This document shows, piece after piece, positions 1 through 64,000 of a stretch of DNA of 64,000 nt (position 1 is the first letter of the stretch; each line of letters begins with the position of its first letter). The stretch is taken from NCBI GenBank assembly GCA_016213105.1, contig JACRBN010000025.1, forward strand, positions 1-64,000, in the 5' to 3' direction. The DNA is from Chloroflexota bacterium (GTDB taxonomy: Bacteria; Chloroflexota; Anaerolineae; Anaerolineales; Villigracilaceae). The translations under genes were made by a program, and so were the position numbers. The notes under the pieces were generated by a model. It worked only from the letters and a program-made list of their open reading frames with translations. It had not been told where the DNA came from and did no database searches.

Positions 1-403
<403 letters not shown>

Positions 404-515
404 AAAAATCTCACTCTTGCGAGTGTAAGTTACGGAGTTTATACTGGAATTGTACAGAGTTGTTGCTTCCTATCACTCTTCAGTTGTTAAGGTGCTTGCC
501 AATTGAGCGGGTGGT

Positions 516-544
516 ATTCTACCCACTCCAGCGCCGTCTGTCAA
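516..544 (-). promoter_or_regulatory. rRNA promoter, proximal
   Basis: On the minus strand, TTGACA (539-544) and TAGAAT (516-521) are separated by 17 bp. The pair points towards the 16S gene about 110 bp downstream. It is the nearer of two tandem rRNA promoters. Confidence 0.8.
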
Positions 545-699
545 GGTCTTATACAGACAAAAACACCGATGCATCTTTCCGCATCGGTTGTCAGACTACA
601 AAACCAGTTGGTTTGCGTCCCTGACGTGAGACGGTCTACTCGATTGTCATCAATCTGTCGTTTCGGACGAGATCTTTGTGAACGGACTGGCGAATGTTG

Positions 700-727
700 A
701 TTATATGTATTTCCTTGACTCTGTCAA
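700..727 (-). promoter_or_regulatory. rRNA promoter, distal, perfect consensus
   Basis: On the minus strand, TTGACA (722-727) and TATAAT (700-705) are separated by 16 bp. Both hexamers are perfect sigma-70 family consensus, and this is the strongest promoter in the window. The remaining stretch from about 730 to 990 shows no convincing gene; short reading frames there have no recognisable product. Confidence 0.85.
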
Positions 728-996
728 GGGGTTTCGAGAAATTGCCTTCAATTTGCAACCTCTCTCTTCTTCAACTTTCAAAGTGCGTTCTCTTTGCCGC
801 GCCAGATTTTCTGCGTCCAGCGCATGTTTCTTTCTGCGCGCGGAGCAACATTCTATCACAACCACCCAATCGCGCAAGGCTTTAAACCTTAAAGAATTGG
901 GATTGCAAAATGAGACATAAACACATGCATCATGAATGGATTCTGCAAGGAGGAATGAAACCAACTGCCATGATATCAGTCGTTTAAACATCGTCA

Positions 997-1005
997 TGCT
1001 ATACT
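997..1005 (+). promoter_or_regulatory. Extended -10 promoter of the FHA regulator
   Basis: TGC-TATACT is an extended -10 box with no good -35 at the expected distance. It lies 25 bp before the start codon at 1031, and a short TTGGAG ribosome-binding site lies between them. Confidence 0.55.
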
Positions 1006-1030
1006 ATAAAAAGATTCTCTTGGAGCCGAT

Positions 1031-1645
1031 ATGAATCCCAACACCCCCTACCTTTGCGATCCATCCAAACAGGAGCACCCGCTCGATCAGGCCGTCACCC
1101 GTCTTGGCCGCGCAGTGGAAAACGAGATCGTTATTGTCAGCCAGCGCGCATCACGGGATCACGCACACATCCGCCGCGAGGGACGACAAACCTTTTTGGA
1201 GGACATGGGCAGCACCAATGGAACCTATCTAAATGGGGAGCGAATATTGGGCAGCGTTCAATTACGGGACGGCGATCAGGTTTCCATCGGCGAGGTGTTA
1301 TTCATCTTCCATGACCCGGACACGACCACGCGCGAGACACCTTTCCCTGAATTGGAAATAAACATCGAGGCGGGCGCCGCACGATTGAACCGTCGCGTCA
1401 TTCAACTCTCCCCCAAGGAATTTTCCCTGCTTGCATTTCTTCACAAAAATCGCGGCAAGGTCTGTTCAAAGGATGATATCGGGCGGGCGGTATGGCCGGA
1501 ATATCAGGCGGGAATCTATGATTATCAGATCGAAAACCTCGTACGCCGCCTGCGAACCAAGATCGAGGAGGATGCCAACACACCCATCCTCCTGGTGACC
1601 ATCCGCGGAATGGGCTACAAATTGCTCGGAAAATCTGATATTTAA
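1031..1645 (+). CDS. FHA domain - winged-helix transcriptional regulator
   Basis: This 204-aa protein joins two domains. Residues about 20-100 form an FHA phosphothreonine-binding domain with the LGR turn, SRDH and GSTNGTYLNG motifs. Residues about 118-200 form an OmpR/PhoB-type winged helix (LSPKEFSLLAFL at the start, RGMGYKL in the wing). There is no receiver domain, so control by phospho-Thr recognition rather than phospho-Asp is inferred. The order resembles a reversed EmbR, where the DNA-binding domain comes first. The Ser/Thr kinase 96 bp downstream is the obvious partner: its autophosphorylated form could recruit this protein, or the kinase could phosphorylate it. Target genes are unknown; its own operon is a likely one. 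Start ATG follows TTGGAG. Confidence 0.88.
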   Translation: MNPNTPYLCDPSKQEHPLDQAVTRLGRAVENEIVIVSQRASRDHAHIRREGRQTFLEDMGSTNGTYLNGERILGSVQLRDGDQVSIGEVLFIFHDPDTTTRETPFPELEINIEAGAARLNRRVIQLSPKEFSLLAFLHKNRGKVCSKDDIGRAVWPEYQAGIYDYQIENLVRRLRTKIEEDANTPILLVTIRGMGYKLLGKSDI

Positions 1646-1741
1646 TCATAGGCAAGCTGGTAGCCGGTTGTTAGCCAGCGGATAGGTTGATATTTACAAG
1701 CGGGGGTAATATCTACATCGACAGAAAGTTGGAGCACAGAG

Positions 1742-3250
1742 ATGCCATCATCCACCCTCGAAGGAACAACGCTAGGAAAATATCGCATCGTCAAGGCGCT
1801 CGGACGCGGCGGCATGGCGCAGGTCTACAAGGCCTACCATCCGCAGCTGGACCGCTACATGGCCGTCAAGATTCTGCGTTCCGACCTGGCCGAAGAAGAT
1901 GATTTTCTGGCGAGGTTTCGACATGAGGCGCACGCAGTCTCCGGGCTGCGCCACGCCAATATCGTGCAGGTCTTCGACTTCGATGTACAGGATGACCTGT
2001 ACTACATGGTCATGGAATTGCTCGAAGGCGACACCCTGCGCGCACTCCTGAACGATTACCGCGTACATAATCAGCGGATGTCCCTGGCCGAGACCATACG
2101 CATCCTGACCGACGTACTCAGTGGTTTGGCCTACGCCCACGACGAAGGCATCATTCACCGCGACATCAAGCCCGCCAATATCATGCTCAATAAAAAGGGC
2201 CAGGCCGTGCTCACTGATTTCGGCATCGCGCAAATCATCGGCAGCACACAGCATACCGCCTCGGGCGCGTTGATGGGCACGCTCAATTACATGGCTCCCG
2301 AGCAGGGCCTCAAAAATCAGTGCGACCGCCGCAGTGATATTTATTCATTGGGCATTGTCCTGTTCGAAATGCTGACAGGCTACACGCCCTTCGATGCCGA
2401 CACGCCGCTGGCAATCCTGATGAAACACCTGAACGATCCCCTGCCCCTGCCCACCGAGATCGATCCCAGCCTGCCTCCTGAGTTGGAAAAGATCGTGCTC
2501 AAGGCTTTGGCGAAGGATCCAGATGACCGCTACCAAAGCGCGGAGGAAATGGCCGAGGCGCTTCAACGGGCGGCCGCCCAACTCACCACGGGTGACCAAC
2601 CCACAGCGTTGCCGCCGGTCAAATTCCCGCAGCAGGCCGTCTTCTCGGGAGCCTCGCGCCGGCGGATCACCGATCACCGTTTCGCGGAGGCAGACACCGA
2701 CGCGGGAATCAAACTGACGGGCGGTTCCCCATCCCCGGATCCTGAGCCCGTCTCCCCGCTGGACGGTTTGATCTCCAGCCTGACCGCGACATTCCGCAAA
2801 TGGCGCATCCATCGGATCAGCATTCCATCGGCCGTATTCGGCGGGCTGACCCTATTTCTCCTCGCCAACATGTCGATCATCATGTTTACCATATTCAGCG
2901 GGCGGAGCATCATGGCGCACGCGTGGCCGGTCGAACTTTTCCTACTGGCCGGCCTGCTCGCGCTGATCGGCTGGGGGATCGAAATCCACTGGCTGATGAT
3001 CCCAAGCGGGATCGTGTTTGGCAACGCGCTGCTCCTGGCCTATTGTTCCATCACCGGCCGCTGGCAGGACTGGGCCTTCCTGTGGGTGTTCGAGGTGCTG
3101 GCGCTATGGGTTTCCATTTTCATCCCGATCCGCATTCACAGGATCGAGGGCATCCAATCCGTTTGGACAAGGGCTTTCGGTTTGGGGTTCACTCTTGTGT
3201 GCATGCTGCTTTCCTCAATCACCATCTATCTGGCATTTCTGTTCGCCTGA
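1742..3250 (+). CDS. Membrane Ser/Thr protein kinase (PknB type) with polytopic C-terminal domain
   Basis: This 502-aa protein carries a complete eukaryotic-like kinase domain at residues about 10-275: the GRGGMAQVY glycine loop, AVKIL lysine, HRDIKPANIML catalytic loop, DFG and APEQ. A hydrophilic linker of about 80 residues follows, then a hydrophobic region (about 358-502) with several membrane segments. The C-terminus is unusual for PknB kinases, which normally have one helix and an extracellular sensor. Here it contains two degenerate repeats beginning IPS and ending in W-P/V-x-E (WPVE near residue 395, WVFE near 448). The same repeat forms the next gene's product. The FHA regulator upstream is the likely phospho-dependent partner. 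The stimulus is unknown but is probably sensed in the membrane. Confidence 0.92.
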   Translation: MPSSTLEGTTLGKYRIVKALGRGGMAQVYKAYHPQLDRYMAVKILRSDLAEEDDFLARFRHEAHAVSGLRHANIVQVFDFDVQDDLYYMVMELLEGDTLRALLNDYRVHNQRMSLAETIRILTDVLSGLAYAHDEGIIHRDIKPANIMLNKKGQAVLTDFGIAQIIGSTQHTASGALMGTLNYMAPEQGLKNQCDRRSDIYSLGIVLFEMLTGYTPFDADTPLAILMKHLNDPLPLPTEIDPSLPPELEKIVLKALAKDPDDRYQSAEEMAEALQRAAAQLTTGDQPTALPPVKFPQQAVFSGASRRRITDHRFAEADTDAGIKLTGGSPSPDPEPVSPLDGLISSLTATFRKWRIHRISIPSAVFGGLTLFLLANMSIIMFTIFSGRSIMAHAWPVELFLLAGLLALIGWGIEIHWLMIPSGIVFGNALLLAYCSITGRWQDWAFLWVFEVLALWVSIFIPIRIHRIEGIQSVWTRAFGLGFTLVCMLLSSITIYLAFLFA

Positions 3251-3275
3251 TCAATATTTAGACTGGAGGTCTATC

Positions 3276-3986
3276 ATGAAACCTGAACGTGTATTCAACC
3301 TGGTCGCTGGCGCAACCCTGCTCCTCACGGGCGCAGTCCTGCTGATGGGAAATGTGTTTCTCGCCACCAAAGCCTGGCGGCTCTGGCCGATCATCGTGGT
3401 TCTTGCAGGGCTGGGATTGACTGCGCCGGGTTTCCTCGGCTTATCCCGCCGCGGATTTGGAGCATTCTTCATCCCCGGCATCCCCGTACTGACCACGGGC
3501 GGCATCCTGCTGCTCGCCAGCCTGTCCAACCGCTGGGACGTATGGGCCACATTCTGGCCGTTGGAAATTCTGGCCCTTGCGCTTGGTTTTGCCCTAGCGG
3601 CAATCTTCATGCGCGTGCCTGCCCTGGCCATTCCAGCTTCCATCCTGGGCTTCAACGGGCTGATGTTCCTGTTCTGCGCTGTGACCGGTTTGTGGCAAGC
3701 CTGGGCGCTGCTGTGGCCGCTTGAGTTTCTCTCCATCGGCGTCGGCTTGTTCATTCTCGGCTTCGCCATCCGCTCTTCGGGAGTGAGGCTGGCCGCAAAC
3801 ATCCTGTTCGCCATCGCGGGCGGAGGCTTCTTCATCACCGCCTTCATCAGCAGTTTCAACAACATTGCCGTCCTGAAATTTGCGGTCCCCGCCCTGCTGC
3901 TGGTTACCGGCTTGCTCCTGACGGGAACGTTCTTCCTGCGCCAGTCCAAAGAATCCACGGCTACGTCTGCGCCTGTGGAACAGTAA
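3276..3986 (+). CDS. Polytopic membrane protein sharing the kinase's membrane repeat
   Basis: The start is ATG 3276, seven nt after GGAGGT; the frame stays open further upstream, but only inside the kinase gene. The 236-aa product is almost entirely hydrophobic with about seven or eight predicted helices. Two clear repeats (residues about 65-110 and 117-162) each carry IP near the start and W-x-x-WA-x-x-WPLE near the end. A weaker first copy has WRLWPII. The kinase's C-terminal repeats align with these, for example CAVTGLWQAWALLW here and YCSITGRWQDWAFLW in the kinase. The pattern resembles LiaI/LiaF-like (DUF5668) membrane segments. A co-sensor or regulator of the kinase is inferred. Confidence 0.75.
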   Translation: MKPERVFNLVAGATLLLTGAVLLMGNVFLATKAWRLWPIIVVLAGLGLTAPGFLGLSRRGFGAFFIPGIPVLTTGGILLLASLSNRWDVWATFWPLEILALALGFALAAIFMRVPALAIPASILGFNGLMFLFCAVTGLWQAWALLWPLEFLSIGVGLFILGFAIRSSGVRLAANILFAIAGGGFFITAFISSFNNIAVLKFAVPALLLVTGLLLTGTFFLRQSKESTATSAPVEQ

Positions 3987-3993
3987 GCGCCAT

Positions 3994-4047
3994 CAAAAAA
4001 ACAAGGCAATTTGACGATGTTGCATCGTCAAATTGCCTTGTTTTTAA
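3994..4047. terminator. Bidirectional intrinsic terminator
   Basis: A perfect 19-bp stem (4001-4019 with 4023-4041) is flanked by an A-run on the left and a T-run on the right. It sits between the end of the kinase operon and the convergent glycosyltransferase. Confidence 0.93.
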
Positions 4048-4137
4048 TTTCTCGAAACAATCACACACCCACCCTGATCAGGCTCTTCCAGGCGGCAACA
4101 CAGACACCATTTGATGAAAGGCTTTAAACCCTAAAAA

Positions 4138-5400
4138 TCACGAGTTTCGATATTCATAGAAATGTCCTTCGATGAGCTTGACTGCAACGTCAACTCCATG
4201 TTCGGCGCCTATCAATTGACCCAGGTCACGGGCGCGGCTTTGAATGTCAGCGGCGCCCACCCTTTCGATTGCAGATGCGAGTCGCCTGGCGGATAATTGT
4301 CCAATCGAAATGGGCGCTGGGCCGACTCCCAATGTATGAACCCGCTTTCCCCAAAAGGGTTGATCGGCCGTGTGTGGAATCACGATCTGCGGGATGCCAG
4401 CCCGAAAACCCGCAGCGGTCGTGCCTGCGCCGCCGTGATGAATGAGCAGGCTGCAGCGCGGAAGCAGCCAATAATGCGGAACGGCATCCAGATACAAAAC
4501 GTCCTCCTGGATTTGCCGAGGGTGATACCCTCCCCAACCCGTCAACATGATTGCGCGGCGGTTGGTCGATGCAACTGCGCGCAAGGCTTCGCGGGAGATG
4601 CGTTCCGCGTCGCGATTGACCATGCTGCCAAAGTTGACGCAGATGGGCGCATCACCCGCGGACAGAAAATCCACCAATTCATGCGGCGGCTGATAATTTT
4701 CATCGTCAAGAAAGAGATAGCCTGTGACGTGGGCGTGCTCCGGCCAATCGCCCGGGCGGGGCAAAACGTTTGGGCTGTAGGCGCACAGCAGCGAGGTCCG
4801 CAGGTGGAGCGGCTGGGATTTGTCGAAGGGCCAATAAAGCTTTTTCGGGTAGTCCACATCGGGGTGGGCGCGGCGCGCAGGCCCATATCCGCTGTTGCCC
4901 CCGAACCAAAAGGCTTGCGCAGTCATCCAATGGGAGAGATAACTCAAGATGCCCGGCGGAAACTGCGCGGCAGCCGGGTTGGGGAAGGCGCGCGTCGGCG
5001 CAAACATCGGGAAGGTTTGAACGGACACGTCGGGGACGCCATGTTCGCGCGCCCAGGAATGACCGCCCACCGTGAAGAGAAACGAGTGGATCAGAAAATC
5101 CGCCCCTTCGCAGGCCGCAAAAGCGGCGCGCGATACCTGCGGCGCAATGGAGAAAACATAGTCCCGTATGGAGGCGATGACGCGCACGGGATTCGTGCCC
5201 GCCGCATTGATGCGCACACTGATTTCTTCAGGGTCGCCCGCGAGCGGGACAAAGGGAACGTGATGCTCGCCGACAAAACCTGCGAAACGATGCGGCGCGG
5301 CAAGTTTCACTTCATGACCATGCCCTTGAAGTCCAAGAGCCAGAGCCAGGAAAGGCTGAACGTCGCCGCGTGAACCGTAGGTGAGGATCGTTATCTTCAT
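4138..5400 (-). CDS. GT1-family glycosyltransferase (sterol/macrolide glucosyltransferase-like)
   Basis: This 420-aa protein has the GT-B layout of the UDP-glycosyltransferase superfamily. The N-terminus reads ILTYGSRGDVQPFLALALGL, the hallmark of sterol 3-beta-glucosyltransferase and MurG-like family-1 enzymes. The C-terminal donor site reads HHGGAGTTAAGFRAGIP followed by PHTADQPFWG. It should transfer a sugar from a nucleotide donor to a lipid or small hydrophobic acceptor at the cytoplasmic face. The acceptor cannot be read from sequence; glycolipid or hopanoid glycosylation and detoxification are all possible. It is monocistronic and divergent from the next gene. Confidence 0.88.
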   Translation of the reverse strand: MKITILTYGSRGDVQPFLALALGLQGHGHEVKLAAPHRFAGFVGEHHVPFVPLAGDPEEISVRINAAGTNPVRVIASIRDYVFSIAPQVSRAAFAACEGADFLIHSFLFTVGGHSWAREHGVPDVSVQTFPMFAPTRAFPNPAAAQFPPGILSYLSHWMTAQAFWFGGNSGYGPARRAHPDVDYPKKLYWPFDKSQPLHLRTSLLCAYSPNVLPRPGDWPEHAHVTGYLFLDDENYQPPHELVDFLSAGDAPICVNFGSMVNRDAERISREALRAVASTNRRAIMLTGWGGYHPRQIQEDVLYLDAVPHYWLLPRCSLLIHHGGAGTTAAGFRAGIPQIVIPHTADQPFWGKRVHTLGVGPAPISIGQLSARRLASAIERVGAADIQSRARDLGQLIGAEHGVDVAVKLIEGHFYEYRNS

Positions 5401-5420
5401 ATTCGGTACCTGCGGATATT

Positions 5421-5435
5421 ATTATATGCTACACT
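5421..5435. promoter_or_regulatory. Overlapping divergent promoters
   Basis: On the minus strand TATAAT (5421-5426) serves the glycosyltransferase. On the plus strand TGC-TACACT (5427-5435) serves the oxidoreductase. The two -10 boxes sit back to back, so the two genes may compete for polymerase. Confidence 0.55.
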
Positions 5436-5457
5436 CCCCGACCACAAAGGAGTTGCC

Positions 5458-6291
5458 ATGTATAAAATTGGAATCATGCACCCCGGCGAAATGGGCATCT
5501 CGATTGCGGCCTCTGCGCTCAATTCGGGAAACCCGGTGTACTGGGTATCTGAGCAACGCAGCGCAATGACCCGCAAACGGGCGGAACAATATCATTTGAT
5601 CGAGCTGGACTCGTTTGCGAAGTTGCTCGACACGAGCGAGGTTATCGTCTCGGTTTGCCCGCCCCACGCCGCGGAGGATGTGGCCGCGCAGGTTGCGGCA
5701 GGCGGATTCAAAGGGACCTACCTGGATGCCAACGCCATCTCCCCAGAGCGCACGAAAAGAATCGGCGACCGGTTGGAGGCCAGCGGAATCCGTTTTGTGG
5801 ACGGGAGCATCATCGGCCCGCCAGCCTGGAAGCCCGGGGATACCTGGCTCTACCTATCTGGCGCTGAGGCGGACTTAATTACAGCGCTGTTTTCACACGG
5901 TCCGCTTGAAACCAAGGTCATCGGAACGGAAATCGGGAAGGCCTCCGCCCTGAAGATGTGCTACGCCGCCTACTCCAAGGGCACCACCGCCTTGTTGAGC
6001 GCCGTCTTGGCTGCAGCGGAAAACATGCAGGTGCGCGACGATTTATATCAGCACTGGGAAAGGGACGAGGCGGGCTTTGCCGATCAGGTGAATCGACGCG
6101 TGACACGCGTCACCGCCAAGGCCTGGCGCTTCGAAGGCGAGATGCGCGAGATCGCCTCGACCTTTGCTGCGGCGGGTCTGCCTGACGGGTTTCACCGGGC
6201 GGCAGCGGATATTTATCATCGAATGGCGAACTTCAAAGACACTGAGACGCCCCCACTGGAGCAGGTTTTGGAAGCCCTGCTCGAAAAATAA
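5458..6291 (+). CDS. NAD(P)-binding oxidoreductase, 6-phosphogluconate dehydrogenase-like with DUF1932
   Basis: This 277-aa protein begins with a Rossmann fold (IGIMHPGEMGISIA) and matches the beta-hydroxyacid dehydrogenase layout. The middle has the DANAISP and GSIIGPP segments. The C-terminal helical part contains the DUF1932-type run KMCYAAYSKGTTALL, with the family's usual lysine. It probably oxidises or reduces a small hydroxy-acid or related substrate with NAD(P), but the substrate is unknown. The start ATG is preceded by AAAGGAG. It stands alone, ending at a convergent terminator shared with recR. Confidence 0.85.
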   Translation: MYKIGIMHPGEMGISIAASALNSGNPVYWVSEQRSAMTRKRAEQYHLIELDSFAKLLDTSEVIVSVCPPHAAEDVAAQVAAGGFKGTYLDANAISPERTKRIGDRLEASGIRFVDGSIIGPPAWKPGDTWLYLSGAEADLITALFSHGPLETKVIGTEIGKASALKMCYAAYSKGTTALLSAVLAAAENMQVRDDLYQHWERDEAGFADQVNRRVTRVTAKAWRFEGEMREIASTFAAAGLPDGFHRAAADIYHRMANFKDTETPPLEQVLEALLEK

Positions 6292-6326
6292 ACCAACAGC
6301 CCCATCTTTGAACGGGGCTGTTGGTT
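6291..6326. terminator. Intrinsic terminator between convergent genes
   Basis: A 13-bp perfect stem (6291-6303 with 6314-6326) is followed on the minus strand by a T-rich tract. It therefore mainly serves recR, and its hairpin also lies right after the oxidoreductase stop. Confidence 0.88.
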
Positions 6327-6329
6327 AGC

Positions 6330-6932
6330 TCACATTTCCTGTCTGCCAGACAGTGCGCGCAGCAATGTATTCTGGTCGGCATATTCCAGGTCGCCGCCCA
6401 CGGGCAGGCCGCGCGCCAGGCGCGTGACCCTGACGCCCAGCGACTCAAGTTGCGGGCGGAGGTACATGGCCGTGGCGTCGCCCTCCATGCTGGGATTGGT
6501 GGCAAGAATGATTTCGCTGACGCCGCCCCGCCCCACCCGTTCGAGCAGTTGTTTGATCTTGAGGTCATCGGGGCCGATGCCTTCAATGGGCGAGAGGACA
6601 CCCTGCAGAACGTGATACCTGCCCTGGTAGCCGCCCGTGCGCTCCAGTGCCAGCACATCCAGCGCCTCCTCGACTACGCAGATGAGGGTTCCGTCGCGGT
6701 TCTGGGACTCGCAGATCTCGCAGCGTTCGCGTCCCGCCTGCATGATGTTGAAACATTCCTGGCACAGGGCCGTATTGGCTTTGAGATTCGCCAGCGCCAC
6801 CGACAGATCATGGGCCACTTCTTCAGGCGCACGCAACAGGAAGAACGCCAGCCGTGACGCGGACTTGGGTCCGATGCCAGGCAGACGTTCGAGGGAGGTG
6901 ATAAGAGATTGAATAGATTCAGGTAAGAGCAT
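6330..6932 (-). CDS. recR: Recombination mediator RecR
   Basis: This 200-aa protein has normal RecR length. It has the N-terminal helix-hairpin-helix (LPGIGPKSASRLAF), a four-cysteine zinc finger (CQEC and CEIC) and the Toprim domain (ICVVEEALDVLALERTGGYQG). The C-terminus carries TRLARGLPVGGDLEYAD. RecR acts with RecO/RecF to load RecA at gaps and stalled forks. It is the last gene of the dnaX-ybaB-recR group, here separated from ybaB by a small unrelated gene. Confidence 0.97.
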   Translation of the reverse strand: MLLPESIQSLITSLERLPGIGPKSASRLAFFLLRAPEEVAHDLSVALANLKANTALCQECFNIMQAGRERCEICESQNRDGTLICVVEEALDVLALERTGGYQGRYHVLQGVLSPIEGIGPDDLKIKQLLERVGRGGVSEIILATNPSMEGDATAMYLRPQLESLGVRVTRLARGLPVGGDLEYADQNTLLRALSGRQEM

Positions 6933-6951
6933 AGCTAAAATCCGAATGTGG

Positions 6952-7302
6952 TCATGATGTTAATTCAAACTCAGTGACCGTTTCATGAAAGAAATCACCA
7001 AATGCATACATTTCCAGACAATCAACAAAGCCCTCCTCTTCCCATAAAAGCGACCCTCCACCATACTCAATGTCTGGGGAATTGAGTAAAGGTCCATGGA
7101 TAGGAATTCCGCCCTTAAGTTTTTTAGGATCAATTGGTTCTAATTCTTTCGGAACAACAAAATGCGTAAAAAAACCGACGCCTGTCCACTCTCGTCTAAC
7201 GAATTGGGCAGCGTCTAACTGCAAGGAGAGGCGAGAATCGGCAGAATGATGACTCAACCAATTTAGAACAGCCTTCTCCAAAGCATTAAAATCTTCTGGC
7301 AT
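6952..7302 (-). CDS. Small protein of unknown function inserted between ybaB and recR
   Basis: I choose ATG at 7302 because AAGGA precedes it by four nt; an in-frame TTG at 7326 is the alternative. The product is 116 aa, acidic and soluble, without membrane helices. It contains VRREWTGVGFFTHF and a C-terminal stretch ending MYAFGDFFHETVTEFEL. I do not recognise the family, although the layout recalls small immunity-type or DUF proteins of polymorphic toxin systems. The base composition is visibly more AT-rich than ybaB and recR. It interrupts a gene pair that is adjacent in most bacteria, so recent acquisition is likely. Confidence 0.7.
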   Translation of the reverse strand: MPEDFNALEKAVLNWLSHHSADSRLSLQLDAAQFVRREWTGVGFFTHFVVPKELEPIDPKKLKGGIPIHGPLLNSPDIEYGGGSLLWEEEGFVDCLEMYAFGDFFHETVTEFELTS

Positions 7303-7329
7303 TAGTTCCTTTGAAATATCAACCAATTA

Positions 7330-7662
7330 TTAGAACGGCAATCCACCCGCCAGCGGGCCCATGCGCTGCGCGGCCAATTCGCGTGACTGGTCGAGCGCCA
7401 TGTTGACGGCCGAAAGCACCAGATCCTGCAGCATCTCGGCGTCGGCGTCCTTGAGCAGTTCGGGGTCGATGACCACTTCGCGGCATTTCTGGTCACCCGT
7501 CATGGTGACTTTGATCGCGCCGCCGCCCGCAGTGGCGGTGACGGTCTCATCGGCCAGCTTGGCCTGGGTTTCCTCCATCTGCTTTTGCAGGCGTTGAAGC
7601 TGCTGCATCATGCCGCCCTGTCCGCCGCCCATCGCTGGGCCTCGATTGAATCCTTTTGCCAT
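7330..7662 (-). CDS. ybaB: YbaB/EbfC family nucleoid-associated protein
   Basis: This 110-aa protein has a Gly/Met-rich N-terminus (GGGQGGMMQQLQRLQKQMEE), a long helix and the conserved core VTATAGGGAIKVTMTGD and VVIDPELL. YbaB dimers bind DNA and are encoded between dnaX and recR in most bacteria. The start is preceded by AGGAGAT. It lies 157 bp downstream of dnaX. Confidence 0.95.
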   Translation of the reverse strand: MAKGFNRGPAMGGGQGGMMQQLQRLQKQMEETQAKLADETVTATAGGGAIKVTMTGDQKCREVVIDPELLKDADAEMLQDLVLSAVNMALDQSRELAAQRMGPLAGGLPF

Positions 7663-7819
7663 AACTATCTCCTGATTATTTTTGTTTTTCCATTTTCACG
7701 GGAACTTTTTTAAACACAAAGGGCACGACGGTCGCGAAGGAAACACATCTGTCTGAAGGACGCTGTTTTCCTCTTTCTTCTTTCCTGGCAGCGTCTGTTT
7801 TCCTCACGACCATCCTCCC

Positions 7820-9367
7820 TTACTCGTCCACATCCACGATCTCGCCGCCGTGTTGGATGGCGGTGGCGACCATGCCGTCCTGCGGCAGGTGCGGGGGAAT
7901 TTTACCCTTGGCCGTGGTCACTGTGCAATGGATGGCCAGGTTCACATTCAGCACATCCAGAATGGCTTTTTGGGCGGCTTCGAGCTGGTCGGGCTTGTTC
8001 ATCTTTTCGATCAGCACGTCGCTGGCAAAACCCAGGATCAGGCTGTTGCCCTGCACATCGATCATCTTGACCGAGTTCAAGAGCGCGCCAAGGTTGGCCT
8101 GCGCCTTGGGCAGGGAGGCGATAATCTGCTTCCAGGCCTTGACGACTTCCCCCGCGCCGATGACGTCCGGCGCGGCTTTGGGCGATTCAGACTCCGCCCG
8201 GGGCTGGGCAGCCGTTTGTGAAACGGGAGCAGGCTGAGGCTTGACCTGTCTGGGCGCAGACGCGGTCTGGACCGGCGCAGCGGAAGCAGGCGCAGGTTCC
8301 ATCAGTTCGGCCAGGGCCAATTCCAGGCTCAGGGACGGCTGCCAGCCGCCGCGCAGATCCGTGGCGGCAATGTTAAAGGTTTTCATCATGCGCAGGACGT
8401 CGGCCGTGGTAAAGGCGCGCGCATGCGCCTCCATCTGCTTCCTGACCTCGGCGGTGGCTTCGACCTGATCGCCGTTGCCCATTTGGATGAGCATCAGCCC
8501 GCGCAAATATTCGACCAGTTGACGCGCCAGTGAGCGCGGATCGGCGCCCGAGTCGAGCGCCTTGTGGATCGCTTCGAGGCCGCGCGCGGGATCGGCCTCC
8601 AGGATCGAGGCAGTGACGTCCAGCACGGTCTGGCTGGTGGCTGTGCCGAGCACGGTCTGCGCCAGGGCCAGGGTGATCTGGTCGCCCGTTGAGGAAAGCT
8701 GGTCGAGCAGGGATTGCGCGTCGCGCATCCCACCCGCAGATTGACGGGCGATGAGCGTGAGCGCTTCCTCGTCGGCCTTGAGGTTTTCGGCCTCGACGAT
8801 GTATTTAAGGTTGGAAACGATCTCATCCACGGGCACGCGGCGGAACTCATGCCGCTGACAGCGCGAGAGCACCGTGGCGGGAATCTTGTGAATCTCGGTC
8901 GTGGCGAGAATGAAGATGGCGTGCGGAGGAGGCTCTTCCAGGGTCTTGAGCAGGGCGTTGAAGGCCGCTGTGGAGAGCATGTGGACTTCATCGATGATGT
9001 AGATTTTATATTTGCCCTGATTGGGCGCAAAGTTGATCTTGTCGCGCAGGTCGCGCACATCGTCCACGGAGGTATTGGATGCGGCGTCGATCTCGATCAG
9101 GTCGAGGAAACGGTTCTCGTTGACGGCGGTGCAGAAGGCACACTCGTTGCAGGGGCGTTTGGCAGGGTCGGGGTCGAGACAGTTGACCGCCTTGGCCAGC
9201 AGGCGCGCGACGGTGGTCTTACCCGTACCGCGCGGCCCCGCAAACAGGTAGGCGTGACCCACACGATCCGCCTTGATGGCGTTCGTGATGGTGTGGACAA
9301 CGTGGTCCTGGCCGATGACGGTGTCCCATCCTTTGGGACGGTATTTGCGGTAGAGGGCTTGGGTCAT
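7820..9367 (-). CDS. dnaX: DNA polymerase III subunit gamma/tau
   Basis: This 515-aa clamp-loader ATPase shows the full AAA+ set: Walker A GPRGTGKT, four zinc-binding cysteines (CLDPDPAKRPCNECAFC), Walker B IIDEVHML, sensor 1 LATTE and the LSRCQ arginine finger. Domain III follows, then a Pro/Ala-rich linker (residues about 365-405) and a short C-terminal domain. It loads the beta clamp and organises the replisome. No slippery A-run characteristic of programmed gamma frameshifting was noticed. It is first in the dnaX-ybaB-recR group. Confidence 0.97.
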   Translation of the reverse strand: MTQALYRKYRPKGWDTVIGQDHVVHTITNAIKADRVGHAYLFAGPRGTGKTTVARLLAKAVNCLDPDPAKRPCNECAFCTAVNENRFLDLIEIDAASNTSVDDVRDLRDKINFAPNQGKYKIYIIDEVHMLSTAAFNALLKTLEEPPPHAIFILATTEIHKIPATVLSRCQRHEFRRVPVDEIVSNLKYIVEAENLKADEEALTLIARQSAGGMRDAQSLLDQLSSTGDQITLALAQTVLGTATSQTVLDVTASILEADPARGLEAIHKALDSGADPRSLARQLVEYLRGLMLIQMGNGDQVEATAEVRKQMEAHARAFTTADVLRMMKTFNIAATDLRGGWQPSLSLELALAELMEPAPASAAPVQTASAPRQVKPQPAPVSQTAAQPRAESESPKAAPDVIGAGEVVKAWKQIIASLPKAQANLGALLNSVKMIDVQGNSLILGFASDVLIEKMNKPDQLEAAQKAILDVLNVNLAIHCTVTTAKGKIPPHLPQDGMVATAIQHGGEIVDVDE

Positions 9368-9499
9368 TTTAGTCGGATAGTCGGGTAGTTAAACAGCTTG
9401 ATGGTTGGGGCGATCTCAGGACAAATCTCGTACTTCTGCGAGTCATACAACCCAGGAAATTAAATTAGCATAGGTTGCAAGCATACACGGCAACAATGC

Positions 9500-10000
9500 C
9501 TAGGGAATTCGATACACGGCCCGCAGGTTGCCCTGGGCGTCATACAGGTTGGCGTTTTCACCCGAGTCCCAGACTGTGTTGGGGAGGCCCCAATACAGGT
9601 CGATGACGGTGTTGGTGCCGTTGGCGGTATGCACCTGCACCGCGCCGTTGGGGTAAAGCGTCAACTGCGGGAAGGTGAAGGTGTTGCCGTCCTCGTCCTT
9701 GAGCTGCCAGCTTGCCAGGTTCAACTGCCCTTCGCCGCTGTATTGGATGACGACCGCTTCGGCGCTCTGCGTCCCCGCCCCCACCACGCTGACGATCTCC
9801 ACAGGGATATCGCCCTGGGGCGTGGCGGTCACGGCAGGCGCGACGGCGGCGTTGCCTCCGTTCGGGGCGGCGGCAGGCGCCACCGCGGGCGACAGCGAGG
9901 CGCGGTAGTTGCGGTCATACCAGAACAGGATCGCGCCCGTCACACAGGCGGAGACAAAGACGTTCACGAGCACGTAAAGGAATAATTTGCGGCGATCCAT
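9500..10000 (-). CDS. Membrane-anchored lamin-tail domain protein
   Basis: The start at 10000 gives MDRRKLFLYVLVNVFVSACV directly ahead of one membrane helix; the open frame further upstream adds 24 unlikely residues. The product is 166 aa. After the helix and an Ala/Pro-rich linker (about 35-65), residues about 68-166 form an Ig-like beta domain. It has the pattern SWQLKDEDGNTFTFP, then YPNGAVQVHT, then WDSGENANLYDAQGNL, which is the lamin-tail domain (LTD) signature. Bacterial LTDs are extracytoplasmic and often occur on nucleases or surface proteins; here the domain stands alone. A structural or binding role at the cell surface is inferred. Confidence 0.78.
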   Translation of the reverse strand: MDRRKLFLYVLVNVFVSACVTGAILFWYDRNYRASLSPAVAPAAAPNGGNAAVAPAVTATPQGDIPVEIVSVVGAGTQSAEAVVIQYSGEGQLNLASWQLKDEDGNTFTFPQLTLYPNGAVQVHTANGTNTVIDLYWGLPNTVWDSGENANLYDAQGNLRAVYRIP

Positions 10001-10009
10001 GGTGCTTGA

Positions 10010-10018
10010 ATCATAGCA
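10010..10018 (-). promoter_or_regulatory. Extended -10 promoter of the LTD gene, nearly leaderless
   Basis: On the minus strand TGC-TATGAT ends nine nt before the ATG at 10000, so the transcript should start within a few bases of the start codon. Confidence 0.5.
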
Positions 10019-10057
10019 CAGAAATTCGGGGCGCGGCCAATCTTTAATCGGCTTTTT

Positions 10058-10097
10058 GGAAAACAAAAACACTGCATCCCATGCGGAACGCAGTGTT
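10058..10097 (-). terminator. Intrinsic terminator after the first lipoprotein gene
   Basis: An AACACTGC/GCAGTGTT stem with an inner GCAT/ATGC is followed on the minus strand by TTTTTGTTTT. It lies just beyond the stop of the gene ending at 10116. Confidence 0.85.
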
Positions 10098-10115
10098 CAG
10101 TTTCCTGCCGCCTGC

Positions 10116-10769
10116 TTATTTCAGTTCGGTGACGATGAAATCATCGAAGGTCACGTTCGCACCGGAGTTCTTCTCATCGCTCCAGGTGAACAAGCCCACC
10201 GCGCCGCTGGTATAAGTCGCATCGTTGACCGAGGCCACCTGCTGGCCGTTGACGTACAGGGTCAGTACGCCGTTGCCGCAATCCGCGCCGATCTGATAGG
10301 AGGCGGCATTCTGCGGGATCAGGTCGGAATCGGCCCATTCGTTATTGCCCGTCATGAAGAAATCATCCTTGGCAACGGCGCCGCGCGCAATCGCGTACTG
10401 GCCGTTGGCTGTGACGGCGAAATAGTAATAGTTGGTGCTGGGGATGCCCTGGTTGCAGATAACGCCAAAGGCGGAGTTAGGATCCGAGCTGTTATTCTGC
10501 GCGGTGACTTCGATGTGGATGTTGGTGTAATCCTCGTCGTTCGGCGTGCTCCACACGAAATAATTGGTCTGGTAGACCTGCATGTTCAGCCCGCTGTTGA
10601 CGTATTCCACCGAGCTGTCCGAATCCGTGCCCGTGCCCCAGTTCTGGTCGAAGCCGCCGAAATCATCCTGGAACAGGGGACCGCCCGTCAAACCAGGGAG
10701 GGATGGGACGCCGCAGGCCATCATCGCCAGGGCCAGAGCCAACACTGCAAACAAAACTTTCTTATTCAT
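10116..10769 (-). CDS. Lipoprotein with LamG/jelly-roll-like domain (paralogue 1)
   Basis: This 217-aa protein has a lipoprotein signal peptide ending LALAMMAC (lipid-modified Cys near residue 19). The mature part starts with LFQDDFGGFDQNW and contains DLIPQNAASYQIGADC and LTLYVNGQQVASV. It ends with VGLFTWSDE and VTFDDFIV. This pattern is typical of concanavalin-like beta-sandwich domains of the LamG/DUF1080 type, which bind or process glycans. No catalytic residues can be assigned. The gene 200 bp upstream and the one at 41880 encode relatives. It probably sits on the outer face of the membrane. Confidence 0.78.
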   Translation of the reverse strand: MNKKVLFAVLALALAMMACGVPSLPGLTGGPLFQDDFGGFDQNWGTGTDSDSSVEYVNSGLNMQVYQTNYFVWSTPNDEDYTNIHIEVTAQNNSSDPNSAFGVICNQGIPSTNYYYFAVTANGQYAIARGAVAKDDFFMTGNNEWADSDLIPQNAASYQIGADCGNGVLTLYVNGQQVASVNDATYTSGAVGLFTWSDEKNSGANVTFDDFIVTELK

Positions 10770-10819
10770 ACCATTCTCCTTCAGAATATTGAGTGATGCT
10801 TGCAGTGTACCCGCGCAGG

Positions 10820-10846
10820 TGTTGACAAAGTTGACTTATCTTGACA
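10820..10846 (-). promoter_or_regulatory. 27-bp GTCAA-repeat element, copy 1
   Basis: On the minus strand three GTCAA boxes are spaced about 10 bp apart (10 then 9). The element ends 50 bp before the ATG at 10769. An identical 27-bp copy lies upstream of the neighbouring paralogue. A TACACT box about 18 bp past the -35 position could be the promoter. It is likely a binding site for a shared activator. Confidence 0.6.
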
Positions 10847-10913
10847 ATTCCTGACGATTCATCACCGCCCGTCATACTCATCCAAAATTGAAATCAGAGC
10901 CTATCCGAGAATC

Positions 10914-10962
10914 GGAATGCAGACTTTCGTCTGCTCTGGCAGCGGACTGAAGTCTGCACTCC
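10914..10962. repeat. Double-hairpin REP-like repeat (GGAATGCAGACT family)
   Basis: Two adjacent hairpins, built on GCAGAC/GTCTGC and GCGGACT/AGTCTGC, are bounded by GGA and ACTCC. Related elements lie at 12787, 13396 and 52103. Confidence 0.7.
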
Positions 10963-10982
10963 GGGAATTGTGGGATAAATAC

Positions 10983-11741
10983 TTACGGCAACTTGGTGAG
11001 AACGTAATTATCGAACGAGACGATCGTGCCCGATTCCACTTCACCGCTCCAGGCAATCACGCCAACCAATCCGGCAGGATATTCGGTATCGGAGGCGGTC
11101 GCGACCTGCTGGCCGTTGACGTAGAGGGTCATCGTACCATTGGCGGCGCAGTCAAAACCGATATGATACGAAGGCGCGTTCTGCGGGATCAGGTCCGACT
11201 TTCCAGAGGTCAGTTCGACGTCGTCATTGATGAAAACAGACTTGACGATGCCATACTCGCCGCTGGGCGTGACGTACCCAAAATAGAACTGATCATCGAT
11301 CACCTGTTGGTTGCAAAATACGCCAAGCGCGGCATTCGGGTCGCTGCCCTGGTTCGCGGCATCCACCTCGATATGAACATCCGTGTAGCTGGTGCCGTTG
11401 GGACGGCTGTACACCTTCATGTTGGTCGCAGTAACCTTGAACTGCAGGGCGTCGTCGACATACTGGACCTCGTAGTCGGTGTCGGTGCCCACACCCCAGT
11501 TGCTGCTGCGGCTTTCGAAGGAATCCGACAGCAACTTGGTTTCGCCAGCTTCGGCAGTCGGCTGGACATCCACCTGGGCGGTCGGGGGGATGACCTGGGT
11601 GGCGACAGGGACTACCTGGGTGGCAGGGGGCTGGATATCCAGAGTGGGAACCGTAACGTTCGGCATAACCGCTCCGCAAGCCACGGAAGCGAGCGCCAAG
11701 ATTGCAATGGCAGAAACAACTTTCAACAAACCTGACTTCAT
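10983..11741 (-). CDS. Lipoprotein with LamG/jelly-roll-like domain (paralogue 2)
   Basis: I choose ATG 11741, preceded by GGAGAATG, because it begins a normal lipoprotein signal (SAIAILALASVAC). The product is 252 aa. A Thr/Pro/Val-rich linker (about 30-75) is followed by a beta-sandwich domain colinear with paralogue 1. Shared stretches are SDLIPQNAPSYHIGFDC, MTLYVNGQQVATA and a final FDNYVLTKL. The two proteins are clearly homologous but well diverged, so the duplication is old, although their upstream elements are identical. A surface carbohydrate-binding or similar role is inferred. Confidence 0.78.
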   Translation of the reverse strand: MKSGLLKVVSAIAILALASVACGAVMPNVTVPTLDIQPPATQVVPVATQVIPPTAQVDVQPTAEAGETKLLSDSFESRSSNWGVGTDTDYEVQYVDDALQFKVTATNMKVYSRPNGTSYTDVHIEVDAANQGSDPNAALGVFCNQQVIDDQFYFGYVTPSGEYGIVKSVFINDDVELTSGKSDLIPQNAPSYHIGFDCAANGTMTLYVNGQQVATASDTEYPAGLVGVIAWSGEVESGTIVSFDNYVLTKLP

Positions 11742-11785
11742 GTCATTCTCCTTTTTTGATGGTGACACTTTTATATCAGGTACGT

Positions 11786-11812
11786 TGTTGACAAAGTTGA
11801 CTTATCTTGACA
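11786..11812 (-). promoter_or_regulatory. 27-bp GTCAA-repeat element, copy 2, overlapping the end of prmA
   Basis: It is identical over 27 bp to the element at 10820. It ends 44 bp before ATG 11741, and a TATAAA box lies 18 bp beyond the same reference point as in copy 1. The last codons and TAA stop of prmA lie inside it. Confidence 0.6.
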
Positions 11813-12737
11813 GTTTCGGGCGCTCCATCGAAAACGCCACCCAATCGCCGATCTGACGGCGGCCGCCCAGGGTCAGACCGTGGGCCTGTCCCGCTGCGAC
11901 CACGTTTTGCTCCTGCTCGGCCAGGATTCCGCTCAGGATGATCGTGCCGCCCGGCTCGACCAGCTCCGCCAGCCCCGCATCGAACAGGCGGATGATGATG
12001 GGCGCGAGGATATTGGCCAACACCAGCGGCGCGGACTGGAACGGGAACTGTCCCGCCAGCACTTCCGCCACCGAACCCTGCCCGAGGATCAACTCATTAC
12101 CGATGCCGTTCATGTCGGCGTTCTCGCGCGAGTTGGTCACCGATTCCGCGTCGATGTCCACGCCGAGGACTTTCTCCACGCCGAGCTTGAGCGCGGCAAT
12201 CGAGAGGATGCCCGAGCCGCAGCCCACGTCGATGGCAGTTTGACGATTTACGCTTGACGATTGGTCGAACCATGTTTCGAGGAGTTCGAGGCACAACTGC
12301 GTGGTGGGATGTGTGCCTGTGCCGAAGGCCATGCCCGGGTTGATGCGGATGGGAATCCGCTCGGGCTGAGGCGACTCCAACCAGGCGGGCAGGATCAGCA
12401 GCCGCTTCCCGATCAGGATCGGCTTGTAGTGCTGCTTCCAGGCCTCCATCCAGTTTTGGTCGGCGATCTGCTTGTAGGCAGGGGCAGGCACGGGCTGGAT
12501 CATCCCGAGGAAGTACAGCGACTCCTCCAGCTTTTGGCGCGTCTCTTCGAGCTGGTCGTTGACTTCGAGATAGGCGCGGACGGTGATCGGCCCGGTGGCG
12601 GTGCCTTCGTCCTCGTCGTTGATGAAGCGCACGCCTTGTTCGGTCATCACGCCATTGGGCGCAAAACGCGCCAGCACGTCGGCCACGGATTCGGCCAGTT
12701 CACCGTCGACGGTGAGGGATACTTCAAGCCAGTTCAT
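11802..12737 (-). CDS. prmA: Ribosomal protein L11 methyltransferase PrmA
   Basis: The start at 12737 gives MNWLEVSLTVDGELAE, the usual PrmA N-terminus, and a 311-aa product of normal length; 34 extra upstream codons in the open frame are discarded. Diagnostic segments are NPGMAFGTGTHPTTQLCLE and AIDVGCGSGILSIAALKLG (SAM motif I), then DIDAESVTNSRENADMNG and LVLANILAPII. It trimethylates several amino groups of L11. In Chloroflexota it often follows dnaJ, as here with a Nudix gene between. Its last codons lie inside the GTCAA element. Confidence 0.95.
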   Translation of the reverse strand: MNWLEVSLTVDGELAESVADVLARFAPNGVMTEQGVRFINDEDEGTATGPITVRAYLEVNDQLEETRQKLEESLYFLGMIQPVPAPAYKQIADQNWMEAWKQHYKPILIGKRLLILPAWLESPQPERIPIRINPGMAFGTGTHPTTQLCLELLETWFDQSSSVNRQTAIDVGCGSGILSIAALKLGVEKVLGVDIDAESVTNSRENADMNGIGNELILGQGSVAEVLAGQFPFQSAPLVLANILAPIIIRLFDAGLAELVEPGGTIILSGILAEQEQNVVAAGQAHGLTLGGRRQIGDWVAFSMERPKLSR

Positions 12738-12786
12738 GATAGTGTGTAGTGACCAGTGAGCAGTCACTTTCCTTTCGGTTGATTTC

Positions 12787-12807
12787 GGAATGCGGACTTC
12801 AGTCCGC
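12787..12807. repeat. Single-hairpin member of the GGACTTCAGTCC repeat family
   Basis: The GCGGACT/AGTCCGC hairpin lies between prmA and the Nudix gene and matches half of the elements at 10914 and 13396. Confidence 0.6.
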
Positions 12808-12849
12808 TTTTCAATAACCTTGCGAAGGTTTTGATTCAAAGGGTAATTT

Positions 12850-13302
12850 TTACAGCATGCCCGCCACCCTGCGGATCAAATCCTTCTCGGCGGAGAGCAT
12901 CCTTTGCGGCAGATCGTTCAAGGCAAAGTAGCGTATCTCAGAAATTTCATTGCTTTCACGAAATTCGCCACTGACGAGCCTGCACAAATAAATCAAGCTG
13001 ACGTGGTGATCGTCTTTGGAGCTTTCGGCCAGCAGCAATCGCTGGACTTCGATCTGCATGCCCGTCTCTTCGAGGAACTCGCGCAGGACGGCGCGCTCGG
13101 GCTGTTCACGATGTTCCAGGCTGCCTGCCGGCAGTCCCCACTCGAACTTGCGGTAGGTATGCTTGAACAACAGCACCCGGCCCTGCTCATCGAAGATCAG
13201 GGCGGCAACCGCCACGCGGAAGCGCGGCCGCACAAGGCGCGACGCCAAAAGATGCACCCAGATCGGAAACTTTTGCCAAACGCGCAGCAGGATTCTTACC
13301 AT
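12850..13302 (-). CDS. Nudix hydrolase
   Basis: The start at 13302 gives a 150-aa protein; the frame runs further upstream but through a repeat hairpin. It has a perfect Nudix box (residues about 65-87) of the form G-x5-E-x7-REFLEETGM, preceded by the beta strand FEWGLPAGSL. Such enzymes hydrolyse nucleoside diphosphates linked to another moiety; the specificity cannot be read. A TATAAT at 13315-13320 lies 12 nt before the ATG, suggesting its own promoter. The gene lies between dnaJ and prmA on the same strand. Confidence 0.9.
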   Translation of the reverse strand: MVRILLRVWQKFPIWVHLLASRLVRPRFRVAVAALIFDEQGRVLLFKHTYRKFEWGLPAGSLEHREQPERAVLREFLEETGMQIEVQRLLLAESSKDDHHVSLIYLCRLVSGEFRESNEISEIRYFALNDLPQRMLSAEKDLIRRVAGML

Positions 13303-13328
13303 CGAAGTGCCCGCATTATACCCAGCGC

Positions 13329-13444
13329 GGTTGAAAATTGCGCTTTTTGAAAGCGGGAAAACACAATTTTCAACCGTGGGTATGCATAAAACAAAGGGCG
13401 GACATTTCGTCCGCCCACTCGACGCGGACTGAAGTCCGCACTCC
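13329..13444. repeat. Cluster of two palindromic repeats
   Basis: The first (13329-13375) pairs GGTTGAAAATTG with CAATTTTCAACC around an inner CGCTTT/AAAGCG hairpin. The second (13396-13444) is a double hairpin of the GGACTGAAGTCCGCACTCC family. They fill the gap downstream of dnaJ and may also weaken read-through. Confidence 0.7.
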
Positions 13445-13454
13445 AATTCAACAG

Positions 13455-14582
13455 CTATCCGCCAAACGCGTCGTTCAACCAGTCGATGAAACCCTTTTCC
13501 TGCGGCTTGACCGCGGTGCCCAGCGACTCGGCCAGCTTCTCGAACAACTCGCGCTGTTCGCGGGTCAGCTTGTTGGGGATGGCCACGTTGACAATCACCA
13601 GCTGGTCGCCGCGTCCACTGCGGCGCAGGTGCGGCACACCCTTGCCGCGCAGGTGGAATATCTTGCCGGGTTGGGTGCCCGAGGGAATCTTCAACTTCTC
13701 ATCGCCATCCAGGGTCGGCACGTCCACTTCGGCGCCGAGGGTGGCCTGCGCCACGTTGATGTCGAGGTTGAGCAGGATGTCGTTCTCGCGGCGTTTGAAG
13801 AACTGGTGCGGCTGGACATCCAGCACGAGGAACAGGCTGCCGCTCGGTCCGCCGTTGGCGCCCGGGCTGCCCTCCCCTGCCAGGCGGATCTGCGTGCCCA
13901 CATCCACGCCCGCCGGGATCTGCACCTTTTTCTTGATGATCTTGCGCTCCAGCCCCGCGCCCCGACAGATATGACACGGTTTGGAGATGGTCTCCCCGCG
14001 CCCGTTGCAGGCGGGACAGGTGGCGGTCTGCACCATCTGTCCGAGGAAGGTCTGGCGCACCTGGCGCACTTCGCCCTGGCCGTTACAGGTGGAACATTTG
14101 TCGGGCTTGGTGCCAGGCTCCGCACCCGAGCCGCCGCAGGTGGAGCAGGTCTCCTCGCGCTCGAACTGGATTTCCTTCTCCACGCCAAAGACGGCCTCCT
14201 CGAACGCCAGCCTGACCTGCATCTGCAAATCACGGCCCCGCCGCGGACTGTGACGCGAGCGCCGTCCACCCCCGCCGCCAAAGCCGAACTGGTTGAAGAG
14301 TTCCTCGAAGATGTCACCCATGTCGGTGGTGTAATCGTGGAAGCCACCCCCGCCCATGTTGCCAAGGCCTTCCTTGCCGAAGCGGTCATAGCGCGCGCGT
14401 TTATCCTTGTCGGATAGCACGCCGTAGGCCTCGTTGATCTCCTTGAATTTCTCCTCGGCGTCGTGCTCCTTGTTCACGTCGGGGTGAAACTGGCGCGCCA
14501 ATTTACGGAACGCCGACTTGATCTCGTCGTCCGATGCATTTCGGCCTACGCCGAGGACTTCGTAATAATCACGATTGCTCAT
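13455..14582 (-). CDS. dnaJ: Chaperone DnaJ
   Basis: This 375-aa protein has a J-domain (residues 1-70, HPD in [11 protein letters not shown]), a Gly-rich segment (about 75-105), four CXXCXGXG-type zinc repeats ([32 protein letters not shown]) and C-terminal substrate-binding domains. It is therefore a type I DnaJ. It stimulates the DnaK ATPase and delivers unfolded substrates. It is the last chaperone gene of the hrcA operon, 73 bp after dnaK. Confidence 0.98.
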
Positions 14583-14600
14583 AATTAGGTCAAAAGTCGC

Positions 14601-14645
14601 AGGTCAAAGGTCAAACATCCCGAAAAGACATTGGACCTTTGACCT
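14601..14645. repeat. GGTCAAAGGTC inverted repeat between dnaK and dnaJ
   Basis: AGGTCAAAGGTC (14601-14612) pairs with GACCTTTGACCT (14634-14645). A related element lies on the other side of dnaK at 16544. The hairpin could attenuate transcription or protect the mRNA ends. Confidence 0.65.
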
Positions 14646-14655
14646 TTGACTTGAT

Positions 14656-16530
14656 CTACTCCTTCACTTCGCCATCGACCACGTCGGGCCCTGCGCTGCT
14701 GTCTGGACCCGCGCCTGGTCCCGCTTCGGGACCCTGATACATCGCCCCGCCGATCTTCTGAATGACGAGATTGAGCGTCTCCGTGGTGGATTTGATCGCG
14801 TTCACATCCTCGCCCTGCAAGGCTTTACGCACATCCGCCACCCGGGTTTCGATCTCACTGCGCATTTCAGCGGGAATCTTGTCGCCAAAGTCCTTGATGG
14901 CCTTCTCGGCCGCATAGGCGGAATTATCCGCGCCGTTGCGTGCTTCGATCATCTCCCTGCGCTTGCGGTCATCATCGGCGTGGGCTTCCGCGTCCTTGCG
15001 CATCTTCTCGACTTCGCTCTCGCTCAAGCCCGAGGACGCCGTGATGGTGATGTGCTGACTGCGGCCCGTGGCCTTGTCCTTGGCAGTCACTTTGAGGATG
15101 CCGTTAGCGTCGATGTCGAAGGTCACTTCGACCTGCGGGATGCCGCGCGGCGCAGCCGGGATGCCGTCGAGGATGAACTTGCCCAGCGACTTGTTGTCCA
15201 CAGCCATGGGACGCTCGCCCTGCAGAATGTGGATCTCGACCTGGGTCTGGTTGTCGCTGGCCGTGGAGAAGACCTGGCTGCGGCGGGTGGGGATGGTGGT
15301 GTTGCGTTCGATCTGCGACGTGCCCACCCCGCCCAGGGTCTCGATGGAGAGCGAAAGCGGCGTCACGTCGAGCAGCAGGATGTCCTTCACTTCCCCGCCC
15401 AACACGCCGCCCTGGATGGCCGCGCCAATGGCGACCACTTCGTCGGGGTTGACACCCTTGTGCGGTTCCTTTCCGAAGAAGGCGCGCACGCGATCCTGCA
15501 CGGCGGGCATACGCGTCATGCCGCCGACCATCACGATCTCGTTGATGTCGCCCGCCGTCAGATTGGAGTCGGACAGGGCTTGTTTAACGGGAGCAATCGT
15601 CCGGTCGACGAGGTCGGCGGTGATCTGCTCCAGCTTGGCGCGCGTCATGGTCATGACCAAATGCTTGGGGCCGCTGGCATCCGCCGTCAGGTACGGCAGG
15701 TTGATCTCGGTCTGCATCATGGTCGAGAGTTCGATCTTGGCCTTCTCGGAGGCCTCCTTCAAACGCTGAAGCGCGGAACGGTCGTTATTCAGGTCGATGC
15801 CGTTGTCCTTGCGGAATTGCTCAATCAGGTGGTCCATGATGCGCAGGTCGAAGTCATCGCCGCCGAGGAAGGTATCGCCGCTGGTGGCGCGCACCTGGAA
15901 GACGCCTTCACCCACTTCGAGAATGGAAATGTCGAAGGTGCCGCCGCCCAGGTCATACACAGCGATGATCTCGTTCTTCTTCTTGTCGAGGCCATAGGCC
16001 AGCGAGGAGGCGGTCGGCTCGTTGATGATGCGCAGCACTTCGAGGCCCGCGATCTTGCCCGCGTCCTTGGTGGCGTTGCGTTGGGCATCGTTGAAGTAGG
16101 CCGGCACGGTGATGACCGCCTGCGTGACGGGTTCGCCGAGATAGGCTTCGGCATCCGCCTTGATCTTGGCCAGGATCATGGCCGAGACCTCGGGCGGAGA
16201 ATAATCCTTTTCATCCAGCTTGACGCGCACGTCGCCGTTGGGCGCCCCGTCCACGATGTAGGGGACGCGCTTGCGCGTGCGTTCCACTTCAGGATCGCTC
16301 GCCTTGCGGCCCATGAAACGCTTCACGGAAAAAATCGTGTTCTGCGAGTTGGTGATCGCCTGGTTGCGCGCAATGCGCCCGACCAGGCGCTCGTGATTCT
16401 TGTTGACCGCCACCACCGACGGGACGAGGCGCTCGCCTTCGGCCGAGGGGATCACGATCGGTTCGCCGCCCTGCATCACCGCCGCGACGGAGTTGGTGGT
16501 ACCAAGGTCAATGCCAATGATTTTTGCCAT
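14656..16530 (-). CDS. dnaK: Chaperone DnaK (Hsp70)
   Basis: This 624-aa protein begins [19 protein letters not shown], the nucleotide-binding hallmark. It contains [23 protein letters not shown] and a substrate-binding domain with [17 protein letters not shown]. The tail is Gly/Pro-rich and ends DVVDGEVKE. It binds exposed hydrophobic peptides under ATP control with DnaJ and GrpE. The start is preceded by AGGAGAA. It is third in the hrcA operon. Confidence 0.99.
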
Positions 16531-16543
16531 GAGTTCTCCTAGA

Positions 16544-16598
16544 AAAGGTCAAAGGTCGCAGGTCGAAAGTCATTGACCTTCGACTTTTAACCTTTGAC
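16544..16598. repeat. GGTCAAAGGTC-type repeat between grpE and dnaK
   Basis: The tract combines AAAGGTCAAAGGTCGCAGGT with an imperfect inverted arm ending CCTTTGAC. It shares AAGTC, GCAGGTC and AAAGGTC blocks with the element at 14601, so dnaK is flanked by two related copies. Confidence 0.6.
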
Positions 16599-16602
16599 GA
16601 AA

Positions 16603-17139
16603 TTATTGCGCCACCCTTACCAGGGCAGGTCGAATGACGCGTTCGCCGAACATGTAACCGTTTTGCACCACCGCAATCACGTGACCGCTTTCCACGTCGG
16701 GATTGGGTTCGTGCGAGATCGCTTCGTGGAAGTTTGGGTCGAAGGGCCGGCCTTCAGCCTCGATACGTATCACACCGTCCTTTTCGAGGGCGGTCTGAAA
16801 CTTGCGCACGATCAACTCGATGCCGTCGGCCCAGGCGTCCCCCGCCACGCGGTTGGGCAGCGCCCGTTCGAGATCATCCAGGACGGGCAGCACCTTCTTG
16901 AGGATTTCGCTTTTCATCGAGAAATAGGTCAGCTCGTTGTCGCGCGCCACGCGGTTCTTGTAATTGACGAACTCCGCCTGGGACCGGAGCCAGCCGTCCT
17001 TGTACTCGGCGGCTCTGGCTTCAGCCTCTTCGACGCGTTTGGTCAGCGCCTCGATTTCCGCTGCCTGGGGCTGGGCCTCGTGATCAGACGGGGTTTCCTT
17101 GACTTCCTCTTCGTGTTTATGCTTCTTCTTGTCGGTCAT
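16603..17139 (-). CDS. grpE: Nucleotide exchange factor GrpE
   Basis: This 178-aa protein has a charged N-terminus (KKKHKHEEEVKE), a long coiled coil (about 25-85, EIEALTKRVEEAEARAAEYK, then FVNYKNRVARD) and the beta domain (EGRPFDPNFHEAISHEP, then VQNGYMFGERVIRPALV). It releases ADP from DnaK and acts as a dimer. Its place between hrcA and dnaK is the common Gram-positive-type order. Confidence 0.97.
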   Translation of the reverse strand: MTDKKKHKHEEEVKETPSDHEAQPQAAEIEALTKRVEEAEARAAEYKDGWLRSQAEFVNYKNRVARDNELTYFSMKSEILKKVLPVLDDLERALPNRVAGDAWADGIELIVRKFQTALEKDGVIRIEAEGRPFDPNFHEAISHEPNPDVESGHVIAVVQNGYMFGERVIRPALVRVAQ

Positions 17140-17194
17140 GCCTTCACTCTCGGGATGGAGATTGGATATTAGATGTTCAATGCTCGATGCTTAT

Positions 17195-18232
17195 TTACTC
17201 GCCTGCAATCGAGTCGGTCACAAGGTCGCTCAACAGGGCGGCCACGAAACGCACCGTGGGGATCGTGCGCGCGTAGGACATGCGCATCGGTCCCAGCACG
17301 CCCAAGGTGCCCGTCACCATGCCAGGGACGCCGTAGCGGGAGAGCACCATCGAGCACTGGCGCAATTCTTCCCAGCCGCCCTCGCCGCCGATCAGGACTT
17401 GCAATCCGCCCACCGTGCTGTTCGTGGAGACGCGCGCCAGAAGTCCCTGCAGGGTGGAGCGTTCCTCGAAAAGCCGCAGGGCGCGGCGGGCATCATCCGA
17501 CTCGGCAAATTCGGGTTCGGCCAGCAGGTTGGTCTGGCCGTCAGTGTATATCTGGCCTGAGACGCGCTCGGTGGCGCGGCGCATGTCGGCTGTGACGAGG
17601 GTCAGGATGTCCTGTTCGAGCGCATCCGAGCGCACCGACAGGGCAGATAATTCGTCGAGGCTGCGGCCCGCCACCGTCAGGTTGAGGCGCGAAGCGGTCT
17701 GGCTGAGGCGCTCCTGGGCGACGGGTTCGGCCAGGGTCAGGATCTGCTGGCTGACTTCCCCGCCCGTCATGACCAGCACCATCAACACCTGGCGGCCCTG
17801 GGTGGAGATCAATTCCACGTGTTTGAAACGCGCCTGTTCGGGAAGCGGCGCCGTCACCACCGACACGGCCTGGGATTGATGCGCCAGGACCGAGGCGGCC
17901 AGCGTCATCCACTGCTCCACGTCGGGGCGGGATTGGTAGAACTGGTGCGAGATGGTCTGCTGAACCGACTCAGGGAGTTCGGCCTGGTTCACCATCTGGC
18001 CCACGAAGAAGTGATACCCCTCTTCCGTGGGGACGCGCCCCGCGGAAGTGTGCGGCTGGCGCAGGTAGCCCATATCGGTCAGCGCGGACATCTCATTGCG
18101 CACGGTGGCCGACGACAGGTCAAGACGGTAGCGCTCGACGAGATGCTTCGAGCCTACGGGCTGGGCCGTGTCGATGTAATCACGGATCACCAATAGGAGC
18201 AGGGATTTCTGTCGGTCCGTCAAATCACGCAT
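17195..18232 (-). CDS. hrcA: Heat-inducible transcription repressor HrcA
   Basis: This 345-aa protein has an N-terminal winged helix (LTDRQKSLLLLVIRDYIDTAQPVGSKHLVE, read in segments) with SSATVRNEMSALTDMGYL. A GAF-like inserted domain follows, then the C-terminal GPMRMSYARTIPTVRFVAALL. HrcA binds the CIRCE operator and is folded by GroEL, so it releases DNA when chaperonin is titrated by heat-damaged protein. A perfect CIRCE lies 13 bp upstream of its start, so the operon is autoregulated. Confidence 0.97.
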   Translation of the reverse strand: MRDLTDRQKSLLLLVIRDYIDTAQPVGSKHLVERYRLDLSSATVRNEMSALTDMGYLRQPHTSAGRVPTEEGYHFFVGQMVNQAELPESVQQTISHQFYQSRPDVEQWMTLAASVLAHQSQAVSVVTAPLPEQARFKHVELISTQGRQVLMVLVMTGGEVSQQILTLAEPVAQERLSQTASRLNLTVAGRSLDELSALSVRSDALEQDILTLVTADMRRATERVSGQIYTDGQTNLLAEPEFAESDDARRALRLFEERSTLQGLLARVSTNSTVGGLQVLIGGEGGWEELRQCSMVLSRYGVPGMVTGTLGVLGPMRMSYARTIPTVRFVAALLSDLVTDSIAGE

Positions 18233-18245
18233 GGGTTCACCCGAT

Positions 18246-18272
18246 TTAGCACTCCGCTATTCCGAGTGCTAA
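18246..18272. promoter_or_regulatory. CIRCE operator
   Basis: TTAGCACTC, nine bases, then GAGTGCTAA is a perfect match to the CIRCE consensus. It lies between the hrcA promoter and its start codon, in the 5' untranslated region, and is the HrcA binding site. Confidence 0.98.
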
Positions 18273-18286
18273 AAACCGTGGGTAGA

Positions 18287-18315
18287 ATGATAACATGCTG
18301 AAAAATGAGCGTCAA
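18287..18315 (-). promoter_or_regulatory. hrcA operon promoter
   Basis: On the minus strand TTGACG (18310-18315) and TATCAT (18287-18292) are separated by 17 bp. The predicted start lies just upstream of CIRCE, so bound HrcA would block transcription. The rest of 18316-18430 shows no gene. Confidence 0.8.
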
Positions 18316-18432
18316 TAAGAGGAGTGTAAGAAAACACCCCACAGTCCCCCTGTCAGGGCAAATTGCAGGCCAAATCAGCCCCAGGGTTCGGCGTATTGGA
18401 AGAACATCGGGCATTACGACGGGAATCGACAC

Positions 18433-18464
18433 AAAAAAAGACTTCCGCCCTGGGAGCGGAAGTC
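18433..18464 (-). terminator. Intrinsic terminator of the DUF1684 gene
   Basis: A GACTTCCGC/GCGGAAGTC stem (18440-18464) is followed on the minus strand by a run of T residues. Confidence 0.9.
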
Positions 18465-18485
18465 TCGTCATCTCGAATGTGGGAA

Positions 18486-19313
18486 TTAATGATCATCCTT
18501 GTATATCTGCTCGCCCGCTTCGATGGGGATCGACAAACGATTTTCCATGGGCGGAAGCGTGCAGGTGGCGTAAAGGGTATAGGCACAGGGCATGTTGTAG
18601 GCCTTGTTGAAATCGATCAACACCTGGCCATTCTCGGGCTTGCCCGTCAGCATATAGCGCCCGCCGGGATAGGTCTTTTTCGAATTGGTGGCATCCCTGA
18701 AGGCGACGAAGAGGCCGTCGCCGGCATCCTCCACATCCAGCCGCTGCTGCCTGCCGTCCCACTGGAACGTGACGTATCCGATCATCTTGAAATCGCTGAC
18801 TTCGCCGATGATGTCCTTCTGGCTGACGAGTTTGAAGGGGGCATAGCCCTCGTATTTTGCGACCACGCGATATTCGGGCTTGTACGGGTAGAAGTTCAAT
18901 CCCTGGAATTCCGCGCGGGCGGGATGGTTAACGTCCCACACGCGGACCAACATACTCTCGCCGCGTATGAGCACGACCAGGATGAAACTTCCCACGCGCA
19001 GGAAATCGGGGTGTTCCTGCTGGTCGTCGAGCAAAGCCCGCGACGGGAGGCTGTCTCCGTTGCAGGTCATTTCCACGCCAGACTCGGCCGTCACCGTGAC
19101 AGCACCCTTCTCAAAATGAAAGACGCCAGCCCGATTGGGCGCCGAAGCAGGCAGGACAAAACTACAGGCAGGATCGCTTCCGAACGAATTGTCCCCATCC
19201 TTCAGCCAAAACAGACCCGCCAGGCCAAGCCAGCTTCGCTCGTTGGTGCGAAGCCGCTCCATGCGTTCTTCACGCCACTTTAGAACTGCAAGTTCATGTT
19301 CATCGGTTGCCAT
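18486..19313 (-). CDS. DUF1684 family protein
   Basis: The start at 19313 gives MATDEHELAVLKWREERMER, typical for this family, and 275 aa. Diagnostic stretches are WLGLAGLFWLKDGDNSFGSD near residue 30, then VWDVNHPARAEFQGLNFYPY in the middle and a C-terminal IDFNKAYNMPCAYTLYATC with MENRLSIPIEAGE. The function is unknown in all members; an enzyme or FHA-like beta domain fold has been suggested for the family but I cannot confirm it. It is monocistronic and divergent from the Fur regulator. Confidence 0.85.
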   Translation of the reverse strand: MATDEHELAVLKWREERMERLRTNERSWLGLAGLFWLKDGDNSFGSDPACSFVLPASAPNRAGVFHFEKGAVTVTAESGVEMTCNGDSLPSRALLDDQQEHPDFLRVGSFILVVLIRGESMLVRVWDVNHPARAEFQGLNFYPYKPEYRVVAKYEGYAPFKLVSQKDIIGEVSDFKMIGYVTFQWDGRQQRLDVEDAGDGLFVAFRDATNSKKTYPGGRYMLTGKPENGQVLIDFNKAYNMPCAYTLYATCTLPPMENRLSIPIEAGEQIYKDDH

Positions 19314-19415
19314 GCCTCCAACTATACAACATAATTTCTCTTTTCGCAACAAAACAGACCATCTTTGGAATGTTAAACTGGAGTCGACAGATTCACGGTG
19401 CGCCCATAAGACCTC

Positions 19416-19451
19416 TTGACATCCCGCCATCTTATTTTATAATTATTCTAA
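19416..19451 (+). promoter_or_regulatory. Fur/PerR-box promoter of the metal-efflux operon
   Basis: TTGACA (19416-19421) and TATAAT (19438-19443) are separated by 16 bp, a consensus promoter. Overlapping the -10 box, positions 19437-19451 match the B. subtilis PerR box TTATAATnATTATAA at 14 of 15 positions. A second palindrome (TTCTAAATTTAGAA) lies immediately after. Binding of the encoded regulator would block polymerase directly, so autoregulation is likely. Confidence 0.85.
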
Positions 19452-19480
19452 ATTTAGAACTATTACAAAAAGTAGGCAAC

Positions 19481-19954
19481 ATGTCCGATCTCATGACTCT
19501 TACCTCCGCCCTGCAACAGGCAGGCATGCGCCTCACCCCCCAGCGGACTTCGATCTGCGAAATGCTGGTGGAGAGCGAGGAACATCCCACCGCGGCGATG
19601 ATCTACGCAGCGCTCAAGCCGCGTTTCTCCTCGCTCAGCCTGGCCACGGTGTACAACACGCTCGACACCCTGGTAGGCCTGGGCGTGGTCAACGTGCTCG
19701 GCCACGCAGGCGACGATAAAGTCCACTACGACGCGGACACGGAACCGCACGTCAACCTGGCCTGCCTGGCCTGCTCCAAGATCGTGGACATTCCCAGCGA
19801 ACACGTCACGCACCTGGACGCGGAGATCACCGCCGTTTCAGGATACAAACTGCTCGGCGCGCGCGTGCTATATTACGGACTGTGTCCGGCCTGCCAAAAG
19901 AAACAGGCCAGAGCCAAAACCGCATCCATACCCTCCCGCAGCAGGGCGGCCTGA
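19481..19954 (+). CDS. perR: PerR-type Fur family regulator
   Basis: The start at 19481 gives 157 aa. It has a winged helix (RLTPQRTSICEMLVESEEHP, then LSLATVYNTLDTL) and a dimerisation domain with two CxxC pairs (C95/C98 and C135/C138) for structural zinc. Aligned by eye with B. subtilis PerR, the regulatory metal ligands are H35, D84, H90 and D103, but the equivalent of His93 is Asn92. The family senses H2O2 through iron-catalysed histidine oxidation. Zur or Fur specificity is possible, but the PerR box and a P1B-4 ATPase partner favour PerR. It is cotranscribed with the ATPase, 20 bp apart. Confidence 0.85.
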   Translation: MSDLMTLTSALQQAGMRLTPQRTSICEMLVESEEHPTAAMIYAALKPRFSSLSLATVYNTLDTLVGLGVVNVLGHAGDDKVHYDADTEPHVNLACLACSKIVDIPSEHVTHLDAEITAVSGYKLLGARVLYYGLCPACQKKQARAKTASIPSRSRAA

Positions 19955-19974
19955 CTTCCACCTTTAGAGGCATC

Positions 19975-22302
19975 ATGAATCCCGAAATCGAAACCCAACC
20001 CATTCCCTCTTCTGAAAATCGCTGCACCGAAATCCTCTCCGATACCCTGCGGGGTTATGCAGGCATCGAGGAGGTGGATTACGACTTCAAAACAGGCAAC
20101 CTCAAAGCCGTCTATGACCCGCGTCTGTTGAGCAACGAGCGCGCCTTGCAGGTCGTCAACCTGGCGGGACGCGAGGCCTCGATCCGCATGGCGCAATGCG
20201 CCGCCCGTCATGAACGCGGAGAGGAAGCCTGCGCCCGCTGTGCGGGTCACCTGGCCCGCCAACTGGCCGTTCAGTACGAGACCGCCGCGAACCTGCCCAG
20301 CGCGAATTTCGCCAATAACATGCTGGAACTTCACCTCAACCAGCCGCGCCTGTCCACCCCCGAAAACATGGAAGTCGACGCCAATTACCTCACGCCCCCC
20401 ATTGAGGAAAAGAAGCGCGGCATTCCCGTCGAACAACTCGAAGTGGCCTTCACGGTCATCAATGCCGTTGCGGGACTGACAGCCTTCATCGGCGCGGGAC
20501 TGGGCTGGGACCCTACCCTGATCCTGGCGTTGTACGTGGCGTCCTACGCGGCGGGCGGATGGTTCGGCCTGGTCGCCAGCGTCGAGGCGCTCAAGGAAAA
20601 GACCCTCAACGTCGACCTGCTGATGATCCTGGCCGCACTCGGCGCGGCGGTCATCGGCCAGCCCGCCGAAGGCGCGATGCTGCTGTTCCTGTTCTCGCTG
20701 TCCAACACCCTGCAGTCCTACGCGATGGATCGCAGCCGCAAGGCCATCGAGAAACTGCTCGACCTGCGTCCCGCCCAGGCCACCGTGCGGCGCGGCTCGC
20801 GGCTGGTGAATCTACCCATCGAGAAACTGACCCTGGGCGACGTGGTGCTGGTCCGCCCGGGCGAACGCTTCCCCATCGACGGCGAGGTCATCGCAGGCGC
20901 ATCGGAAGTGAACCAGGCTACCATCACAGGCGAGTCCATGCCGGTGCACAAGCAGGTCAGCGATGTGGTCTTCGCGGGCACGGTCAACGGCACCGGCTCG
21001 CTCGAAATCCGCGTGACCCGCCTCGCCAGGGACACCACCCTGGCGCGCATCGTCAAGATGGTCGAGGAGGCGCAGGCCACCAAGGCCAACACCCAGCGCG
21101 CGCTGGATGCCTTCGAGGAACGCTACGCCATCTTTGTACTGGCCGCGGCCGCCTTATTAATCGTGGTCCCGTGGCTGGCCCTGGGACACGATTTCCAAAC
21201 CAGCTTCTATCGCGCCATGACCTGGCTGGTGGTGGCCTCGCCCTGTGCGCTGGTCATCTCCACACCCGCCAGTTTCCTCTCCGCCATCGCCAACGGCGCG
21301 CGGCACGGCGTGCTGTTCAAAGGCGGCGTACACCTCGAAAAGACCGCCACGCTCAAGGTGCTGGCCTTCGACAAGACGGGCACCCTCACCAGCGGGACGC
21401 CCGCCCTGACCGCCATCCACACCTTTGGGGAGATGGATGAGAACGAAATGCTGGGACTCGTGGCCGCGCTGGAAGCCCGCTCAGAGCACCCGCTGGCCAA
21501 GGCCCTCGTCCAGGCCGCCCACGCACGCACCCTCAGCCTGCCCCAGTCCATCGGCTTTCGCGCCATCCCCGGCCAGGGCGTGGAAGGTGTGGTCGAATCC
21601 CATACCCTGTGGATCGGCAACGAGCGCATGTTCGAGGAACGCGGCGTTCAAATCCCCACGCACATCAGCCGCGTGGCGGACGAACTTCACAGCGAAGGCC
21701 AGACCGCCATGTACGTCTACTCCGCCTCCTCCCGTGGTTTCCTGGGCCTGCTGGCCGTGGCCGACACCCTGCGCGAAGATGCCATCGAAATGATCAAGGC
21801 CCTCAAGAACGCGGGCATCGAGCGCGTCGTCATGTTGACCGGGGACAACCCGCAGGTCGCGGCGAAGATCGCCGAACGCGCGGGCGTGGACGAATTCCAC
21901 GCGGGCTTGCTGCCCCAGGACAAGGTCACAGTGCTGCAATCGCTCCAGCGCAAGTACGGCCCTGTTGCCATGGTCGGTGACGGCGTCAACGACGCGCCCT
22001 CGCTGGCCACCGCCGACATCGGCATCGCCATGGGCGGCGCGGGCACCGACGTGGCCATCGAGACCGCCGACGTGGTGCTCATGTCCGACGACCTGCACAA
22101 GATCCCGTTCGCAATTGGCCTGGCAAGGCAGGCCCGCCGCGTGGTCTGGCAAAACCTGACCTTTGCCATGGCCGTCATCGTGATCCTGATCGCCAGCGCG
22201 TTTGGGGCGCAGCTGCCCCTGCCCCTGGGTGTGGTCGGTCACGAAGGCAGTACGGTATTGGTCGTATTGAACGGGCTGAGACTGCTGCGCTATAAACTTT
22301 AG
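19975..22302 (+). CDS. P1B-4-type heavy-metal ATPase, probable Fe(II)/Co(II) exporter
   Basis: The start at 19975 (after AGAGG) gives 775 aa. A degenerate HMA-like N-terminus holds scattered cysteines (NRCTEIL, QCAARHERGEEACARC). The core has TGES (actuator), DKTGT (phosphorylated Asp), GDGVNDAP and membrane motif SPCALVIS instead of CPC. The last helix has HEGST. SPC plus HEG(G/S)(T/S) defines subgroup P1B-4, whose members export Fe(II) or Co(II), such as PerR-controlled PfeT of Bacillus and CtpD of mycobacteria. With the PerR-like gene it probably forms an iron-efflux arm of the peroxide response. Zn/Cd transport cannot be excluded. Confidence 0.9.
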   Translation: MNPEIETQPIPSSENRCTEILSDTLRGYAGIEEVDYDFKTGNLKAVYDPRLLSNERALQVVNLAGREASIRMAQCAARHERGEEACARCAGHLARQLAVQYETAANLPSANFANNMLELHLNQPRLSTPENMEVDANYLTPPIEEKKRGIPVEQLEVAFTVINAVAGLTAFIGAGLGWDPTLILALYVASYAAGGWFGLVASVEALKEKTLNVDLLMILAALGAAVIGQPAEGAMLLFLFSLSNTLQSYAMDRSRKAIEKLLDLRPAQATVRRGSRLVNLPIEKLTLGDVVLVRPGERFPIDGEVIAGASEVNQATITGESMPVHKQVSDVVFAGTVNGTGSLEIRVTRLARDTTLARIVKMVEEAQATKANTQRALDAFEERYAIFVLAAAALLIVVPWLALGHDFQTSFYRAMTWLVVASPCALVISTPASFLSAIANGARHGVLFKGGVHLEKTATLKVLAFDKTGTLTSGTPALTAIHTFGEMDENEMLGLVAALEARSEHPLAKALVQAAHARTLSLPQSIGFRAIPGQGVEGVVESHTLWIGNERMFEERGVQIPTHISRVADELHSEGQTAMYVYSASSRGFLGLLAVADTLREDAIEMIKALKNAGIERVVMLTGDNPQVAAKIAERAGVDEFHAGLLPQDKVTVLQSLQRKYGPVAMVGDGVNDAPSLATADIGIAMGGAGTDVAIETADVVLMSDDLHKIPFAIGLARQARRVVWQNLTFAMAVIVILIASAFGAQLPLPLGVVGHEGSTVLVVLNGLRLLRYKL

Positions 22303-22321
22303 ATCCGTGCAACCCAGAATC

Positions 22322-22358
22322 AAAAGGACAGCCGCTTTCGATAAGCGGCTGTCCTTTT
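22322..22358. terminator. Bidirectional intrinsic terminator
   Basis: A 16-bp stem (22322-22337 with 22343-22358) has A residues on the left and T residues on the right. It serves both the ATPase operon and the convergent kinase gene. Confidence 0.92.
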
Positions 22359-22376
22359 TGTTTTCGCGGGAATTTA

Positions 22377-24449
22377 TTACTTGCCGGGCGGGCGCCAGGC
22401 CGGGTCGAAATCCACCGAGGCGTCATCCGTCAGGAGGGTGTTATCCGAGCCGCTGGCGGTCATGTAGGCGATGTTCGAACCGCTCTCTCCGGTCATCTCG
22501 AAGGCCAGCCAACGCCCATCCGGGGAATAATCCACGTTGTTGAGCGACAGGACCCCCAGGTTCAGAATCACCGGGGGGGTGTTCGCATCCAGCATGTACA
22601 GCACCAGGTCAGGGAAGGCGAACTTATCCACCGGCGTCTGGTGGAAGAGGATCAGGGTGCCATCGGGCGACCACTCGGGACGCATGTCGGAGAACTGATC
22701 GCCGCTGCGGATCAACTGATGCTCATCCTCGCCGTCATTCGACATGACCCAGATCTGGTACGCGGTGCCATTGCGCCGCAAGGCGTAGGCGATCTGCGCG
22801 CCATCCGGCGACCAGACCGGCTGGCGGGCATCCTGTCCCTGCGGGGTTCGGATCAGGCGTGTGGTCAGGCCGGTGCTCAAATCGTAGGAGTAGATCTGCA
22901 TGTGCCCGGTGCGCAGGGAGGTGAAGGCGATGTACATGCCATCCGGCGACCAGTCCGGCTCGAAATCACCGCCTGGCACGGTGGAGAGGGATTGCAATCC
23001 ACTGCCATCCGAATTGATGATATAGAGGCTGGACCGGCGGTACACATCCTGTTTCACCGCGCAGGGCGAGACGAAAACCAGCCTGGCTCCATCCGGTGAC
23101 CACGAGGGCTGGCAGGCGCCGTTCGGCATGTCGGTCAACTGGGTCTCATTCCCCTTCATGTCCGTGACGTAGATCTGCGGCAGGTCCGCGCGGATGGAGG
23201 CAAAGGCGATTTGGAATGAGTCGAACCCGGCCGGCGTCGGCGGCACAGGAGACAGGGTCGGCGAGGGCGGGACGAGCGTATGTGTCGGCGTAAGGATAAA
23301 ACTCGAGCCCGGGACCTGGGACGGGGTCCCGTTTGGCTGGGTTCCCCTCTGCGTGGAGGTGGGCGAAGGCTGCGCGGCGGGCCAGATCAGCCCGGGCGAG
23401 AAGTAACTGATGCCCGCAAAACCGAGCACCAACACCGCCAGCAGCACCCCGATGATGATCCTGCGCATGCGACTCTCACGCATCATCTGCCTGCGCATCG
23501 GCGAGACGAAAGGACGATCATCCTCCGCAGGCGGAGTGGAGCGCAACATGCGGGGACGCTGTTCGCCCAGCGTGTCGGCTTCCGAGCTGGCGCGGAACGG
23601 AGGGGGCGTCACGATGTAAGCGCCAACCGGCTGCTGGGTCTTGGATTTGGTTTCGAGCAGGGCGCGCTTGAAATCTTCGGCTGTCTGGTAACGGTCGGAG
23701 GGGTCGACGGCCATGGCGCGTTCGATGGACAGCGCCAACTTGCGCGAGGTCTGCGGATTGCGTTTGCGCAAAGGCGAAAGCCGCACGTTATCCATTGCGC
23801 GGGCCAGACCGTCTTCGGGGATCACGCCCGTGATGGCGGCATACAACGTGGCTCCCAGCGAATAAATATCGGTGCGCGGATCGGTGCGGCCGGTTCCGTA
23901 TTGTTCAGGTGGGGAGTAACCGGGCGTCATCGCGCGCGCGCCCACGGTGGTGGCCTCGTTGCCTTGCAGCACCTTGGCCAAACCAAAATCCACCAGCACG
24001 ATATGCCCGTCTGGCGTGATCTTGACGTTGCCCGGCTTGATGTCGCGATGCAGGATGGGGGGATTGCGGGAGTGCAGATAGGTAAGCGCGTCGCAGATGG
24101 ACGCCCCGATTACGATGGCTTCATCCTCGGAGAGGGTTCCCACACGTTCCATGCGCTGCCGCAGATCCTCGCCCTCGATGTAATCCATCACCAAATACTG
24201 CCCCTGGCCTTCGATGGTGAAATGATCAGAGACTCGCGGCAGGTTGGGATGGCGCAGGTTGGCAAGGATGACCGCTTCCAGGCGGAATTGGCGTGAATAC
24301 TCGTCCGTGGCGAATAGATTCTCCTTGACAGCCACCACCATGCCGAGGTTCTCATCCATGGCGGTGTACACGGAACCCATCCCACCCTGGGCAAGGCATT
24401 CCACGATCCTGTATCGTTTATGCAGTAATGTGCCGGATTCGAGGTTCAT
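22377..24449 (-). CDS. Ser/Thr kinase with TolB-like beta-propeller sensor (paralogue A)
   Basis: This 690-aa protein has an intact kinase domain (residues about 10-270: AQGGMGSVY, AVKENLF, HRDIKPGNVKI, DFGLAKV, SPPEQYG), a linker, one membrane helix (about 338-358, IIIGVLLAVLVLGFAGISYF) and a Pro/Ser/Thr-rich spacer. The C-terminus carries at least six WSPDG-type repeats (QPSWSPDGARLVFVS, then EPDWSPDGMYIAFTS, PVWSPDGAQIAYAL and others) forming a predicted TolB/PD40 propeller outside the cell. The propeller presumably senses an envelope ligand. The gene downstream in coordinates (24612) encodes a colinear paralogue. Confidence 0.93.
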   Translation of the reverse strand: MNLESGTLLHKRYRIVECLAQGGMGSVYTAMDENLGMVVAVKENLFATDEYSRQFRLEAVILANLRHPNLPRVSDHFTIEGQGQYLVMDYIEGEDLRQRMERVGTLSEDEAIVIGASICDALTYLHSRNPPILHRDIKPGNVKITPDGHIVLVDFGLAKVLQGNEATTVGARAMTPGYSPPEQYGTGRTDPRTDIYSLGATLYAAITGVIPEDGLARAMDNVRLSPLRKRNPQTSRKLALSIERAMAVDPSDRYQTAEDFKRALLETKSKTQQPVGAYIVTPPPFRASSEADTLGEQRPRMLRSTPPAEDDRPFVSPMRRQMMRESRMRRIIIGVLLAVLVLGFAGISYFSPGLIWPAAQPSPTSTQRGTQPNGTPSQVPGSSFILTPTHTLVPPSPTLSPVPPTPAGFDSFQIAFASIRADLPQIYVTDMKGNETQLTDMPNGACQPSWSPDGARLVFVSPCAVKQDVYRRSSLYIINSDGSGLQSLSTVPGGDFEPDWSPDGMYIAFTSLRTGHMQIYSYDLSTGLTTRLIRTPQGQDARQPVWSPDGAQIAYALRRNGTAYQIWVMSNDGEDEHQLIRSGDQFSDMRPEWSPDGTLILFHQTPVDKFAFPDLVLYMLDANTPPVILNLGVLSLNNVDYSPDGRWLAFEMTGESGSNIAYMTASGSDNTLLTDDASVDFDPAWRPPGK

Positions 24450-24553
24450 TGGTCCAATTCGGTGAAGGGAAAACTCGCGGTAATTTTACTTCAAGCGGAC
24501 GCCGGAACGCTTATCAATTATGAACAGTTTACAATCAATTCCGTAAGCAATTG

Positions 24554-24590
24554 GAATAAAACAAAACCTGGCAGGTGGAACCCGCCAGGT
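24554..24590 (-). terminator. Intrinsic terminator between the two kinase genes
   Basis: An ACCTGGC/GCCAGGT stem (24566-24590) is followed on the minus strand by TTTTGTTTTATT. It ends transcription of the gene at 24612-26831. Confidence 0.8.
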
Positions 24591-24611
24591 CGGACATGGA
24601 TCGAGGTTCGG

Positions 24612-26831
24612 TCAACGCGTGGGGATCGGACGCCAGTCCGGGTCGTAATCGTTGCCCGGATCAGTGGTCAGCCGAATACGTTCGGACTCGCCGGTGGAAA
24701 TCAGGTACAGATCCAGGGTCGAACCGTTCACCTCACGGCTTTGGAACACCATCCAAAAACCGTCGTTCGAAAAAGCCAGATGTTCCACCGGGAGCGGACC
24801 AAGCTCCAGGCGGGTGGCGGTGGTCCCGCCGCGCTTTTCGTAGAGAACGCTCATTTGCCAGGGCGGGGAGGTTTCGTCCGCCCGCTGCTGGGAGTAAACG
24901 ATGACCGAGTCATCCTTCGACCAGACCGGCATGTAATCCAGGAAGGTTGGGCCGCTGCGGATGATCTGCTGGGCATTTCCGCCGTTGTCGAGCATGGCCC
25001 AGATCTGGTATACGCCAAAACGTTTGGCCGCAAACGTGATCTGGTTGCCGAGCGCGGACCAGTTGGGCTGGCGCGCCTCCACCCCGCTGCCCAGGTCGGT
25101 GAGACGCTCGACGCTCTGATCGGTCAGGTTCAACACGTAAATCTGCATGGAGCCGTCGCGCATGGATGTGAAGGCAATGTGCTCGCCGTCGGGCGCCCAG
25201 GCAGGCTCGGAATTCCCAAGCGGGACGGAGGTGATTTGCTGAATACCCGAACCGTCGGCGTTGACGATATACAGGCTGGTGTCACCCGGCGGATTCTGGA
25301 CGATCACGCTCGGACCCTGGCAGGGCGAGACAAACACCAGGCGGGTTCCGTCCGGTGCCCAGGAGGGCTGGCAGGCGCCCTCTGACATTTTCGTGATCGG
25401 GGCGGAAATTCCGCTTTGCACATCGAGCAGGTAAATCTGCGGGATGCCCGTGCGATCCGAGACGAAGGCAACCTGTCCATACCCGCCTCCCTGCGGGGTG
25501 GCCGTCGAGGAGGGAATCTGCGTGGGTTCGCCCACCACTCCCGGCAGCGGCGTCGAGGTGAAGAGCGGACGCGGCGTGACCGTGAGCGTAAAAGTGGCCG
25601 ACGGCGGGAGCACGGTTTCGGTGGGCGTGAAGGTCGGCTCGGGACTTGGGGTCAAGGTCGGCGACGAGGTGGGCGTAAAGGTAAAGGTCGCCGTAGCGGG
25701 CAGGAAGGGCATTTGGGCGCGCAGCGGAAGCGGCACCAGGTACGGATTGAAATAGATCCAGCCGGCCAGGCCAAGGCTCACGAGCAGCAGGAACACGATC
25801 ACGCCGCGCTGGCGGCGTTTCTTCTGCTCCTTCTTTTTCTTGCCCGGCGGGATGAAGGGCTTTTCATCCTCCACCGCCAGCAACTGGCCCGCAGGGCTGA
25901 CCGGTTTGGACGGCTTGCTCGGCTCGGGTTCGGCTGCCTCAGGGGTGGGGTATTCCTTCTCCGGTTCGTTCGCGTCGGGCGGGGGCGGCGTGACCGTGTA
26001 ATTGCCGGTCAACTGCTGGGTCCTGGATTTCGAACTGAGCAGGGCTTTCTTGAATTCATCCGCGGTCTGGAAGCGGTCGGCCGGGTCGACGGACATGGCC
26101 TTCTCAATGGCGGCGGCCAGGCGGCGCGAGATCTTCGGGTTGCGTTTGCGCAGCGGAGTTAATTCCGCGTTGTCCATGGCGCGCGCCAGGCCATCCTCGG
26201 GGATGACCCCGCACAACGCGGCATACAACGTGGCGCCTAGCGAGTAAATGTCGGTGCGGTGATCGGTGCGGGCGGTGCCGTATTGTTCGGGCGGGGAATA
26301 ACCGGGCGTCATGGCGCGCGCGCCCGTGGTGGTCACCTGGGCGCCCTGCACCACCTTGGCCAGGCCGAAGTCCACCAGGAAGATGTGCCCGTCGGGGGTG
26401 ATCTTCACATTGCCCGGTTTGATGTCGCGGTGCAGGATTGGGGGTTTGCGGGTGTGCAGGTATAAAAGCGCGTCGCAGATGGCCGCGCCGATCTGCACGG
26501 CATCGTCCTCGGGAATCGTGCCGTCGCGCTCCATGCGCTGGCGCAAATCCTCGCCTTCGATGAAGTCCATCACCAGGTATTGTCCCTCGTCGCCGATGGA
26601 GAAATGGTCTGAAACGCGAGGCAGGTTCGGGTGACGCAAATTCGCCAGGATCACAGCCTCCAGGCGGAATTGTCGCGAGTATTCGTCGGTGGTGAACAGG
26701 TTTTCTTTAACGGCCACTTCCACGCCAAGATTCTCATCCACGGCGCGATAAACCGATCCCATGCCGCCCTGGCCCAGGATCTCAACGATACGATAGCGTT
26801 TGTGCAGGTGTGTTCCGCGTTCGAGAGTCAT
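24612..26831 (-). CDS. Ser/Thr kinase with TolB-like beta-propeller sensor (paralogue B)
   Basis: This 739-aa protein is colinear with the neighbour at 22377 and very similar in its kinase domain (AVKENLFTTDEYSRQFRLEA is nearly identical). It has HRDIKPGNVKI and DFGLAKV, a Lys-rich linker (KKKKEQKKRRQR) before one helix (about 343-362), and a Thr/Pro-rich spacer. The C-terminal repeats QPSWAPDGTRLVFVS, EPAWAPDGEHIAFTS and PVWSKDDSVIVYSQ are more degenerate than in paralogue A. Kinase domains are conserved and sensors diverged, as expected after duplication and change of ligand. A TATAAT on the minus strand near 26869 may be its promoter. Confidence 0.93.
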   Translation of the reverse strand: MTLERGTHLHKRYRIVEILGQGGMGSVYRAVDENLGVEVAVKENLFTTDEYSRQFRLEAVILANLRHPNLPRVSDHFSIGDEGQYLVMDFIEGEDLRQRMERDGTIPEDDAVQIGAAICDALLYLHTRKPPILHRDIKPGNVKITPDGHIFLVDFGLAKVVQGAQVTTTGARAMTPGYSPPEQYGTARTDHRTDIYSLGATLYAALCGVIPEDGLARAMDNAELTPLRKRNPKISRRLAAAIEKAMSVDPADRFQTADEFKKALLSSKSRTQQLTGNYTVTPPPPDANEPEKEYPTPEAAEPEPSKPSKPVSPAGQLLAVEDEKPFIPPGKKKKEQKKRRQRGVIVFLLLVSLGLAGWIYFNPYLVPLPLRAQMPFLPATATFTFTPTSSPTLTPSPEPTFTPTETVLPPSATFTLTVTPRPLFTSTPLPGVVGEPTQIPSSTATPQGGGYGQVAFVSDRTGIPQIYLLDVQSGISAPITKMSEGACQPSWAPDGTRLVFVSPCQGPSVIVQNPPGDTSLYIVNADGSGIQQITSVPLGNSEPAWAPDGEHIAFTSMRDGSMQIYVLNLTDQSVERLTDLGSGVEARQPNWSALGNQITFAAKRFGVYQIWAMLDNGGNAQQIIRSGPTFLDYMPVWSKDDSVIVYSQQRADETSPPWQMSVLYEKRGGTTATRLELGPLPVEHLAFSNDGFWMVFQSREVNGSTLDLYLISTGESERIRLTTDPGNDYDPDWRPIPTR

Positions 26832-26887
26832 CCGTGTTCCAAAACTGTGAAATACCCTAGGTATGGCGCATTATAACAGATGCACCC

Positions 26888-27874
26888 CTAGCGCTTGGGT
26901 TGTTCAGCGAGATTTAACTTGAAGAACAGCCAGGGCGCACCGCCCGAAACCCAAAAGCCGATCAGCACATAACGGAAATAACGCAGGAAATAGGCCAGCA
27001 GAAATTCCCCGCGCGGGAAGACGAGTCCCAGCCCAAACCAGAAGATCAGGATGCCGATCACGCCGACGAGATAGCGCAGGGCACGCTGGGTGACCGAGCC
27101 CGTAGCCTCGAATCCGCCCCTGCGCGTCATCCACGCCAGGCCAAGCGCCAGCCCGAAGAAGGTCCCGGCCGGGGTGATGGCTCCGCTCAGGGTAATGGGA
27201 TCAGGCAGTTCGTCCCCGGCTCGCGCGGCATTGATCATCCACTCGTCCGGGATCACGTATCCCGACTGGGACGCCACGGCCGCGGCGCTCAACAGGATGA
27301 AGACCATCGATACGATGAAAGCCGCCGTCACCTGGCGGACAAAGCTCTGTCCCTTCAGCCAGTTCGCAACGCGATCCCAATAGGTAGTAAAGGCCCAGAG
27401 GGTCAGGCCGCCGAGCAGCCAGCCGCTGAGCACGTCATGTAGGAAATGCACGCCGAGGTACATGCGCGAGAAGCCGATCAGGAAGACCACCACCGCGGCG
27501 CCGATCCAGGCCCAGGGCTTGCGCAGGAAACTGGCGCTGATGCCCCACACGCCCGCCGCGATCTGCGAATGGCCCGAGGGGATGCCGAAGGAAGTCTCGG
27601 CTGCCAGGGGCAGGACGCGCTCGCTCACCCAATAGGGACGGGGGCCGCCGAGCGCCACCTTGAAGACGTGGTTGATGCTGTTGCTGCTCAGGAGCATCAA
27701 GCCCACGCGCAATCCCAGTCCGCTGTGGATGCTCCAGTACAAGGCTGGCAGGGCCAGCAGAAAAAACTCCTCCGAACCCAGAAAACTGAAGAAACGCATT
27801 GGGCCTTCGAGCCAGGCCCCCAGACCTTGAATCATCAAGATCCAATCGATGCCGTTTTGGATGAGAAGTTCCAT
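26888..27874 (-). CDS. PAP2-superfamily membrane phosphatase
   Basis: This 328-aa polytopic protein has the three PAP2 motifs: KVALGGPRPYW (motif 1), SFGIPSGHSQIA (motif 2) and RMYLGVHFLHDVLSGW (motif 3). The catalytic histidines are therefore present. Further helices follow at about 190-310. Such enzymes dephosphorylate lipid phosphates such as phosphatidate or undecaprenyl pyrophosphate, with the active site facing outside. The exact substrate is unknown. AGGAG precedes the start. It is divergent from the transglutaminase operon. Confidence 0.92.
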   Translation of the reverse strand: MELLIQNGIDWILMIQGLGAWLEGPMRFFSFLGSEEFFLLALPALYWSIHSGLGLRVGLMLLSSNSINHVFKVALGGPRPYWVSERVLPLAAETSFGIPSGHSQIAAGVWGISASFLRKPWAWIGAAVVVFLIGFSRMYLGVHFLHDVLSGWLLGGLTLWAFTTYWDRVANWLKGQSFVRQVTAAFIVSMVFILLSAAAVASQSGYVIPDEWMINAARAGDELPDPITLSGAITPAGTFFGLALGLAWMTRRGGFEATGSVTQRALRYLVGVIGILIFWFGLGLVFPRGEFLLAYFLRYFRYVLIGFWVSGGAPWLFFKLNLAEQPKR

Positions 27875-27914
27875 GGTGTCACTCCTGATGGGAAGCTTTA
27901 GGCCGGTCGTAAGA

Positions 27915-27943
27915 TTGACGGTCTGTACTGTTCATTGTACACT
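27915..27943 (+). promoter_or_regulatory. Leaderless promoter of the transglutaminase-cyclase operon
   Basis: TTGACG (27915-27920), 17 bp, then TACACT (27938-27943). The ATG lies six nt after the -10 box, so transcription should begin at or next to the start codon. No ribosome-binding site is visible. Confidence 0.7.
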
Positions 27944-27949
27944 CAAAGT

Positions 27950-30301
27950 ATGCAAACGTCATCCACCCCAACCCGGCGTGAGTGGGATTGGCCATCCGCG
28001 GTCATCGTCTTTCTCCTGTTACAGGTATCGGCCGCGCGCCTGGTCATCACAGACTGGACGCCTTATCTCTTCTTTACCCAGACCCTGAGCGCCTTTAGCG
28101 TAGCGCTGGGGCTAGCCCTGGGATACAGCACATTCAGCAAACGCACAGTCCGCCTGCTGGCCTTTCTATATACACTGGTGATCCTGCCCTGGCAGTTGAC
28201 CCTGGCCGTGGAGGCCGAGGCGCCCTTCCTGGAGCGTCTGGCCAGCATCGGCGGGAGGTTGTGGTTCTCGGGGATCGATTTCGTGACGCGCCAGCCGGTC
28301 GATGACGTGATCTTCTTCGTGACCTTCGTATCCCTGGCGTTCTGGATCGTCGGCCTGACCTCCAGCTTCTCGCTGAGCCGTCACGGGAATTACCTGGCGG
28401 CGATTCTGCCCGCGGGCTTGATCACGGTGCTGGTGCATCTGTACGATTACTTCATCCCCGTGCGCATTTGGGGATTTGGCATCTATGCCTTCCTTTCCCT
28501 GCTGCTGCTGGGACGCCTGTACTTCAATCGAAACCGTCTGGTGTGGGACCAAAAGCGGATGTTCGTCACCGCCGAGGCCACCCAGGACATCACGAACAGC
28601 CTGCTGGCCGTCACGGCGGTCATGATCTTCGTGGCCTGGTCTGTCCCGATTTCCCTTTCCAGCCTCAAGGAGGCCGGGAAAGCCTGGCGCGACATGACCC
28701 GTCCCATTCGGGAACGGCTCGAAAACGCAGTGGACGCGCTCGAATCTCCCTACAGCAGCGGGAGCGGCAACACCGATTTCTACGGCAGCAGCCTGTCGCT
28801 GGGACGCAACGCATCCCAGGGGGATACCCCGGTCTTCAACGTGCGGGCAATGGATGAAATCGAGAACAAGCCTCCCCGCTATTACTGGCGCGGGCGCGTG
28901 TATGACGTGTACAACAACGGACAGTGGCGCAGCTCCACCATCGTCTCGCGTGATTTCGCGCCAGACGCCGAGGAATTGTCCATTTCATCGACCATCACGG
29001 AACAGACCTCGGCGCGCTTTGCTTTCACCATGCTGTTGACCAAACAGGGCTTGATCTACATGCCGTCCGATTCGGTCTGGGTCAACCGTCCGGGCAACCT
29101 GTTCAGCACGCTGACGCCCGAGGGACGGCAGGACATCTCAGCCTGGATGGCCGATCCGCCCCTGTCCGCCGGGGACAAATACCAGGTGCGCGCCCTGGTT
29201 CGGAATCCCAACATCTTGGAATTGCGCTCGGCCGGGACGGAATATCCCGAATGGGTGAGCAAACGCTATCTGGGCGTCCCCGACTATATCGATCAAAAAA
29301 TCCAGCCGCTGGCCCTGGAGATCACGGCCGGCGCCGCGACGCCCTATGACCAGGCACAGGCCATCACCAATTATCTGCGCAATGAGATCGACTATTCCTC
29401 CACCCTGGCGCCCACCCCCAAGGGCACCGATCCGCTGTTGTGGGTCTTGTTCGACTCGAAGAAGGGCTTCTGCATGTACTACGCCAGCGCCGAGGTGTTG
29501 ATGCTGCGCTCACTGGGCATCCCCGCGCGCATGGTGGTGGGATTCGCCCAGGGTGAACTGGATGAACGCGGCATCGGGTACACCGTGCGCAAGGCGGATT
29601 CACACGCCTGGCCGGAGGTGTACTTCCCCAATATCGGCTGGGTGGAATTCGAACCCACCACCAACCAGGACCCGCTCGCGCGCCCGGCCGCGCCGCTGCC
29701 CACGCCCACTCCTTCCGGCAATAACCTACCGCTCATATCCGAGCGGCCCACCCCCCTGGCGGACCTCGAACGCGATCCGCGTCTCGACGAGAGCGGCGTG
29801 GTCGAAGCCCCGCCCTTCGCAGAGACCGCGGCCGGCCGCGCCACGTTCATCTTCCTGTGGGCGCTGATCATCGCGGGCTTTCTGATGCTCGAACGCCGTC
29901 TCAAGCTGACCAACCGTGTACCCGTGTACATCTCGAACGTCTACGCCCGCAACGGCAGCACGCCGCCCAACTGGGTCGACCGCTGGATGCGTTGGAACAA
30001 CTCGACCTCCATCGAACATTCCTTCCATGCCGTGAACCTGGGCCTGCGCTGGATGGGCCGTCCCCAGCCCATGTACGTGACCCCGGTCGAGCGGGCCAAA
30101 CTGCTCAAGGAAGTCCTGCCGTCCGCCCAGCCCGCCATCGACAGTTTGCTCGAAGAACACCAGACTGCGCTGTTCAGCCCGCGCCCGGGCAATTCGGCCC
30201 GCGCGCGCCGCTCGGCGTTGATGCTGATCGGCATCACCCTGCGCACCCGCCTGTTCGAATCATTCGAAAAAATCAGCAGCCGCATCGAACGAATTGGATA
30301 A
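27950..30301 (+). CDS. Transglutaminase-like membrane protein (TgpA type)
   Basis: This 783-aa protein has an N-terminal block of about six membrane helices (up to residue about 220), a long extracytoplasmic region and one more helix near residue 625 (ATFIFLWALIIAGFLML). The transglutaminase-like core has the triad Cys in KKGFCMYYASAEVLMLRSLG, His in ADSHAWPEVYF and an acidic third member near WVEFEPT. TgpA-type proteins act at the periplasmic face on peptides or cell-wall protein; the substrate is unknown. ATG 27950 is preferred over TTG 27935 because of promoter spacing. It is followed after four nt by the cyclase gene. Confidence 0.9.
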   Translation: MQTSSTPTRREWDWPSAVIVFLLLQVSAARLVITDWTPYLFFTQTLSAFSVALGLALGYSTFSKRTVRLLAFLYTLVILPWQLTLAVEAEAPFLERLASIGGRLWFSGIDFVTRQPVDDVIFFVTFVSLAFWIVGLTSSFSLSRHGNYLAAILPAGLITVLVHLYDYFIPVRIWGFGIYAFLSLLLLGRLYFNRNRLVWDQKRMFVTAEATQDITNSLLAVTAVMIFVAWSVPISLSSLKEAGKAWRDMTRPIRERLENAVDALESPYSSGSGNTDFYGSSLSLGRNASQGDTPVFNVRAMDEIENKPPRYYWRGRVYDVYNNGQWRSSTIVSRDFAPDAEELSISSTITEQTSARFAFTMLLTKQGLIYMPSDSVWVNRPGNLFSTLTPEGRQDISAWMADPPLSAGDKYQVRALVRNPNILELRSAGTEYPEWVSKRYLGVPDYIDQKIQPLALEITAGAATPYDQAQAITNYLRNEIDYSSTLAPTPKGTDPLLWVLFDSKKGFCMYYASAEVLMLRSLGIPARMVVGFAQGELDERGIGYTVRKADSHAWPEVYFPNIGWVEFEPTTNQDPLARPAAPLPTPTPSGNNLPLISERPTPLADLERDPRLDESGVVEAPPFAETAAGRATFIFLWALIIAGFLMLERRLKLTNRVPVYISNVYARNGSTPPNWVDRWMRWNNSTSIEHSFHAVNLGLRWMGRPQPMYVTPVERAKLLKEVLPSAQPAIDSLLEEHQTALFSPRPGNSARARRSALMLIGITLRTRLFESFEKISSRIERIG

Positions 30302-30305
30302 CCCC

Positions 30306-32012
30306 ATGAATCCCATTCCCACCCGCCCCGCAACCGTTCACGAACAAATCCTGGCCCTCGGCCAGCAGACCGCGCAAATCCGCCAGCTTGTGGAAAGGGG
30401 GCGTGTCGAACGAGGCGCCGTCGACGCGCTGACCTCGCTCGAAACCACGTTGATACGCATCGGCAACCATGTCAGGGATTTCGAGAAGGAACACCGCAAC
30501 CTGTCGGCGCTGGCTGATGTGGGCAAGGTGGTCAACTCCTCCCTAGAACTGGATGATGTGTTGCGCATCGTGATGGATAACATCGTGCGCCTGACCCACG
30601 CCGAGCGCGGCTTCCTGATGCTGCGCGAGAACAACGGCGAGATGGTCACGTACATCGCGCGCGACTGGGACAAGGAAACCATCAACCCCTCCGAGCTGAC
30701 CGTCAGCCGCACCGTCATCCAACGGGTGATCGACACAGGCGAACCGCTGCTCACCACCAACGCCCAGGATGATCAGCGCCTGGCGGGCCAGGAAAGCATC
30801 ATCGCCTTCAACCTGCGTTCGATCCTGTGCGTGCCGCTCAAGGTGAAGAACGACCTGATCGGCGTGATCTACGCCGACAACCGCGTGCGTTCGGGTATCT
30901 TCTCCGAGACCGAACTCAGTCTTCTAACCGCCTTTGCCAACCAGGCCGCGGTGGCGCTCGACAACGCGCGCCTGTTCTCGTCCCTGCGCAATACCCTTGA
31001 AGAAGTCATCGAACTCAAGAGCCTGATGGACAACATTTTCGCCTCCATCGCCAGCGGCGTCATCACAGCCGACATCGAAAACCAGGTCACACTGTGCAAC
31101 CGCGCAGCCGAGTCGATCCTCGGGCACGCCTCGACCGAACTGCTCGGCCTGCGCCTGGAGGAGATCATGCCGACCTTCGCGCCCGAACTTCAGACGCGGC
31201 TGAATGAAGTTCACCAGACCGACAAACCCGTGGTCGGATTCGAAGTGCATCACACCCTGCCCCAGCGCGGCAGCGTGGACTGGCGCCTCAACCTGTCTCC
31301 GTTAAAGGATGCGGGCCAGAAGACCCAGGGCATCGCCATCGTGCTCGACGACATGACCGAGCGCAAGAAACTCGAAGCCCAGCGCCGCCTGCTCGAACGC
31401 ATGGTTTCCCCCGCGGTGATCGACCAGTTGGATTTGAACAGCGTCAAGATCGGCGGCAAGCGCGTGGACATCACCATCGTGTTCGCCGACATCCGCGGCT
31501 TCACCACCTACTCGGAGAAGCAGACTCCTGAAGACCTGGTGGCCGTGTTGAACCGCTACCTCGGCTCCGCTGCCGAAGCCATCCTCAACGAGGCGGGCAC
31601 CGTGGACAAGTTCCTGGGCGACGCGGTCATGGCCTGGTTCAACGCGCCCCTGCCGCAGCCCGACCACACCCTGCGCGCCGTGCGCGCCTCGCTCGCCATC
31701 CGCGATGCGGTCTTCGCCCTGCACAAGGAACTGCCCGAAGCGGCGCATCTGTCCTTCGGGGTCGGCATCCACTACGGCGACGCCATCCTCGGCTGGATCG
31801 GCACCGAGAAACGCCTGGAGTACACCGCCATCAGCGACAGCGTCAACACCGCCAAGCGCATCCAGGAGAATGCCGCAAAGAACCAGATCCTGATCACGCG
31901 CGATGCCTATGACCGGGTCGCCTCTCAGGTGGAGGCCCGTCCGTTTGCGCCGCTGACGGTCAAAGGCAAGACCCAGCCCATCGACGTGTACGAAGTGCTG
32001 GGACTCAAATGA
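30306..32012 (+). CDS. GAF-PAS adenylate/guanylate cyclase (class III)
   Basis: The start at 30306 gives 568 aa. Residues 1-55 are helical, about 60-220 form a GAF domain and about 235-360 a PAS domain (LMDNIFASIASGVITADIEN). A coiled linker precedes the catalytic domain (about 378-566). Catalytic residues: metal Asp in VFADIRGFTTYSE and FLGDAVMAW, Lys before FLGD (TVDKF, typical of ATP-using cyclases), and the SDSVNTAKRI region with Asn and Arg. cAMP is the likely product. No effector is encoded nearby. It is cotranscribed with the transglutaminase gene. Confidence 0.92.
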   Translation: MNPIPTRPATVHEQILALGQQTAQIRQLVERGRVERGAVDALTSLETTLIRIGNHVRDFEKEHRNLSALADVGKVVNSSLELDDVLRIVMDNIVRLTHAERGFLMLRENNGEMVTYIARDWDKETINPSELTVSRTVIQRVIDTGEPLLTTNAQDDQRLAGQESIIAFNLRSILCVPLKVKNDLIGVIYADNRVRSGIFSETELSLLTAFANQAAVALDNARLFSSLRNTLEEVIELKSLMDNIFASIASGVITADIENQVTLCNRAAESILGHASTELLGLRLEEIMPTFAPELQTRLNEVHQTDKPVVGFEVHHTLPQRGSVDWRLNLSPLKDAGQKTQGIAIVLDDMTERKKLEAQRRLLERMVSPAVIDQLDLNSVKIGGKRVDITIVFADIRGFTTYSEKQTPEDLVAVLNRYLGSAAEAILNEAGTVDKFLGDAVMAWFNAPLPQPDHTLRAVRASLAIRDAVFALHKELPEAAHLSFGVGIHYGDAILGWIGTEKRLEYTAISDSVNTAKRIQENAAKNQILITRDAYDRVASQVEARPFAPLTVKGKTQPIDVYEVLGLK

Positions 32013-32018
32013 TATAAT
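32010..32018 (+). promoter_or_regulatory. Extended -10 promoter, leaderless, built on a stop codon
   Basis: TGA-TATAAT: the TGA stop of the cyclase gene supplies the TG of an extended -10 box. Seven nt separate the box from ATG 32026, and no ribosome-binding site is present. Confidence 0.65.
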
Positions 32019-32025
32019 CGCGGCG

Positions 32026-32883
32026 ATGAACCCCAAGCGCTTTCTCGTCCTGTTTACGCTCGTTTCCCTGGTGCTGTTCGGTTTGTGGCTGCCCGCCAAC
32101 GCTGCGCCCTCGGCGCAACTGCAACAATACGCCACCCCCACAGCGGGCGCCGATGGCCGCATCCTCTATATCGTGCAACCGGGCGATACCTGCATCAAGA
32201 TCAGCCTGCTCAACGGGATCAGCATCGACCAGTTGCGCGCCCTGAACGGCAACCTGGATGAGAACTGCACCGTCGTGGAGGGACAGCAACTCCTGCTCGG
32301 CCTCGTGGGACCCGCGGCGGCCAGCGAGACCCCTGGCCCATCGCCCACACCCCTGCCCCCCAGCCTGACTCCCACTCCCTTTACCGGCACCACCGAAATC
32401 TGCGTGCTGCTCTTCGACGACATGGATGGCAACGCCCTGCGCCAGGAGATCGAGCCGTCGCTGGCCGGCGGCGCGGTCAGCGTGACCGAGACCAACGGCA
32501 AATATTCCGCCACCCTGGATACGGTCATCAACCCCGACCCGGCCGCCTATCAGGGCATTTGTTTCACCAACGTGCCCGCCGGCCATTACAACGTCAGCGT
32601 GGCCATCCCGCCGAATTACAACCCGACCATGGATCTCTCCTACACCTTGGACGTGAAAGCGGGCGACCGCGCCTTCATCGACTTTGGCGCTCAATCGGCC
32701 CAGGCCACCCTGGCTGAACAGCCCACCGAAGATCCACAGAAAGGTTCCACGTTCTCGATCATGGGCATCGTGGGGGTCGTGCTCCTGCTCGGCGGCGCGG
32801 GACTGGGCTGGTACGCCTGGCGCATGGGCCGCCCCGAGAGCAAACTCAGCGGCGGAAGCAGTCTCTACAACAAGAAAAAGTAA
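32026..32883 (+). CDS. LysM-domain secreted protein with C-terminal membrane anchor
   Basis: This 285-aa protein has a signal peptide (FTLVSLVLFGLWLPANA), a LysM domain (about 44-90: YIVQPGDTCIKISLLNGISI, then LRALNGNLDENCTVVEGQQL), a Pro/Thr linker and a beta domain of SdrD-B or carboxypeptidase-regulatory type (about 120-225: LFDDMDGNALRQEIEPSLAG, then GAVSVTETNGKY). It ends with a membrane helix (IMGIVGVVLLLGGAGLGWYA) and a basic tail. LysM binds peptidoglycan or related glycans, so it may tether the wall layer to the membrane. No catalytic domain is seen. Confidence 0.87.
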   Translation: MNPKRFLVLFTLVSLVLFGLWLPANAAPSAQLQQYATPTAGADGRILYIVQPGDTCIKISLLNGISIDQLRALNGNLDENCTVVEGQQLLLGLVGPAAASETPGPSPTPLPPSLTPTPFTGTTEICVLLFDDMDGNALRQEIEPSLAGGAVSVTETNGKYSATLDTVINPDPAAYQGICFTNVPAGHYNVSVAIPPNYNPTMDLSYTLDVKAGDRAFIDFGAQSAQATLAEQPTEDPQKGSTFSIMGIVGVVLLLGGAGLGWYAWRMGRPESKLSGGSSLYNKKK

Positions 32884-32885
32884 GC

Positions 32886-32916
32886 AAACTGGCGGCCACG
32901 AGGCCGCCAGTTTTTT
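32886..32916 (+). terminator. Intrinsic terminator after the LysM gene
   Basis: A 12-bp stem (AAACTGGCGGCC with GGCCGCCAGTTT) is followed by a T-run. Confidence 0.93.
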
Positions 32917-32991
32917 GTAACAGTGAGAGGATTCGGTAATTGGATTTGAGACCTCAACGATGTTTTCACCTCCAATTTTTTAATGTCAGGA

Positions 32992-33093
32992 GTGTCATTC
33001 TGAGGAGCGAAGCGACGAAGAATCTCCTATGCCGTAGGCAATTTCTACTCAAAAGCGAGATTCTTCGCTCCCTACGGTCGCTCAGAATGACAC
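32992..33093. repeat. MITE-like inverted repeat element
   Basis: The ends GTGTCATTCTGAG and CTCAGAATGACAC are perfect 13-bp inverted repeats. Inside are GAAGAATCTC/GAGATTCTTC and GAGCGAAGCGACG against CTACGGTCGC. Sequences of this GTCATTCTGAG type are dispersed in many bacterial genomes. No transposase is present, so it could only move in trans or is a relic. Confidence 0.75.
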
Positions 33094-33140
33094 AACATGA
33101 ATGTTTTTTGAATTACCGAATCTTCTCACAGTATTTTGCA

Positions 33141-33161
33141 GCGCAAATTGAAAATTTGCGC
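33141..33161. repeat. GCGCAAATT hairpin repeat
   Basis: GCGCAAATT and AATTTGCGC form a 9-bp stem at the 3' side of the HIT gene. It resembles the elements at 40633 (CGTAG-GGCAAATT type). Confidence 0.6.
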
Positions 33162-33166
33162 TACGG

Positions 33167-33511
33167 TCATCCCATCGGATGACGCATGGGCTGTCCGCCG
33201 ATCAGGTGGACGTGCAAATGGAAGACGGTCTGCCCGCCGTGCGCCCCTGTGTTGGTAATGATGCGATAGCCCGATTGGGCGATCCCTTCCTGTGAGGCGA
33301 GTCGTCCCGCCACCGTGAGCAGGTGCCCCGCAAGCGCTTCATCTTCGGTCGTCAGTCCGCTGACAGAATGGATATGTTTGTTCGGCACGATCAGGATATG
33401 CGTGGGCGCAACGGGATGAATATCACGGAAGGCCGTCACCTGTTCGTCGTGATACACGATGCTGGCCGACACTTCGTTTTTGACAATTTTGCAGAAAACA
33501 CAATCAGACAT
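33167..33511 (-). CDS. HIT family nucleotide hydrolase/transferase
   Basis: This 114-aa protein has the family start SDCVFCKIVKNEVSASIVYHD with a CxxC pair, PTHILIVPNKHI in the middle and the catalytic HLHVHLIGG (His-x-His-x-His). It belongs to the Hint/HinT branch, which hydrolyses adenosine phosphoramidates. It is cytoplasmic and stands alone. Its C-terminal codons run up to the edge of a hairpin repeat. Confidence 0.95.
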   Translation of the reverse strand: MSDCVFCKIVKNEVSASIVYHDEQVTAFRDIHPVAPTHILIVPNKHIHSVSGLTTEDEALAGHLLTVAGRLASQEGIAQSGYRIITNTGAHGGQTVFHLHVHLIGGQPMRHPMG

Positions 33512-33544
33512 GGGGGTATGCAGCCTGGCGTATTGATGAATTTT

Positions 33545-33571
33545 GTAGGGCGAGATAATATCTCGCCCTAC
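33545..33571. repeat. Perfect palindrome of the GTAGGGCGAGA family
   Basis: A 12-bp perfect stem (33545-33556 with 33560-33571) has a three-nt loop. It begins four nt beyond the deacetylase stop. There is no adjacent T-run, so it looks like a dispersed palindromic repeat rather than a terminator. Confidence 0.65.
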
Positions 33572-33574
33572 GGC

Positions 33575-34717
33575 TTACGGCATTGGCCCATAGGTCGGCG
33601 CGCACAGAATATCGTAATACTCCAATTCGACGGCCTTGTTCTGCTCGGCATAGGCCGCGGCATCGTTTCCCACGGTGCGGATCCGGTCCAGCTCACCCAT
33701 GGCCTGCACCGGCCAGTAGCGCGGCAGGACCAGGCGGGGATCGTTGACCGGTCCGTCCGGCATCCAGCTTGGCCGGCCAGGGTCGGCCACATCCGCCAGT
33801 GGCACCCAGTTGAACATGATCGGCCCGCGCGGATTGACAGTAAAGCCAACGCGGTATCCCAACTGGCGCGCGATCTGCGCGGCGCGCGGCGTGAATCCGC
33901 CGCCGGGCCAGATGTAGGCGATGGGCGTCTTCTTGAAGTAGGTCTCCAGGTTGGTGATGGAACCCTGCAGTTCACTCAGCATATACTCTTCGGTGGAGCC
34001 ATCCGTAATGGGGGTATTGTGAATGACGCCATGCGCCTGGTAATCCACCCAGCCTTCGGCAGACAGGATCACATTTTCCCGCAGATACGCATCCTCCCCG
34101 CCAAACGCGCTGATCCAACCGTTGACGACCGGCCAGCCCCATTTTTCGTGATAGGGGCGGAAGTGTTCGTAGGCCTCGGCGGTGTGGCGGTCGTCATAGG
34201 TCAACACGACGGAGCGCGGGGGGATGTAGGCATTGCCATCCAAAAAGTCTGCAAGCTGGGTGGCGTTGATGGCTTCGAAGCCCAACTCCTTGAGACCATT
34301 CATTAATTTGTTGAAATCCTGGACAGTGATGTCGTTCTCGTCCACGGAACTGGAATCCTTGTTGATGCCGTGGAACATGATCACCATGACAATGGTGCCC
34401 GGCGCGGCATTGGTCGAGGTCCACTTGTCCTTCAGGTACTCGCACGAATCGGCAATATAGGTGTGCGGCACGCTGAGCGGGGACAGCAGCGCGGTCTGGA
34501 ACGTACCCGGCAGGGCGGGCGGGGTGCGCACGGCGGTGGCTGTCGGCTCGGGGGTGACGGTGAAGGTCGCAGTGGCGTACTGGGCCATGGCCGTTGCCAC
34601 GGCCTGGGTCATGATGAGGTTCTGGTCGAGGGTGGGCGCGGCCGGCGGCGTCGGCTGGCAGGCGGCCAGGAAAACGGCCAGCAGGCCCAGGGTCAGAAGG
34701 AAGCGGGTTCGTATCAT
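33575..34717 (-). CDS. Polysaccharide deacetylase family lipoprotein
   Basis: The start at 34717 gives a lipoprotein signal (MIRTRFLLTLGLLAVFLAAC) and 380 aa; upstream codons run through a terminator hairpin. After a Thr/Pro linker the catalytic domain follows: MVIMFHGINKDSSSVDENDI, SVVLTYDDRHTAEAYEHFRP (the TYDD motif, with the catalytic Asp), QAHGVIHNTPITDGS and YIWPGGGFTPRAAQIARQLG. It is an NodB-like carbohydrate esterase domain of the outer surface, likely acting on N-acetyl groups of a surface glycan. The metal-binding HxxxH appears as HGVIHN. Confidence 0.88.
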   Translation of the reverse strand: MIRTRFLLTLGLLAVFLAACQPTPPAAPTLDQNLIMTQAVATAMAQYATATFTVTPEPTATAVRTPPALPGTFQTALLSPLSVPHTYIADSCEYLKDKWTSTNAAPGTIVMVIMFHGINKDSSSVDENDITVQDFNKLMNGLKELGFEAINATQLADFLDGNAYIPPRSVVLTYDDRHTAEAYEHFRPYHEKWGWPVVNGWISAFGGEDAYLRENVILSAEGWVDYQAHGVIHNTPITDGSTEEYMLSELQGSITNLETYFKKTPIAYIWPGGGFTPRAAQIARQLGYRVGFTVNPRGPIMFNWVPLADVADPGRPSWMPDGPVNDPRLVLPRYWPVQAMGELDRIRTVGNDAAAYAEQNKAVELEYYDILCAPTYGPMP

Positions 34718-34724
34718 GTCGAGA

Positions 34725-34733
34725 ATTCTACCA
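34725..34733 (-). promoter_or_regulatory. Extended -10 promoter, leaderless, for the deacetylase
   Basis: On the minus strand TGG-TAGAAT ends seven nt before ATG 34717. It directly follows the terminator hairpin of the upstream gene. Confidence 0.6.
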
Positions 34734-34776
34734 AACAAAGACTCAGCAAGAAATGAATTCCTGCTGAGTCTTTGTT
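34734..34776 (-). terminator. Intrinsic terminator of the inositol-phosphate synthase gene
   Basis: A perfect 15-bp stem (34734-34748 with 34762-34776) is followed on the minus strand by a T-rich tail. Confidence 0.85.
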
Positions 34777-34806
34777 CCATGTCTACCAGCTCACTTGTTT
34801 ACGTGT

Positions 34807-35892
<1,086 letters not shown>

Positions 35893-35973
35893 GAAATTCT
35901 TCTCCTTTGACTGGAATTTAGAAATTGTATTCGATTCACATCACAAAATCGCAGTATCGACTGGACCGTGATG

Positions 35974-35979
35974 TATAAT
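35974..35979 (+). promoter_or_regulatory. Leaderless promoter of the GAF histidine kinase
   Basis: TATAAT ends six nt before a GTG at 35986 that opens the histidine kinase frame; a -35 box is not evident. The spacing repeats that of the other leaderless starts in the window. Confidence 0.55.
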
Positions 35980-35985
35980 CTTACC

Positions 35986-37266
35986 GTGAGCGACGAACAA
36001 TCAGCCATGTCCATCGAATCGCATCAGCGCCTGGAACGCCTCATCGACCTGACCCGCGCCCTGAGCGCGGCCCGGGATGTCGAGGCATACCTGCAAATGC
36101 TGATCTCCGCCGCCGTGGAATTGACCGGCAGCGAAACCGCCTCGATCCTCGAATACGACGGCGAGGCCGCCGTGCTGCGCTTCCGCGCCGTGCCCTGGTT
36201 CCACAGCGACGCCCTGACCCCGCTCAGCGTGCCGCTCAATTCCAGCGCGGCGGGTTGGGTGGTGCGCACCGCCGCTCCGCTGATCATCGCGGACGTCAGC
36301 AAGGACGAGCGCCACTTCCGGGATGTGGATGCGGTCAGTAATTTCAAGACCCGCTCCCTGCTGGCTGTGCCCCTCAAACTCAACGGCAAAATTCTGGGGG
36401 CTTTCGAAGCGCTCAACAAAGCGGACGATGTCCATTATACCGAGGATGATGTCGCAATCCTAGAGACGCTGGCCTCCCTGGCCGTCACCCTCATGCAAAA
36501 GATCGATCTCGAACAGCGCGTGAAGGACTCCTACGAGGAGGTTGCGGAACTCGACCGCATGAAAGGCGAATTCATCGCGATCACCTCGCACGAACTGCGG
36601 ACGCCGCTCGGGCTGATCCTCGGGCACGCCACCTTCCTGCGCGAAATGCTCAACGGCCAGTACGATGAACAAATGGAAACCATCATCCGCAGCGCCACGC
36701 GGCTCAAGGAAATCATCGAAAGCCTGTCGAGCGTGGATAATTACCAGACGGGGCTGGCGCGCATCCGCCAGCGGCAGGTCTCGATGACGCGCATCATCGA
36801 GGAGGTGGAAAGCTCCTTCCGCGAAGTCGCCCGTCAGAAAAATATCAGCCTGCGCACCGAAATCAGCGGGGACGATTTGCTGATCGACGGCGACCCGAAC
36901 AAGATCTCGATTGCACTCAGCAACCTCGTCAAGAACGCCATCACCTTTACCGACCAGGGCGGGCAGATCCTCATCACCGCCGAGTCGGTGACGGGCCACA
37001 TCAAGGTTTCGGTCATCGACAATGGCATCGGCATCCCGCCTTCGGACCTGCCCCGCATCTTCGAGCGTTTCTTCCAGGTGGAATCCCACCTCACCCGCCG
37101 GCACGGCGGCATGGGGCTGGGCCTCTCGGTGGCCAAGGCCATGATCGAAATGCACGGCGGACGCATCCATGCCGAGAGCGTGGCAGGGCGGGGCAGTAAT
37201 TTCACCTTCCTGCTGCCCGTCCATCCCCAACAACCCAGGCCCCTATCGCAAACCGCAGCGGAATAA
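35986..37266 (+). CDS. GAF-domain sensor histidine kinase
   Basis: I choose GTG 35986 (426 aa) because the -10 box overlaps the alternative starts at 35968 and 35971; ATG 36007 is also possible. Residues about 10-170 form a GAF domain and a coiled coil follows. The HisKA box is ITSHELRTPLGLILGHATFL (His near residue 203). HATPase_c has N-box SNLVKNAITFT, G1 VIDNGIGIPPSDL and G2 GGMGLGLSVAKAMIEMHGG. There are no membrane helices, so it is cytoplasmic. No response regulator is adjacent; its partner is elsewhere. Confidence 0.92.
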   Translation: MSDEQSAMSIESHQRLERLIDLTRALSAARDVEAYLQMLISAAVELTGSETASILEYDGEAAVLRFRAVPWFHSDALTPLSVPLNSSAAGWVVRTAAPLIIADVSKDERHFRDVDAVSNFKTRSLLAVPLKLNGKILGAFEALNKADDVHYTEDDVAILETLASLAVTLMQKIDLEQRVKDSYEEVAELDRMKGEFIAITSHELRTPLGLILGHATFLREMLNGQYDEQMETIIRSATRLKEIIESLSSVDNYQTGLARIRQRQVSMTRIIEEVESSFREVARQKNISLRTEISGDDLLIDGDPNKISIALSNLVKNAITFTDQGGQILITAESVTGHIKVSVIDNGIGIPPSDLPRIFERFFQVESHLTRRHGGMGLGLSVAKAMIEMHGGRIHAESVAGRGSNFTFLLPVHPQQPRPLSQTAAE

Positions 37267-37293
37267 TCATCCCACCAGCGCCCTGAAAATTCC

Positions 37294-38277
37294 ATGGAAC
37301 CCAACTACATCATCGCCGGACGCTTCTCGCGCGAATACATTCTGCCCCCCGTTGGCCAGCCCCTGCTTGACACCCCGGGCGGTGACCTGTTGTACGCCGC
37401 CGGCGGACTGGCGGTCTGGGAGAAGGGCGCCGGCCTAGTGTCGCGCGTTGGCGAGGATCTGCCCCGCCAGTGGCTGCGCAACCTGCAGGAGCGCGGCTTC
37501 GACCCGCGTGGAATTCGCATCCTGCCGCAAAGCCTGGACCTGCGCGACTTCATCGCCTACACCGACTTCGAGCATCGCAGCCGCAACAGCCCGGTCTCGC
37601 ACTTTGCGCGCCGCGAGATGACCTTCCCCAAATCCATGCTCGGCTGCCAGCCCAACCAGAACAATGCCCAGCGCAACCCCACGGTCAGCGACATTCCGCG
37701 CGAGTATTTGTATACCCGCGCCGTCCACCTGTGCCCGATGGATTTCACCACCCAAAGCCAGTTGACGGCGGCCTTCAAGGCGGGGTCGGTCTCGACCATC
37801 AGCCTGGACCCGTTGCCCGAAACCATGTCCCCCTCCCTGTTCAAGGATCTGCGCATCCTGCTGCAGGGCGTGACCCTCTTCCTGCCCTCCGAGGAGGAGT
37901 TGCGCGCGCTCTTCTGGGGCGAGACGCACGACCTGTGGGAGATGATCGAGGCCATCAGCACGCACGGCTGCGAAGCCATCGTGGTAAAGCGCGGCTCATA
38001 CGGCCAGCTCGTCTACGATGTGGCCGGCAAACATCGCTGGGAGGTGCCCGCCTATCCCGCCCGCCTGGCCGACCCGACCGGCGCGGGCAACGCCTTCTGC
38101 GGCGGATGCCTGGCGGGCTACCAAAAGACGTTCCATCCACTCGAAGCGGCCCTGCATGGCAGCATCTCGGCTTCGTTGAAATTGGAGGGCAGCGGGCCGT
38201 TTTATCCGCTGGAGGTTCTGCCCGGTTTGGCAGAAGCCCGCCTGCAAGCCCTCAGAGAATTGGTCAGGAAGGTTTAG
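37294..38277 (+). CDS. PfkB-like sugar/nucleoside kinase with Asn in the GAGD position
   Basis: This 327-aa protein has the ribokinase-family fold: N-terminal IIAGRFSREYILPP, GGDLLYAAGGLAVWEKGAG, and a C-terminal ATP/substrate segment DPTGAGNAFCGGCLAGYQ. In PfkB kinases the last residue of GAGD is the catalytic base; here it is Asn (residue 266). Mak32-like relatives show the same GAGN form, so it may be a natural subfamily with altered or lost catalysis. The gene overlaps neither neighbour but is directly followed by the M20 peptidase (stop and start adjoin). Confidence 0.82.
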   Translation: MEPNYIIAGRFSREYILPPVGQPLLDTPGGDLLYAAGGLAVWEKGAGLVSRVGEDLPRQWLRNLQERGFDPRGIRILPQSLDLRDFIAYTDFEHRSRNSPVSHFARREMTFPKSMLGCQPNQNNAQRNPTVSDIPREYLYTRAVHLCPMDFTTQSQLTAAFKAGSVSTISLDPLPETMSPSLFKDLRILLQGVTLFLPSEEELRALFWGETHDLWEMIEAISTHGCEAIVVKRGSYGQLVYDVAGKHRWEVPAYPARLADPTGAGNAFCGGCLAGYQKTFHPLEAALHGSISASLKLEGSGPFYPLEVLPGLAEARLQALRELVRKV

Positions 38278-39363
38278 ATGCGCGACAGATTAATCGAACT
38301 TGCCATCGCCATTCAGCAGGTGCCCGCCCCCACCTTCGAGGAGGGAACGCGCGCGAATTTCGTTCAGGCCAAATTCGTCGAAGCGGGCCTGCAGGATGTT
38401 TCACAGGATGAACTGGGCAACGTCTACGCCCGTTTGGCGGGAACAGGCGCGGGGGCGCCGCTGGTGGCGGTCGCCCACCTGGACACGGTCTTTCCCCACG
38501 GGACCCCGCTCGAGGTCCGCGACGAAGGCGACCGTGTGTACGGCCCGGGCCTGGGGGATAATTCCATCGGCGTGGCCGCGCTGTTCGAACTCGTCCAGCG
38601 CATCCGCCAGCGCAAGATCGCGCTGGGCGGCGACCTGTGGCTGGTGGCGGACGTGGGCGAGGAAGGCCTCGGCGACCTGCGCGGAATGCGCAAGGTGGTG
38701 GAGCGTTTCGGCTCGGCCGTGCAAGGCTACCTGATCGTGGAGGGACTCGCGCTGGGGCATGTCTATCACCGCGCCGTTGGCGTGCGCCGTTACCGCGTCA
38801 CCGCGCGGACGGCGGGCGGGCACTCGTGGTCCGATTTCGGCCAGCCCTCGGCGGTGCATGAACTGGCGCGGCTGGTGACGCAGATCACCGCCCTGCACGT
38901 GCCCGTCACACCGCGCACCACATTGAACGTGGGCGTGATCGCGGGCGGGACGACGGTCAACACGCTGGCAGAGGAGGCCTGGTTCGAACTGGACCTGCGC
39001 TCGGAAAACAGCGAGAATCTGGCCGTGCTGGCCGAACAGGCCGAGAAGTTGATCGCGGCCGCCAATCACAGCGGCGTGAACGTGGAAGCCAGGCTCATCG
39101 GGCAGCGGCCTGCGGGGGAGATTTCAATTCAACACCGCTTCGTTCAACTTGGCCTGAACTGTCTGGCCCAACAGGGCATGAGCGGCAGCCTGACCGCCGG
39201 CTCCACGGACGCCAACATCCCGCTCAGCCTCGGCATCCCGGCCGTGGTGCTGGGCGTGACCATGGGCGGTGGCGCGCATACCAAAAAGGAATTCATCCTG
39301 ACCGAGCCCATCGAGCAGGGCATGAACCAACTGGTCTGTTTCGTCGGGCGCGCCTGGGAATAG
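38278..39363 (+). CDS. M20 family metallopeptidase
   Basis: This 361-aa protein has the di-zinc motifs VAVAHLDTVFPHG (His and Asp) and YGPGLGDNSIGVAAL (bridging Asp), then ADVGEEGLGDLRGM (catalytic Glu-Glu), AVGVRRYRVTARTAGGHSW with a dimerisation-domain His, and a C-terminal GGGAHTKKEF His. The family hydrolyses small peptides or N-acyl amino acids. Its ATG follows the stop of the PfkB-like gene with no gap, so translation is likely coupled. Confidence 0.93.
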   Translation: MRDRLIELAIAIQQVPAPTFEEGTRANFVQAKFVEAGLQDVSQDELGNVYARLAGTGAGAPLVAVAHLDTVFPHGTPLEVRDEGDRVYGPGLGDNSIGVAALFELVQRIRQRKIALGGDLWLVADVGEEGLGDLRGMRKVVERFGSAVQGYLIVEGLALGHVYHRAVGVRRYRVTARTAGGHSWSDFGQPSAVHELARLVTQITALHVPVTPRTTLNVGVIAGGTTVNTLAEEAWFELDLRSENSENLAVLAEQAEKLIAAANHSGVNVEARLIGQRPAGEISIQHRFVQLGLNCLAQQGMSGSLTAGSTDANIPLSLGIPAVVLGVTMGGGAHTKKEFILTEPIEQGMNQLVCFVGRAWE

Positions 39364-39378
39364 GTGGGATCCAGCGTC

Positions 39379-40608
39379 ATGCCAACCAATGAAGAAAATA
39401 GAGTCCTCCTCTACGCCACGGCGGATAAGCCGACCGTTCCATCGGCCGTAACCTGTGACACTCCCCTGGAAAGCCTGAACCTGAACTGGACCGAAAGGGA
39501 CCTGCCGGAACGGGAGCGTACCAAGCACGTTCACAGGCTGCATCCCTATCTGGGCAAGTACATTCCGCAGCTGGTCGAGATCTTCCTGCGAAAATTCTTC
39601 ACACCCGGGCAGACGGTGCTCGATCCCTTTGCCGGCTCGGGCACGACGCTGGTGCAGGCCAACGAGCTGGGATTGCATTCCATCGGGTACGACATCTCGG
39701 CCTTCAACATCATTCTTTGCAAGGCCAAAACGGCGCAATACGATCTCGTCCAGGCGCGAAAAGAGATTTTGGACATCGTCGAAAAGGTCACGGGGGCGAC
39801 GCAGGAAAAGATCAGCCAGCCCAGCCTGTGGGAGGCGGCAGCCGCCGACGGCGCGTCCCTGCCCGCCGAGGAAGACGAATACCTCAAGACCTGGTTCGAC
39901 CCGCAGGCCCTGTTCGAATTGTTGACCTTCAAGAAATTGATCCACTCCGAGGGGTATCGATATACCGACCTGCTCAGGATCATCCTCTCGCGCTCCGCCC
40001 GTTCGGCACGCCTGACCACGCACTTCGACCTGGACTTTCCCAAGCAGCCGCAGACCGAACCCTACTGGTGCTACAAGCACAGCCGCACCTGCAACCCGAC
40101 CACCACCGCCTATCAATTCCTGCGGCGCTACAGCCTGGATACGATCAAACGCATCGAAGCGTATGCCCAAATCCGCAGCAATGCGCGCGTGTCCATCTTC
40201 CACGCCGACAGCCGCCAGGAGGACATTCCCGCCATCGACGGCGTGATGACCAGCCCGCCCTACGTCGGCTTGATCGATTACCACGAACAGCACCGCTACG
40301 CCTACGAACTACTCGGCCTGGAGGATCGGCGTGTGGAGGAGATCGGCGCCGCGAAGCAAGGCTCCAGCCAGAAGGCCAAACGCGCCTACCAGGAGGGCAT
40401 TGCCCAGGTCTTCCGAAATTGCTTGAAGTCGATGCAGCCCGGCGGACGCCTGATCGTCGTGGCGGGCGACCGCTACGACCTGTACGGCGAGATCGCGCAG
40501 CTATGCGGCGTGGAAACCGAGGCCATCATCCGCCGCCACGTCAACCGCCGCACCGGCCGCCGCTCCTCGGAGTTCTTCGAAGACGTCTTCATCTGGCGCA
40601 AGCCGTAG
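39379..40608 (+). CDS. DNA methyltransferase (N4-cytosine/N6-adenine type), no cognate nuclease nearby
   Basis: The start at 39379 gives 409 aa. Motif I is VLDPFAGSGTTLVQANELG (near residue 80) and the catalytic motif IV is DGVMTSPPYVGLIDYHEQ (near residue 290). About 200 residues separate them, which would hold the target recognition domain (alpha order I-TRD-IV). SPPY favours exocyclic amino methylation of C or A. An early HRLHPYLGKYIPQLVE segment is shared with many phage and solitary MTases. No endonuclease gene is adjacent, so it is solitary or part of a split system. An RNA substrate is not excluded. Confidence 0.85.
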   Translation: MPTNEENRVLLYATADKPTVPSAVTCDTPLESLNLNWTERDLPERERTKHVHRLHPYLGKYIPQLVEIFLRKFFTPGQTVLDPFAGSGTTLVQANELGLHSIGYDISAFNIILCKAKTAQYDLVQARKEILDIVEKVTGATQEKISQPSLWEAAAADGASLPAEEDEYLKTWFDPQALFELLTFKKLIHSEGYRYTDLLRIILSRSARSARLTTHFDLDFPKQPQTEPYWCYKHSRTCNPTTTAYQFLRRYSLDTIKRIEAYAQIRSNARVSIFHADSRQEDIPAIDGVMTSPPYVGLIDYHEQHRYAYELLGLEDRRVEEIGAAKQGSSQKAKRAYQEGIAQVFRNCLKSMQPGGRLIVVAGDRYDLYGEIAQLCGVETEAIIRRHVNRRTGRRSSEFFEDVFIWRKP

Positions 40609-40632
40609 CACGCTGATAAGTCAAAACCGTAG

Positions 40633-40674
40633 GGCAAATTGCCAATTTGCCAGGCGCAATTTTGCAAATTGTGC
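40633..40674. repeat. Tandem GGCAAATT-type hairpins
   Basis: GGCAAATT/AATTTGCC (40633-40651) and GCGCAATT/AAATTGTGC (40654-40674) lie next to each other between convergent genes. They resemble the repeat at 33141. Confidence 0.6.
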
Positions 40675-40774
40675 GACAAAACCTGATCGTGATAGTTGTT
40701 CGTTTCACAAGACAGCCCTGCAAACCAAAAGAAGCCGCCAATCCTGGCGGCCTCTTTCTTCTTTCCTCTTTCTT

Positions 40775-41788
40775 CTATTTTCCGTATCGCTTGCGGATCT
40801 CCGGCAGGAAGTAATGATCGAAGAAGGCATCCGCATCGTAATCGGGCTGCCAGCCCCACTCGGCGCGGGCCAGCGCATCATCCACATCCTCGGGCCACGA
40901 GTCGACGATGCCCTGGCGGCGCGGATTGGGCTCGAAGCGGATCTGCGCCCCGGGGAAGGCCTGCACCGCGCGGTCGCGGAACTGGCCCGCCGTCAGCGCG
41001 AACGCGGCGATGTTATACACATTGTGCGAGAGCTTCGCGCGCGGAGTCTCGGTCAGCACCATCAGCGACTTGATCGCATCGGGCATGGCCATGAAGGAGA
41101 TCTTGGTATCCTCGCGCACGAAACACGAGTAGGGTTTGCCTTGGGCGGCAGCATGCAGCATCTCGGGACCGTAGTCGCTCGTCCCGCCGCTGGGCAGGGT
41201 GAAGGCGGAGATCAGGCCCGGGAAACGGATGGCGCGAAAGTCCAGCATGGAGGGCGGGTTTTCATCCAAATGCTTCTGGCCAAAGAAGCGGCTGTAATAC
41301 AAACCCAGTTTTTCACAGTAAAGTTTATTGCAGCCATACATCGTGTGGGGTGTGTTATGCTCATCCTCCTTCACGCAGCCGGCCGCGATCTTGGCCGCCA
41401 AGTCGCTCATGCCATACGCTGCGATGGAACTGGGGAACAGGAACTTGACTTCCTTTTTGTATTTCTCCGAGCGGTAGGCCGCCAGCATCAACAACTGCAT
41501 CGTGCCTTCCACGTTGATGCGGTGGGCTTCCTCGGTCGCCACTTCGGCCTTCGAGGAGAGCGAAGCCGCCAGGTGGAAAATAACATCGAAATCGTAATCG
41601 TAGAAGGTTTTTACTTTATATACCAAATCCCCCTGCACGTGCTCGGCAGCCATCGCCTTGATCGAATCGGGTAAAGGCGCCAGGTCGGAGGTGACGATGC
41701 GAAAGCCGCCCCTCTCCGCCAAATTTTGCACCAGCGCCTGCCCGATCTCGCCGCAAGCCCCGGTAATCAGCACGAGTTTTTCACTCAT
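40775..41788 (-). CDS. SDR-type L-threonine 3-dehydrogenase-like protein
   Basis: This 337-aa extended SDR has the NAD motif LITGACGEIGQALVQNL, LFPSSIAAYG (Ser), and a Tyr-Lys pair in TMYGCNKLYCEKL. The later segments RFPGLISAFTLPSGGTSDYG, ISFMAMPDAIKSLMVL and RQGIVDSWPEDVDDALARAE match the bacterial and eukaryotic SDR-type threonine dehydrogenases, which differ from epimerases at these sites. It would oxidise L-threonine to 2-amino-3-oxobutyrate with NAD. No Kbl partner lies in the window. A D-erythronate or epimerase activity is the alternative. Confidence 0.8.
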   Translation of the reverse strand: MSEKLVLITGACGEIGQALVQNLAERGGFRIVTSDLAPLPDSIKAMAAEHVQGDLVYKVKTFYDYDFDVIFHLAASLSSKAEVATEEAHRINVEGTMQLLMLAAYRSEKYKKEVKFLFPSSIAAYGMSDLAAKIAAGCVKEDEHNTPHTMYGCNKLYCEKLGLYYSRFFGQKHLDENPPSMLDFRAIRFPGLISAFTLPSGGTSDYGPEMLHAAAQGKPYSCFVREDTKISFMAMPDAIKSLMVLTETPRAKLSHNVYNIAAFALTAGQFRDRAVQAFPGAQIRFEPNPRRQGIVDSWPEDVDDALARAEWGWQPDYDADAFFDHYFLPEIRKRYGK

Positions 41789-41879
41789 TGTGCCTCCTTA
41801 AGTCTGCTGGAATGAGAAGCGACTTTATTGTACAATACCTTTCCAATCCACCCCCCGAGTAGATTGTCACCAAACCCAT

Positions 41880-42674
41880 ATGATTTTTACACGACGTTTT
41901 TTGATTTTCCTAATCCTGTGCGGATTCATCTCCGCCTGTTCCGTATTGGATGCGCCCACCGCCGAGCCTTTACCGACCCCCACGGCGACGGAGACCCCCG
42001 TCCAAACCCCGACCCGCGTCTGGTTCCCGCCTTCGGCCACCTCCCCTGCCCAGGCCTTCGCCACCTACACCGCCACCCCCGAGATGCGTCCCGGTCTGGA
42101 GAACACCACCCTGCGCGACTCCTTCACCGACGCCGACGTGTGGGACACGGCCTCGTCGGCCGAAGGCTCGGCCAGCGTGGAGCGCGGCCGCCTGACCCTG
42201 GTGGCGCAACCGGACATGTACATCGTCAGCCTGCGCCGCTACCTGGACGTGAGCAAATTCTACATCGAGGTCACCGCGCGCCCCAGCCTGTGCCGCGGCG
42301 GGGATACATATGGCATCCTCGTGCGCGCCAACGCCGTGGCCTACTACCGCTTTGCCCTGTCCTGCGACAGCATGGTCAGCGCGGAACGCATCCGCTTCAA
42401 CAACCGCCAGGTGTTGCAGGAACCCATCCTCAGCGGGGACGCTCCGCCCGGCGCGCCGGGCGAGGTGCGCATCGGCGTGTGGGCGGTCGGCACCGAACTG
42501 CGCCTGTTCCTGAATGGCCGTTTCCAGTTTGCGGTGAACGATCCCAGTTACAGCAATGGGACGGTCGGCTTCTTTGCGCACTCCGCGGGAGACACGCCCA
42601 TCACGATCAGCTTCACCGACCTCATCCTCCAGGAAGTCAGCTTCGACCTGCCCACGCGCACGCCCCTGCCTTGA
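41880..42674 (+). CDS. Lipoprotein with LamG/jelly-roll-like domain (paralogue 3)
   Basis: This 264-aa protein has a lipobox LCGFISAC (Cys near 20), a Pro/Thr linker up to about 70 and a beta domain starting LRDSFTDADVWDT. Later segments are FYIEVTARPSLCRGGDTYG, LRLFLNGRFQFAVNDPSYS and TVGFFAHSAGDTPITISFTD. The order of strands and the LFLNG/TVGFF pair match the lipoproteins at 10116 and 10983. A third, more distant paralogue is inferred. The function is unknown; glycan binding is plausible. A TACAAT at 41831 may be its -10 box. Confidence 0.75.
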   Translation: MIFTRRFLIFLILCGFISACSVLDAPTAEPLPTPTATETPVQTPTRVWFPPSATSPAQAFATYTATPEMRPGLENTTLRDSFTDADVWDTASSAEGSASVERGRLTLVAQPDMYIVSLRRYLDVSKFYIEVTARPSLCRGGDTYGILVRANAVAYYRFALSCDSMVSAERIRFNNRQVLQEPILSGDAPPGAPGEVRIGVWAVGTELRLFLNGRFQFAVNDPSYSNGTVGFFAHSAGDTPITISFTDLILQEVSFDLPTRTPLP

Positions 42675-42791
42675 GTCTTCATTTCTGTGAAGTCGCAAGC
42701 CATCCCTTCATGGGTATAATTTCATTACGTGGGTGAGCAGTACCTTTCCTCACGGCGGTTTGCAGTTTAGGAATGGATGAAGGGATCGAGC

Positions 42792-43148
42792 ATGGCCAGA
42801 TATCACGTGCCCTATCGGGGAGAGCCGCAGCGGAAATATCCCAAGCCGCGCCGCCAGGTCCGCAACCTGCGCAGGGAACGCTGGCTCGACTGGCTGAGCA
42901 TGGGCATTCCCCTTTTCGCCACAATCGCGCTGATCGTGTTCGGGGTGGTTTTTCACAGGGACATGGAAGTCATCGCCCTGGGGATTATTTTCTCCGGCGC
43001 CATTTTTGGGTTGACAGTCACCGCTTCGATCCACGATGCGGCCAAAAGTATAAACAGGTTTCGCAGGGGATACGACATCGACATTTCGAATTCGGAGGAG
43101 GAACGGCAGCGCAGACAGGCACAAGGGGCGGAACGCGAAAACGGGTAA
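42792..43148 (+). CDS. Small two-helix membrane protein of unknown function
   Basis: ATG 42792 follows AAGGGATCG; ATG 42777 is an alternative. The 118-aa product has a basic N-terminus (RYHVPYRGEPQRKYPKPRRQ, about residues 3-22), two hydrophobic helices (about 38-55 and 60-78, GIPLFATIALIVFGVVF and MEVIALGIIFSGAIFGLTV) and a charged C-terminus with basic runs. I do not recognise the family. A TATAAT at 42715-42720 lies upstream. It is followed by the glycosyltransferase after about 50 bp. Confidence 0.7.
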   Translation: MARYHVPYRGEPQRKYPKPRRQVRNLRRERWLDWLSMGIPLFATIALIVFGVVFHRDMEVIALGIIFSGAIFGLTVTASIHDAAKSINRFRRGYDIDISNSEEERQRRQAQGAERENG

Positions 43149-43201
43149 AATTGCGATGCCATAAGTCGGCGTCCATTCCAGGGAAAGCGCATGTTACGGA
43201 C

Positions 43202-44341
43202 ATGAAGAAAAAACTGTTCATTCCAATCCTTGCGGGCGTGCTCACCCTCAGCATCCTGGGGGTGGCTGCCAGGCTGCTGGCCCTGCCGGCCGTCTCGAAA
43301 GACATGCGCTGGTTCCTGATCCCCTGGTACGACTTCCTGCTGGACAACGGGGCTGCGGGGCTTGGACAAAGTTTCTCGAATTACACACCTCCCTATCTGT
43401 ACCTGCTCTGGCTGACCACTCTGACCGCGGACTTCATCCCCAAGGTGGCCGCCATCAAATTGATCTCGCTCCTGGCCGACCTGGTCAATGCGTTCCTCAT
43501 TTTTCGGCTGGTGCGGCTGCAATCCCCGGGCGGATGGAAACCCTATTTGGCTGCGGCCCTGTTTCTGGTCCTGCCCACCCCGTTTTTCAACAGCGCGGTT
43601 TGGGGCCAGGCAGACGCCATCTACACCGCCTTCCTGCTGGCCTGTCTGTATTTTCTGATGACCGATAGACCGATGTGGGGCATGATCTTTTTCGGAACGG
43701 CCTTCACGTTCAAGGCGCAGTCCATTTTCCTGCTCCCATTTCTGGTGATCCTATTTTTCCAACGCCGCATCCGCTGGGGACATTTTTTATGGGTGCCCGC
43801 GATGTACATTCTGCTATCCCTGCCTTCCGTCCTGCTGGGCAAAAGCTGGCTGGAGGTACTGACGGTGTACGGCGGACAGGCCTCCACGTACCGCGACCTT
43901 TCCATGAACGCGCCCAACCTGTATTCCTTCTTGTCCCCGGCTGCCTACCGGGCAGGCGTGCCCTTTGGGATCCTGACCGCAATAGCCGTCACCGCCGGCT
44001 GGATGTGGGTCAACGCGCGCAATCCATTCAACCCCGACCGAAGACAACTGCTGCTCATGGCGCTGGTCTCGGTGGCTTTGATCCCCTTCCTGCTGCCCAA
44101 GATGCACGACCGTTATTTTTACCCGGCCGACATCCTCTCCTTTCTGCTGGCCTTTTTTATGCCGCAGTTCTGGCTGGTCGCCGTTGCGTATCAAATCATC
44201 TCCACGTCGGCCTACATGGTCTTTCTATTTGACGCCCCGCCGGCGTTGATCCAGATTGGCGCACTGCTCAACGCGCTGGTCATCGTGTTCCTGGCATGGA
44301 AACAGGTAAAAACCGCTTCCGTTCTGCGATCACCTTCCTGA
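43202..44341 (+). CDS. Polytopic GT-C glycosyltransferase, mannosyltransferase-like
   Basis: The start at 43202 gives 379 aa beginning KKKLFIPILAGVLTLSIL; the frame upstream runs through the previous gene. About nine helices are predicted. Segments FNSAVWGQADAIYTAFLLAC and GMIFFGTAFTFKAQSIFLLP are typical of Gpi18/DUF2029-like dolichol- or polyprenyl-phosphate-sugar transferases, and WYDFLLDNG with SFSNYTPPYLYLL resembles the first catalytic loop. It would use a lipid-linked sugar outside the membrane. The acceptor is unknown. Confidence 0.82.
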   Translation: MKKKLFIPILAGVLTLSILGVAARLLALPAVSKDMRWFLIPWYDFLLDNGAAGLGQSFSNYTPPYLYLLWLTTLTADFIPKVAAIKLISLLADLVNAFLIFRLVRLQSPGGWKPYLAAALFLVLPTPFFNSAVWGQADAIYTAFLLACLYFLMTDRPMWGMIFFGTAFTFKAQSIFLLPFLVILFFQRRIRWGHFLWVPAMYILLSLPSVLLGKSWLEVLTVYGGQASTYRDLSMNAPNLYSFLSPAAYRAGVPFGILTAIAVTAGWMWVNARNPFNPDRRQLLLMALVSVALIPFLLPKMHDRYFYPADILSFLLAFFMPQFWLVAVAYQIISTSAYMVFLFDAPPALIQIGALLNALVIVFLAWKQVKTASVLRSPS

Positions 44342-44383
44342 TCGCTCCCGTCCATCCATCGTTCAAGGGAAACAAAGCCGTTT

Positions 44384-45445
44384 ATGCTCACTCCCTCCGA
44401 CCTCATCCATCTGCCCTTCCCCCATGACCTGACCGAAGGGGGCATCGCCCACGTCGTCCGTTCGCTGCCGAAGCTGACGCAATTCACCGGGGACCTGACC
44501 TTCGAGCACTTGCGGCGGCGCGTGGCGGGCGCAGCCGTGGAACTGGCCTTCCGCAGACATCTCAGCAAACAGGATGTGCCCTACGAGGTGCGCGGCGCGG
44601 CTCCCTTCAGCGAACCTGACCGGTACGATGTGCTGCTCGGCGGGCATCGTTGTGAGATCCATTCCTATCTCATCCGGGATCGCGCGCAGATCGTTGAAAT
44701 GCGCAGGAACCCCGACATCCTGCTCAGGGCGCCCGCCCTGGTGCCATCCGACTATCACGCGGGCGAGGGATACCACAAGGACGATCTGTATCTTTTCGCC
44801 TTCGCGGCGGGCCTGACCGCCTCTTCACTCGAAGAACTCAGGCGGGCGGCAGAGTCGGGCCAGCCGACCCATTTCCTGCATGTCATGCCCGCAGCCTGGT
44901 CCAGGCCGCAGTCCTGGGCTCCGCTCGGGCCGCTGGCGCTGAAATCCGAATCGGACGAGGCCATCACCGTCGAGCTTGGCGGGCAGGGCGAGGGACGGGA
45001 TTTTCTATCCCACACGGTGAATGTCCCGCCCGGGACGCGCGTGCTCGTGGAGGCCCCGTTCTTCGCACTGACCTCCATCCACATCCCAAAATTGATCGAG
45101 GGGCGGCTGGGCATCCACTGCCCGAGGCGCAGGGAAATGCACCTCGTCCACTGGAACGAGTGGGGCAACCTGTGGATCTATGGCATGGAGATCGTGCTGG
45201 CGGGCTACGTTTCACGCAGGGATTTTCAGCGTCATTCCAGTCACGTACAGGCGGGGGCGCGCGTGTTCCAATATCGGCAGACTCCCGAAAAACACCTGGC
45301 CCTGCCCGTGACCGACCTGACCGCCCTGGGCGGATTGCTAACGCAGGTGCGCGAATGGGAGTCGGCCCGCAGCGCCATTCCCCAGCCCCCATCCCCGCAA
45401 GGCATGGTAAACTCGCCCGCATGTCCAAAAACGTTCGAAACATGA
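44384..45445 (+). CDS. Protein of unknown function with a possible PD-(D/E)XK-like motif
   Basis: I do not recognise this 353-aa protein. Its N-terminal third looks like a nuclease-type core: a helix with Glu53 (VAGAAVELAFRRHL), then DRYDVLLGG with Asp82 and a strand CEIHSYLI with Glu91 and His93 where Lys is usual. The rest is predicted beta/alpha without membrane segments, with LVHWNEWGNLWIYGMEIVL near the end. If the core is real it may bind DNA or have lost catalysis. Its last 25 bp overlap the next gene's start. Confidence 0.6.
   Translation: MLTPSDLIHLPFPHDLTEGGIAHVVRSLPKLTQFTGDLTFEHLRRRVAGAAVELAFRRHLSKQDVPYEVRGAAPFSEPDRYDVLLGGHRCEIHSYLIRDRAQIVEMRRNPDILLRAPALVPSDYHAGEGYHKDDLYLFAFAAGLTASSLEELRRAAESGQPTHFLHVMPAAWSRPQSWAPLGPLALKSESDEAITVELGGQGEGRDFLSHTVNVPPGTRVLVEAPFFALTSIHIPKLIEGRLGIHCPRRREMHLVHWNEWGNLWIYGMEIVLAGYVSRRDFQRHSSHVQAGARVFQYRQTPEKHLALPVTDLTALGGLLTQVREWESARSAIPQPPSPQGMVNSPACPKTFET
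45405..45413 (+). promoter_or_regulatory. Extended -10 promoter, leaderless, for the C39-like gene
   Basis: TGG-TAAACT ends seven nt before ATG 45421. It lies inside the 3' end of the upstream gene. Confidence 0.55.
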
Positions 45446-46662
45446 TCCTGGCCCTGGCGGGACTGCTCCTGCTGGCGTTCCTGGTGTATCAAATTCCCTT
45501 CGTAAAAGCCGCCGTCGATTGGCGCATCGAAAAATTTGGCTTGTACGTGAAAAACACGATCGACCCGCCGGGTCCCGTGCCGACGGCCCTGCCAACCTCC
45601 ACGCCCCTGGTTAGCCTGGCGACGAATACCCCCAGCGCCACGCCCGAGCCTGTCACCACAGCGACGGCGCTCCTGCCGCCCACGGCGACGCTCGCGCCGC
45701 TGCCCGCCCAGGTTTCGTTGACCCCGCCCGCCTGGGAACAACAATCCCCGAACAACTGCGGACCCAACACGCTGGCCTTCGCCCTGCAAATGTACGGCTG
45801 GACGGGCACCCAGGCCGACATCGCCGCCCAGATCAAACCCATCACGGGCGACCGCAACGTCAACCCCGAGGAGCTGGCCTGGTACGTGCGCAATAACGCG
45901 GGCTGGCTCAACATCGAGTACCGCGTGGCGGGCGACGTTCCGTTGCTCAAGCGGCTGCTGGCGGCAAACTATCCCGTCATCGTGGAAAGCGTCACCGGCC
46001 TCGACCCGAATGATGCGCTCGGCCCCAACGATGATCTGTGGGCCGCCCATTACCTGCTGCTGACCGGCTACGACGACGCGGCGCAGAGTTTCTCCATCCT
46101 CGACTCGTACCACGAGGATCACCGCGCCATTTCATACGCACAGCTCGAAGCGGACTGGAAGGCCTTCAACAACCTGTACATGGTCCTGTACCTGCCACAG
46201 GAGCAGGCCGAACTGCAAACCCTCCTCGGCGCGGATTGGGACGCGGACGCCAACCGCCAGCGCGCCCTCGAACTGGCCCAGGCCGAAACCGAAGCGAACC
46301 CCGCCGACACCTACGCCTGGTTCAACCTGGGCAGCGACCTGGTCTACTTCGAGCGCTACGACGAGGCCGCCCTGGCCTACGACAAGTCGCGCGAGATCGG
46401 CGTGCCCCTGCGCATGTTCCGCTACCAGTTCGGGCCGTTCATCGCCTACTTCCAATCCAACCGCATCGACGACCTGCTGGCGCTCACCGATTACGCGCGC
46501 GGCATCACCGATATGTCCGAGGAGACCTGGCTGTGGTACGGCTGGGCGCTCTACCGCACGAACGATTTCGAAGGCGCGCGCGCCGCCTGGAACAAGGCCC
46601 TCAAAGTACACCCCGGCTACACCGACGCCGAATATGCCCTCAACTTTCTCACAGGCCAATAG
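45421..46662 (+). CDS. Membrane-anchored C39-like peptidase with TPR-like tail
   Basis: The start at 45421 gives 413 aa. One N-terminal helix (MILALAGLLLLAFLVYQIPF) is followed by a Thr/Pro linker. Then comes a papain-like C39_2 domain: catalytic Cys in QQSPNNCGPNTLAFALQMYG, His in LWAAHYLLLTGYDD and the usual DSYHEDHRAIS. From about residue 275 helical TPR-like repeats begin (TYAWFNLGSDLVYFERYDEA, then WLWYGWALYRTNDFEGARAA). It probably acts outside the cell on peptides or cleaves a substrate bound by the repeats. It abuts the FGE-fold gene (no gap). Confidence 0.85.
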   Translation: MSKNVRNMILALAGLLLLAFLVYQIPFVKAAVDWRIEKFGLYVKNTIDPPGPVPTALPTSTPLVSLATNTPSATPEPVTTATALLPPTATLAPLPAQVSLTPPAWEQQSPNNCGPNTLAFALQMYGWTGTQADIAAQIKPITGDRNVNPEELAWYVRNNAGWLNIEYRVAGDVPLLKRLLAANYPVIVESVTGLDPNDALGPNDDLWAAHYLLLTGYDDAAQSFSILDSYHEDHRAISYAQLEADWKAFNNLYMVLYLPQEQAELQTLLGADWDADANRQRALELAQAETEANPADTYAWFNLGSDLVYFERYDEAALAYDKSREIGVPLRMFRYQFGPFIAYFQSNRIDDLLALTDYARGITDMSEETWLWYGWALYRTNDFEGARAAWNKALKVHPGYTDAEYALNFLTGQ

Positions 46663-47622
46663 ATGAAAAAGACCCTCCTGATCCTGACCCTGATTTTTTT
46701 GACCGCCTGCGCGCCCTCCACCCCGGCCGCGGAGGTCCCCTCCCCGTCTCCAAGTGCGACCGCCTCCGCGATCCCGTTGACTTCCACGCCGACGAAAATT
46801 CCCACGGCCACCTTCCCCGCGCCGCCGGTCGCGCCCACGCCTGTGCTCTACACCACGCGCGTCTCGCCCGTCGACCAGATGCTGGAGGTGTTCGTCCCGG
46901 CCGGGAAATTCCACATGGGCGGCTTCGATGTACATGCCGAGAACGATGAAATCCCCACCCGCGAGGTGACGCTCAAGGAATACTGGATCGACCAGTATGA
47001 AGTGACCAACGCCATGTACAGCTTATGCGTGCAGGCGGGAGTCTGCCAGGCCCCGCAGACATCCTACTCCAACCGCAGGCCTGAATATTTCGGCCATCCC
47101 GAATTTCAGGATTACCCCGTCATCACGGTCACGTGGTCGGATGCGCAGATCTACTGTGCCTGGGTGGGACGCCGCCTGCCCACCGAAGCCGAATGGGAGC
47201 GCGCCGCGCGCGGAGACGATGACTTGCGCACCTTTCCCTGGGGCGAGGAGCCGCCCAGCGAGTTGTACGCCAACTTCAACAACCTGATCCGCGATACCAG
47301 CCGCGTGGGGTCGTATCCGCTGGGGGTCAGTCCCTTCGGCGCATACGACATGGCGGGCAACGTGGCCGAATGGGTGCAGGATTTCTACAAACTGGAGTAT
47401 TACCTGAGTGCCCCCCTGGCGGATCCGACCGGCCCCGACCAGGCGCCGCGCCTGATCCAGCGCGTCATTCGCGGCGGGTCGTACCAGGATGTGTGGGTCA
47501 ACATCCGCGTGGCCAATCGCGGCTACGAGATGGGTCCCAATCCCGACGCCGCCTTCGACAGTCCCGACCTGTTCGGGCGCAGTTCGATCAAGATCGGCTT
47601 TCGCTGCGCATCCGATCCGTAA
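46663..47622 (+). CDS. Lipoprotein with FGE/sulfatase-modifying-factor fold, no catalytic cysteines
   Basis: This 319-aa protein has a lipobox FLTAC (Cys near residue 16), a Ser/Pro/Thr linker and the SUMF1 (formylglycine-generating enzyme) fold. Typical signatures are GKFHMGGFDVHAENDEIPTR, EYWIDQYEVTNAMYSLC, RRLPTEAEWERAARG and AYDMAGNVAEWVQDFY, ending IKIGFRCASDP. In the active-site region (RVIRGGSYQDVWVNIRVANRG) both catalytic cysteines of true FGE are absent. It should therefore be a C-type-lectin-like binding protein rather than an oxidase. It starts directly after the C39-like gene's stop. Confidence 0.88.
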   Translation: MKKTLLILTLIFLTACAPSTPAAEVPSPSPSATASAIPLTSTPTKIPTATFPAPPVAPTPVLYTTRVSPVDQMLEVFVPAGKFHMGGFDVHAENDEIPTREVTLKEYWIDQYEVTNAMYSLCVQAGVCQAPQTSYSNRRPEYFGHPEFQDYPVITVTWSDAQIYCAWVGRRLPTEAEWERAARGDDDLRTFPWGEEPPSELYANFNNLIRDTSRVGSYPLGVSPFGAYDMAGNVAEWVQDFYKLEYYLSAPLADPTGPDQAPRLIQRVIRGGSYQDVWVNIRVANRGYEMGPNPDAAFDSPDLFGRSSIKIGFRCASDP

Positions 47623-47654
47623 ACGGGATCAGGTCCAAGGTCCAGATAAAAAGC

Positions 47655-47690
47655 AGAGCGCCCGCGATTTCAATGCGGGCGCTCTTTCTT
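47655..47690. terminator. Intrinsic terminator between convergent genes
   Basis: An 11-bp stem (AGAGCGCCCGC with GCGGGCGCTCT) is followed on the plus strand by TTCTTTCT. It lies right before the convergent response regulator. Confidence 0.85.
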
Positions 47691-47692
47691 TC

Positions 47693-48394
47693 TCATTCTT
47701 CCACGAAACTATATCCACCGGGCCAGGTCTGGATCATGTGCTTCTCATCCGCCTCCTCCTCCAGTTTCTTGCGCAGGCGGTAGACCACATTCTTGAGCAG
47801 GACAATATCGCCGTTCGCGCCCCAAACGGTCTGGATGATCTCCTCGGCGGGGAAGACGTAGCCCGGGCGGCTCATCAGCAAATGCAGGACGCGAAACTCG
47901 AGGTTGGTCAGCTTGATCTCCCGGTCGTTGGCGCCCATTGCGGAACGATGGGAGGGATCGAGGCGCAGGCGGCCGGCCTTGCGCGGCGTCATCGGCTCGC
48001 TCCAACTGCGGCGCGACCAGGCCATGATCTTGGCCAGGAAGATGGCGGGGCTGATCGGCTTGACCACACATTCGTCCACGCCGTTCTGGTAGGCTTCGAG
48101 AATCTCGGGTTCATTGTTGGAGGGCAGGAAGAGCAGGATCGGGCTGGCACTCAGGGAGCGGAACTGGCGGCACAGTTCCATGCGCTGGGTGTGCGAGGCA
48201 TTGACGTCGATCACGATCAGGTCGGGGACCTCCTCGACCGAACGCTCCATGGCGCGCTGGACCGAGGTTTCGAGAATGGCCACCAGGCCCTTGTCGCGGA
48301 TGATGTAGCCCCAGATGGGCGCGGTGGCATCCTGGTCACAAACAACGAATACACGCATGGCATTTTGAGCAGGTGCAGAGGTTTTGGGTTCCAT
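47693..48394 (-). CDS. OmpR/PhoB-family response regulator
   Basis: This 233-aa protein has a receiver domain (about 13-125) with phospho-acceptor Asp in DLIVIDVNASH, and Lys in DECVVKPISP. A winged helix follows (about 150-230, IKLTNLEFRVLHLLMSRPG, then VVYRLRKKLEEEADEKHMIQ and TWPGGYSF). The acidic pair usual near the receiver start is reduced to CDQD, so the site may be weaker than normal. Met13 (position 48358) is an equally good start. It sits alone, between two FGE-fold lipoproteins; its histidine kinase is not adjacent. Confidence 0.9.
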   Translation of the reverse strand: MEPKTSAPAQNAMRVFVVCDQDATAPIWGYIIRDKGLVAILETSVQRAMERSVEEVPDLIVIDVNASHTQRMELCRQFRSLSASPILLFLPSNNEPEILEAYQNGVDECVVKPISPAIFLAKIMAWSRRSWSEPMTPRKAGRLRLDPSHRSAMGANDREIKLTNLEFRVLHLLMSRPGYVFPAEEIIQTVWGANGDIVLLKNVVYRLRKKLEEEADEKHMIQTWPGGYSFVEE

Positions 48395-48561
48395 TTTTTA
48401 GTCCAAACTGTCGATTTTGGCGAGTTTTCAAACCTGTAAGCTCATTATACGGCATTTCAGTCTCAAATAGTAATATTTTTTCACCAGCCTATTACCTTTG
48501 GGGGATTAGGAAAAAGGTCCCATTTTTGTATACTGGTGGCAGACTTCAAAAAGGAGATACC

Positions 48562-49485
48562 ATGAAAAAATTATTCCCAATCCTGGCGGCCCTGGTCCTG
48601 TTGGCCACCGCCTGTCAAATGGGCGGAGCGGCTCAGCCGACCGCAATCGCCCTGCCGGACAGTGTTGCGTCCCCGACGCCCGTCCCCCAGGGCGAGACTC
48701 AGTCAGACGCCGCTGCCGGTGAAACGCGCACCGCTGCGGCCGACGGCATGGTCGAAGTATTCATTCCGGCCGGCACGTTCACCATGGGCGGCGTCGACCC
48801 GCTGGCCTCCACGGACGAACTGCCCTTCCACCAGGTCACCCTGGATGCCTACTGGATCGACAAGGCGGAAGTGACCAATGCCATGTACGCGCTGTGCGTC
48901 AAGGCGGGGGCATGCCGCCTGCCGATGGATCTCAAATCCCAGACCAGGGCCGCCTATTATTCCGACACCCAGTATGCCGATTATCCGGTGGTCTACGTCA
49001 CCTGGCTGCAGGCCAAGACCTATTGTGAATGGGCCGGGCGCCGCCTGCCCAGCGAAGCGGAATGGGAACGCGCCGCGCGCGGCGACGACTTCCGCACCTA
49101 TCCCTGGGGCGACCAACTTCCCGACGGGTCGCGGGCGAACTACAATAATCTAGTGGGCGACACCACTCGCGCGGGCAGTATGCCGGCCGGCGCCAGCCCG
49201 TTCGGCGTGTTCGATCTGGCCGGCAACGTGGCGGAATGGATCAACGACATTTACGACTCGAAGTATTACAGCGGCGGCCTGGCTGTCAACCCGCAGGGTC
49301 CCGGCGGCCTGACCACGATCTTCAACCACGTTGTGCGCGGCGGCACCTTCCAGGATACCGAGGCGAACATCCGCGTATCCAAGCGCTCGTCCGTGCTGGG
49401 ATCCAACCCGAACGCGCTGGTCGACTCGCCCGAGTGGCTGGGAACCTATTCGCCCAAGATCGGCTTCCGCTGCGTGTCGGATTAG
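48562..49485 (+). CDS. Second FGE-fold lipoprotein without catalytic cysteines
   Basis: The start at 48562 follows AAGGAG and gives 307 aa with a lipobox (LLATAC). The SUMF1 fold is complete (GTFTMGGVDPLASTDELPFH, then AYWIDKAEVTNAMYALCVKA, SEAEWERAARGDDFRTYPWG, VFDLAGNVAEWINDI) and ends PKIGFRCVSD. The catalytic region HVVRGGTFQDTEANIRVSKR has no cysteines. It is a close relative of the gene at 46663. A TATACT at 48529-48534 is the probable -10 box. Confidence 0.9.
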   Translation: MKKLFPILAALVLLATACQMGGAAQPTAIALPDSVASPTPVPQGETQSDAAAGETRTAAADGMVEVFIPAGTFTMGGVDPLASTDELPFHQVTLDAYWIDKAEVTNAMYALCVKAGACRLPMDLKSQTRAAYYSDTQYADYPVVYVTWLQAKTYCEWAGRRLPSEAEWERAARGDDFRTYPWGDQLPDGSRANYNNLVGDTTRAGSMPAGASPFGVFDLAGNVAEWINDIYDSKYYSGGLAVNPQGPGGLTTIFNHVVRGGTFQDTEANIRVSKRSSVLGSNPNALVDSPEWLGTYSPKIGFRCVSD

Positions 49486-49561
49486 TTTCGAAGCCCGACA
49501 TCTTCAACAGCACAAAAAATCACCTTGCAGCCGACGGGAATCCCTGGCGGCTGCATTTTAT

Positions 49562-49590
49562 TTGACCATCACCCGTAGCTGTGGTATAAC
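49562..49590 (+). promoter_or_regulatory. metK promoter
   Basis: TTGACC (49562-49567), 17 bp, then TATAAC (49585-49590), the -10 being extended (TGG-TATAAC). It starts the transcript about 30 bp before the riboswitch. Confidence 0.75.
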
Positions 49591-49622
49591 GCTCAAGTCA
49601 AATCAATAGCCCTGATACGGCG

Positions 49623-49731
49623 CTCTTATCCAGAGAGGCGGAGGGACCGGCCCTGCGATGCCTCGACAACCGGACGGCGCAAGCCGAACACGGTGCCAAT
49701 TCCGACAGATGGACATTCTGGGAGATGAGAG
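49623..49731 (+). ncRNA. SAM-I riboswitch (S box)
   Basis: The RNA has the SAM-I layout: closing stem CTCTTATC with GATGAGAG, conserved AGAGAGGCGGAGGGACCGGC, the CGACAACC segment and GGTGCCAATTCC. It is followed by a strong hairpin terminator before metK. Binding SAM should favour the terminator, so metK would be off when SAM is plentiful. Confidence 0.96.
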
Positions 49732-49750
49732 GGTAGCAAAAGCCTTGTGC

Positions 49751-49791
49751 AGAATTTGCCCTTTCACGTGCTGAAAGGGCAAATTCTTTTC
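49751..49791 (+). terminator. Riboswitch-controlled terminator
   Basis: A 16-bp stem (49751-49766 with 49772-49787) with a short T-run ends just before the metK ribosome-binding site. It is the expression platform of the S box. Confidence 0.92.
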
Positions 49792-49810
49792 TAAAGGAGA
49801 AACAAAGACA

Positions 49811-51022
49811 ATGAGCAATACCTTCATGACTTCAGCGAGCCTGATGTTCACGTCAGAGTCCGTGACGGAAGGTCACCCCGACAAGATCTGCGACCAGATC
49901 TCGGATGCCGTGCTGGACGCCTGCCTCGAACAGGATCCCATGTCGCGCGTGGCCTGCGAAACCGCCGTCAAGACCGGCTTCGTGGCTTTGCTGGGCGAGA
50001 TCACCACGTCCGCCTACGTCAACTTCGATGAACTCGTCCGCAAAGTTGTCAACGAGATTGGCTACGACAGCAGCGACAAGGGCTTCGATGGCAATACCTG
50101 CGCCGTGCTTTCGGCGGTCGCCAGCCAGAGCGCGGATATCGCCCTGGGTGTGGATCACGCCATGGAAGATAAAAGCGGCGAAATGACCGATGCGGACATC
50201 GAGCACGTCGGCGCCGGCGACCAGGGCATGATGTTCGGGTTTGCCTGCAATGAGACCCCCACCCTGATGCCCATGCCGATCTACATGGCGCACAAGTTGT
50301 CCCGCCGCCTGAGCGAGCTGCGCAAGGACGGCACGCTTCCCTGGCTTCGCCCGGACGGCAAGAGCCAGGTGACCGTGGAATATGCATACGGCAAGCCCAA
50401 ACGCATCGACACCGTGTTGATTTCCACGCAGCATGCTCCCGAGATCTCGCACGCGGAGATCGTCGAACAGATCAGCGAGCACATCATTTTCCCGACCCTG
50501 CCGCAGGGACTCGTGGACAAGAATCTCAAGGTCTTCGTCAACCCGACCGGTCGTTTCGTGATCGGCGGCCCGATGGGCGATGCCGGCGTGACCGGCCGCA
50601 AGATCATCGTTGACACCTACGGCGGCATGGGCCGTCACGGCGGCGGCGCCTTCTCGGGCAAGGACCCGACGAAGGTCGACCGCTCGGCGGCCTACGCCGC
50701 GCGCTACGTGGCCAAGAACATCGTCGCCGCCGGCCTGGCCGACCGCGTGGAAGTCCAGGTGGCCTACGCCATCGGCGTGGCGCACCCGCTCTCCGTCAAC
50801 GTGGAGACCTTCGGCACCGCCAGGATCGCGGACGAAAAGATCGCCGCGCTGGTCAGCGAATTCTTTGACCTGCGCCCCGGCGCCATCATCCGCGACCTGG
50901 GCCTGCGCAAGCCGATCTATCGCAAGACGGCCGCCTACGGTCACTTTGGCCGCGACGACATCGAGTTCCCCTGGGAACGCACCGACAAGGCCGAGGCTTT
51001 GAAGAAAGCCGCAGGACTGTAA
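49811..51022 (+). CDS. metK: S-adenosylmethionine synthetase
   Basis: This 403-aa protein begins [20 protein letters not shown] with the ATP-binding His-Pro-Asp. It contains [37 protein letters not shown] and [20 protein letters not shown], all MetK hallmarks. It makes SAM from methionine and ATP. AAAGGAG precedes the start. Product feedback through the S box upstream closes the loop. Confidence 0.99.
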
Positions 51023-51030
51023 TCACCGCA

Positions 51031-51063
51031 AGCGCCCCTGGAGTTCCAGGGGCGCTTTTTTTC
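51031..51063 (+). terminator. Intrinsic terminator of metK
   Basis: An 11-bp stem (AGCGCCCCTGG with CCAGGGGCGCT) is followed by a long T-run. Confidence 0.95.
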
Positions 51064-51136
51064 AGGAGCATGGAGAGGGGGCATGCAAAGGTTGTCAGTG
51101 CAGCTCCACCACGCATGTGCCCTCACCCATCCCCGG

Positions 51137-51172
51137 CCCTTCCCTCTCCCAAAAGACTGGGAGAGGGAAGGG
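51137..51172. repeat. CCCTTCCCTCTCCC hairpin repeat
   Basis: A 14-bp perfect stem (51137-51150 with 51159-51172) of the type often dispersed in bacterial genomes. The rest of the gap 51064-51359 shows no gene. Confidence 0.65.
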
Positions 51173-51359
51173 TGAAGGTCAATTCCATTACCTGACATGG
51201 TTTGCGTGCATACCGCGGCGCGGGAACATGCCTCAACAAAATAAATCGTGATATGATTCATTCGATCATGGGGCGCATTTCACACACACTAACGCACATC
51301 GAAAAACTGCTTGTGGAATGTCGCTCCGGACACCAGTTTCACAGGGAAGAGAGGCCGTG

Positions 51360-51998
51360 ATGAAAAAACATCTTTTGTTTGCCGTGGTTGTTCTTGTCCT
51401 TATGACTGCGTGCTTGACGGTATCGCTGACGTCGCCCACGCCCGTCCCGCCGCCGGCGGATACGCCAATTGTCGTCCTGCCCCCAAGCCCGGTGGTGGCT
51501 GACACGCCCATCCCGCCCAGCCCCATCCCGCTGCCGACCGAGACTCCCATCCCAACACTGCCGCCCACCGTCACGCCGACCCTGGTGATCCTGCCGCAGC
51601 AGTGGAACGGAGTCTACCGCCAGGCCGGCGTGGGTTCCATTCCGATCTCCATCATCATTGAAAAAATGAAGGGCAACACCTTCACCGGCAAGATGATCTG
51701 GACGGGAAAGGGTAACATCCGCGGCGCGACCACCATCATCGAAGGCGAGTTCGTCACCGACTTCGGCGATGCGGTGGAACAGGCCAAATGGGGCAAACAT
51801 CCCGATTACACCGGCCTACTCGAAGGCACCTGGATCAAGTGGACCGAGACTGGCTTCGTGCAGGGCCGCGGCTACACCCTGGGCGGCTGGTATTACGGTC
51901 ACATCGGCGAGGACGGTACGATGACCGGCATCTACTTCCTCAACGACGAGATCACGTCCTTCTCCAGCAGTGATTTCTGGGAACTCGAAACAAGATAG
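51360..51998 (+). CDS. Lipoprotein of unknown function
   Basis: The start at 51360 gives 212 aa with a lipobox (VLVLMTAC, Cys near 18) and a long Pro/Thr/Ile linker to about 80. The C-terminal domain is rich in beta strands (WNGVYRQAGVGSIPISIII, then FTGKMIWTGKGNIRGATTII and GWYYGHIGEDGTMTGIYFL). The alternating pattern suggests a small lipocalin-like or beta-barrel domain. I do not recognise the family. It is monocistronic with its own terminator. Confidence 0.75.
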   Translation: MKKHLLFAVVVLVLMTACLTVSLTSPTPVPPPADTPIVVLPPSPVVADTPIPPSPIPLPTETPIPTLPPTVTPTLVILPQQWNGVYRQAGVGSIPISIIIEKMKGNTFTGKMIWTGKGNIRGATTIIEGEFVTDFGDAVEQAKWGKHPDYTGLLEGTWIKWTETGFVQGRGYTLGGWYYGHIGEDGTMTGIYFLNDEITSFSSSDFWELETR

Positions 51999-52008
51999 GC
52001 GCCCATCG

Positions 52009-52043
52009 AAAGCGCCCCTGAAATTTCAGGGGCGCTTTTTCCA
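52009..52043 (+). terminator. Intrinsic terminator of the lipoprotein gene
   Basis: A near-perfect palindrome (AAAGCGCCCCTGAAA with TTTCAGGGGCGCTTT) is followed by T residues. It resembles the metK terminator 1 kb away. Confidence 0.92.
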
Positions 52044-52102
52044 GTGTGCAAGCCCCGGGAGGGTTTAATGCTCGTATCTTCTAAATATTTTTGGGCATAC
52101 GC

Positions 52103-52154
52103 TGGAGTCCCGAAGTTCTACTTCGGGATAATGCAAGTGGAACTTGCGCACTCC
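52103..52154. repeat. Double-hairpin repeat of the GGAGT...ACTCC family
   Basis: Two hairpins, CCCGAAGT/ACTTCGGG and GCAAGT/ACTTGC, are bounded by GGAGT and ACTCC. The arrangement matches the elements at 10914 and 13396, although the stem sequences differ. The remainder of 52155-52402 shows no convincing gene. Confidence 0.6.
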
Positions 52155-52402
52155 AAAATACCCCCAATGCAGGGAAAACGCAGAGGATCGTGAAGGAGGA
52201 CGGAGGATGAAAACGCATTTCACAAACGATTGTATGATTATGAAATCGATCCTGGAGCGCCGTAGTGCAGCTTCCGCCGCGGCAAGGTGCTCCCGTTGTT
52301 TTTGCGATCCAGCAGCCGGCTATGTGGAGAAGCCATGAGAGTTCAGAACTGTCAATCTTTGCCCAAAATGCACCAGGGATATTCGGCCACACTGCGCCAC
52401 CT

Positions 52403-52466
52403 AACCCTGCCCCACACGCAACACCTGTACGGGACAGGTTTCATACGGCAGCGACGAAGCCGCGGA
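52403..52466 (+). repeat. ~63-bp dispersed repeat, copy A
   Basis: It shares most bases with copies at 53663 and 54398, including CGCAACACCTGTACGGGACA and GCGACGAAGCC. An inner ACCTGT/ACAGGT pair could form a small hairpin. It precedes the beta-propeller lipoprotein. Confidence 0.85.
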
Positions 52467-52632
52467 TTTGGGCAGCAGCGGAAGTAGTGTCGATGACGCT
52501 GAATGTCAAAATCGAATGCTCGCATTTATCCAAAATTCCCTGTAACGCCGGCCGCATTCTGATATCGAATATGATGTAATGGGACATGCAGTAGAATTGG
52601 TTATAAATTACGTTGAGAAGACGAGGAATCGT

Positions 52633-53622
52633 ATGAGAATTTATGGGATGGTGTCGAAGATTCTAGCCCTGGTATTAACCAGTGGATTGCTATTCTCATG
52701 TAATACCCTGCATGGAACCCCTCAGGTTCCTGAAGCTCCACAGGTTCCCGGAGTGACGTATATTACTTCCAAGGGAAATCCAGCACCCACTTCCATTTTC
52801 TGGTCGCCAAGGGATTCAGCCAAAATCCTGGTCAATACGCATCAACTTATGACTCGCAAGTCAAGCATCTACATTCTTGATCCGATATCGAAGGATGAAA
52901 CAATGCTGGTTGATACAAATGGTGACATTGTGGCCAGCGCCTGGTCGCCGGACGGAAAGCATATTGCCCTGTCTGTTGATGGAGACACAAAAGAATTTCC
53001 CGGGGGTGGCTTGTGGGTGATAAATTCGGAAGATAATTCCAGGGAAAATATTTTCGAAAAGTATGGTGCCGCTTTTTGGTTACAAAATGGGAATAAACTG
53101 GTTATTTTGACCGATGAAGAGTATGCGTCTGCTCACAATTCGCGACGCATCCTGATCTACCTAATGGATATTCAAACGAAAGAACTGGATTTGATTTATT
53201 CAAACGAGGAAAATGTAGCGATTACCGGATTTTCATCGTCGCCCGATGGAAAATATCTGGTCTTATCATTAAGCCTTAATGATGAAGACGGCGCAGAGGA
53301 TTTGTATCTTTTGGATGTGCAAACTGGAACCATGAGCCAGTTAACCCATGATGGGGTCAGTTCATTTCCTATATGGTCTACACACGGGGAATTGATCGCA
53401 TACGAGAAATTGTCCACTATCGGAAGCGAATTAATGTCATCATTACACATAATTCTCCCGGACGGGAGTTGTGATATTGAGGCACAGAATTTGAATTATG
53501 TATTTTCTCCCTCTTGGTCGCCCGATGGAAAAGAGATTGCATTCATCGGCAAGGACGGCATTTACATCATGGATACCACCATTGTGTTTGGGAGGGACAT
53601 TTATGAAGATTTATGTCCATAG
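52633..53622 (+). CDS. TolB-like beta-propeller lipoprotein, AT-rich
   Basis: ATG 52633 follows GAGG; ATG 52579 further upstream is open but unlikely. The 329-aa product has a lipobox (SGLLFSC) and about five repeats of WSPDGK type (ASAWSPDGKHIALSVDG, then GFSSSPDGKYLVLSLSL, FPIWSTHGELIAYEKL and SPSWSPDGKEIAFIG). It is a PD40/TolB-like propeller without a kinase, unlike the fused propellers at 22377 and 24612. Base and codon use is clearly more AT-rich than the neighbouring housekeeping genes, and it lies between two copies of the 63-bp repeat, suggesting acquisition. Confidence 0.82.
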   Translation: MRIYGMVSKILALVLTSGLLFSCNTLHGTPQVPEAPQVPGVTYITSKGNPAPTSIFWSPRDSAKILVNTHQLMTRKSSIYILDPISKDETMLVDTNGDIVASAWSPDGKHIALSVDGDTKEFPGGGLWVINSEDNSRENIFEKYGAAFWLQNGNKLVILTDEEYASAHNSRRILIYLMDIQTKELDLIYSNEENVAITGFSSSPDGKYLVLSLSLNDEDGAEDLYLLDVQTGTMSQLTHDGVSSFPIWSTHGELIAYEKLSTIGSELMSSLHIILPDGSCDIEAQNLNYVFSPSWSPDGKEIAFIGKDGIYIMDTTIVFGRDIYEDLCP

Positions 53623-53662
53623 TGCCACACCATTGCGCGGAGAGGCTGCAATTTCTCAACCT

Positions 53663-53725
53663 GACCCTGCCCACGCGCAACACCTGTACGGGACAGGTTT
53701 CCCATGTCAGCGACGATGCCACGGA
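53663..53725 (+). repeat. ~63-bp dispersed repeat, copy B
   Basis: Compared with copy A it has one base fewer near the start and a handful of substitutions. It lies 40 bp after the propeller gene's stop. The following 100 bp contain no clear gene. Confidence 0.85.
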
Positions 53726-53730
53726 CTTCT

Positions 53731-53784
53731 CACAGATCTGCGCGGATTGGAATAAAAAATCAGTGAAAATCCGTGAACTCTGTG
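53731..53784. repeat. Imperfect inverted repeat (CACAGA...TCTGTG)
   Basis: CACAGA and CGCGGATT on the left match AATCCGTG and TCTGTG on the right. Similar CACAGATCTGCGCGGATT elements are dispersed in bacteria. It directly follows copy B. Confidence 0.55.
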
Positions 53785-53894
53785 ACAAAGAAATGACTCA
53801 CCGTCTTTTGTCCGCCAGAAATGTGAGAGCCACGATTATTTACGAAATGTGGATGGGCCTCTCGTGATTTTTTTCAACAAGATAGAGGTCAAGT

Positions 53895-54317
53895 ATGAAA
53901 TCAGAGAAAAAATATATAAGAATATATCAAATGCAGGCAGCAGTAAGCTATCTGGGACTTGTTTGCTGGGCACTACCCCCAATCGTAGCCGGAAGACTTC
54001 ATGGTTTTGAGTTGATCGTGTGGGTAACGCAAATAGTATTACTCCCTTATATTCTCTTTACTTCAGTCTCGAAAACCGGACGATTTGGAGTTAAAAAATA
54101 TATACTCGGGATAGTGACATTGACTTTGCTTTCACTGTTTGTATTCAGCATGCTTTGTTTGTTTGGAGTAATGAATTTTCTGCTGGGAATTGGAAATATC
54201 ATAGCAGCAGGAATCTCTCTCCTGATTGCCTTTTTGGGAATATGGGCATTTATTGACTATCGATGGTATTCAAAGCCAAGGGAAAATAAAGATATTCAAA
54301 CAAATCACTCGAATTAA
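53895..54317 (+). CDS. Small polytopic membrane protein, AT-rich
   Basis: This 140-aa protein has about four membrane helices (AVSYLGLVCWALPPIVAG, IVWVTQIVLLPYILFTSV, LGIVTLTLLSLFVFSMLCLF, IIAAGISLLIAFLGIWAFI) and basic ends. The C-terminus is charged (YSKPRENKDIQTNHSN). I do not recognise the family. It is much more AT-rich than flanking genes and lies between copies B and C of the 63-bp repeat. An AGAGGTC stretch precedes the ATG. Confidence 0.75.
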   Translation: MKSEKKYIRIYQMQAAVSYLGLVCWALPPIVAGRLHGFELIVWVTQIVLLPYILFTSVSKTGRFGVKKYILGIVTLTLLSLFVFSMLCLFGVMNFLLGIGNIIAAGISLLIAFLGIWAFIDYRWYSKPRENKDIQTNHSN

Positions 54318-54397
54318 GAAAAGAATGTGCGCACCGCCCAAGCCACCTTGTTGCCAGGCGCTTTCAAAACATGCTAGATGATAAAGGTCGCCAACGT

Positions 54398-54460
54398 GAC
54401 ACTGCCCACGCGCAACACCTTTACAGGATAGGTTTCCCGTGTCAGCGACGAAGCCACAGA
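54398..54460 (+). repeat. ~63-bp dispersed repeat, copy C
   Basis: The most diverged copy, with ACCTTTACAGGATAGGT in place of the perfect palindrome. The GCGACGAAGCCACAGA end is kept. It closes the patch of two AT-rich genes. Confidence 0.8.
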
Positions 54461-54490
54461 CATCCGAAGTCTTGAAGACTTCGGATGTCT
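54458..54490. repeat. Perfect palindrome after copy C
   Basis: A 16-bp arm (54458-54473) meets its complement (54475-54490) with one base between. It contains GAAGTCTT/AAGACTTC. It may serve as a terminator ahead of the glycan operon, but no T-run follows. Confidence 0.65.
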
Positions 54491-54568
54491 GTTCTCATGG
54501 CTCCCTGCGCGCTCCTCACGGGCAGGGGCCTGCGGGGGTGGTGGTAAAATGAAAATCCCGAAACAGCC

Positions 54569-55567
54569 ATGATCCTAGACCTCTTTCAACCCCTCCTCTG
54601 GGCCATCCTACTGACCCTGGCGCTGGTCCCCCTTGCAACCAGGATCGCCGTCCGCTTTCAGTTGATCGACCATCCGCACAGTGCGCCGCACAAGGTGCAT
54701 CAGTTCCCCATCCCCAAATCGGGCGGGATCGCGATCAGCGTTGCATTGTTCGCGCTGATCCTGCTGGGCGGGAAGATGGTCAACGCGGAGATTCGCGGCA
54801 TCCTGCTGTCCTCGCTGATCATCATCGCCTTCGGGCTGTGGGACGACGCGAAGCACCTCTCGGCGCGCTGGAAATTGCTCGGCCAGGTGCTGGCCACCGG
54901 CCTGCTGGTCTCGCAGGGCGTCTACATCCGCTTCACGGGACATCCCATCCCCAACATGCTCCTGACCGCCTTCTGGATGATCGGCATCACCAACGCCTTC
55001 AACCTGGTGGACAGCATGGACGGCCTCGCGCCCGGGCTGGCGGGCATCGCCTCGGCCTTTTTCATGCTGGTCACCCTGGACGCCAAACAGGAGGCCCTCT
55101 CCTATATGAGCGCCATCCTGCTGGGCAGTTCCATTGCCATCATCTTCTTCAACACCATGCCCGCCCAGGTCTTCCTGGGCGACCTGGGGGCGCAGTTCCT
55201 GGGCTTCGTGCTGGCGGCGCTGGCAATTGCCTACACCCCGCCCGGTCTGCCCCAGCCGTCCTCGTGGTTCGTTCCCATTTTGCTGCTGGGTGTGCCCATC
55301 TTCGACACCAGCCTGGTGTTCTTCTCGCGCCTGCGCCGCGGCAAGGCCGTCCACGAGGCGGGACTGGATCACAGCTACCATCGTCTCGTCAAGCTGGGCA
55401 TGCCGCCCTCGCGCGCCGTCTTCACCCTGCACCTGGCCGCCATCATCCTGGGCTGCCTGGCCTTCCTGGCCCTGACGCAGTCGCCGCTGCTGGCCAACGT
55501 CATCTTTGCGCTGGCCCTGCTGGCGGGACTCGTCGCCCTGATCTGGCTGGACAGGAAGGCCGCCTAG
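54569..55567 (+). CDS. MraY/WecA-type glycosyl-1-phosphate transferase
   Basis: This 332-aa polytopic protein belongs to the polyprenyl-phosphate N-acetylhexosamine-1-phosphate transferases. The diagnostic Asp pair is in GLWDDAKHLSARWKLLGQ; NAFNLVDSMDGLAPGLAGIA and FLGDLGAQFLGFVLAALAIA follow. Such enzymes link UDP-sugar to undecaprenyl phosphate and start a glycan chain. WecA or TagO function fits better than MraY because no murein genes are nearby. It opens the glycan operon and has a TAAAAT at 54545 near its start. Confidence 0.93.
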   Translation: MILDLFQPLLWAILLTLALVPLATRIAVRFQLIDHPHSAPHKVHQFPIPKSGGIAISVALFALILLGGKMVNAEIRGILLSSLIIIAFGLWDDAKHLSARWKLLGQVLATGLLVSQGVYIRFTGHPIPNMLLTAFWMIGITNAFNLVDSMDGLAPGLAGIASAFFMLVTLDAKQEALSYMSAILLGSSIAIIFFNTMPAQVFLGDLGAQFLGFVLAALAIAYTPPGLPQPSSWFVPILLLGVPIFDTSLVFFSRLRRGKAVHEAGLDHSYHRLVKLGMPPSRAVFTLHLAAIILGCLAFLALTQSPLLANVIFALALLAGLVALIWLDRKAA

Positions 55568-55570
55568 CCG

Positions 55571-56617
55571 ATGCAGGCTGGAGCGTTCGTCTCGGTCATC
55601 CTGGTGTGCTGGAACAGCGGGAAATACCTGCCGCGCTGTCTCGACAGCCTGGAGGCGCAGACCTTTCGGGATTTCGAGGTCGTGCTGGTCGACAACGGCT
55701 CGACCGACGGCTCGCTGGATGGGCTGGCGGAAAAGTATCCGCGCCTGAAGTTTCAAATCGAAAAACTGGGACGCAACCAGGGCTTCGCCGCCGCCAACAA
55801 CATCGGCGTGCGCCTCGCCAGCGGAGCCTGGGCCGCCCTGCTGAACACCGACGCCTTTCCCGCCCCCGACTGGCTGGAGACGCTCACCCAGGCGATTGCC
55901 CGCTTCGGGAATCAATGTGTGTACGCCTCACGCCAGGTGCAGGCCGACCTGCCCTCCCTGCTGGACGGCGAAGGCGACGTGTACCACGTCAGCGGGCTGG
56001 GCTGGCGCATGCATTACAACTTCCCCGTCTACACAGCGGGCGAACCCTTCCGCGTGTTCAGCGCCTGCGGCGCGACGGCCCTGCTGCCGCGCGAGGATTT
56101 CCTGGCCGTGGGCGGCTTCGACGAGGACTACTTCGCCTACCACGAGGATGTCGATCTCGGCTTCCGTCTGCGCCTGCGCGGGCTGGACTGCATGTTGATT
56201 CCGCAGGCGGTCGTGCATCACATCGGCTCGGCCAGCTCGGGCAAGGCCAGCGACTTTGCGATCTATCACGGACACCGCAACCTGGTCTGGACCTATTTCA
56301 AGGACATGCCCGCCCCGCTCCTGTGGCTGTACCTGCCGTTGCATCTGGTGATGAATCTGGTCTTCGTCCTGTTCTTCAGCGCTCAGGGACGGGCGGGGGT
56401 GATCCTGCGCGCCAAATGGGACGCGCTGCTCGGGCTGCCGTCCATGCTCCGCAAACGGGGGCAGGCCCAGGGTCCAGGAAAAGGGCGGGCGGCCTCCATC
56501 CACGCGGCCATGAGTCGCAACTGGTTCGCGCCGCTGCTGGTCTCGCGTCAACGCAAAAAATATCTCCGATCCAAGGATGCGATGATCCAAAGCCGGGAGG
56601 CTTTGGACTCCAAGTAA
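55571..56617 (+). CDS. GT2 family glycosyltransferase (rhamnosyltransferase-like)
   Basis: This 348-aa protein has a GT-A domain: VSVILVCWNSGKYLPRCLDS, EVVLVDNGSTDGSLDG, RNQGFAAANNIGVRLASG, ALLNTDAFPAPDWLETL (DxD-like), and GFDEDYFAYHEDVDLGFRLR (ED-type catalytic region). A C-terminal basic tail follows (SMLRKRGQAQGPGKG). It resembles WbbL-like rhamnosyl transferases of cell-surface glycans. The start lies three nt after the previous stop. Confidence 0.9.
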   Translation: MQAGAFVSVILVCWNSGKYLPRCLDSLEAQTFRDFEVVLVDNGSTDGSLDGLAEKYPRLKFQIEKLGRNQGFAAANNIGVRLASGAWAALLNTDAFPAPDWLETLTQAIARFGNQCVYASRQVQADLPSLLDGEGDVYHVSGLGWRMHYNFPVYTAGEPFRVFSACGATALLPREDFLAVGGFDEDYFAYHEDVDLGFRLRLRGLDCMLIPQAVVHHIGSASSGKASDFAIYHGHRNLVWTYFKDMPAPLLWLYLPLHLVMNLVFVLFFSAQGRAGVILRAKWDALLGLPSMLRKRGQAQGPGKGRAASIHAAMSRNWFAPLLVSRQRKKYLRSKDAMIQSREALDSK

Positions 56618-56621
56618 AAGC

Positions 56622-57521
56622 ATGAAGGAACTCAGCGTTTGCATCGTCACGTTGGATGGCAGGGACAAGATCCTGCCCTGCCTGGCCTCGCTGTTCGAAA
56701 AGACGCGCCTCGACATGCACGTGGTCGTGGTGGACAACGCCTCGGAGGACGGCACGCCCGAGGCCATCCGCGCGGCCTTCCCGCAGGTGCAGGTGATCGT
56801 CAACACGCAGAATGTCGGCTACGCGCGCGCAGTCAACCAGGGCATCCAGGCCTGCCCCGCGCGCTATCACGTGCTGATCAATCCTGATGCGGTTCTGCAC
56901 AACGATGCGCTCGGCCTGCTGCGCGATTTCATGGAAGCCAACCCGCAGGCGGGCATCTGTTCGCCGCGCGTGCTCAACAGCGACGGCTCGATGCAGTATC
57001 AATGCCGCCGCGGAGAGGCGCGCCCGGGCGAGGTCTTTGCCTATTTTCTCGGGCTGTCGCACCTGTTCCCCAAAGACCCGCGCTTCACGGGCTACCTGCT
57101 GACCCACCTCGACGATAACCAGGTCAATGAAGTGAAGGCCGTTTCGGGCTCGACCATGCTGATCCGCCGCGAGGTTATCGAGCAGATCGGCTGCCTGGAC
57201 GAGCAGTTCTTCGCCTACCAGGAGGACGCCGATTACTGTTTCACGGCGCGCCAGGCCGGCTGGAAGATCTTCTACGTGCCCGACCCGGTCGTGATCCACA
57301 TCGGCGGTCACGGCGGCTCGCGCAAGCGTCCGTATTTTGCGATCTACCACTGGCATCGTTCCTACTTCCTGTATTACCGCAAGAACCTGGCGCGCGATTA
57401 TCCGTTCTGGTTCCATCCCTTTTATTATTTCGTCATGCTGGTTAAACTTGGGCTCAGCCTGCTCGGCGCTTTTCTCAGTCCCGAGAAAGTCGTCGGGACG
57501 AAAAAGCCTGATCCCACATGA
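56622..57521 (+). CDS. GT2 family glycosyltransferase, second
   Basis: This 299-aa protein has the same GT-A plan as its neighbour: LSVCIVTLDGRDKILPCLAS, VVVDNASEDGTPEAIRAAFP, NVGYARAVNQGIQ, LINPDAVLHNDALGLL and CLDEQFFAYQEDADYCFTAR. A C-terminal amphipathic segment (YYFVMLVKLGLSLLGAFLS) may hold it to the membrane. It probably adds the next sugar of the lipid-linked glycan. Its stop overlaps the next gene's start (ATGA). Confidence 0.9.
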   Translation: MKELSVCIVTLDGRDKILPCLASLFEKTRLDMHVVVVDNASEDGTPEAIRAAFPQVQVIVNTQNVGYARAVNQGIQACPARYHVLINPDAVLHNDALGLLRDFMEANPQAGICSPRVLNSDGSMQYQCRRGEARPGEVFAYFLGLSHLFPKDPRFTGYLLTHLDDNQVNEVKAVSGSTMLIRREVIEQIGCLDEQFFAYQEDADYCFTARQAGWKIFYVPDPVVIHIGGHGGSRKRPYFAIYHWHRSYFLYYRKNLARDYPFWFHPFYYFVMLVKLGLSLLGAFLSPEKVVGTKKPDPT

Positions 57522-60109
57522 CCCTTTCCCCCTCCGCTCATTCCCCCTGGAAACGTCCCCGCCTCGTCCTGGCCTGCTTCGGCCTGGCGGCGGGACTATC
57601 CCTGTGGACGGCTTCCTTTGCGATGGGAGCAGCCTCCTCCGATCCCGCGCGCGGATTTTTGAGCGGCCTCTCGACCGAGTGGCTGATCCTGTTTTCTGCG
57701 GGGACGCTGGCCGCCCTCGGGCTGGTCGCTTTCGCGTGGCAGGCCTGGCGCTCCCCCGCCTGGGCTGAGTCGCGCTGGACGCTTCTCTCGGCAAAATGGC
57801 TGCGTTGGTCCAGCCTGGGAATCTTCGCCCTGAGCGGAAGCCTGGCCTGCCTGCCCGCCTATCGCTTCCAGGAAGCGCAAATTTATTTCGAGCGTCTGCA
57901 TCCGCTCATCGCCTGGCTGGCCTTCTTCAGCGGGCTGCTGGCGCTGCTCTCCCTGCTGGCTGAATATGAATTTCAACCCGAAAGCGCCAGGACCGCGCTG
58001 CGCTCGCGCAGGACGGCCCTGTTGGTGGCGCTGGGCATGATCGTTGCTGTGCTTGCGTTGTGGGCCGCCTACACCTGGGGTCTGCCCGGGCGCTACGAGG
58101 AATACCGCTACGCCGCCAGCGTCCCCATGCTGGGATGGCAGATCCTGCTGGGCCTGCTGGCGGCCCTGGGATTCCACCTGGCCGAGCCGAAACTGGCGCG
58201 CATCCAACGCCTCGACCTGTGGCTGCCGCTCGTCATTTGGATCCTGGCCGCGCTCCTCTGGGTCAGCCAACCGACGCCGCCCAGCTACTTCAACCCCGGG
58301 CCCTACGCGCCCAACCGTGAATACTATCCCTTCTCGGATGCTTCCTTCTTCGACCTGGGCAGCCAATACCTGCTGATCGGCGAAGGCCTGAACTCGCACT
58401 TTGCCTTCGAACGTCCGCTCTACATGCAGGCCCTGGTCTTCCTGCACATGGCCGTCGGCCAGAACTACACCGACGTGGCCAACCTGCAAGCCGCCCTGCT
58501 GGCGGTCCTGGTGATGTTCGTGTACCTGATCGGCAAGGAGCTCTCGGGGCGTCCGCTGGGAATTGGGCTGGCCGTGCTGATCGCCCTGCGCGGGGTCAAC
58601 GGCATCTTCAGCGCGGCCTTCACCGACCTGGCCAGCCCCAAGCAATTGCTAACCGACTTCCCAACCGCGGTGGGCATGGCCCTGCTCACCTGGCTGACCG
58701 TCAAATGGCTCAGGCGTCCTGCGGAGAATCGCCTGTACGTGTTCTGGGCAGGCGGACTGGTGGCCTTGCTCTCGCTGACGCGCACCAACGCCCTGTTCGC
58801 CCTCGGTCCGATCCTGCTGTTCCTGTGGATTCTGTATCGGCGCAGATTGCGTACGGCTTTCGGCCTGTCGGTTGTCCTGGCGGCGATGTTCATCGCCAGC
58901 CTCTACCCCTGGGGCATCGCCAATGAGACCTCCATCCTGGAGATGTACTACCTCAAGATTATCAGGGTGCTCGAAGTGCGTTATCACTTCGACTTCAACG
59001 GCCCGGACGCGCTGAAACCCGCTTCCTCGGCCTTGATGTCGCCCCTGCCGTTCGAACTCACGCCCCCACCCGCCTCCCCGCCCGGGCCTGGTTTCGTGGT
59101 GCAGGGCATGTACAACAACCTGCTGACCTCCTTCCTGTGCCTGCCCGCCTCCTTCGAATGGCACGACCTGCGCTACCTGTTGAAGGAGACCTACCCCTAC
59201 TGGGACCGCGCCTGGGATCGGACATTCCCCGCGCCCGAGGCCGCCTTCCTGTTGATGCAGTTGGGCATCCTGTCCTTTGGCGTCGGCATGGCCTGGAAGC
59301 GCGCGCGCCTGGCGGGCCTCGCGCCGCTGCTGTTGTTCCTGGCTTATCAACTCGCCAACACACTCGGGCGCACCTCGGGCGGACGCTACGTTGTCCCCGT
59401 GGACTGGGTCGTGCTGGTCTATTACCTGTTCGGGCTGGTCGAGATCGCCATCCTCGCGCTGGCCCTATTCACCCGCGGGGCTCCCGCCGAAGAAACCATC
59501 CCAGCCCTGCCGTCGGACCAGTTCCGCTGGCCGCCTGCCTGGAAGATGGCGGGCGTCCTCGGGCTGTTCGCGCTGATCGGACTCAGCCCCACCTGGAGCG
59601 AAGCCTTGTATCCGCCGCGCTACACGGATGCGACCCAGGCCGCCGCGCTGGAGTCCCTGCAGGAAGCTGGGTACTTCGCGGAGGCGGGCCTGACCTCCGC
59701 GAAGTTGGATGCATTCCTGAAACAGCCGTCCGCCGAGGTGGCCTTCGGGCGCGTGCTCTATCCGCGTTTCTACAACAAGGACAAGGGCGAACCCGACAAC
59801 GCCTATCCCTACCGCACCCTGGCTTTTCCGCGCCTGGCGTTCAGGCTGTTGACCCCGAACGAGAATCTGGGCATCCTGCTTCCCAGCAAGAAGATCAGGC
59901 TGTTCCCCAACGGCGCGGACGCCATCGTCATCGGCTGTGTTGGCGCGGATTCGAATCGAAAGTCCGTCTACCTGGATGCACTGGTCATCTTCACGCTGGA
60001 CGAAAACGGGGGGGCGCAGGTCTACGCGCGCGATCCCTCCGCCCCGCTGGCCTGTCCCGCTCCCCCCGTCACCTGCGACCTGAATAATAACTGCCGCTCG
60101 GACGATTGA
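57518..60109 (+). CDS. Large membrane GT-C glycosyltransferase (GT39-like)
   Basis: This 863-aa protein has about 13 predicted helices and a long C-terminal part. Early loop EYYPFSDASFFDLGSQYLLI looks like the first extracytoplasmic loop of dolichyl-phosphate-mannose-type transferases. It also has LTRTNALFALGPILLFLWIL and YRRRLRTAFGLSVVLAAM in the middle. The C-terminal part (about 700-863) is soluble (FPRLAFRLLTPNENLGILLP). It would transfer a polyprenyl-linked sugar outside. It is coupled to the preceding GT2 gene by a 4-nt overlap. Confidence 0.85.
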   Translation: MTLSPSAHSPWKRPRLVLACFGLAAGLSLWTASFAMGAASSDPARGFLSGLSTEWLILFSAGTLAALGLVAFAWQAWRSPAWAESRWTLLSAKWLRWSSLGIFALSGSLACLPAYRFQEAQIYFERLHPLIAWLAFFSGLLALLSLLAEYEFQPESARTALRSRRTALLVALGMIVAVLALWAAYTWGLPGRYEEYRYAASVPMLGWQILLGLLAALGFHLAEPKLARIQRLDLWLPLVIWILAALLWVSQPTPPSYFNPGPYAPNREYYPFSDASFFDLGSQYLLIGEGLNSHFAFERPLYMQALVFLHMAVGQNYTDVANLQAALLAVLVMFVYLIGKELSGRPLGIGLAVLIALRGVNGIFSAAFTDLASPKQLLTDFPTAVGMALLTWLTVKWLRRPAENRLYVFWAGGLVALLSLTRTNALFALGPILLFLWILYRRRLRTAFGLSVVLAAMFIASLYPWGIANETSILEMYYLKIIRVLEVRYHFDFNGPDALKPASSALMSPLPFELTPPPASPPGPGFVVQGMYNNLLTSFLCLPASFEWHDLRYLLKETYPYWDRAWDRTFPAPEAAFLLMQLGILSFGVGMAWKRARLAGLAPLLLFLAYQLANTLGRTSGGRYVVPVDWVVLVYYLFGLVEIAILALALFTRGAPAEETIPALPSDQFRWPPAWKMAGVLGLFALIGLSPTWSEALYPPRYTDATQAAALESLQEAGYFAEAGLTSAKLDAFLKQPSAEVAFGRVLYPRFYNKDKGEPDNAYPYRTLAFPRLAFRLLTPNENLGILLPSKKIRLFPNGADAIVIGCVGADSNRKSVYLDALVIFTLDENGGAQVYARDPSAPLACPAPPVTCDLNNNCRSDD

Positions 60110-60112
60110 ATT

Positions 60113-60152
60113 AAAAGCTATCGTGGATTTGCAATCCACGACAGCTTTTTTA
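60113..60152 (+). terminator. Intrinsic terminator of the glycan operon
   Basis: An imperfect 16-bp stem (AAAGCT, a TATCG/CGACA mismatch, and GTGGATT with AATCCAC) is followed by a T-run. Confidence 0.85.
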
Positions 60153-60179
60153 TCGGCAATCCGCACGGGCTTTTTACGA

Positions 60180-61211
60180 TCAGGCCATCTGCTCGGCCCT
60201 GCGCGCCGCGTGGATGAGATACAACTCAGCCAGGAACAGCAGGATGGCCATCATCTGGTGGAAGAGGGCCACGGCGAGCTGGACGTTGAATATGACCACC
60301 CCGATCCCAAACAGGACCTGCGCCGCAACCAGCCCCACCAGGACGAGCGCCGATTTGCGCACCTCGCCCTGCCCCTTCCCCACTGCGAAATAAGCCCACA
60401 ACGCCAATGCCAGCACCGCAAACGCGAACCAGCGATGGATGAAGGCCACCGTCTGGGGCGTCTCGAACAGGTTCAGGCTCCAGGGTTCGAGCGCGCTGAG
60501 CAGGCCCTTCGGGACAAGCTGGCCGAACATCAACGGCCAGGTGTTCGAGACGTGACCCGCCTTCAATCCCGCGGTCAGGCCGCCGTAGGCGATCTGGATC
60601 AGCAGGATGACGAAGACAACCACGGATAACTTCCAGGGCAGGGAATAGCCCGCCCGTCCCTGCGGAAATCCGCGCAGGTGGCCGACCGCCGTCCAGAAGC
60701 TGAGGCCCAGCAGAGTCAGCGCCAGGAAGAGGTGAATGGTCAGGCGATAATGACTCACCGAGGGCCGATCCACCAATCCGCTGGCGACCATGTACCAGCC
60801 CGCAAAAGCCTGCAAAATGAAGAGCATGCCCATCACGAAGTAGATCCCGAATTCCTTCCACGGGATGCGTTTGGTGAAGAGGAAGTAGAACACAGGGATG
60901 GCATACAGCAGGCCAACGCCGCGCGCCAGCAGGCGGTGGAACCATTCGATGAAAAAAATGAACTGATATTCCTCCAGCGTCATGGAGGTGTTGACGTGAA
61001 GGTACTCGGGCGTCTGCTGGTACTTGAGGAATTCCTCTCGCCAGGCCTGCTCGCCCAGCGGAGGCAGCGTCCCGCTGATCGGGTTCCACTCCACGATGGA
61101 CAGGCCCGAGCGCGTCAGGCGGGTGTAGCCGCCCCACACGACCAGGAAAGCCACGAAAAAGGCAAAAATAAGGAGCCAGGTCATGACGGCTCGGTTTTGG
61201 GTTTTGGGCAT
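60180..61211 (-). CDS. ctaA: Heme A synthase (CtaA/COX15)
   Basis: The start at 61211 gives 343 aa with about eight helices; upstream codons are repeat-derived. The family pattern is clear: VWGGYTRLTRSGLSIVEWNP near the start, FFIEWFHRLLARGVGLLYAI, and YRLTIHLFLALTLLGLSFW, with FIHRWFAFAVLALALWAYF and VALFHQMMAILLFLAELYLI later. The helix histidines bind heme. It oxidises heme O to heme A for cytochrome oxidase, so aerobic or microaerobic respiration is likely. The TATAAT on the minus strand near 61242 and GGAGA fit this start. Confidence 0.94.
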   Translation of the reverse strand: MPKTQNRAVMTWLLIFAFFVAFLVVWGGYTRLTRSGLSIVEWNPISGTLPPLGEQAWREEFLKYQQTPEYLHVNTSMTLEEYQFIFFIEWFHRLLARGVGLLYAIPVFYFLFTKRIPWKEFGIYFVMGMLFILQAFAGWYMVASGLVDRPSVSHYRLTIHLFLALTLLGLSFWTAVGHLRGFPQGRAGYSLPWKLSVVVFVILLIQIAYGGLTAGLKAGHVSNTWPLMFGQLVPKGLLSALEPWSLNLFETPQTVAFIHRWFAFAVLALALWAYFAVGKGQGEVRKSALVLVGLVAAQVLFGIGVVIFNVQLAVALFHQMMAILLFLAELYLIHAARRAEQMA

Positions 61212-61282
61212 GGGGTCTCCGTATGCAGTGTGTATGCGCAGATTATAAGCCGTATGGTTAACGCCTGATGAAAATCCCCGCT

Positions 61283-61357
61283 GTTGCTCCTGGCGGATTG
61301 CAAATCCAGCGGGAGCAACCCATGCTCGCCGACGATTTTTAATCGTCGGCCTTTTTT
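61283..61357 (+). ncRNA. Possible small RNA or repeat ending in an intrinsic terminator
   Basis: A GTTGCTCC/GGGAGCAAC hairpin (61283 onward) with an inner GGATT/AATCC is followed by a 10-bp GCCGACGATT stem and a T-run (61328-61357). The terminator points to the plus strand, where no gene lies. The neighbouring coding genes are both on the minus strand. A short plus-strand transcript of about 75 nt would explain it; a REP relic is the alternative. Confidence 0.4.
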
Positions 61358-61445
61358 CATGCAAGGCAATATCCAGGATCCGGTGGACTGCAATTCCAGC
61401 GGGAACATTGGATTGCAGAGGACAAGCCGTGGATCACGAACGATG

Positions 61446-61470
61446 AAAAGTCCCCGCCTGAGCGGGGACT
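61446..61470 (-). terminator. Intrinsic terminator of the TPR gene
   Basis: AGTCCCCGC/GCGGGGACT stem followed on the minus strand by TTTT. Confidence 0.85.
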
Positions 61471-61479
61471 GGTTCTGAT

Positions 61480-63798
61480 CTATGAATTGCCCGGCTGCAT
61501 CTGTATCAGCAACTGACGGTAATCCTCCACGTTGGGCGGGTCCATCAGGATGATGCGTTGAATGACTTCCGTGGCTTCCTTCTTCCTGCCCGAGGTCAGC
61601 AGGGCTTCGCCGACGATGTCCAGTTGCGCAACGGCCTCCGGCATGCGGCCCGCGCGATGCAGATGTTCGGCCAGGGATCGCCGCAGCATGTGTTGATCCT
61701 CGTGCTCCGCCACCAGCTCCTCCAGGAACTTGAGCAGTTTCTCGGTCTGGTGCTTGCTTTCGAGGTAGGTGACGAATCCCTCCAGTTCCGTCGACGCCTG
61801 CGACTCCTGTCCCAGGCGCAGGTTGAGTTCCACCAGGTTCTTGCGCACGCTTTCGTCGTCGGGGCGCAGGGTGCGGATCTGCTCGAAGACGCGCAGGGCC
61901 TGTTTCCAGTTCAGGCGCTGCAGGTCAATATCGGCCATGCGCTGCAGGATGTGGACATTCCAGCCACGGTCGGCGTTCGACTGCTGCACCACCCGCAGGG
62001 CGGTGGTGTATGTTTTGCGGGCCATGTCCAACTCGGCCAGGCGGTAATGAATTTCGGCCAGTTCCAGGTATTCGCTGATGGCATCGTCCACCATGCCGCG
62101 CGCCACGAGCTGGTCGATCAGGCGGTTGCGAGCGGAAAGGTCCATCGGCGCAAGTTGGATGACGCGCCGCAGGATTTTGGTGGCCTGGGCCACCTCCCCG
62201 CGCACGCTGTAGGCATGCGCCACCACGCTGAATTTCGTGATCGCTTCCTGTGAGCGCCCCTCCTGGATCAACAGCTCGCCGATCAGGTTGTGGAGCGGCA
62301 GGTAGGTGGGCGCATGCTGCACCGCATCGAAGGCCTCCGCCATGGCGGGACGCAGGAAGCCCATACGCGCCAGTTGATGCACGCGATTGATCGACTCGAG
62401 CACCTGGCTGGATTGGGCCTGCATGAGCACGTCGGCGATGGGCATGATCGTTCCGCCATCCTGCTTCGGCATCTGTTCGCGGGCCTTGTGCAACTGGTCG
62501 CGCCAGTCGGAGCGCACCAGCAAGCCATTGACGTTCTCACACAATCGGCGGCAGGCCTCCTCGTCCGTTTGGTTCTGCTGGGCCTCGATCAGCGGCTCGT
62601 ACATCTGGCGGATCTCGTCCGACTGGTCGGCGGGCACGATCATCGCATCGGCCAGCCGCAGGGCTTCGAGATATTCGATGGAGGCGTCGCGGGTCTGGCC
62701 CTTTCTGTTCATAAGCTGACCCTGCAGCAGGCGGGATGCCAGATTGTAATCGATGTGTTTGACGGCGTGCTGGATGTGGCGCTGGGCGCTCTCGATGCGC
62801 TCGCTCTTGCTGCGCAGCAAACCCAGCAGGAAATACAGGGACGGGTGGCTGAATCCCGCTTCGAGGGCGCGATCCAACTCTTCGGCCGCCTGGGCGTCCT
62901 GGTTGCGGGTCAGGGCATCGATGGCCAGGCCGAGGTGCAGCACCACCTTGGTCTGCTCGGCATTCTGCATGGCCAGTTGTCCCGTGCCGCGCATGATGGC
63001 GGCCATGCCGCGCCGCTCCTGCGAGGCGGCGGGACTCTCGTCGGAATATTCGAAGAGGATTTCCGCCAGCTGGGATAACGCCTTTTGGCGCGCCTCCATG
63101 AGCGGGTCCAGGCCCGAATCGGTCGGCTTCGGGCTTTTCAATTGCTTGACCTGCGCCATGCGGATGGGTCCCGTCCCGCCCTTGCCGCGCACGGGCTTGG
63201 GCAGCAACTGCCCCGTCTGGAGCAGGGATTGGGCCTGGCTGGCCTCGGCGCTGCCGGGCAGCAACTGCAGGGCCCGGTTGACCATCTCCTGCGTCTTGTC
63301 GCCATTGCCCGCGCGTTGAAAGATGCTGGCAATGGCAAGGTATTCGGTGACGGCCTGTTGCGGGTGGCCAAGTTTCTCGTGGACCAGCGCCAGGCGCGAG
63401 TGGGCGGCGGCGTGATCGGGGTTGAGCGTGGTGACGCGCACCCAGTTTTCGATGGCCTTCTCGACATCGCGCTGGTTGATGTACAGGTCGGCGGAACGCA
63501 TGGCTGCATCCACGGCCATCTTCAGGTCACCCAGACGTTCGGAGATCTGGGCCACCTTCTCGAAAGACACGGGATCGTTGGGCGCCATCTTGGCGACGTA
63601 CTGGTACGTTTGCAACGCCTCCTCGAATTGCCCCACTTGGAAGAGCGCCAGGCCAAGGCTGTTGAGCGCCTTGGGATGATCGGGAAATTCCTGCAGGGCC
63701 ATGCGGTAGGAATGGATGGCTTTCTCCCATTCCTGGTCCCAGGCTGCGGAATGCCCCTCGTTCATGGCTTTCTGAAAGACGTCTTCTCGTCCAGGCAT
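61480..63798 (-). CDS. Large TPR-repeat protein
   Basis: This 772-aa protein consists of many tetratricopeptide repeats with no signal peptide or membrane helix. Examples are EKAIHSYRMALQEFPDHPKA and ALNSLGLALFQVGQFEEAL near the N-terminus, AVDAAMRSADLYINQRDVEK, then DDAISEYLELAEIHYRLAEL and ALRVFEQIRTLRPDDESVRK near the C-terminus. A short low-complexity zone (KGGTGPIRMAQVKQLKSPKP) lies near residue 215. TPR proteins are scaffolds, so a partner-binding role is inferred. A TAGAGA box about six nt before the ATG suggests a leaderless start. Confidence 0.85.
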   Translation of the reverse strand: MPGREDVFQKAMNEGHSAAWDQEWEKAIHSYRMALQEFPDHPKALNSLGLALFQVGQFEEALQTYQYVAKMAPNDPVSFEKVAQISERLGDLKMAVDAAMRSADLYINQRDVEKAIENWVRVTTLNPDHAAAHSRLALVHEKLGHPQQAVTEYLAIASIFQRAGNGDKTQEMVNRALQLLPGSAEASQAQSLLQTGQLLPKPVRGKGGTGPIRMAQVKQLKSPKPTDSGLDPLMEARQKALSQLAEILFEYSDESPAASQERRGMAAIMRGTGQLAMQNAEQTKVVLHLGLAIDALTRNQDAQAAEELDRALEAGFSHPSLYFLLGLLRSKSERIESAQRHIQHAVKHIDYNLASRLLQGQLMNRKGQTRDASIEYLEALRLADAMIVPADQSDEIRQMYEPLIEAQQNQTDEEACRRLCENVNGLLVRSDWRDQLHKAREQMPKQDGGTIMPIADVLMQAQSSQVLESINRVHQLARMGFLRPAMAEAFDAVQHAPTYLPLHNLIGELLIQEGRSQEAITKFSVVAHAYSVRGEVAQATKILRRVIQLAPMDLSARNRLIDQLVARGMVDDAISEYLELAEIHYRLAELDMARKTYTTALRVVQQSNADRGWNVHILQRMADIDLQRLNWKQALRVFEQIRTLRPDDESVRKNLVELNLRLGQESQASTELEGFVTYLESKHQTEKLLKFLEELVAEHEDQHMLRRSLAEHLHRAGRMPEAVAQLDIVGEALLTSGRKKEATEVIQRIILMDPPNVEDYRQLLIQMQPGNS

Positions 63799-63870
63799 AA
63801 CGAATCTCTACTGTTTCATCAAAGAGTGCGCAAAGTCGACAGGGATATTTTATCTTTAGTGGGTGGAAAT

Positions 63871-63912
63871 TGCCAATTCGATGACGGAGCAAAACCGCAG
63901 GTCGAATTGGCA
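63871..63912. repeat. TGCCAATTCGA hairpin repeat
   Basis: An 11-bp stem (63871-63881 with 63902-63912) lies between the TPR gene and the partial gene at the window end. Confidence 0.6.
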
Positions 63913-63919
63913 GGCTGGC

Positions 63920-64000
63920 CTACAGCACCGTCATCCCGCCCCAACTGGCGCCGTAACGCGCCTCGGTCGAAAGCGGAATGCTGAGCGGATAGGCCGCGGA
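63920..64000 (-). CDS. C-terminal tip of a gene running beyond the window
   Basis: On the minus strand an open frame enters from the right and stops at TAG (63920-63922). The 26 visible residues end AYPLSIPLSTEARYGASWGG plus four residues (MTVL). I cannot name the family from this tip. The codon use resembles the neighbours. Confidence 0.5.
   Translation of the reverse strand, partial: SAAYPLSIPLSTEARYGASWGGMTVL

Follow-up and report, generated by a model that had tools for sequence, protein, structure and literature searches.

The window analysed here, a stretch of 64,000 nucleotides from a Chloroflexota bacterium, encodes a group of three genes. Judging from sequence, they probably form a Lia/PSP-like system for envelope stress, found in Anaerolineae, whose Ser/Thr kinase and FHA-winged-helix activator stand in for the histidine kinase and the response regulator. 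Sensing of envelope damage is usually the job of a histidine kinase pair; in some Chloroflexota, a membrane kinase appears to sense this damage and to control a phospho-reading gene switch. The genes, domains and putative regulatory elements of the locus are the following:

997..1005, + strand: TGCTATACT, likely -10 of the regulator gene's own promoter (putative function)
1031..1645, + strand: gene of the FHA-winged-helix regulator, 204 aa (Pfam)
1097-1291 (residues 23-87), + strand: FHA domain (Pfam, 9.3e-19)
1325..1327, + strand: codon of Thr99, in motif DPxxT of the linker that joins FHA and winged helix
1397-1624 (residues 123-198), + strand: OmpR-type DNA-binding domain (Trans_reg_C, 7e-19)
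1661..1686, + strand: operator-like triple direct repeat TAGCCGGTTGTTAGCCAGCGGATAGG, 11-bp spacing
1707..1712, + strand: -10-like hexamer TAATAT, 20 nt past the triple repeat
1742..3250, + strand: gene of the membrane Ser/Thr kinase, 502 aa (Pfam, structure model)
about 1781-2545, + strand: kinase domain (Pkinase, 1.5e-55)
about 2639-2704, + strand: juxtamembrane motif with S302 and T319 (kinase alignment)
about 2822-3244, + strand: 5-helix tail with repeats K1 and K2 (model, profile-profile comparison)
3276..3986, + strand: gene of the free membrane protein (MEM), 236 aa (LiaI/LiaF-like hairpins, structure model)
3282-3437, + strand: MEM hairpin M1, LiaI/LiaF-like
3453-3611, + strand: MEM hairpin M2, LiaI/LiaF-like
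3609-3773, + strand: MEM hairpin M3, LiaI/LiaF-like
3998..4044, no strand: terminator-like hairpin 3' of the cluster, with T-runs on both strands

The three genes, described in the first-pass annotation as one operon, are kept together in most related loci: of 45 loci, 41 have the kinase gene near the regulator gene, behind it and on the same strand (34 of these within 400 nt), and the gene order is retained, insertions notwithstanding, across nine GTDB families at 54-85% identity. Among 396 Anaerolineae genomes, the regulator was found in 27 and the MEM orthologue in 25; both are present in 24 genomes, MEM only in one, the regulator only in three and neither in 368 (Fisher 4e-34, phylogeny uncorrected; the tally was made manually from two tables, and G129 was counted although its regulator is a contig-end fragment, E 1.6e-35). 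All regulator-positive genomes belong to one class, and a search of 300 further genomes drawn from the phylum (E 1e-60) recovered no member besides the window's own genome. The kinase and MEM genes of G285 are on a different contig from the regulator gene, and G294 and G331 encode the regulator without a kinase nearby and without a MEM orthologue. The loci are incompletely de-duplicated (L024 is identical to L077; L028 and L123 have sequence in common), and the aligned subsets comprise 41 of 45 regulators, 33 of 42 kinases and 29 of 33 MEM proteins. The operon proposal stands for the kinase and MEM genes, which are 25 nt apart; a single three-gene operon as the full picture is rejected, because a conserved promoter-like element, probably a regulated promoter, lies in the 96-nt gap between the regulator gene and this pair. 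Upstream of the regulator gene, TGCTATACT is present in 7/7 rows of the alignment (window and six close orthologues).

The regulator is, as first described, an FHA domain fused to an OmpR-type DNA-binding domain without a receiver: Trans_reg_C reaches 68.1 bits for a cut-off of 26.2, and neither a receiver domain, whose place is occupied by the FHA domain, nor a BTA domain is among its Pfam matches. The FHA core residues G26, R27, S41, R42, S61, N63, T65 and N68 are invariant in the 41 aligned regulators (45 found). The best PDB sequence match is EmbR (E 5.9e-21, FHA part), and the GarA/OdhI FHA switches are also among the PDB matches. The kinase likewise has the architecture reported initially, namely a Pkinase domain followed by a polytopic C-terminus, modelled as five long helices. 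PknB_PASTA_kin matches residues 12-282 only and at 374 bits, below its curated cut-off of 450, and no PASTA repeat was found in the kinase with Pfam. Four residues, T169 and T172 at activation-loop positions, S302, and T319 in the juxtamembrane region, are invariant in 33/33 aligned kinases. Of the 42 clade A kinases, some of them truncated, 33 carry the motif FAxx[DE]T exactly as written; it was rejected as a general FHA-docking motif, being found in 0/19 clade B kinases.

MEM is modelled with eight long helices, and its fold has no PDB match at E 0.001. Tryptophan-rich hairpins are common to the kinase and MEM. The membrane repeat, claimed from the letters alone to occur about twice in the kinase and two to three times in the next protein, proved significant in profile-profile comparison: the whole kinase tail matches the whole of MEM with 99.1% probability (E 1.3e-18), reversed-profile controls all remaining below 5%. 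Within MEM, M2 matches M3 (98.1%, E 7.6e-14) and M1 matches M2 (92%, E 6.5e-7), M1-M3 reaching only 4.3%; for the kinase hairpins, K2-M3 reaches 98.8% (E 4.9e-17), K1-M2 93% and K1-K2 73%. A fourth MEM hairpin (M4) and the last kinase segment (K3) were rejected as repeats, as they match nothing.

These hairpins are probably related to LiaI/LiaF-type hairpins, a link that rests on sub-threshold Pfam matches and on neighbourhoods. The comparison with PF18917 that had been suggested gave a mixed result: at E 0.1, this family matches 19 of 29 MEM proteins (PF22570 matches 6 of 29), but the MEM of the window scores 19.9 bits, under the curated cut-off of 27. In L127-L130 and L132, MEM paralogues have PspC or LiaF/Toastrack genes as neighbours; MEM itself has no match to the Toastrack domain. 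A gene for a DUF2807 (Toastrack-type) protein joins the cluster in 8 of the 46 loci (several loci are cut short), and DUF2807 has no match in the window's genome; this partner was therefore rejected as a fixed component. Where a Lia/PSP system would have a histidine kinase and a receiver-type regulator, Pkinase and FHA-Trans_reg_C proteins are found instead.

The element in the regulator-kinase gap, which is new in the present analysis, is a triple direct repeat of the form TAGCC-N6-TAGCC-N6-TAGG. It is present in 36 of 41 gaps behind the regulator gene (the control shuffles preserved base composition only) and absent from the gaps of L025 and L083; in G365 the gap copy is degenerate, and no match to the extended pattern was found in this genome at 2 mismatches. 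A -10-like TANNNT begins exactly 20 nt further on in 30 of the 33 gap sites (distinct sequences are counted), and the sequence element typical of OmpR/PhoB-type control, i.e. direct repeats in tandem, spaced by 11 bp and followed by a -10, is present. The repeat of the window is the sole mismatch-free match in its own 5.39-Mb genome. The extended pattern has 49 matches, in 23 of 24 regulator-positive genomes, against 4 for the reversed pattern and 2 in 24 regulator-negative genomes; because it was built from sites behind the regulator gene, the 29 matches inside main loci are partly circular, whereas the 20 outside are not. With a shorter pattern at 2 mismatches, the own genome shows no enrichment (47 matches vs 285 reversed), and only the exact and extended patterns discriminate.

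The triple repeat precedes the kinase gene, or the first gene behind the regulator gene, and also other envelope and transport genes. Those behind off-locus copies encode ABC and MFS transporters, LiaF-like proteins, ECF sigma factors, HlyIII, glycosyltransferases and acyltransferases; in the window's own genome, copies lie ahead of an ABC-2 transporter cluster and of a GT2 gene, with TACAAT found at offset 20 in each case. TANNNT occurs at this offset in 18 of 21 off-locus sites (2 in the own genome and 19 in others; G234 C8 was omitted, its downstream sequence being the same as that of G254 C430). G315 C25 is without a -10 at offset 20, yet lies 5' of an HlyIII gene, and three matches inside long ORFs and without a -10 (G234 C52, G234 C8 and G254 C430) were taken as chance. 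The predicted targets fit an envelope and transport output. The short membrane-to-promoter pathway proposed earlier is thus partly supported, a candidate DNA target and regulon having been found by sequence. Neither of the two outcomes named in the first-pass annotation as speaking against it, a repeat without significance or a dispersal of the three genes in relatives, was observed.

For the proposed system, we infer the phosphorylation, the DNA binding and the sensed signal. The tryptophan loops of the hairpins would face outward, provided that the kinase domain is cytoplasmic, and the hairpins would sense a membrane or cell-wall insult, while MEM, and in some genomes also the DUF2807 protein, would tune the kinase in the way that LiaF acts on LiaS. 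The kinase would autophosphorylate on its activation loop (T169, T172), perhaps also on T319, the FHA domain would dock on phospho-Thr, the regulator would then be phosphorylated (T99 being a candidate) or rearranged, and the winged helix would bind the three repeats. Since the third repeat occupies roughly the place of a -35, the regulator would most likely act as an activator, in class II fashion, both of the kinase-MEM pair, giving a positive feedback, and of the genes for transporters, LiaF-like proteins, ECF sigma factors and enzymes of the envelope.

MEM could also be a membrane-stabilising, LiaI-like effector and not a co-sensor or inhibitor, which is possible though not the reading we favour. 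It is a likely target, repeat copies being found 5' of MEM in L061, L062, L071, L074 and L080, and a second MEM gene of G390 has its own repeat, with DUF2807 and ABC genes behind it and no kinase within its 7.6-kb contig. However, MEM and the kinase tail have core hairpins in common, and a MEM-kinase interaction is therefore suggested. Rather unlikely is a model in which the FHA domain is an internal switch as in GarA/OdhI, where the kinase would phosphorylate linker Thr99 and the FHA domain would fold back, turning DNA binding on or off without stable kinase docking. The invariance of DPxxT in 41/41 aligned clade A linkers, and its presence in the clade B (22) and clade C (13) consensus whatever the kinase, argue for this model, but a residue so near the last strand of the FHA domain may have a structural role only, and the otherwise variable linker of the kinase holds an invariant Thr as well; Thr99 is a candidate phospho-switch or structural residue. 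Another OmpR-type regulator might bind the triple repeat, the FHA-winged-helix protein regulating something else, as similar FHA or OmpR-type parts occur in 20 proteins of the own genome (query included, E 1e-5). This is improbable, given that the repeat tracks the regulator across positive and negative genomes, that it lies behind the regulator gene even in G294, with no kinase nearby, and that in clade B a TTGGC-type triple repeat lies 20-120 nt behind that clade's own regulator gene in 7 of 22 loci (loose pattern, without chance control). That the kinase gene is an ordinary one, with an unrelated regulator gene next to it in an inherited and non-functional neighbourhood, is highly improbable: synteny can persist within the one class, but the order has survived insertions across nine families, a MEM gene located apart can have a repeat of its own, and repeats recur 5' of unrelated genes with equal -10 spacing.

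It seems reasonably likely that Lia-like clusters have a further transduction pair, i.e. a Ser/Thr-kinase equivalent of the two-component system, in which the OmpR-type activator carries FHA where a receiver would be, the operator is a defined triple repeat and the regulon serves envelope defence, and that between clades the sensor is swapped while the logic of kinase, FHA-winged helix and 11-bp repeat stays constant. If so, a local bacterial pathway from membrane to promoter can be dedicated to phospho-threonine signalling and driven by it, the genome would suffice to read off its sensor, regulator, operator and targets, and a Ser/Thr-kinase branch would be added to the Lia/PSP envelope-stress network. 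The predicted operator is directly testable, in a little-studied bacterial class.

Operators of the PhoB/OmpR family are tandem 11-bp direct repeats upstream of the -10, replacing the -35; here, three TAGCC/TAGG repeats are found and the regulator has an FHA domain instead of a receiver. GarA/OdhI are small FHA proteins under Ser/Thr kinase control and differ from this regulator in being without a DNA-binding domain. The parallel with EmbR drawn in the first-pass annotation holds in part: among solved structures, EmbR is closest to the FHA part and, according to PMC4601284 and PMC6213207, EmbR/PknH of Mycobacterium tuberculosis also places an FHA and an OmpR-type DNA-binding domain under a Ser/Thr kinase, with the cell envelope as output, as predicted here. 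However, EmbR (SARP family) is ordered winged helix-BTA-FHA, with the FHA domain C-terminal (PMC4601284), whereas here the FHA domain comes first, without BTA, and the kinase tail is polytopic. For the PSP-Lia network, the main text of Ravi et al. 2024 (PMC11237479), in which 'FHA' and 'threonine' do not occur, describes histidine kinases, LytTR, DUF2089 and HAAS-PadR outputs. LiaFSR/VraTSR-type systems as presented there are alike in the LiaI/LiaF-like hairpins, which accompany a kinase and an output protein that binds DNA, in a Toastrack-family partner (DUF2154, DUF4097 or DUF2807), found here in some loci, and in an envelope and transport output, predicted here; they differ in using a histidine kinase and a receiver regulator in place of the Ser/Thr kinase and FHA-winged helix, and, unlike in these systems, the hairpins here are also fused to the kinase and MEM is without a Toastrack match. 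The HAAS-PadR dyad is without a kinase and has another DNA-binding family, but, as PMC11237479 proposes, it also replaces the two-component pair in Lia-like clusters.

The window encodes an FHA-winged-helix regulator, a membrane Ser/Thr kinase and a free membrane protein (MEM), the trio observed in the first-pass annotation and confirmed here. The features of the cluster are the following:

1-403, minus strand: 16S rRNA gene, partial (model positions 1-397)
1031-1645, plus strand: FHA-winged-helix regulator (Pfam FHA 9.3e-19, Trans_reg_C 7e-19)
1661-1686: copy of the repeat element
1707-1712: -10-like hexamer TAATAT
1742-3250, plus strand: membrane Ser/Thr kinase (Pfam Pkinase 1.5e-55)
3276-3986, plus strand: MEM (Pfam LiaI-LiaF-like_TM1, PF18917, 7.7e-4, below cut-off)
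3998-4044: terminator-like hairpin 3' of the trio

The reading of the regulator as an FHA domain joined to an OmpR-type DNA-binding domain holds, and no receiver domain is listed for it by Pfam. The partial 16S rRNA gene and the regulator gene are divergently oriented. Contigs of several orthologues stop 0.6-2 kb upstream of the regulator, and the same 16S neighbourhood may be the cause. On the other side, a gene named glycosyltransferase-like by resemblance (4138-5400, minus strand) faces the cluster. Three PP2C-type phosphatases are matched elsewhere in the window's own genome and could be candidates for resetting the switch.

Relatives were obtained as 21 loci from a search of genome contigs, plus 396 Anaerolineae genomes (62 matching at E 1e-30), and their gene maps sort into three groups, clades A, B and C. 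Clade A has the window's gene order, and its 41 aligned regulators share 54-85% identity with that of the window. Its 46 loci, several of which end early, contain 45 regulators, 42 kinases, 33 MEM above threshold and eight DUF2807 genes. The expectation that the trio would be kept together in related genomes is borne out: in 41 clade A loci the regulator is followed by a kinase in the same orientation, within 400 nt in 34 of these, and MEM orthologues (E 5.3e-61 or better, the next matches only at 2e-21) and clade A regulators occur in 25 and 27 of the 396 genomes, respectively, and jointly in 24 (Fisher 4e-34, kinship ignored). The regulator- and MEM-positive genomes span nine families. A set of 301 genomes drawn from the phylum gave no match at E 1e-60 beyond the window's own genome. 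Departures from the arrangement include (i) genes between regulator and kinase (L015, L017, L062, L063, L073, L075), (ii) four regulators without kinase, through a contig end (L026) or separation (L059, L066, L070), MEM and kinase being together on a different contig in the genome of L066 (G285), (iii) a MEM located farther along or on another contig (L063, L067, L073), and (iv) L025, with no MEM in the 3.4 kb behind the kinase and no repeat element. In L017, an additional polytopic protein without Pfam match (1555-2373) is encoded between regulator and kinase. In L045, L051 and L053 (G187, G219, G343), two genes matching the FHA part of the regulator lie immediately 5' of it, on the opposite strand.

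The gap 3' of the regulator gene contains an operator-like element of three direct repeats with 11-bp spacing, TAGCC-N6-TAGCC-N6-TAGG; 36 of the 41 gaps carry it. The degenerate copies of L073, L076 and L078 score better than 200/200 shuffles, and none was found in the gaps of L025 and L083. Of 33 distinct sites, 30 have a TANNNT hexamer beginning exactly 20 nt past TAGG, and in the other three it begins at 21. PhoB/OmpR-type activators typically use tandem 11-bp repeats that replace a -35. Where genes intervene, a repeat copy can precede the first of them. STAS-domain genes (Pfam) between regulator and kinase are preceded by a copy in L062 (1171-1587) and L063 (5442-5852). Copies also lie upstream of MEM in L061, L062, L071, L074 and L080, and near an inserted MacB-type cluster in L067.

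In the window's own genome, the short pattern has a single perfect match, the window site, and is not enriched at two mismatches (47 matches vs 285 for the reversed pattern). When as many as three mismatches are allowed, the extended pattern recovers three sites, against one for the reversed control. One is the window site. The other two have TACAAT at offset 20: C14:37190 lies upstream of genes for an ABC-2 transporter ATPase and two permeases, C7:126000 upstream of a family-2 glycosyltransferase gene. After this glycosyltransferase (L194, G000 C7), opposite-strand genes look by eye like those of a histidine kinase and response regulator. At up to two mismatches, 24 regulator-positive genomes gave 49 matches in 23 genomes (reversed control, 4), vs 2 (reversed control, 1) in 24 genomes without regulator match, 20 of which are from families also containing positives. 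The main loci do not account for 20 of the 49 matches; one of these 20 (G294) is directly behind a regulator without nearby kinase. In brief, the genes behind off-locus copies encode: ABC-2-kind ABC transporters (G231 C26, G211 C165, G387 C24; identified by resemblance in the case of the permeases and the G211 protein); MacB-type ABC transporters with Pfam-confirmed permease (G021 C899, G331 C182), with which G390 C160 is listed (MEM, DUF2807, ABC ATPase); MFS transporters (G231 C30, G387 C51); ECF sigma factors (G231 C101, G211 C131); LiaF-like proteins (Pfam-supported in G390 C138; in G349 C102 on our own judgement, with no Pfam match); HlyIII (G315 C25 by Pfam; G387 C63 by resemblance); an acyltransferase (G380 C132); and proteins without evident envelope role (G021 C328, G294 C141). 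The second MEM of G390 (L120, 4436-6879), on a contig without kinase, has its own repeat element and is followed by a DUF2807-like gene and an ABC ATPase. A -10 at offset 20 is present in 18 of the 21 off-locus sites counted, two of the three failures being inside ORFs. The genes behind the repeat copies make up the predicted regulon.

The short membrane-to-promoter pathway proposed earlier is partly supported. This analysis adds mainly a DNA target, as a candidate, together with a probable regulon, and these make the pathway testable; binding of phospho-residues and of DNA, which way control runs, what is sensed and what MEM does are still matters of inference.

The membrane repeat reported in kinase and MEM proved significant. 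Alignments of 29 of 33 MEM and 33 of 42 kinases were split into hairpins (M1-M4 in MEM, K1-K3 in the kinase tail) and submitted to profile-profile comparison, which gave 98.1% for M2 vs M3, 92% for M1 vs M2, only 4.3% for M1 vs M3, 98.8% for K2 vs M3, 93% for K1 vs M2, 73% for K1 vs K2, and 99.1% (E 1.3e-18) for the entire tail vs the entire MEM, with all reversed-profile controls below 5%. M4 and K3 had no match and were rejected as repeat units. The top-scoring alignment pairs M2-M3 with K1-K2 in order, so that the kinase tail resembles the central part of MEM in a form with two hairpins. AlphaFold2 models consist of helical hairpins for MEM (mean pLDDT 77, 14 sequences) and for the kinase (mean pLDDT 75, 16 sequences), the latter with five long helices C-terminal of a low-confidence linker (residues 283-287 and 292-337, pLDDT <50). 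A cytoplasmic kinase domain would place the tryptophan-rich loops on the outside. Comparison of MEM with PDB folds gave no match at E 0.001.

Invariant positions comprise the FHA core (G26, R27, S41, R42, S61, N63, T65, N68) in 41 aligned regulators and K43, E62, D141, N146, D159 and the activation-loop T169 and T172 in 33 aligned kinases. The juxtamembrane linker of the kinase is variable (mean entropy 2.96 bits, residues 322-355) and carries two motifs, VxSGxxR and FAxx[DE]T; S302 and T319 are present in 33/33 aligned kinases. FAxx[DE]T is found letter for letter in 33/42 clade A kinases, some truncated, vs 0/19 in clade B. Regulator linker T99, within DPxxT, is invariant (41/41 aligned), and DPxxT is also in the clade B and C consensus. 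The candidate roles are docking site for T319 and switch for T99.

In clade B (L084-L105), a kinase abuts or overlaps the regulator in 19/22 loci, with one predicted TM in 18, and gene maps contain no MEM; the C-terminal part had no Pfam match in either of the two kinases scanned. A TTGGC-type 11-bp triple repeat lies 20-120 nt 3' of the regulator gene in 7/22 loci, a loose pattern counted without chance control. Clade C kinases are on the opposite strand in 8/13 loci; in L111-L118, one or two such kinases lie beside FHA-winged-helix genes, with a PD40 repeat in one of two scanned.

None of the titles and abstract openings listed by searches of the open-licence PMC literature describes the trio's combination. 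Toastrack (DUF2154, DUF4097, DUF2807) and LiaI-LiaF-TM are described by Ravi et al. 2024 as envelope-stress cluster partners, with two-component systems, LytTR, DUF2089 or HAAS-PadR as outputs (PMC11237479); the words 'FHA' and 'threonine' are absent from the main text of that article. At E 0.1, PF18917 matches 19/29 MEM and PF22570 6/29. Seven neighbourhoods of MEM paralogues (L126-L132) were examined: a PspC gene is present in L127, L128 and L130, a LiaF-TM or LiaI-LiaF-TM1 gene with Toastrack-family domain in L128, L129 and L132, a match to the DUF2807 profile in L126, and none of these in L131. We conclude that the system would function like a Lia-type envelope-stress system in which a Ser/Thr kinase stands in for the histidine kinase and an FHA-winged helix for the response regulator. 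It is not classed as a Lia system proper, because it lacks the two-component pair that defines such systems and the TM match in the window is below threshold. The nearest functional precedent is EmbR-PknH (PMC4601284, PMC6213207), although the domain architecture of EmbR, as given in PMC4601284, differs from that of the trio's regulator.
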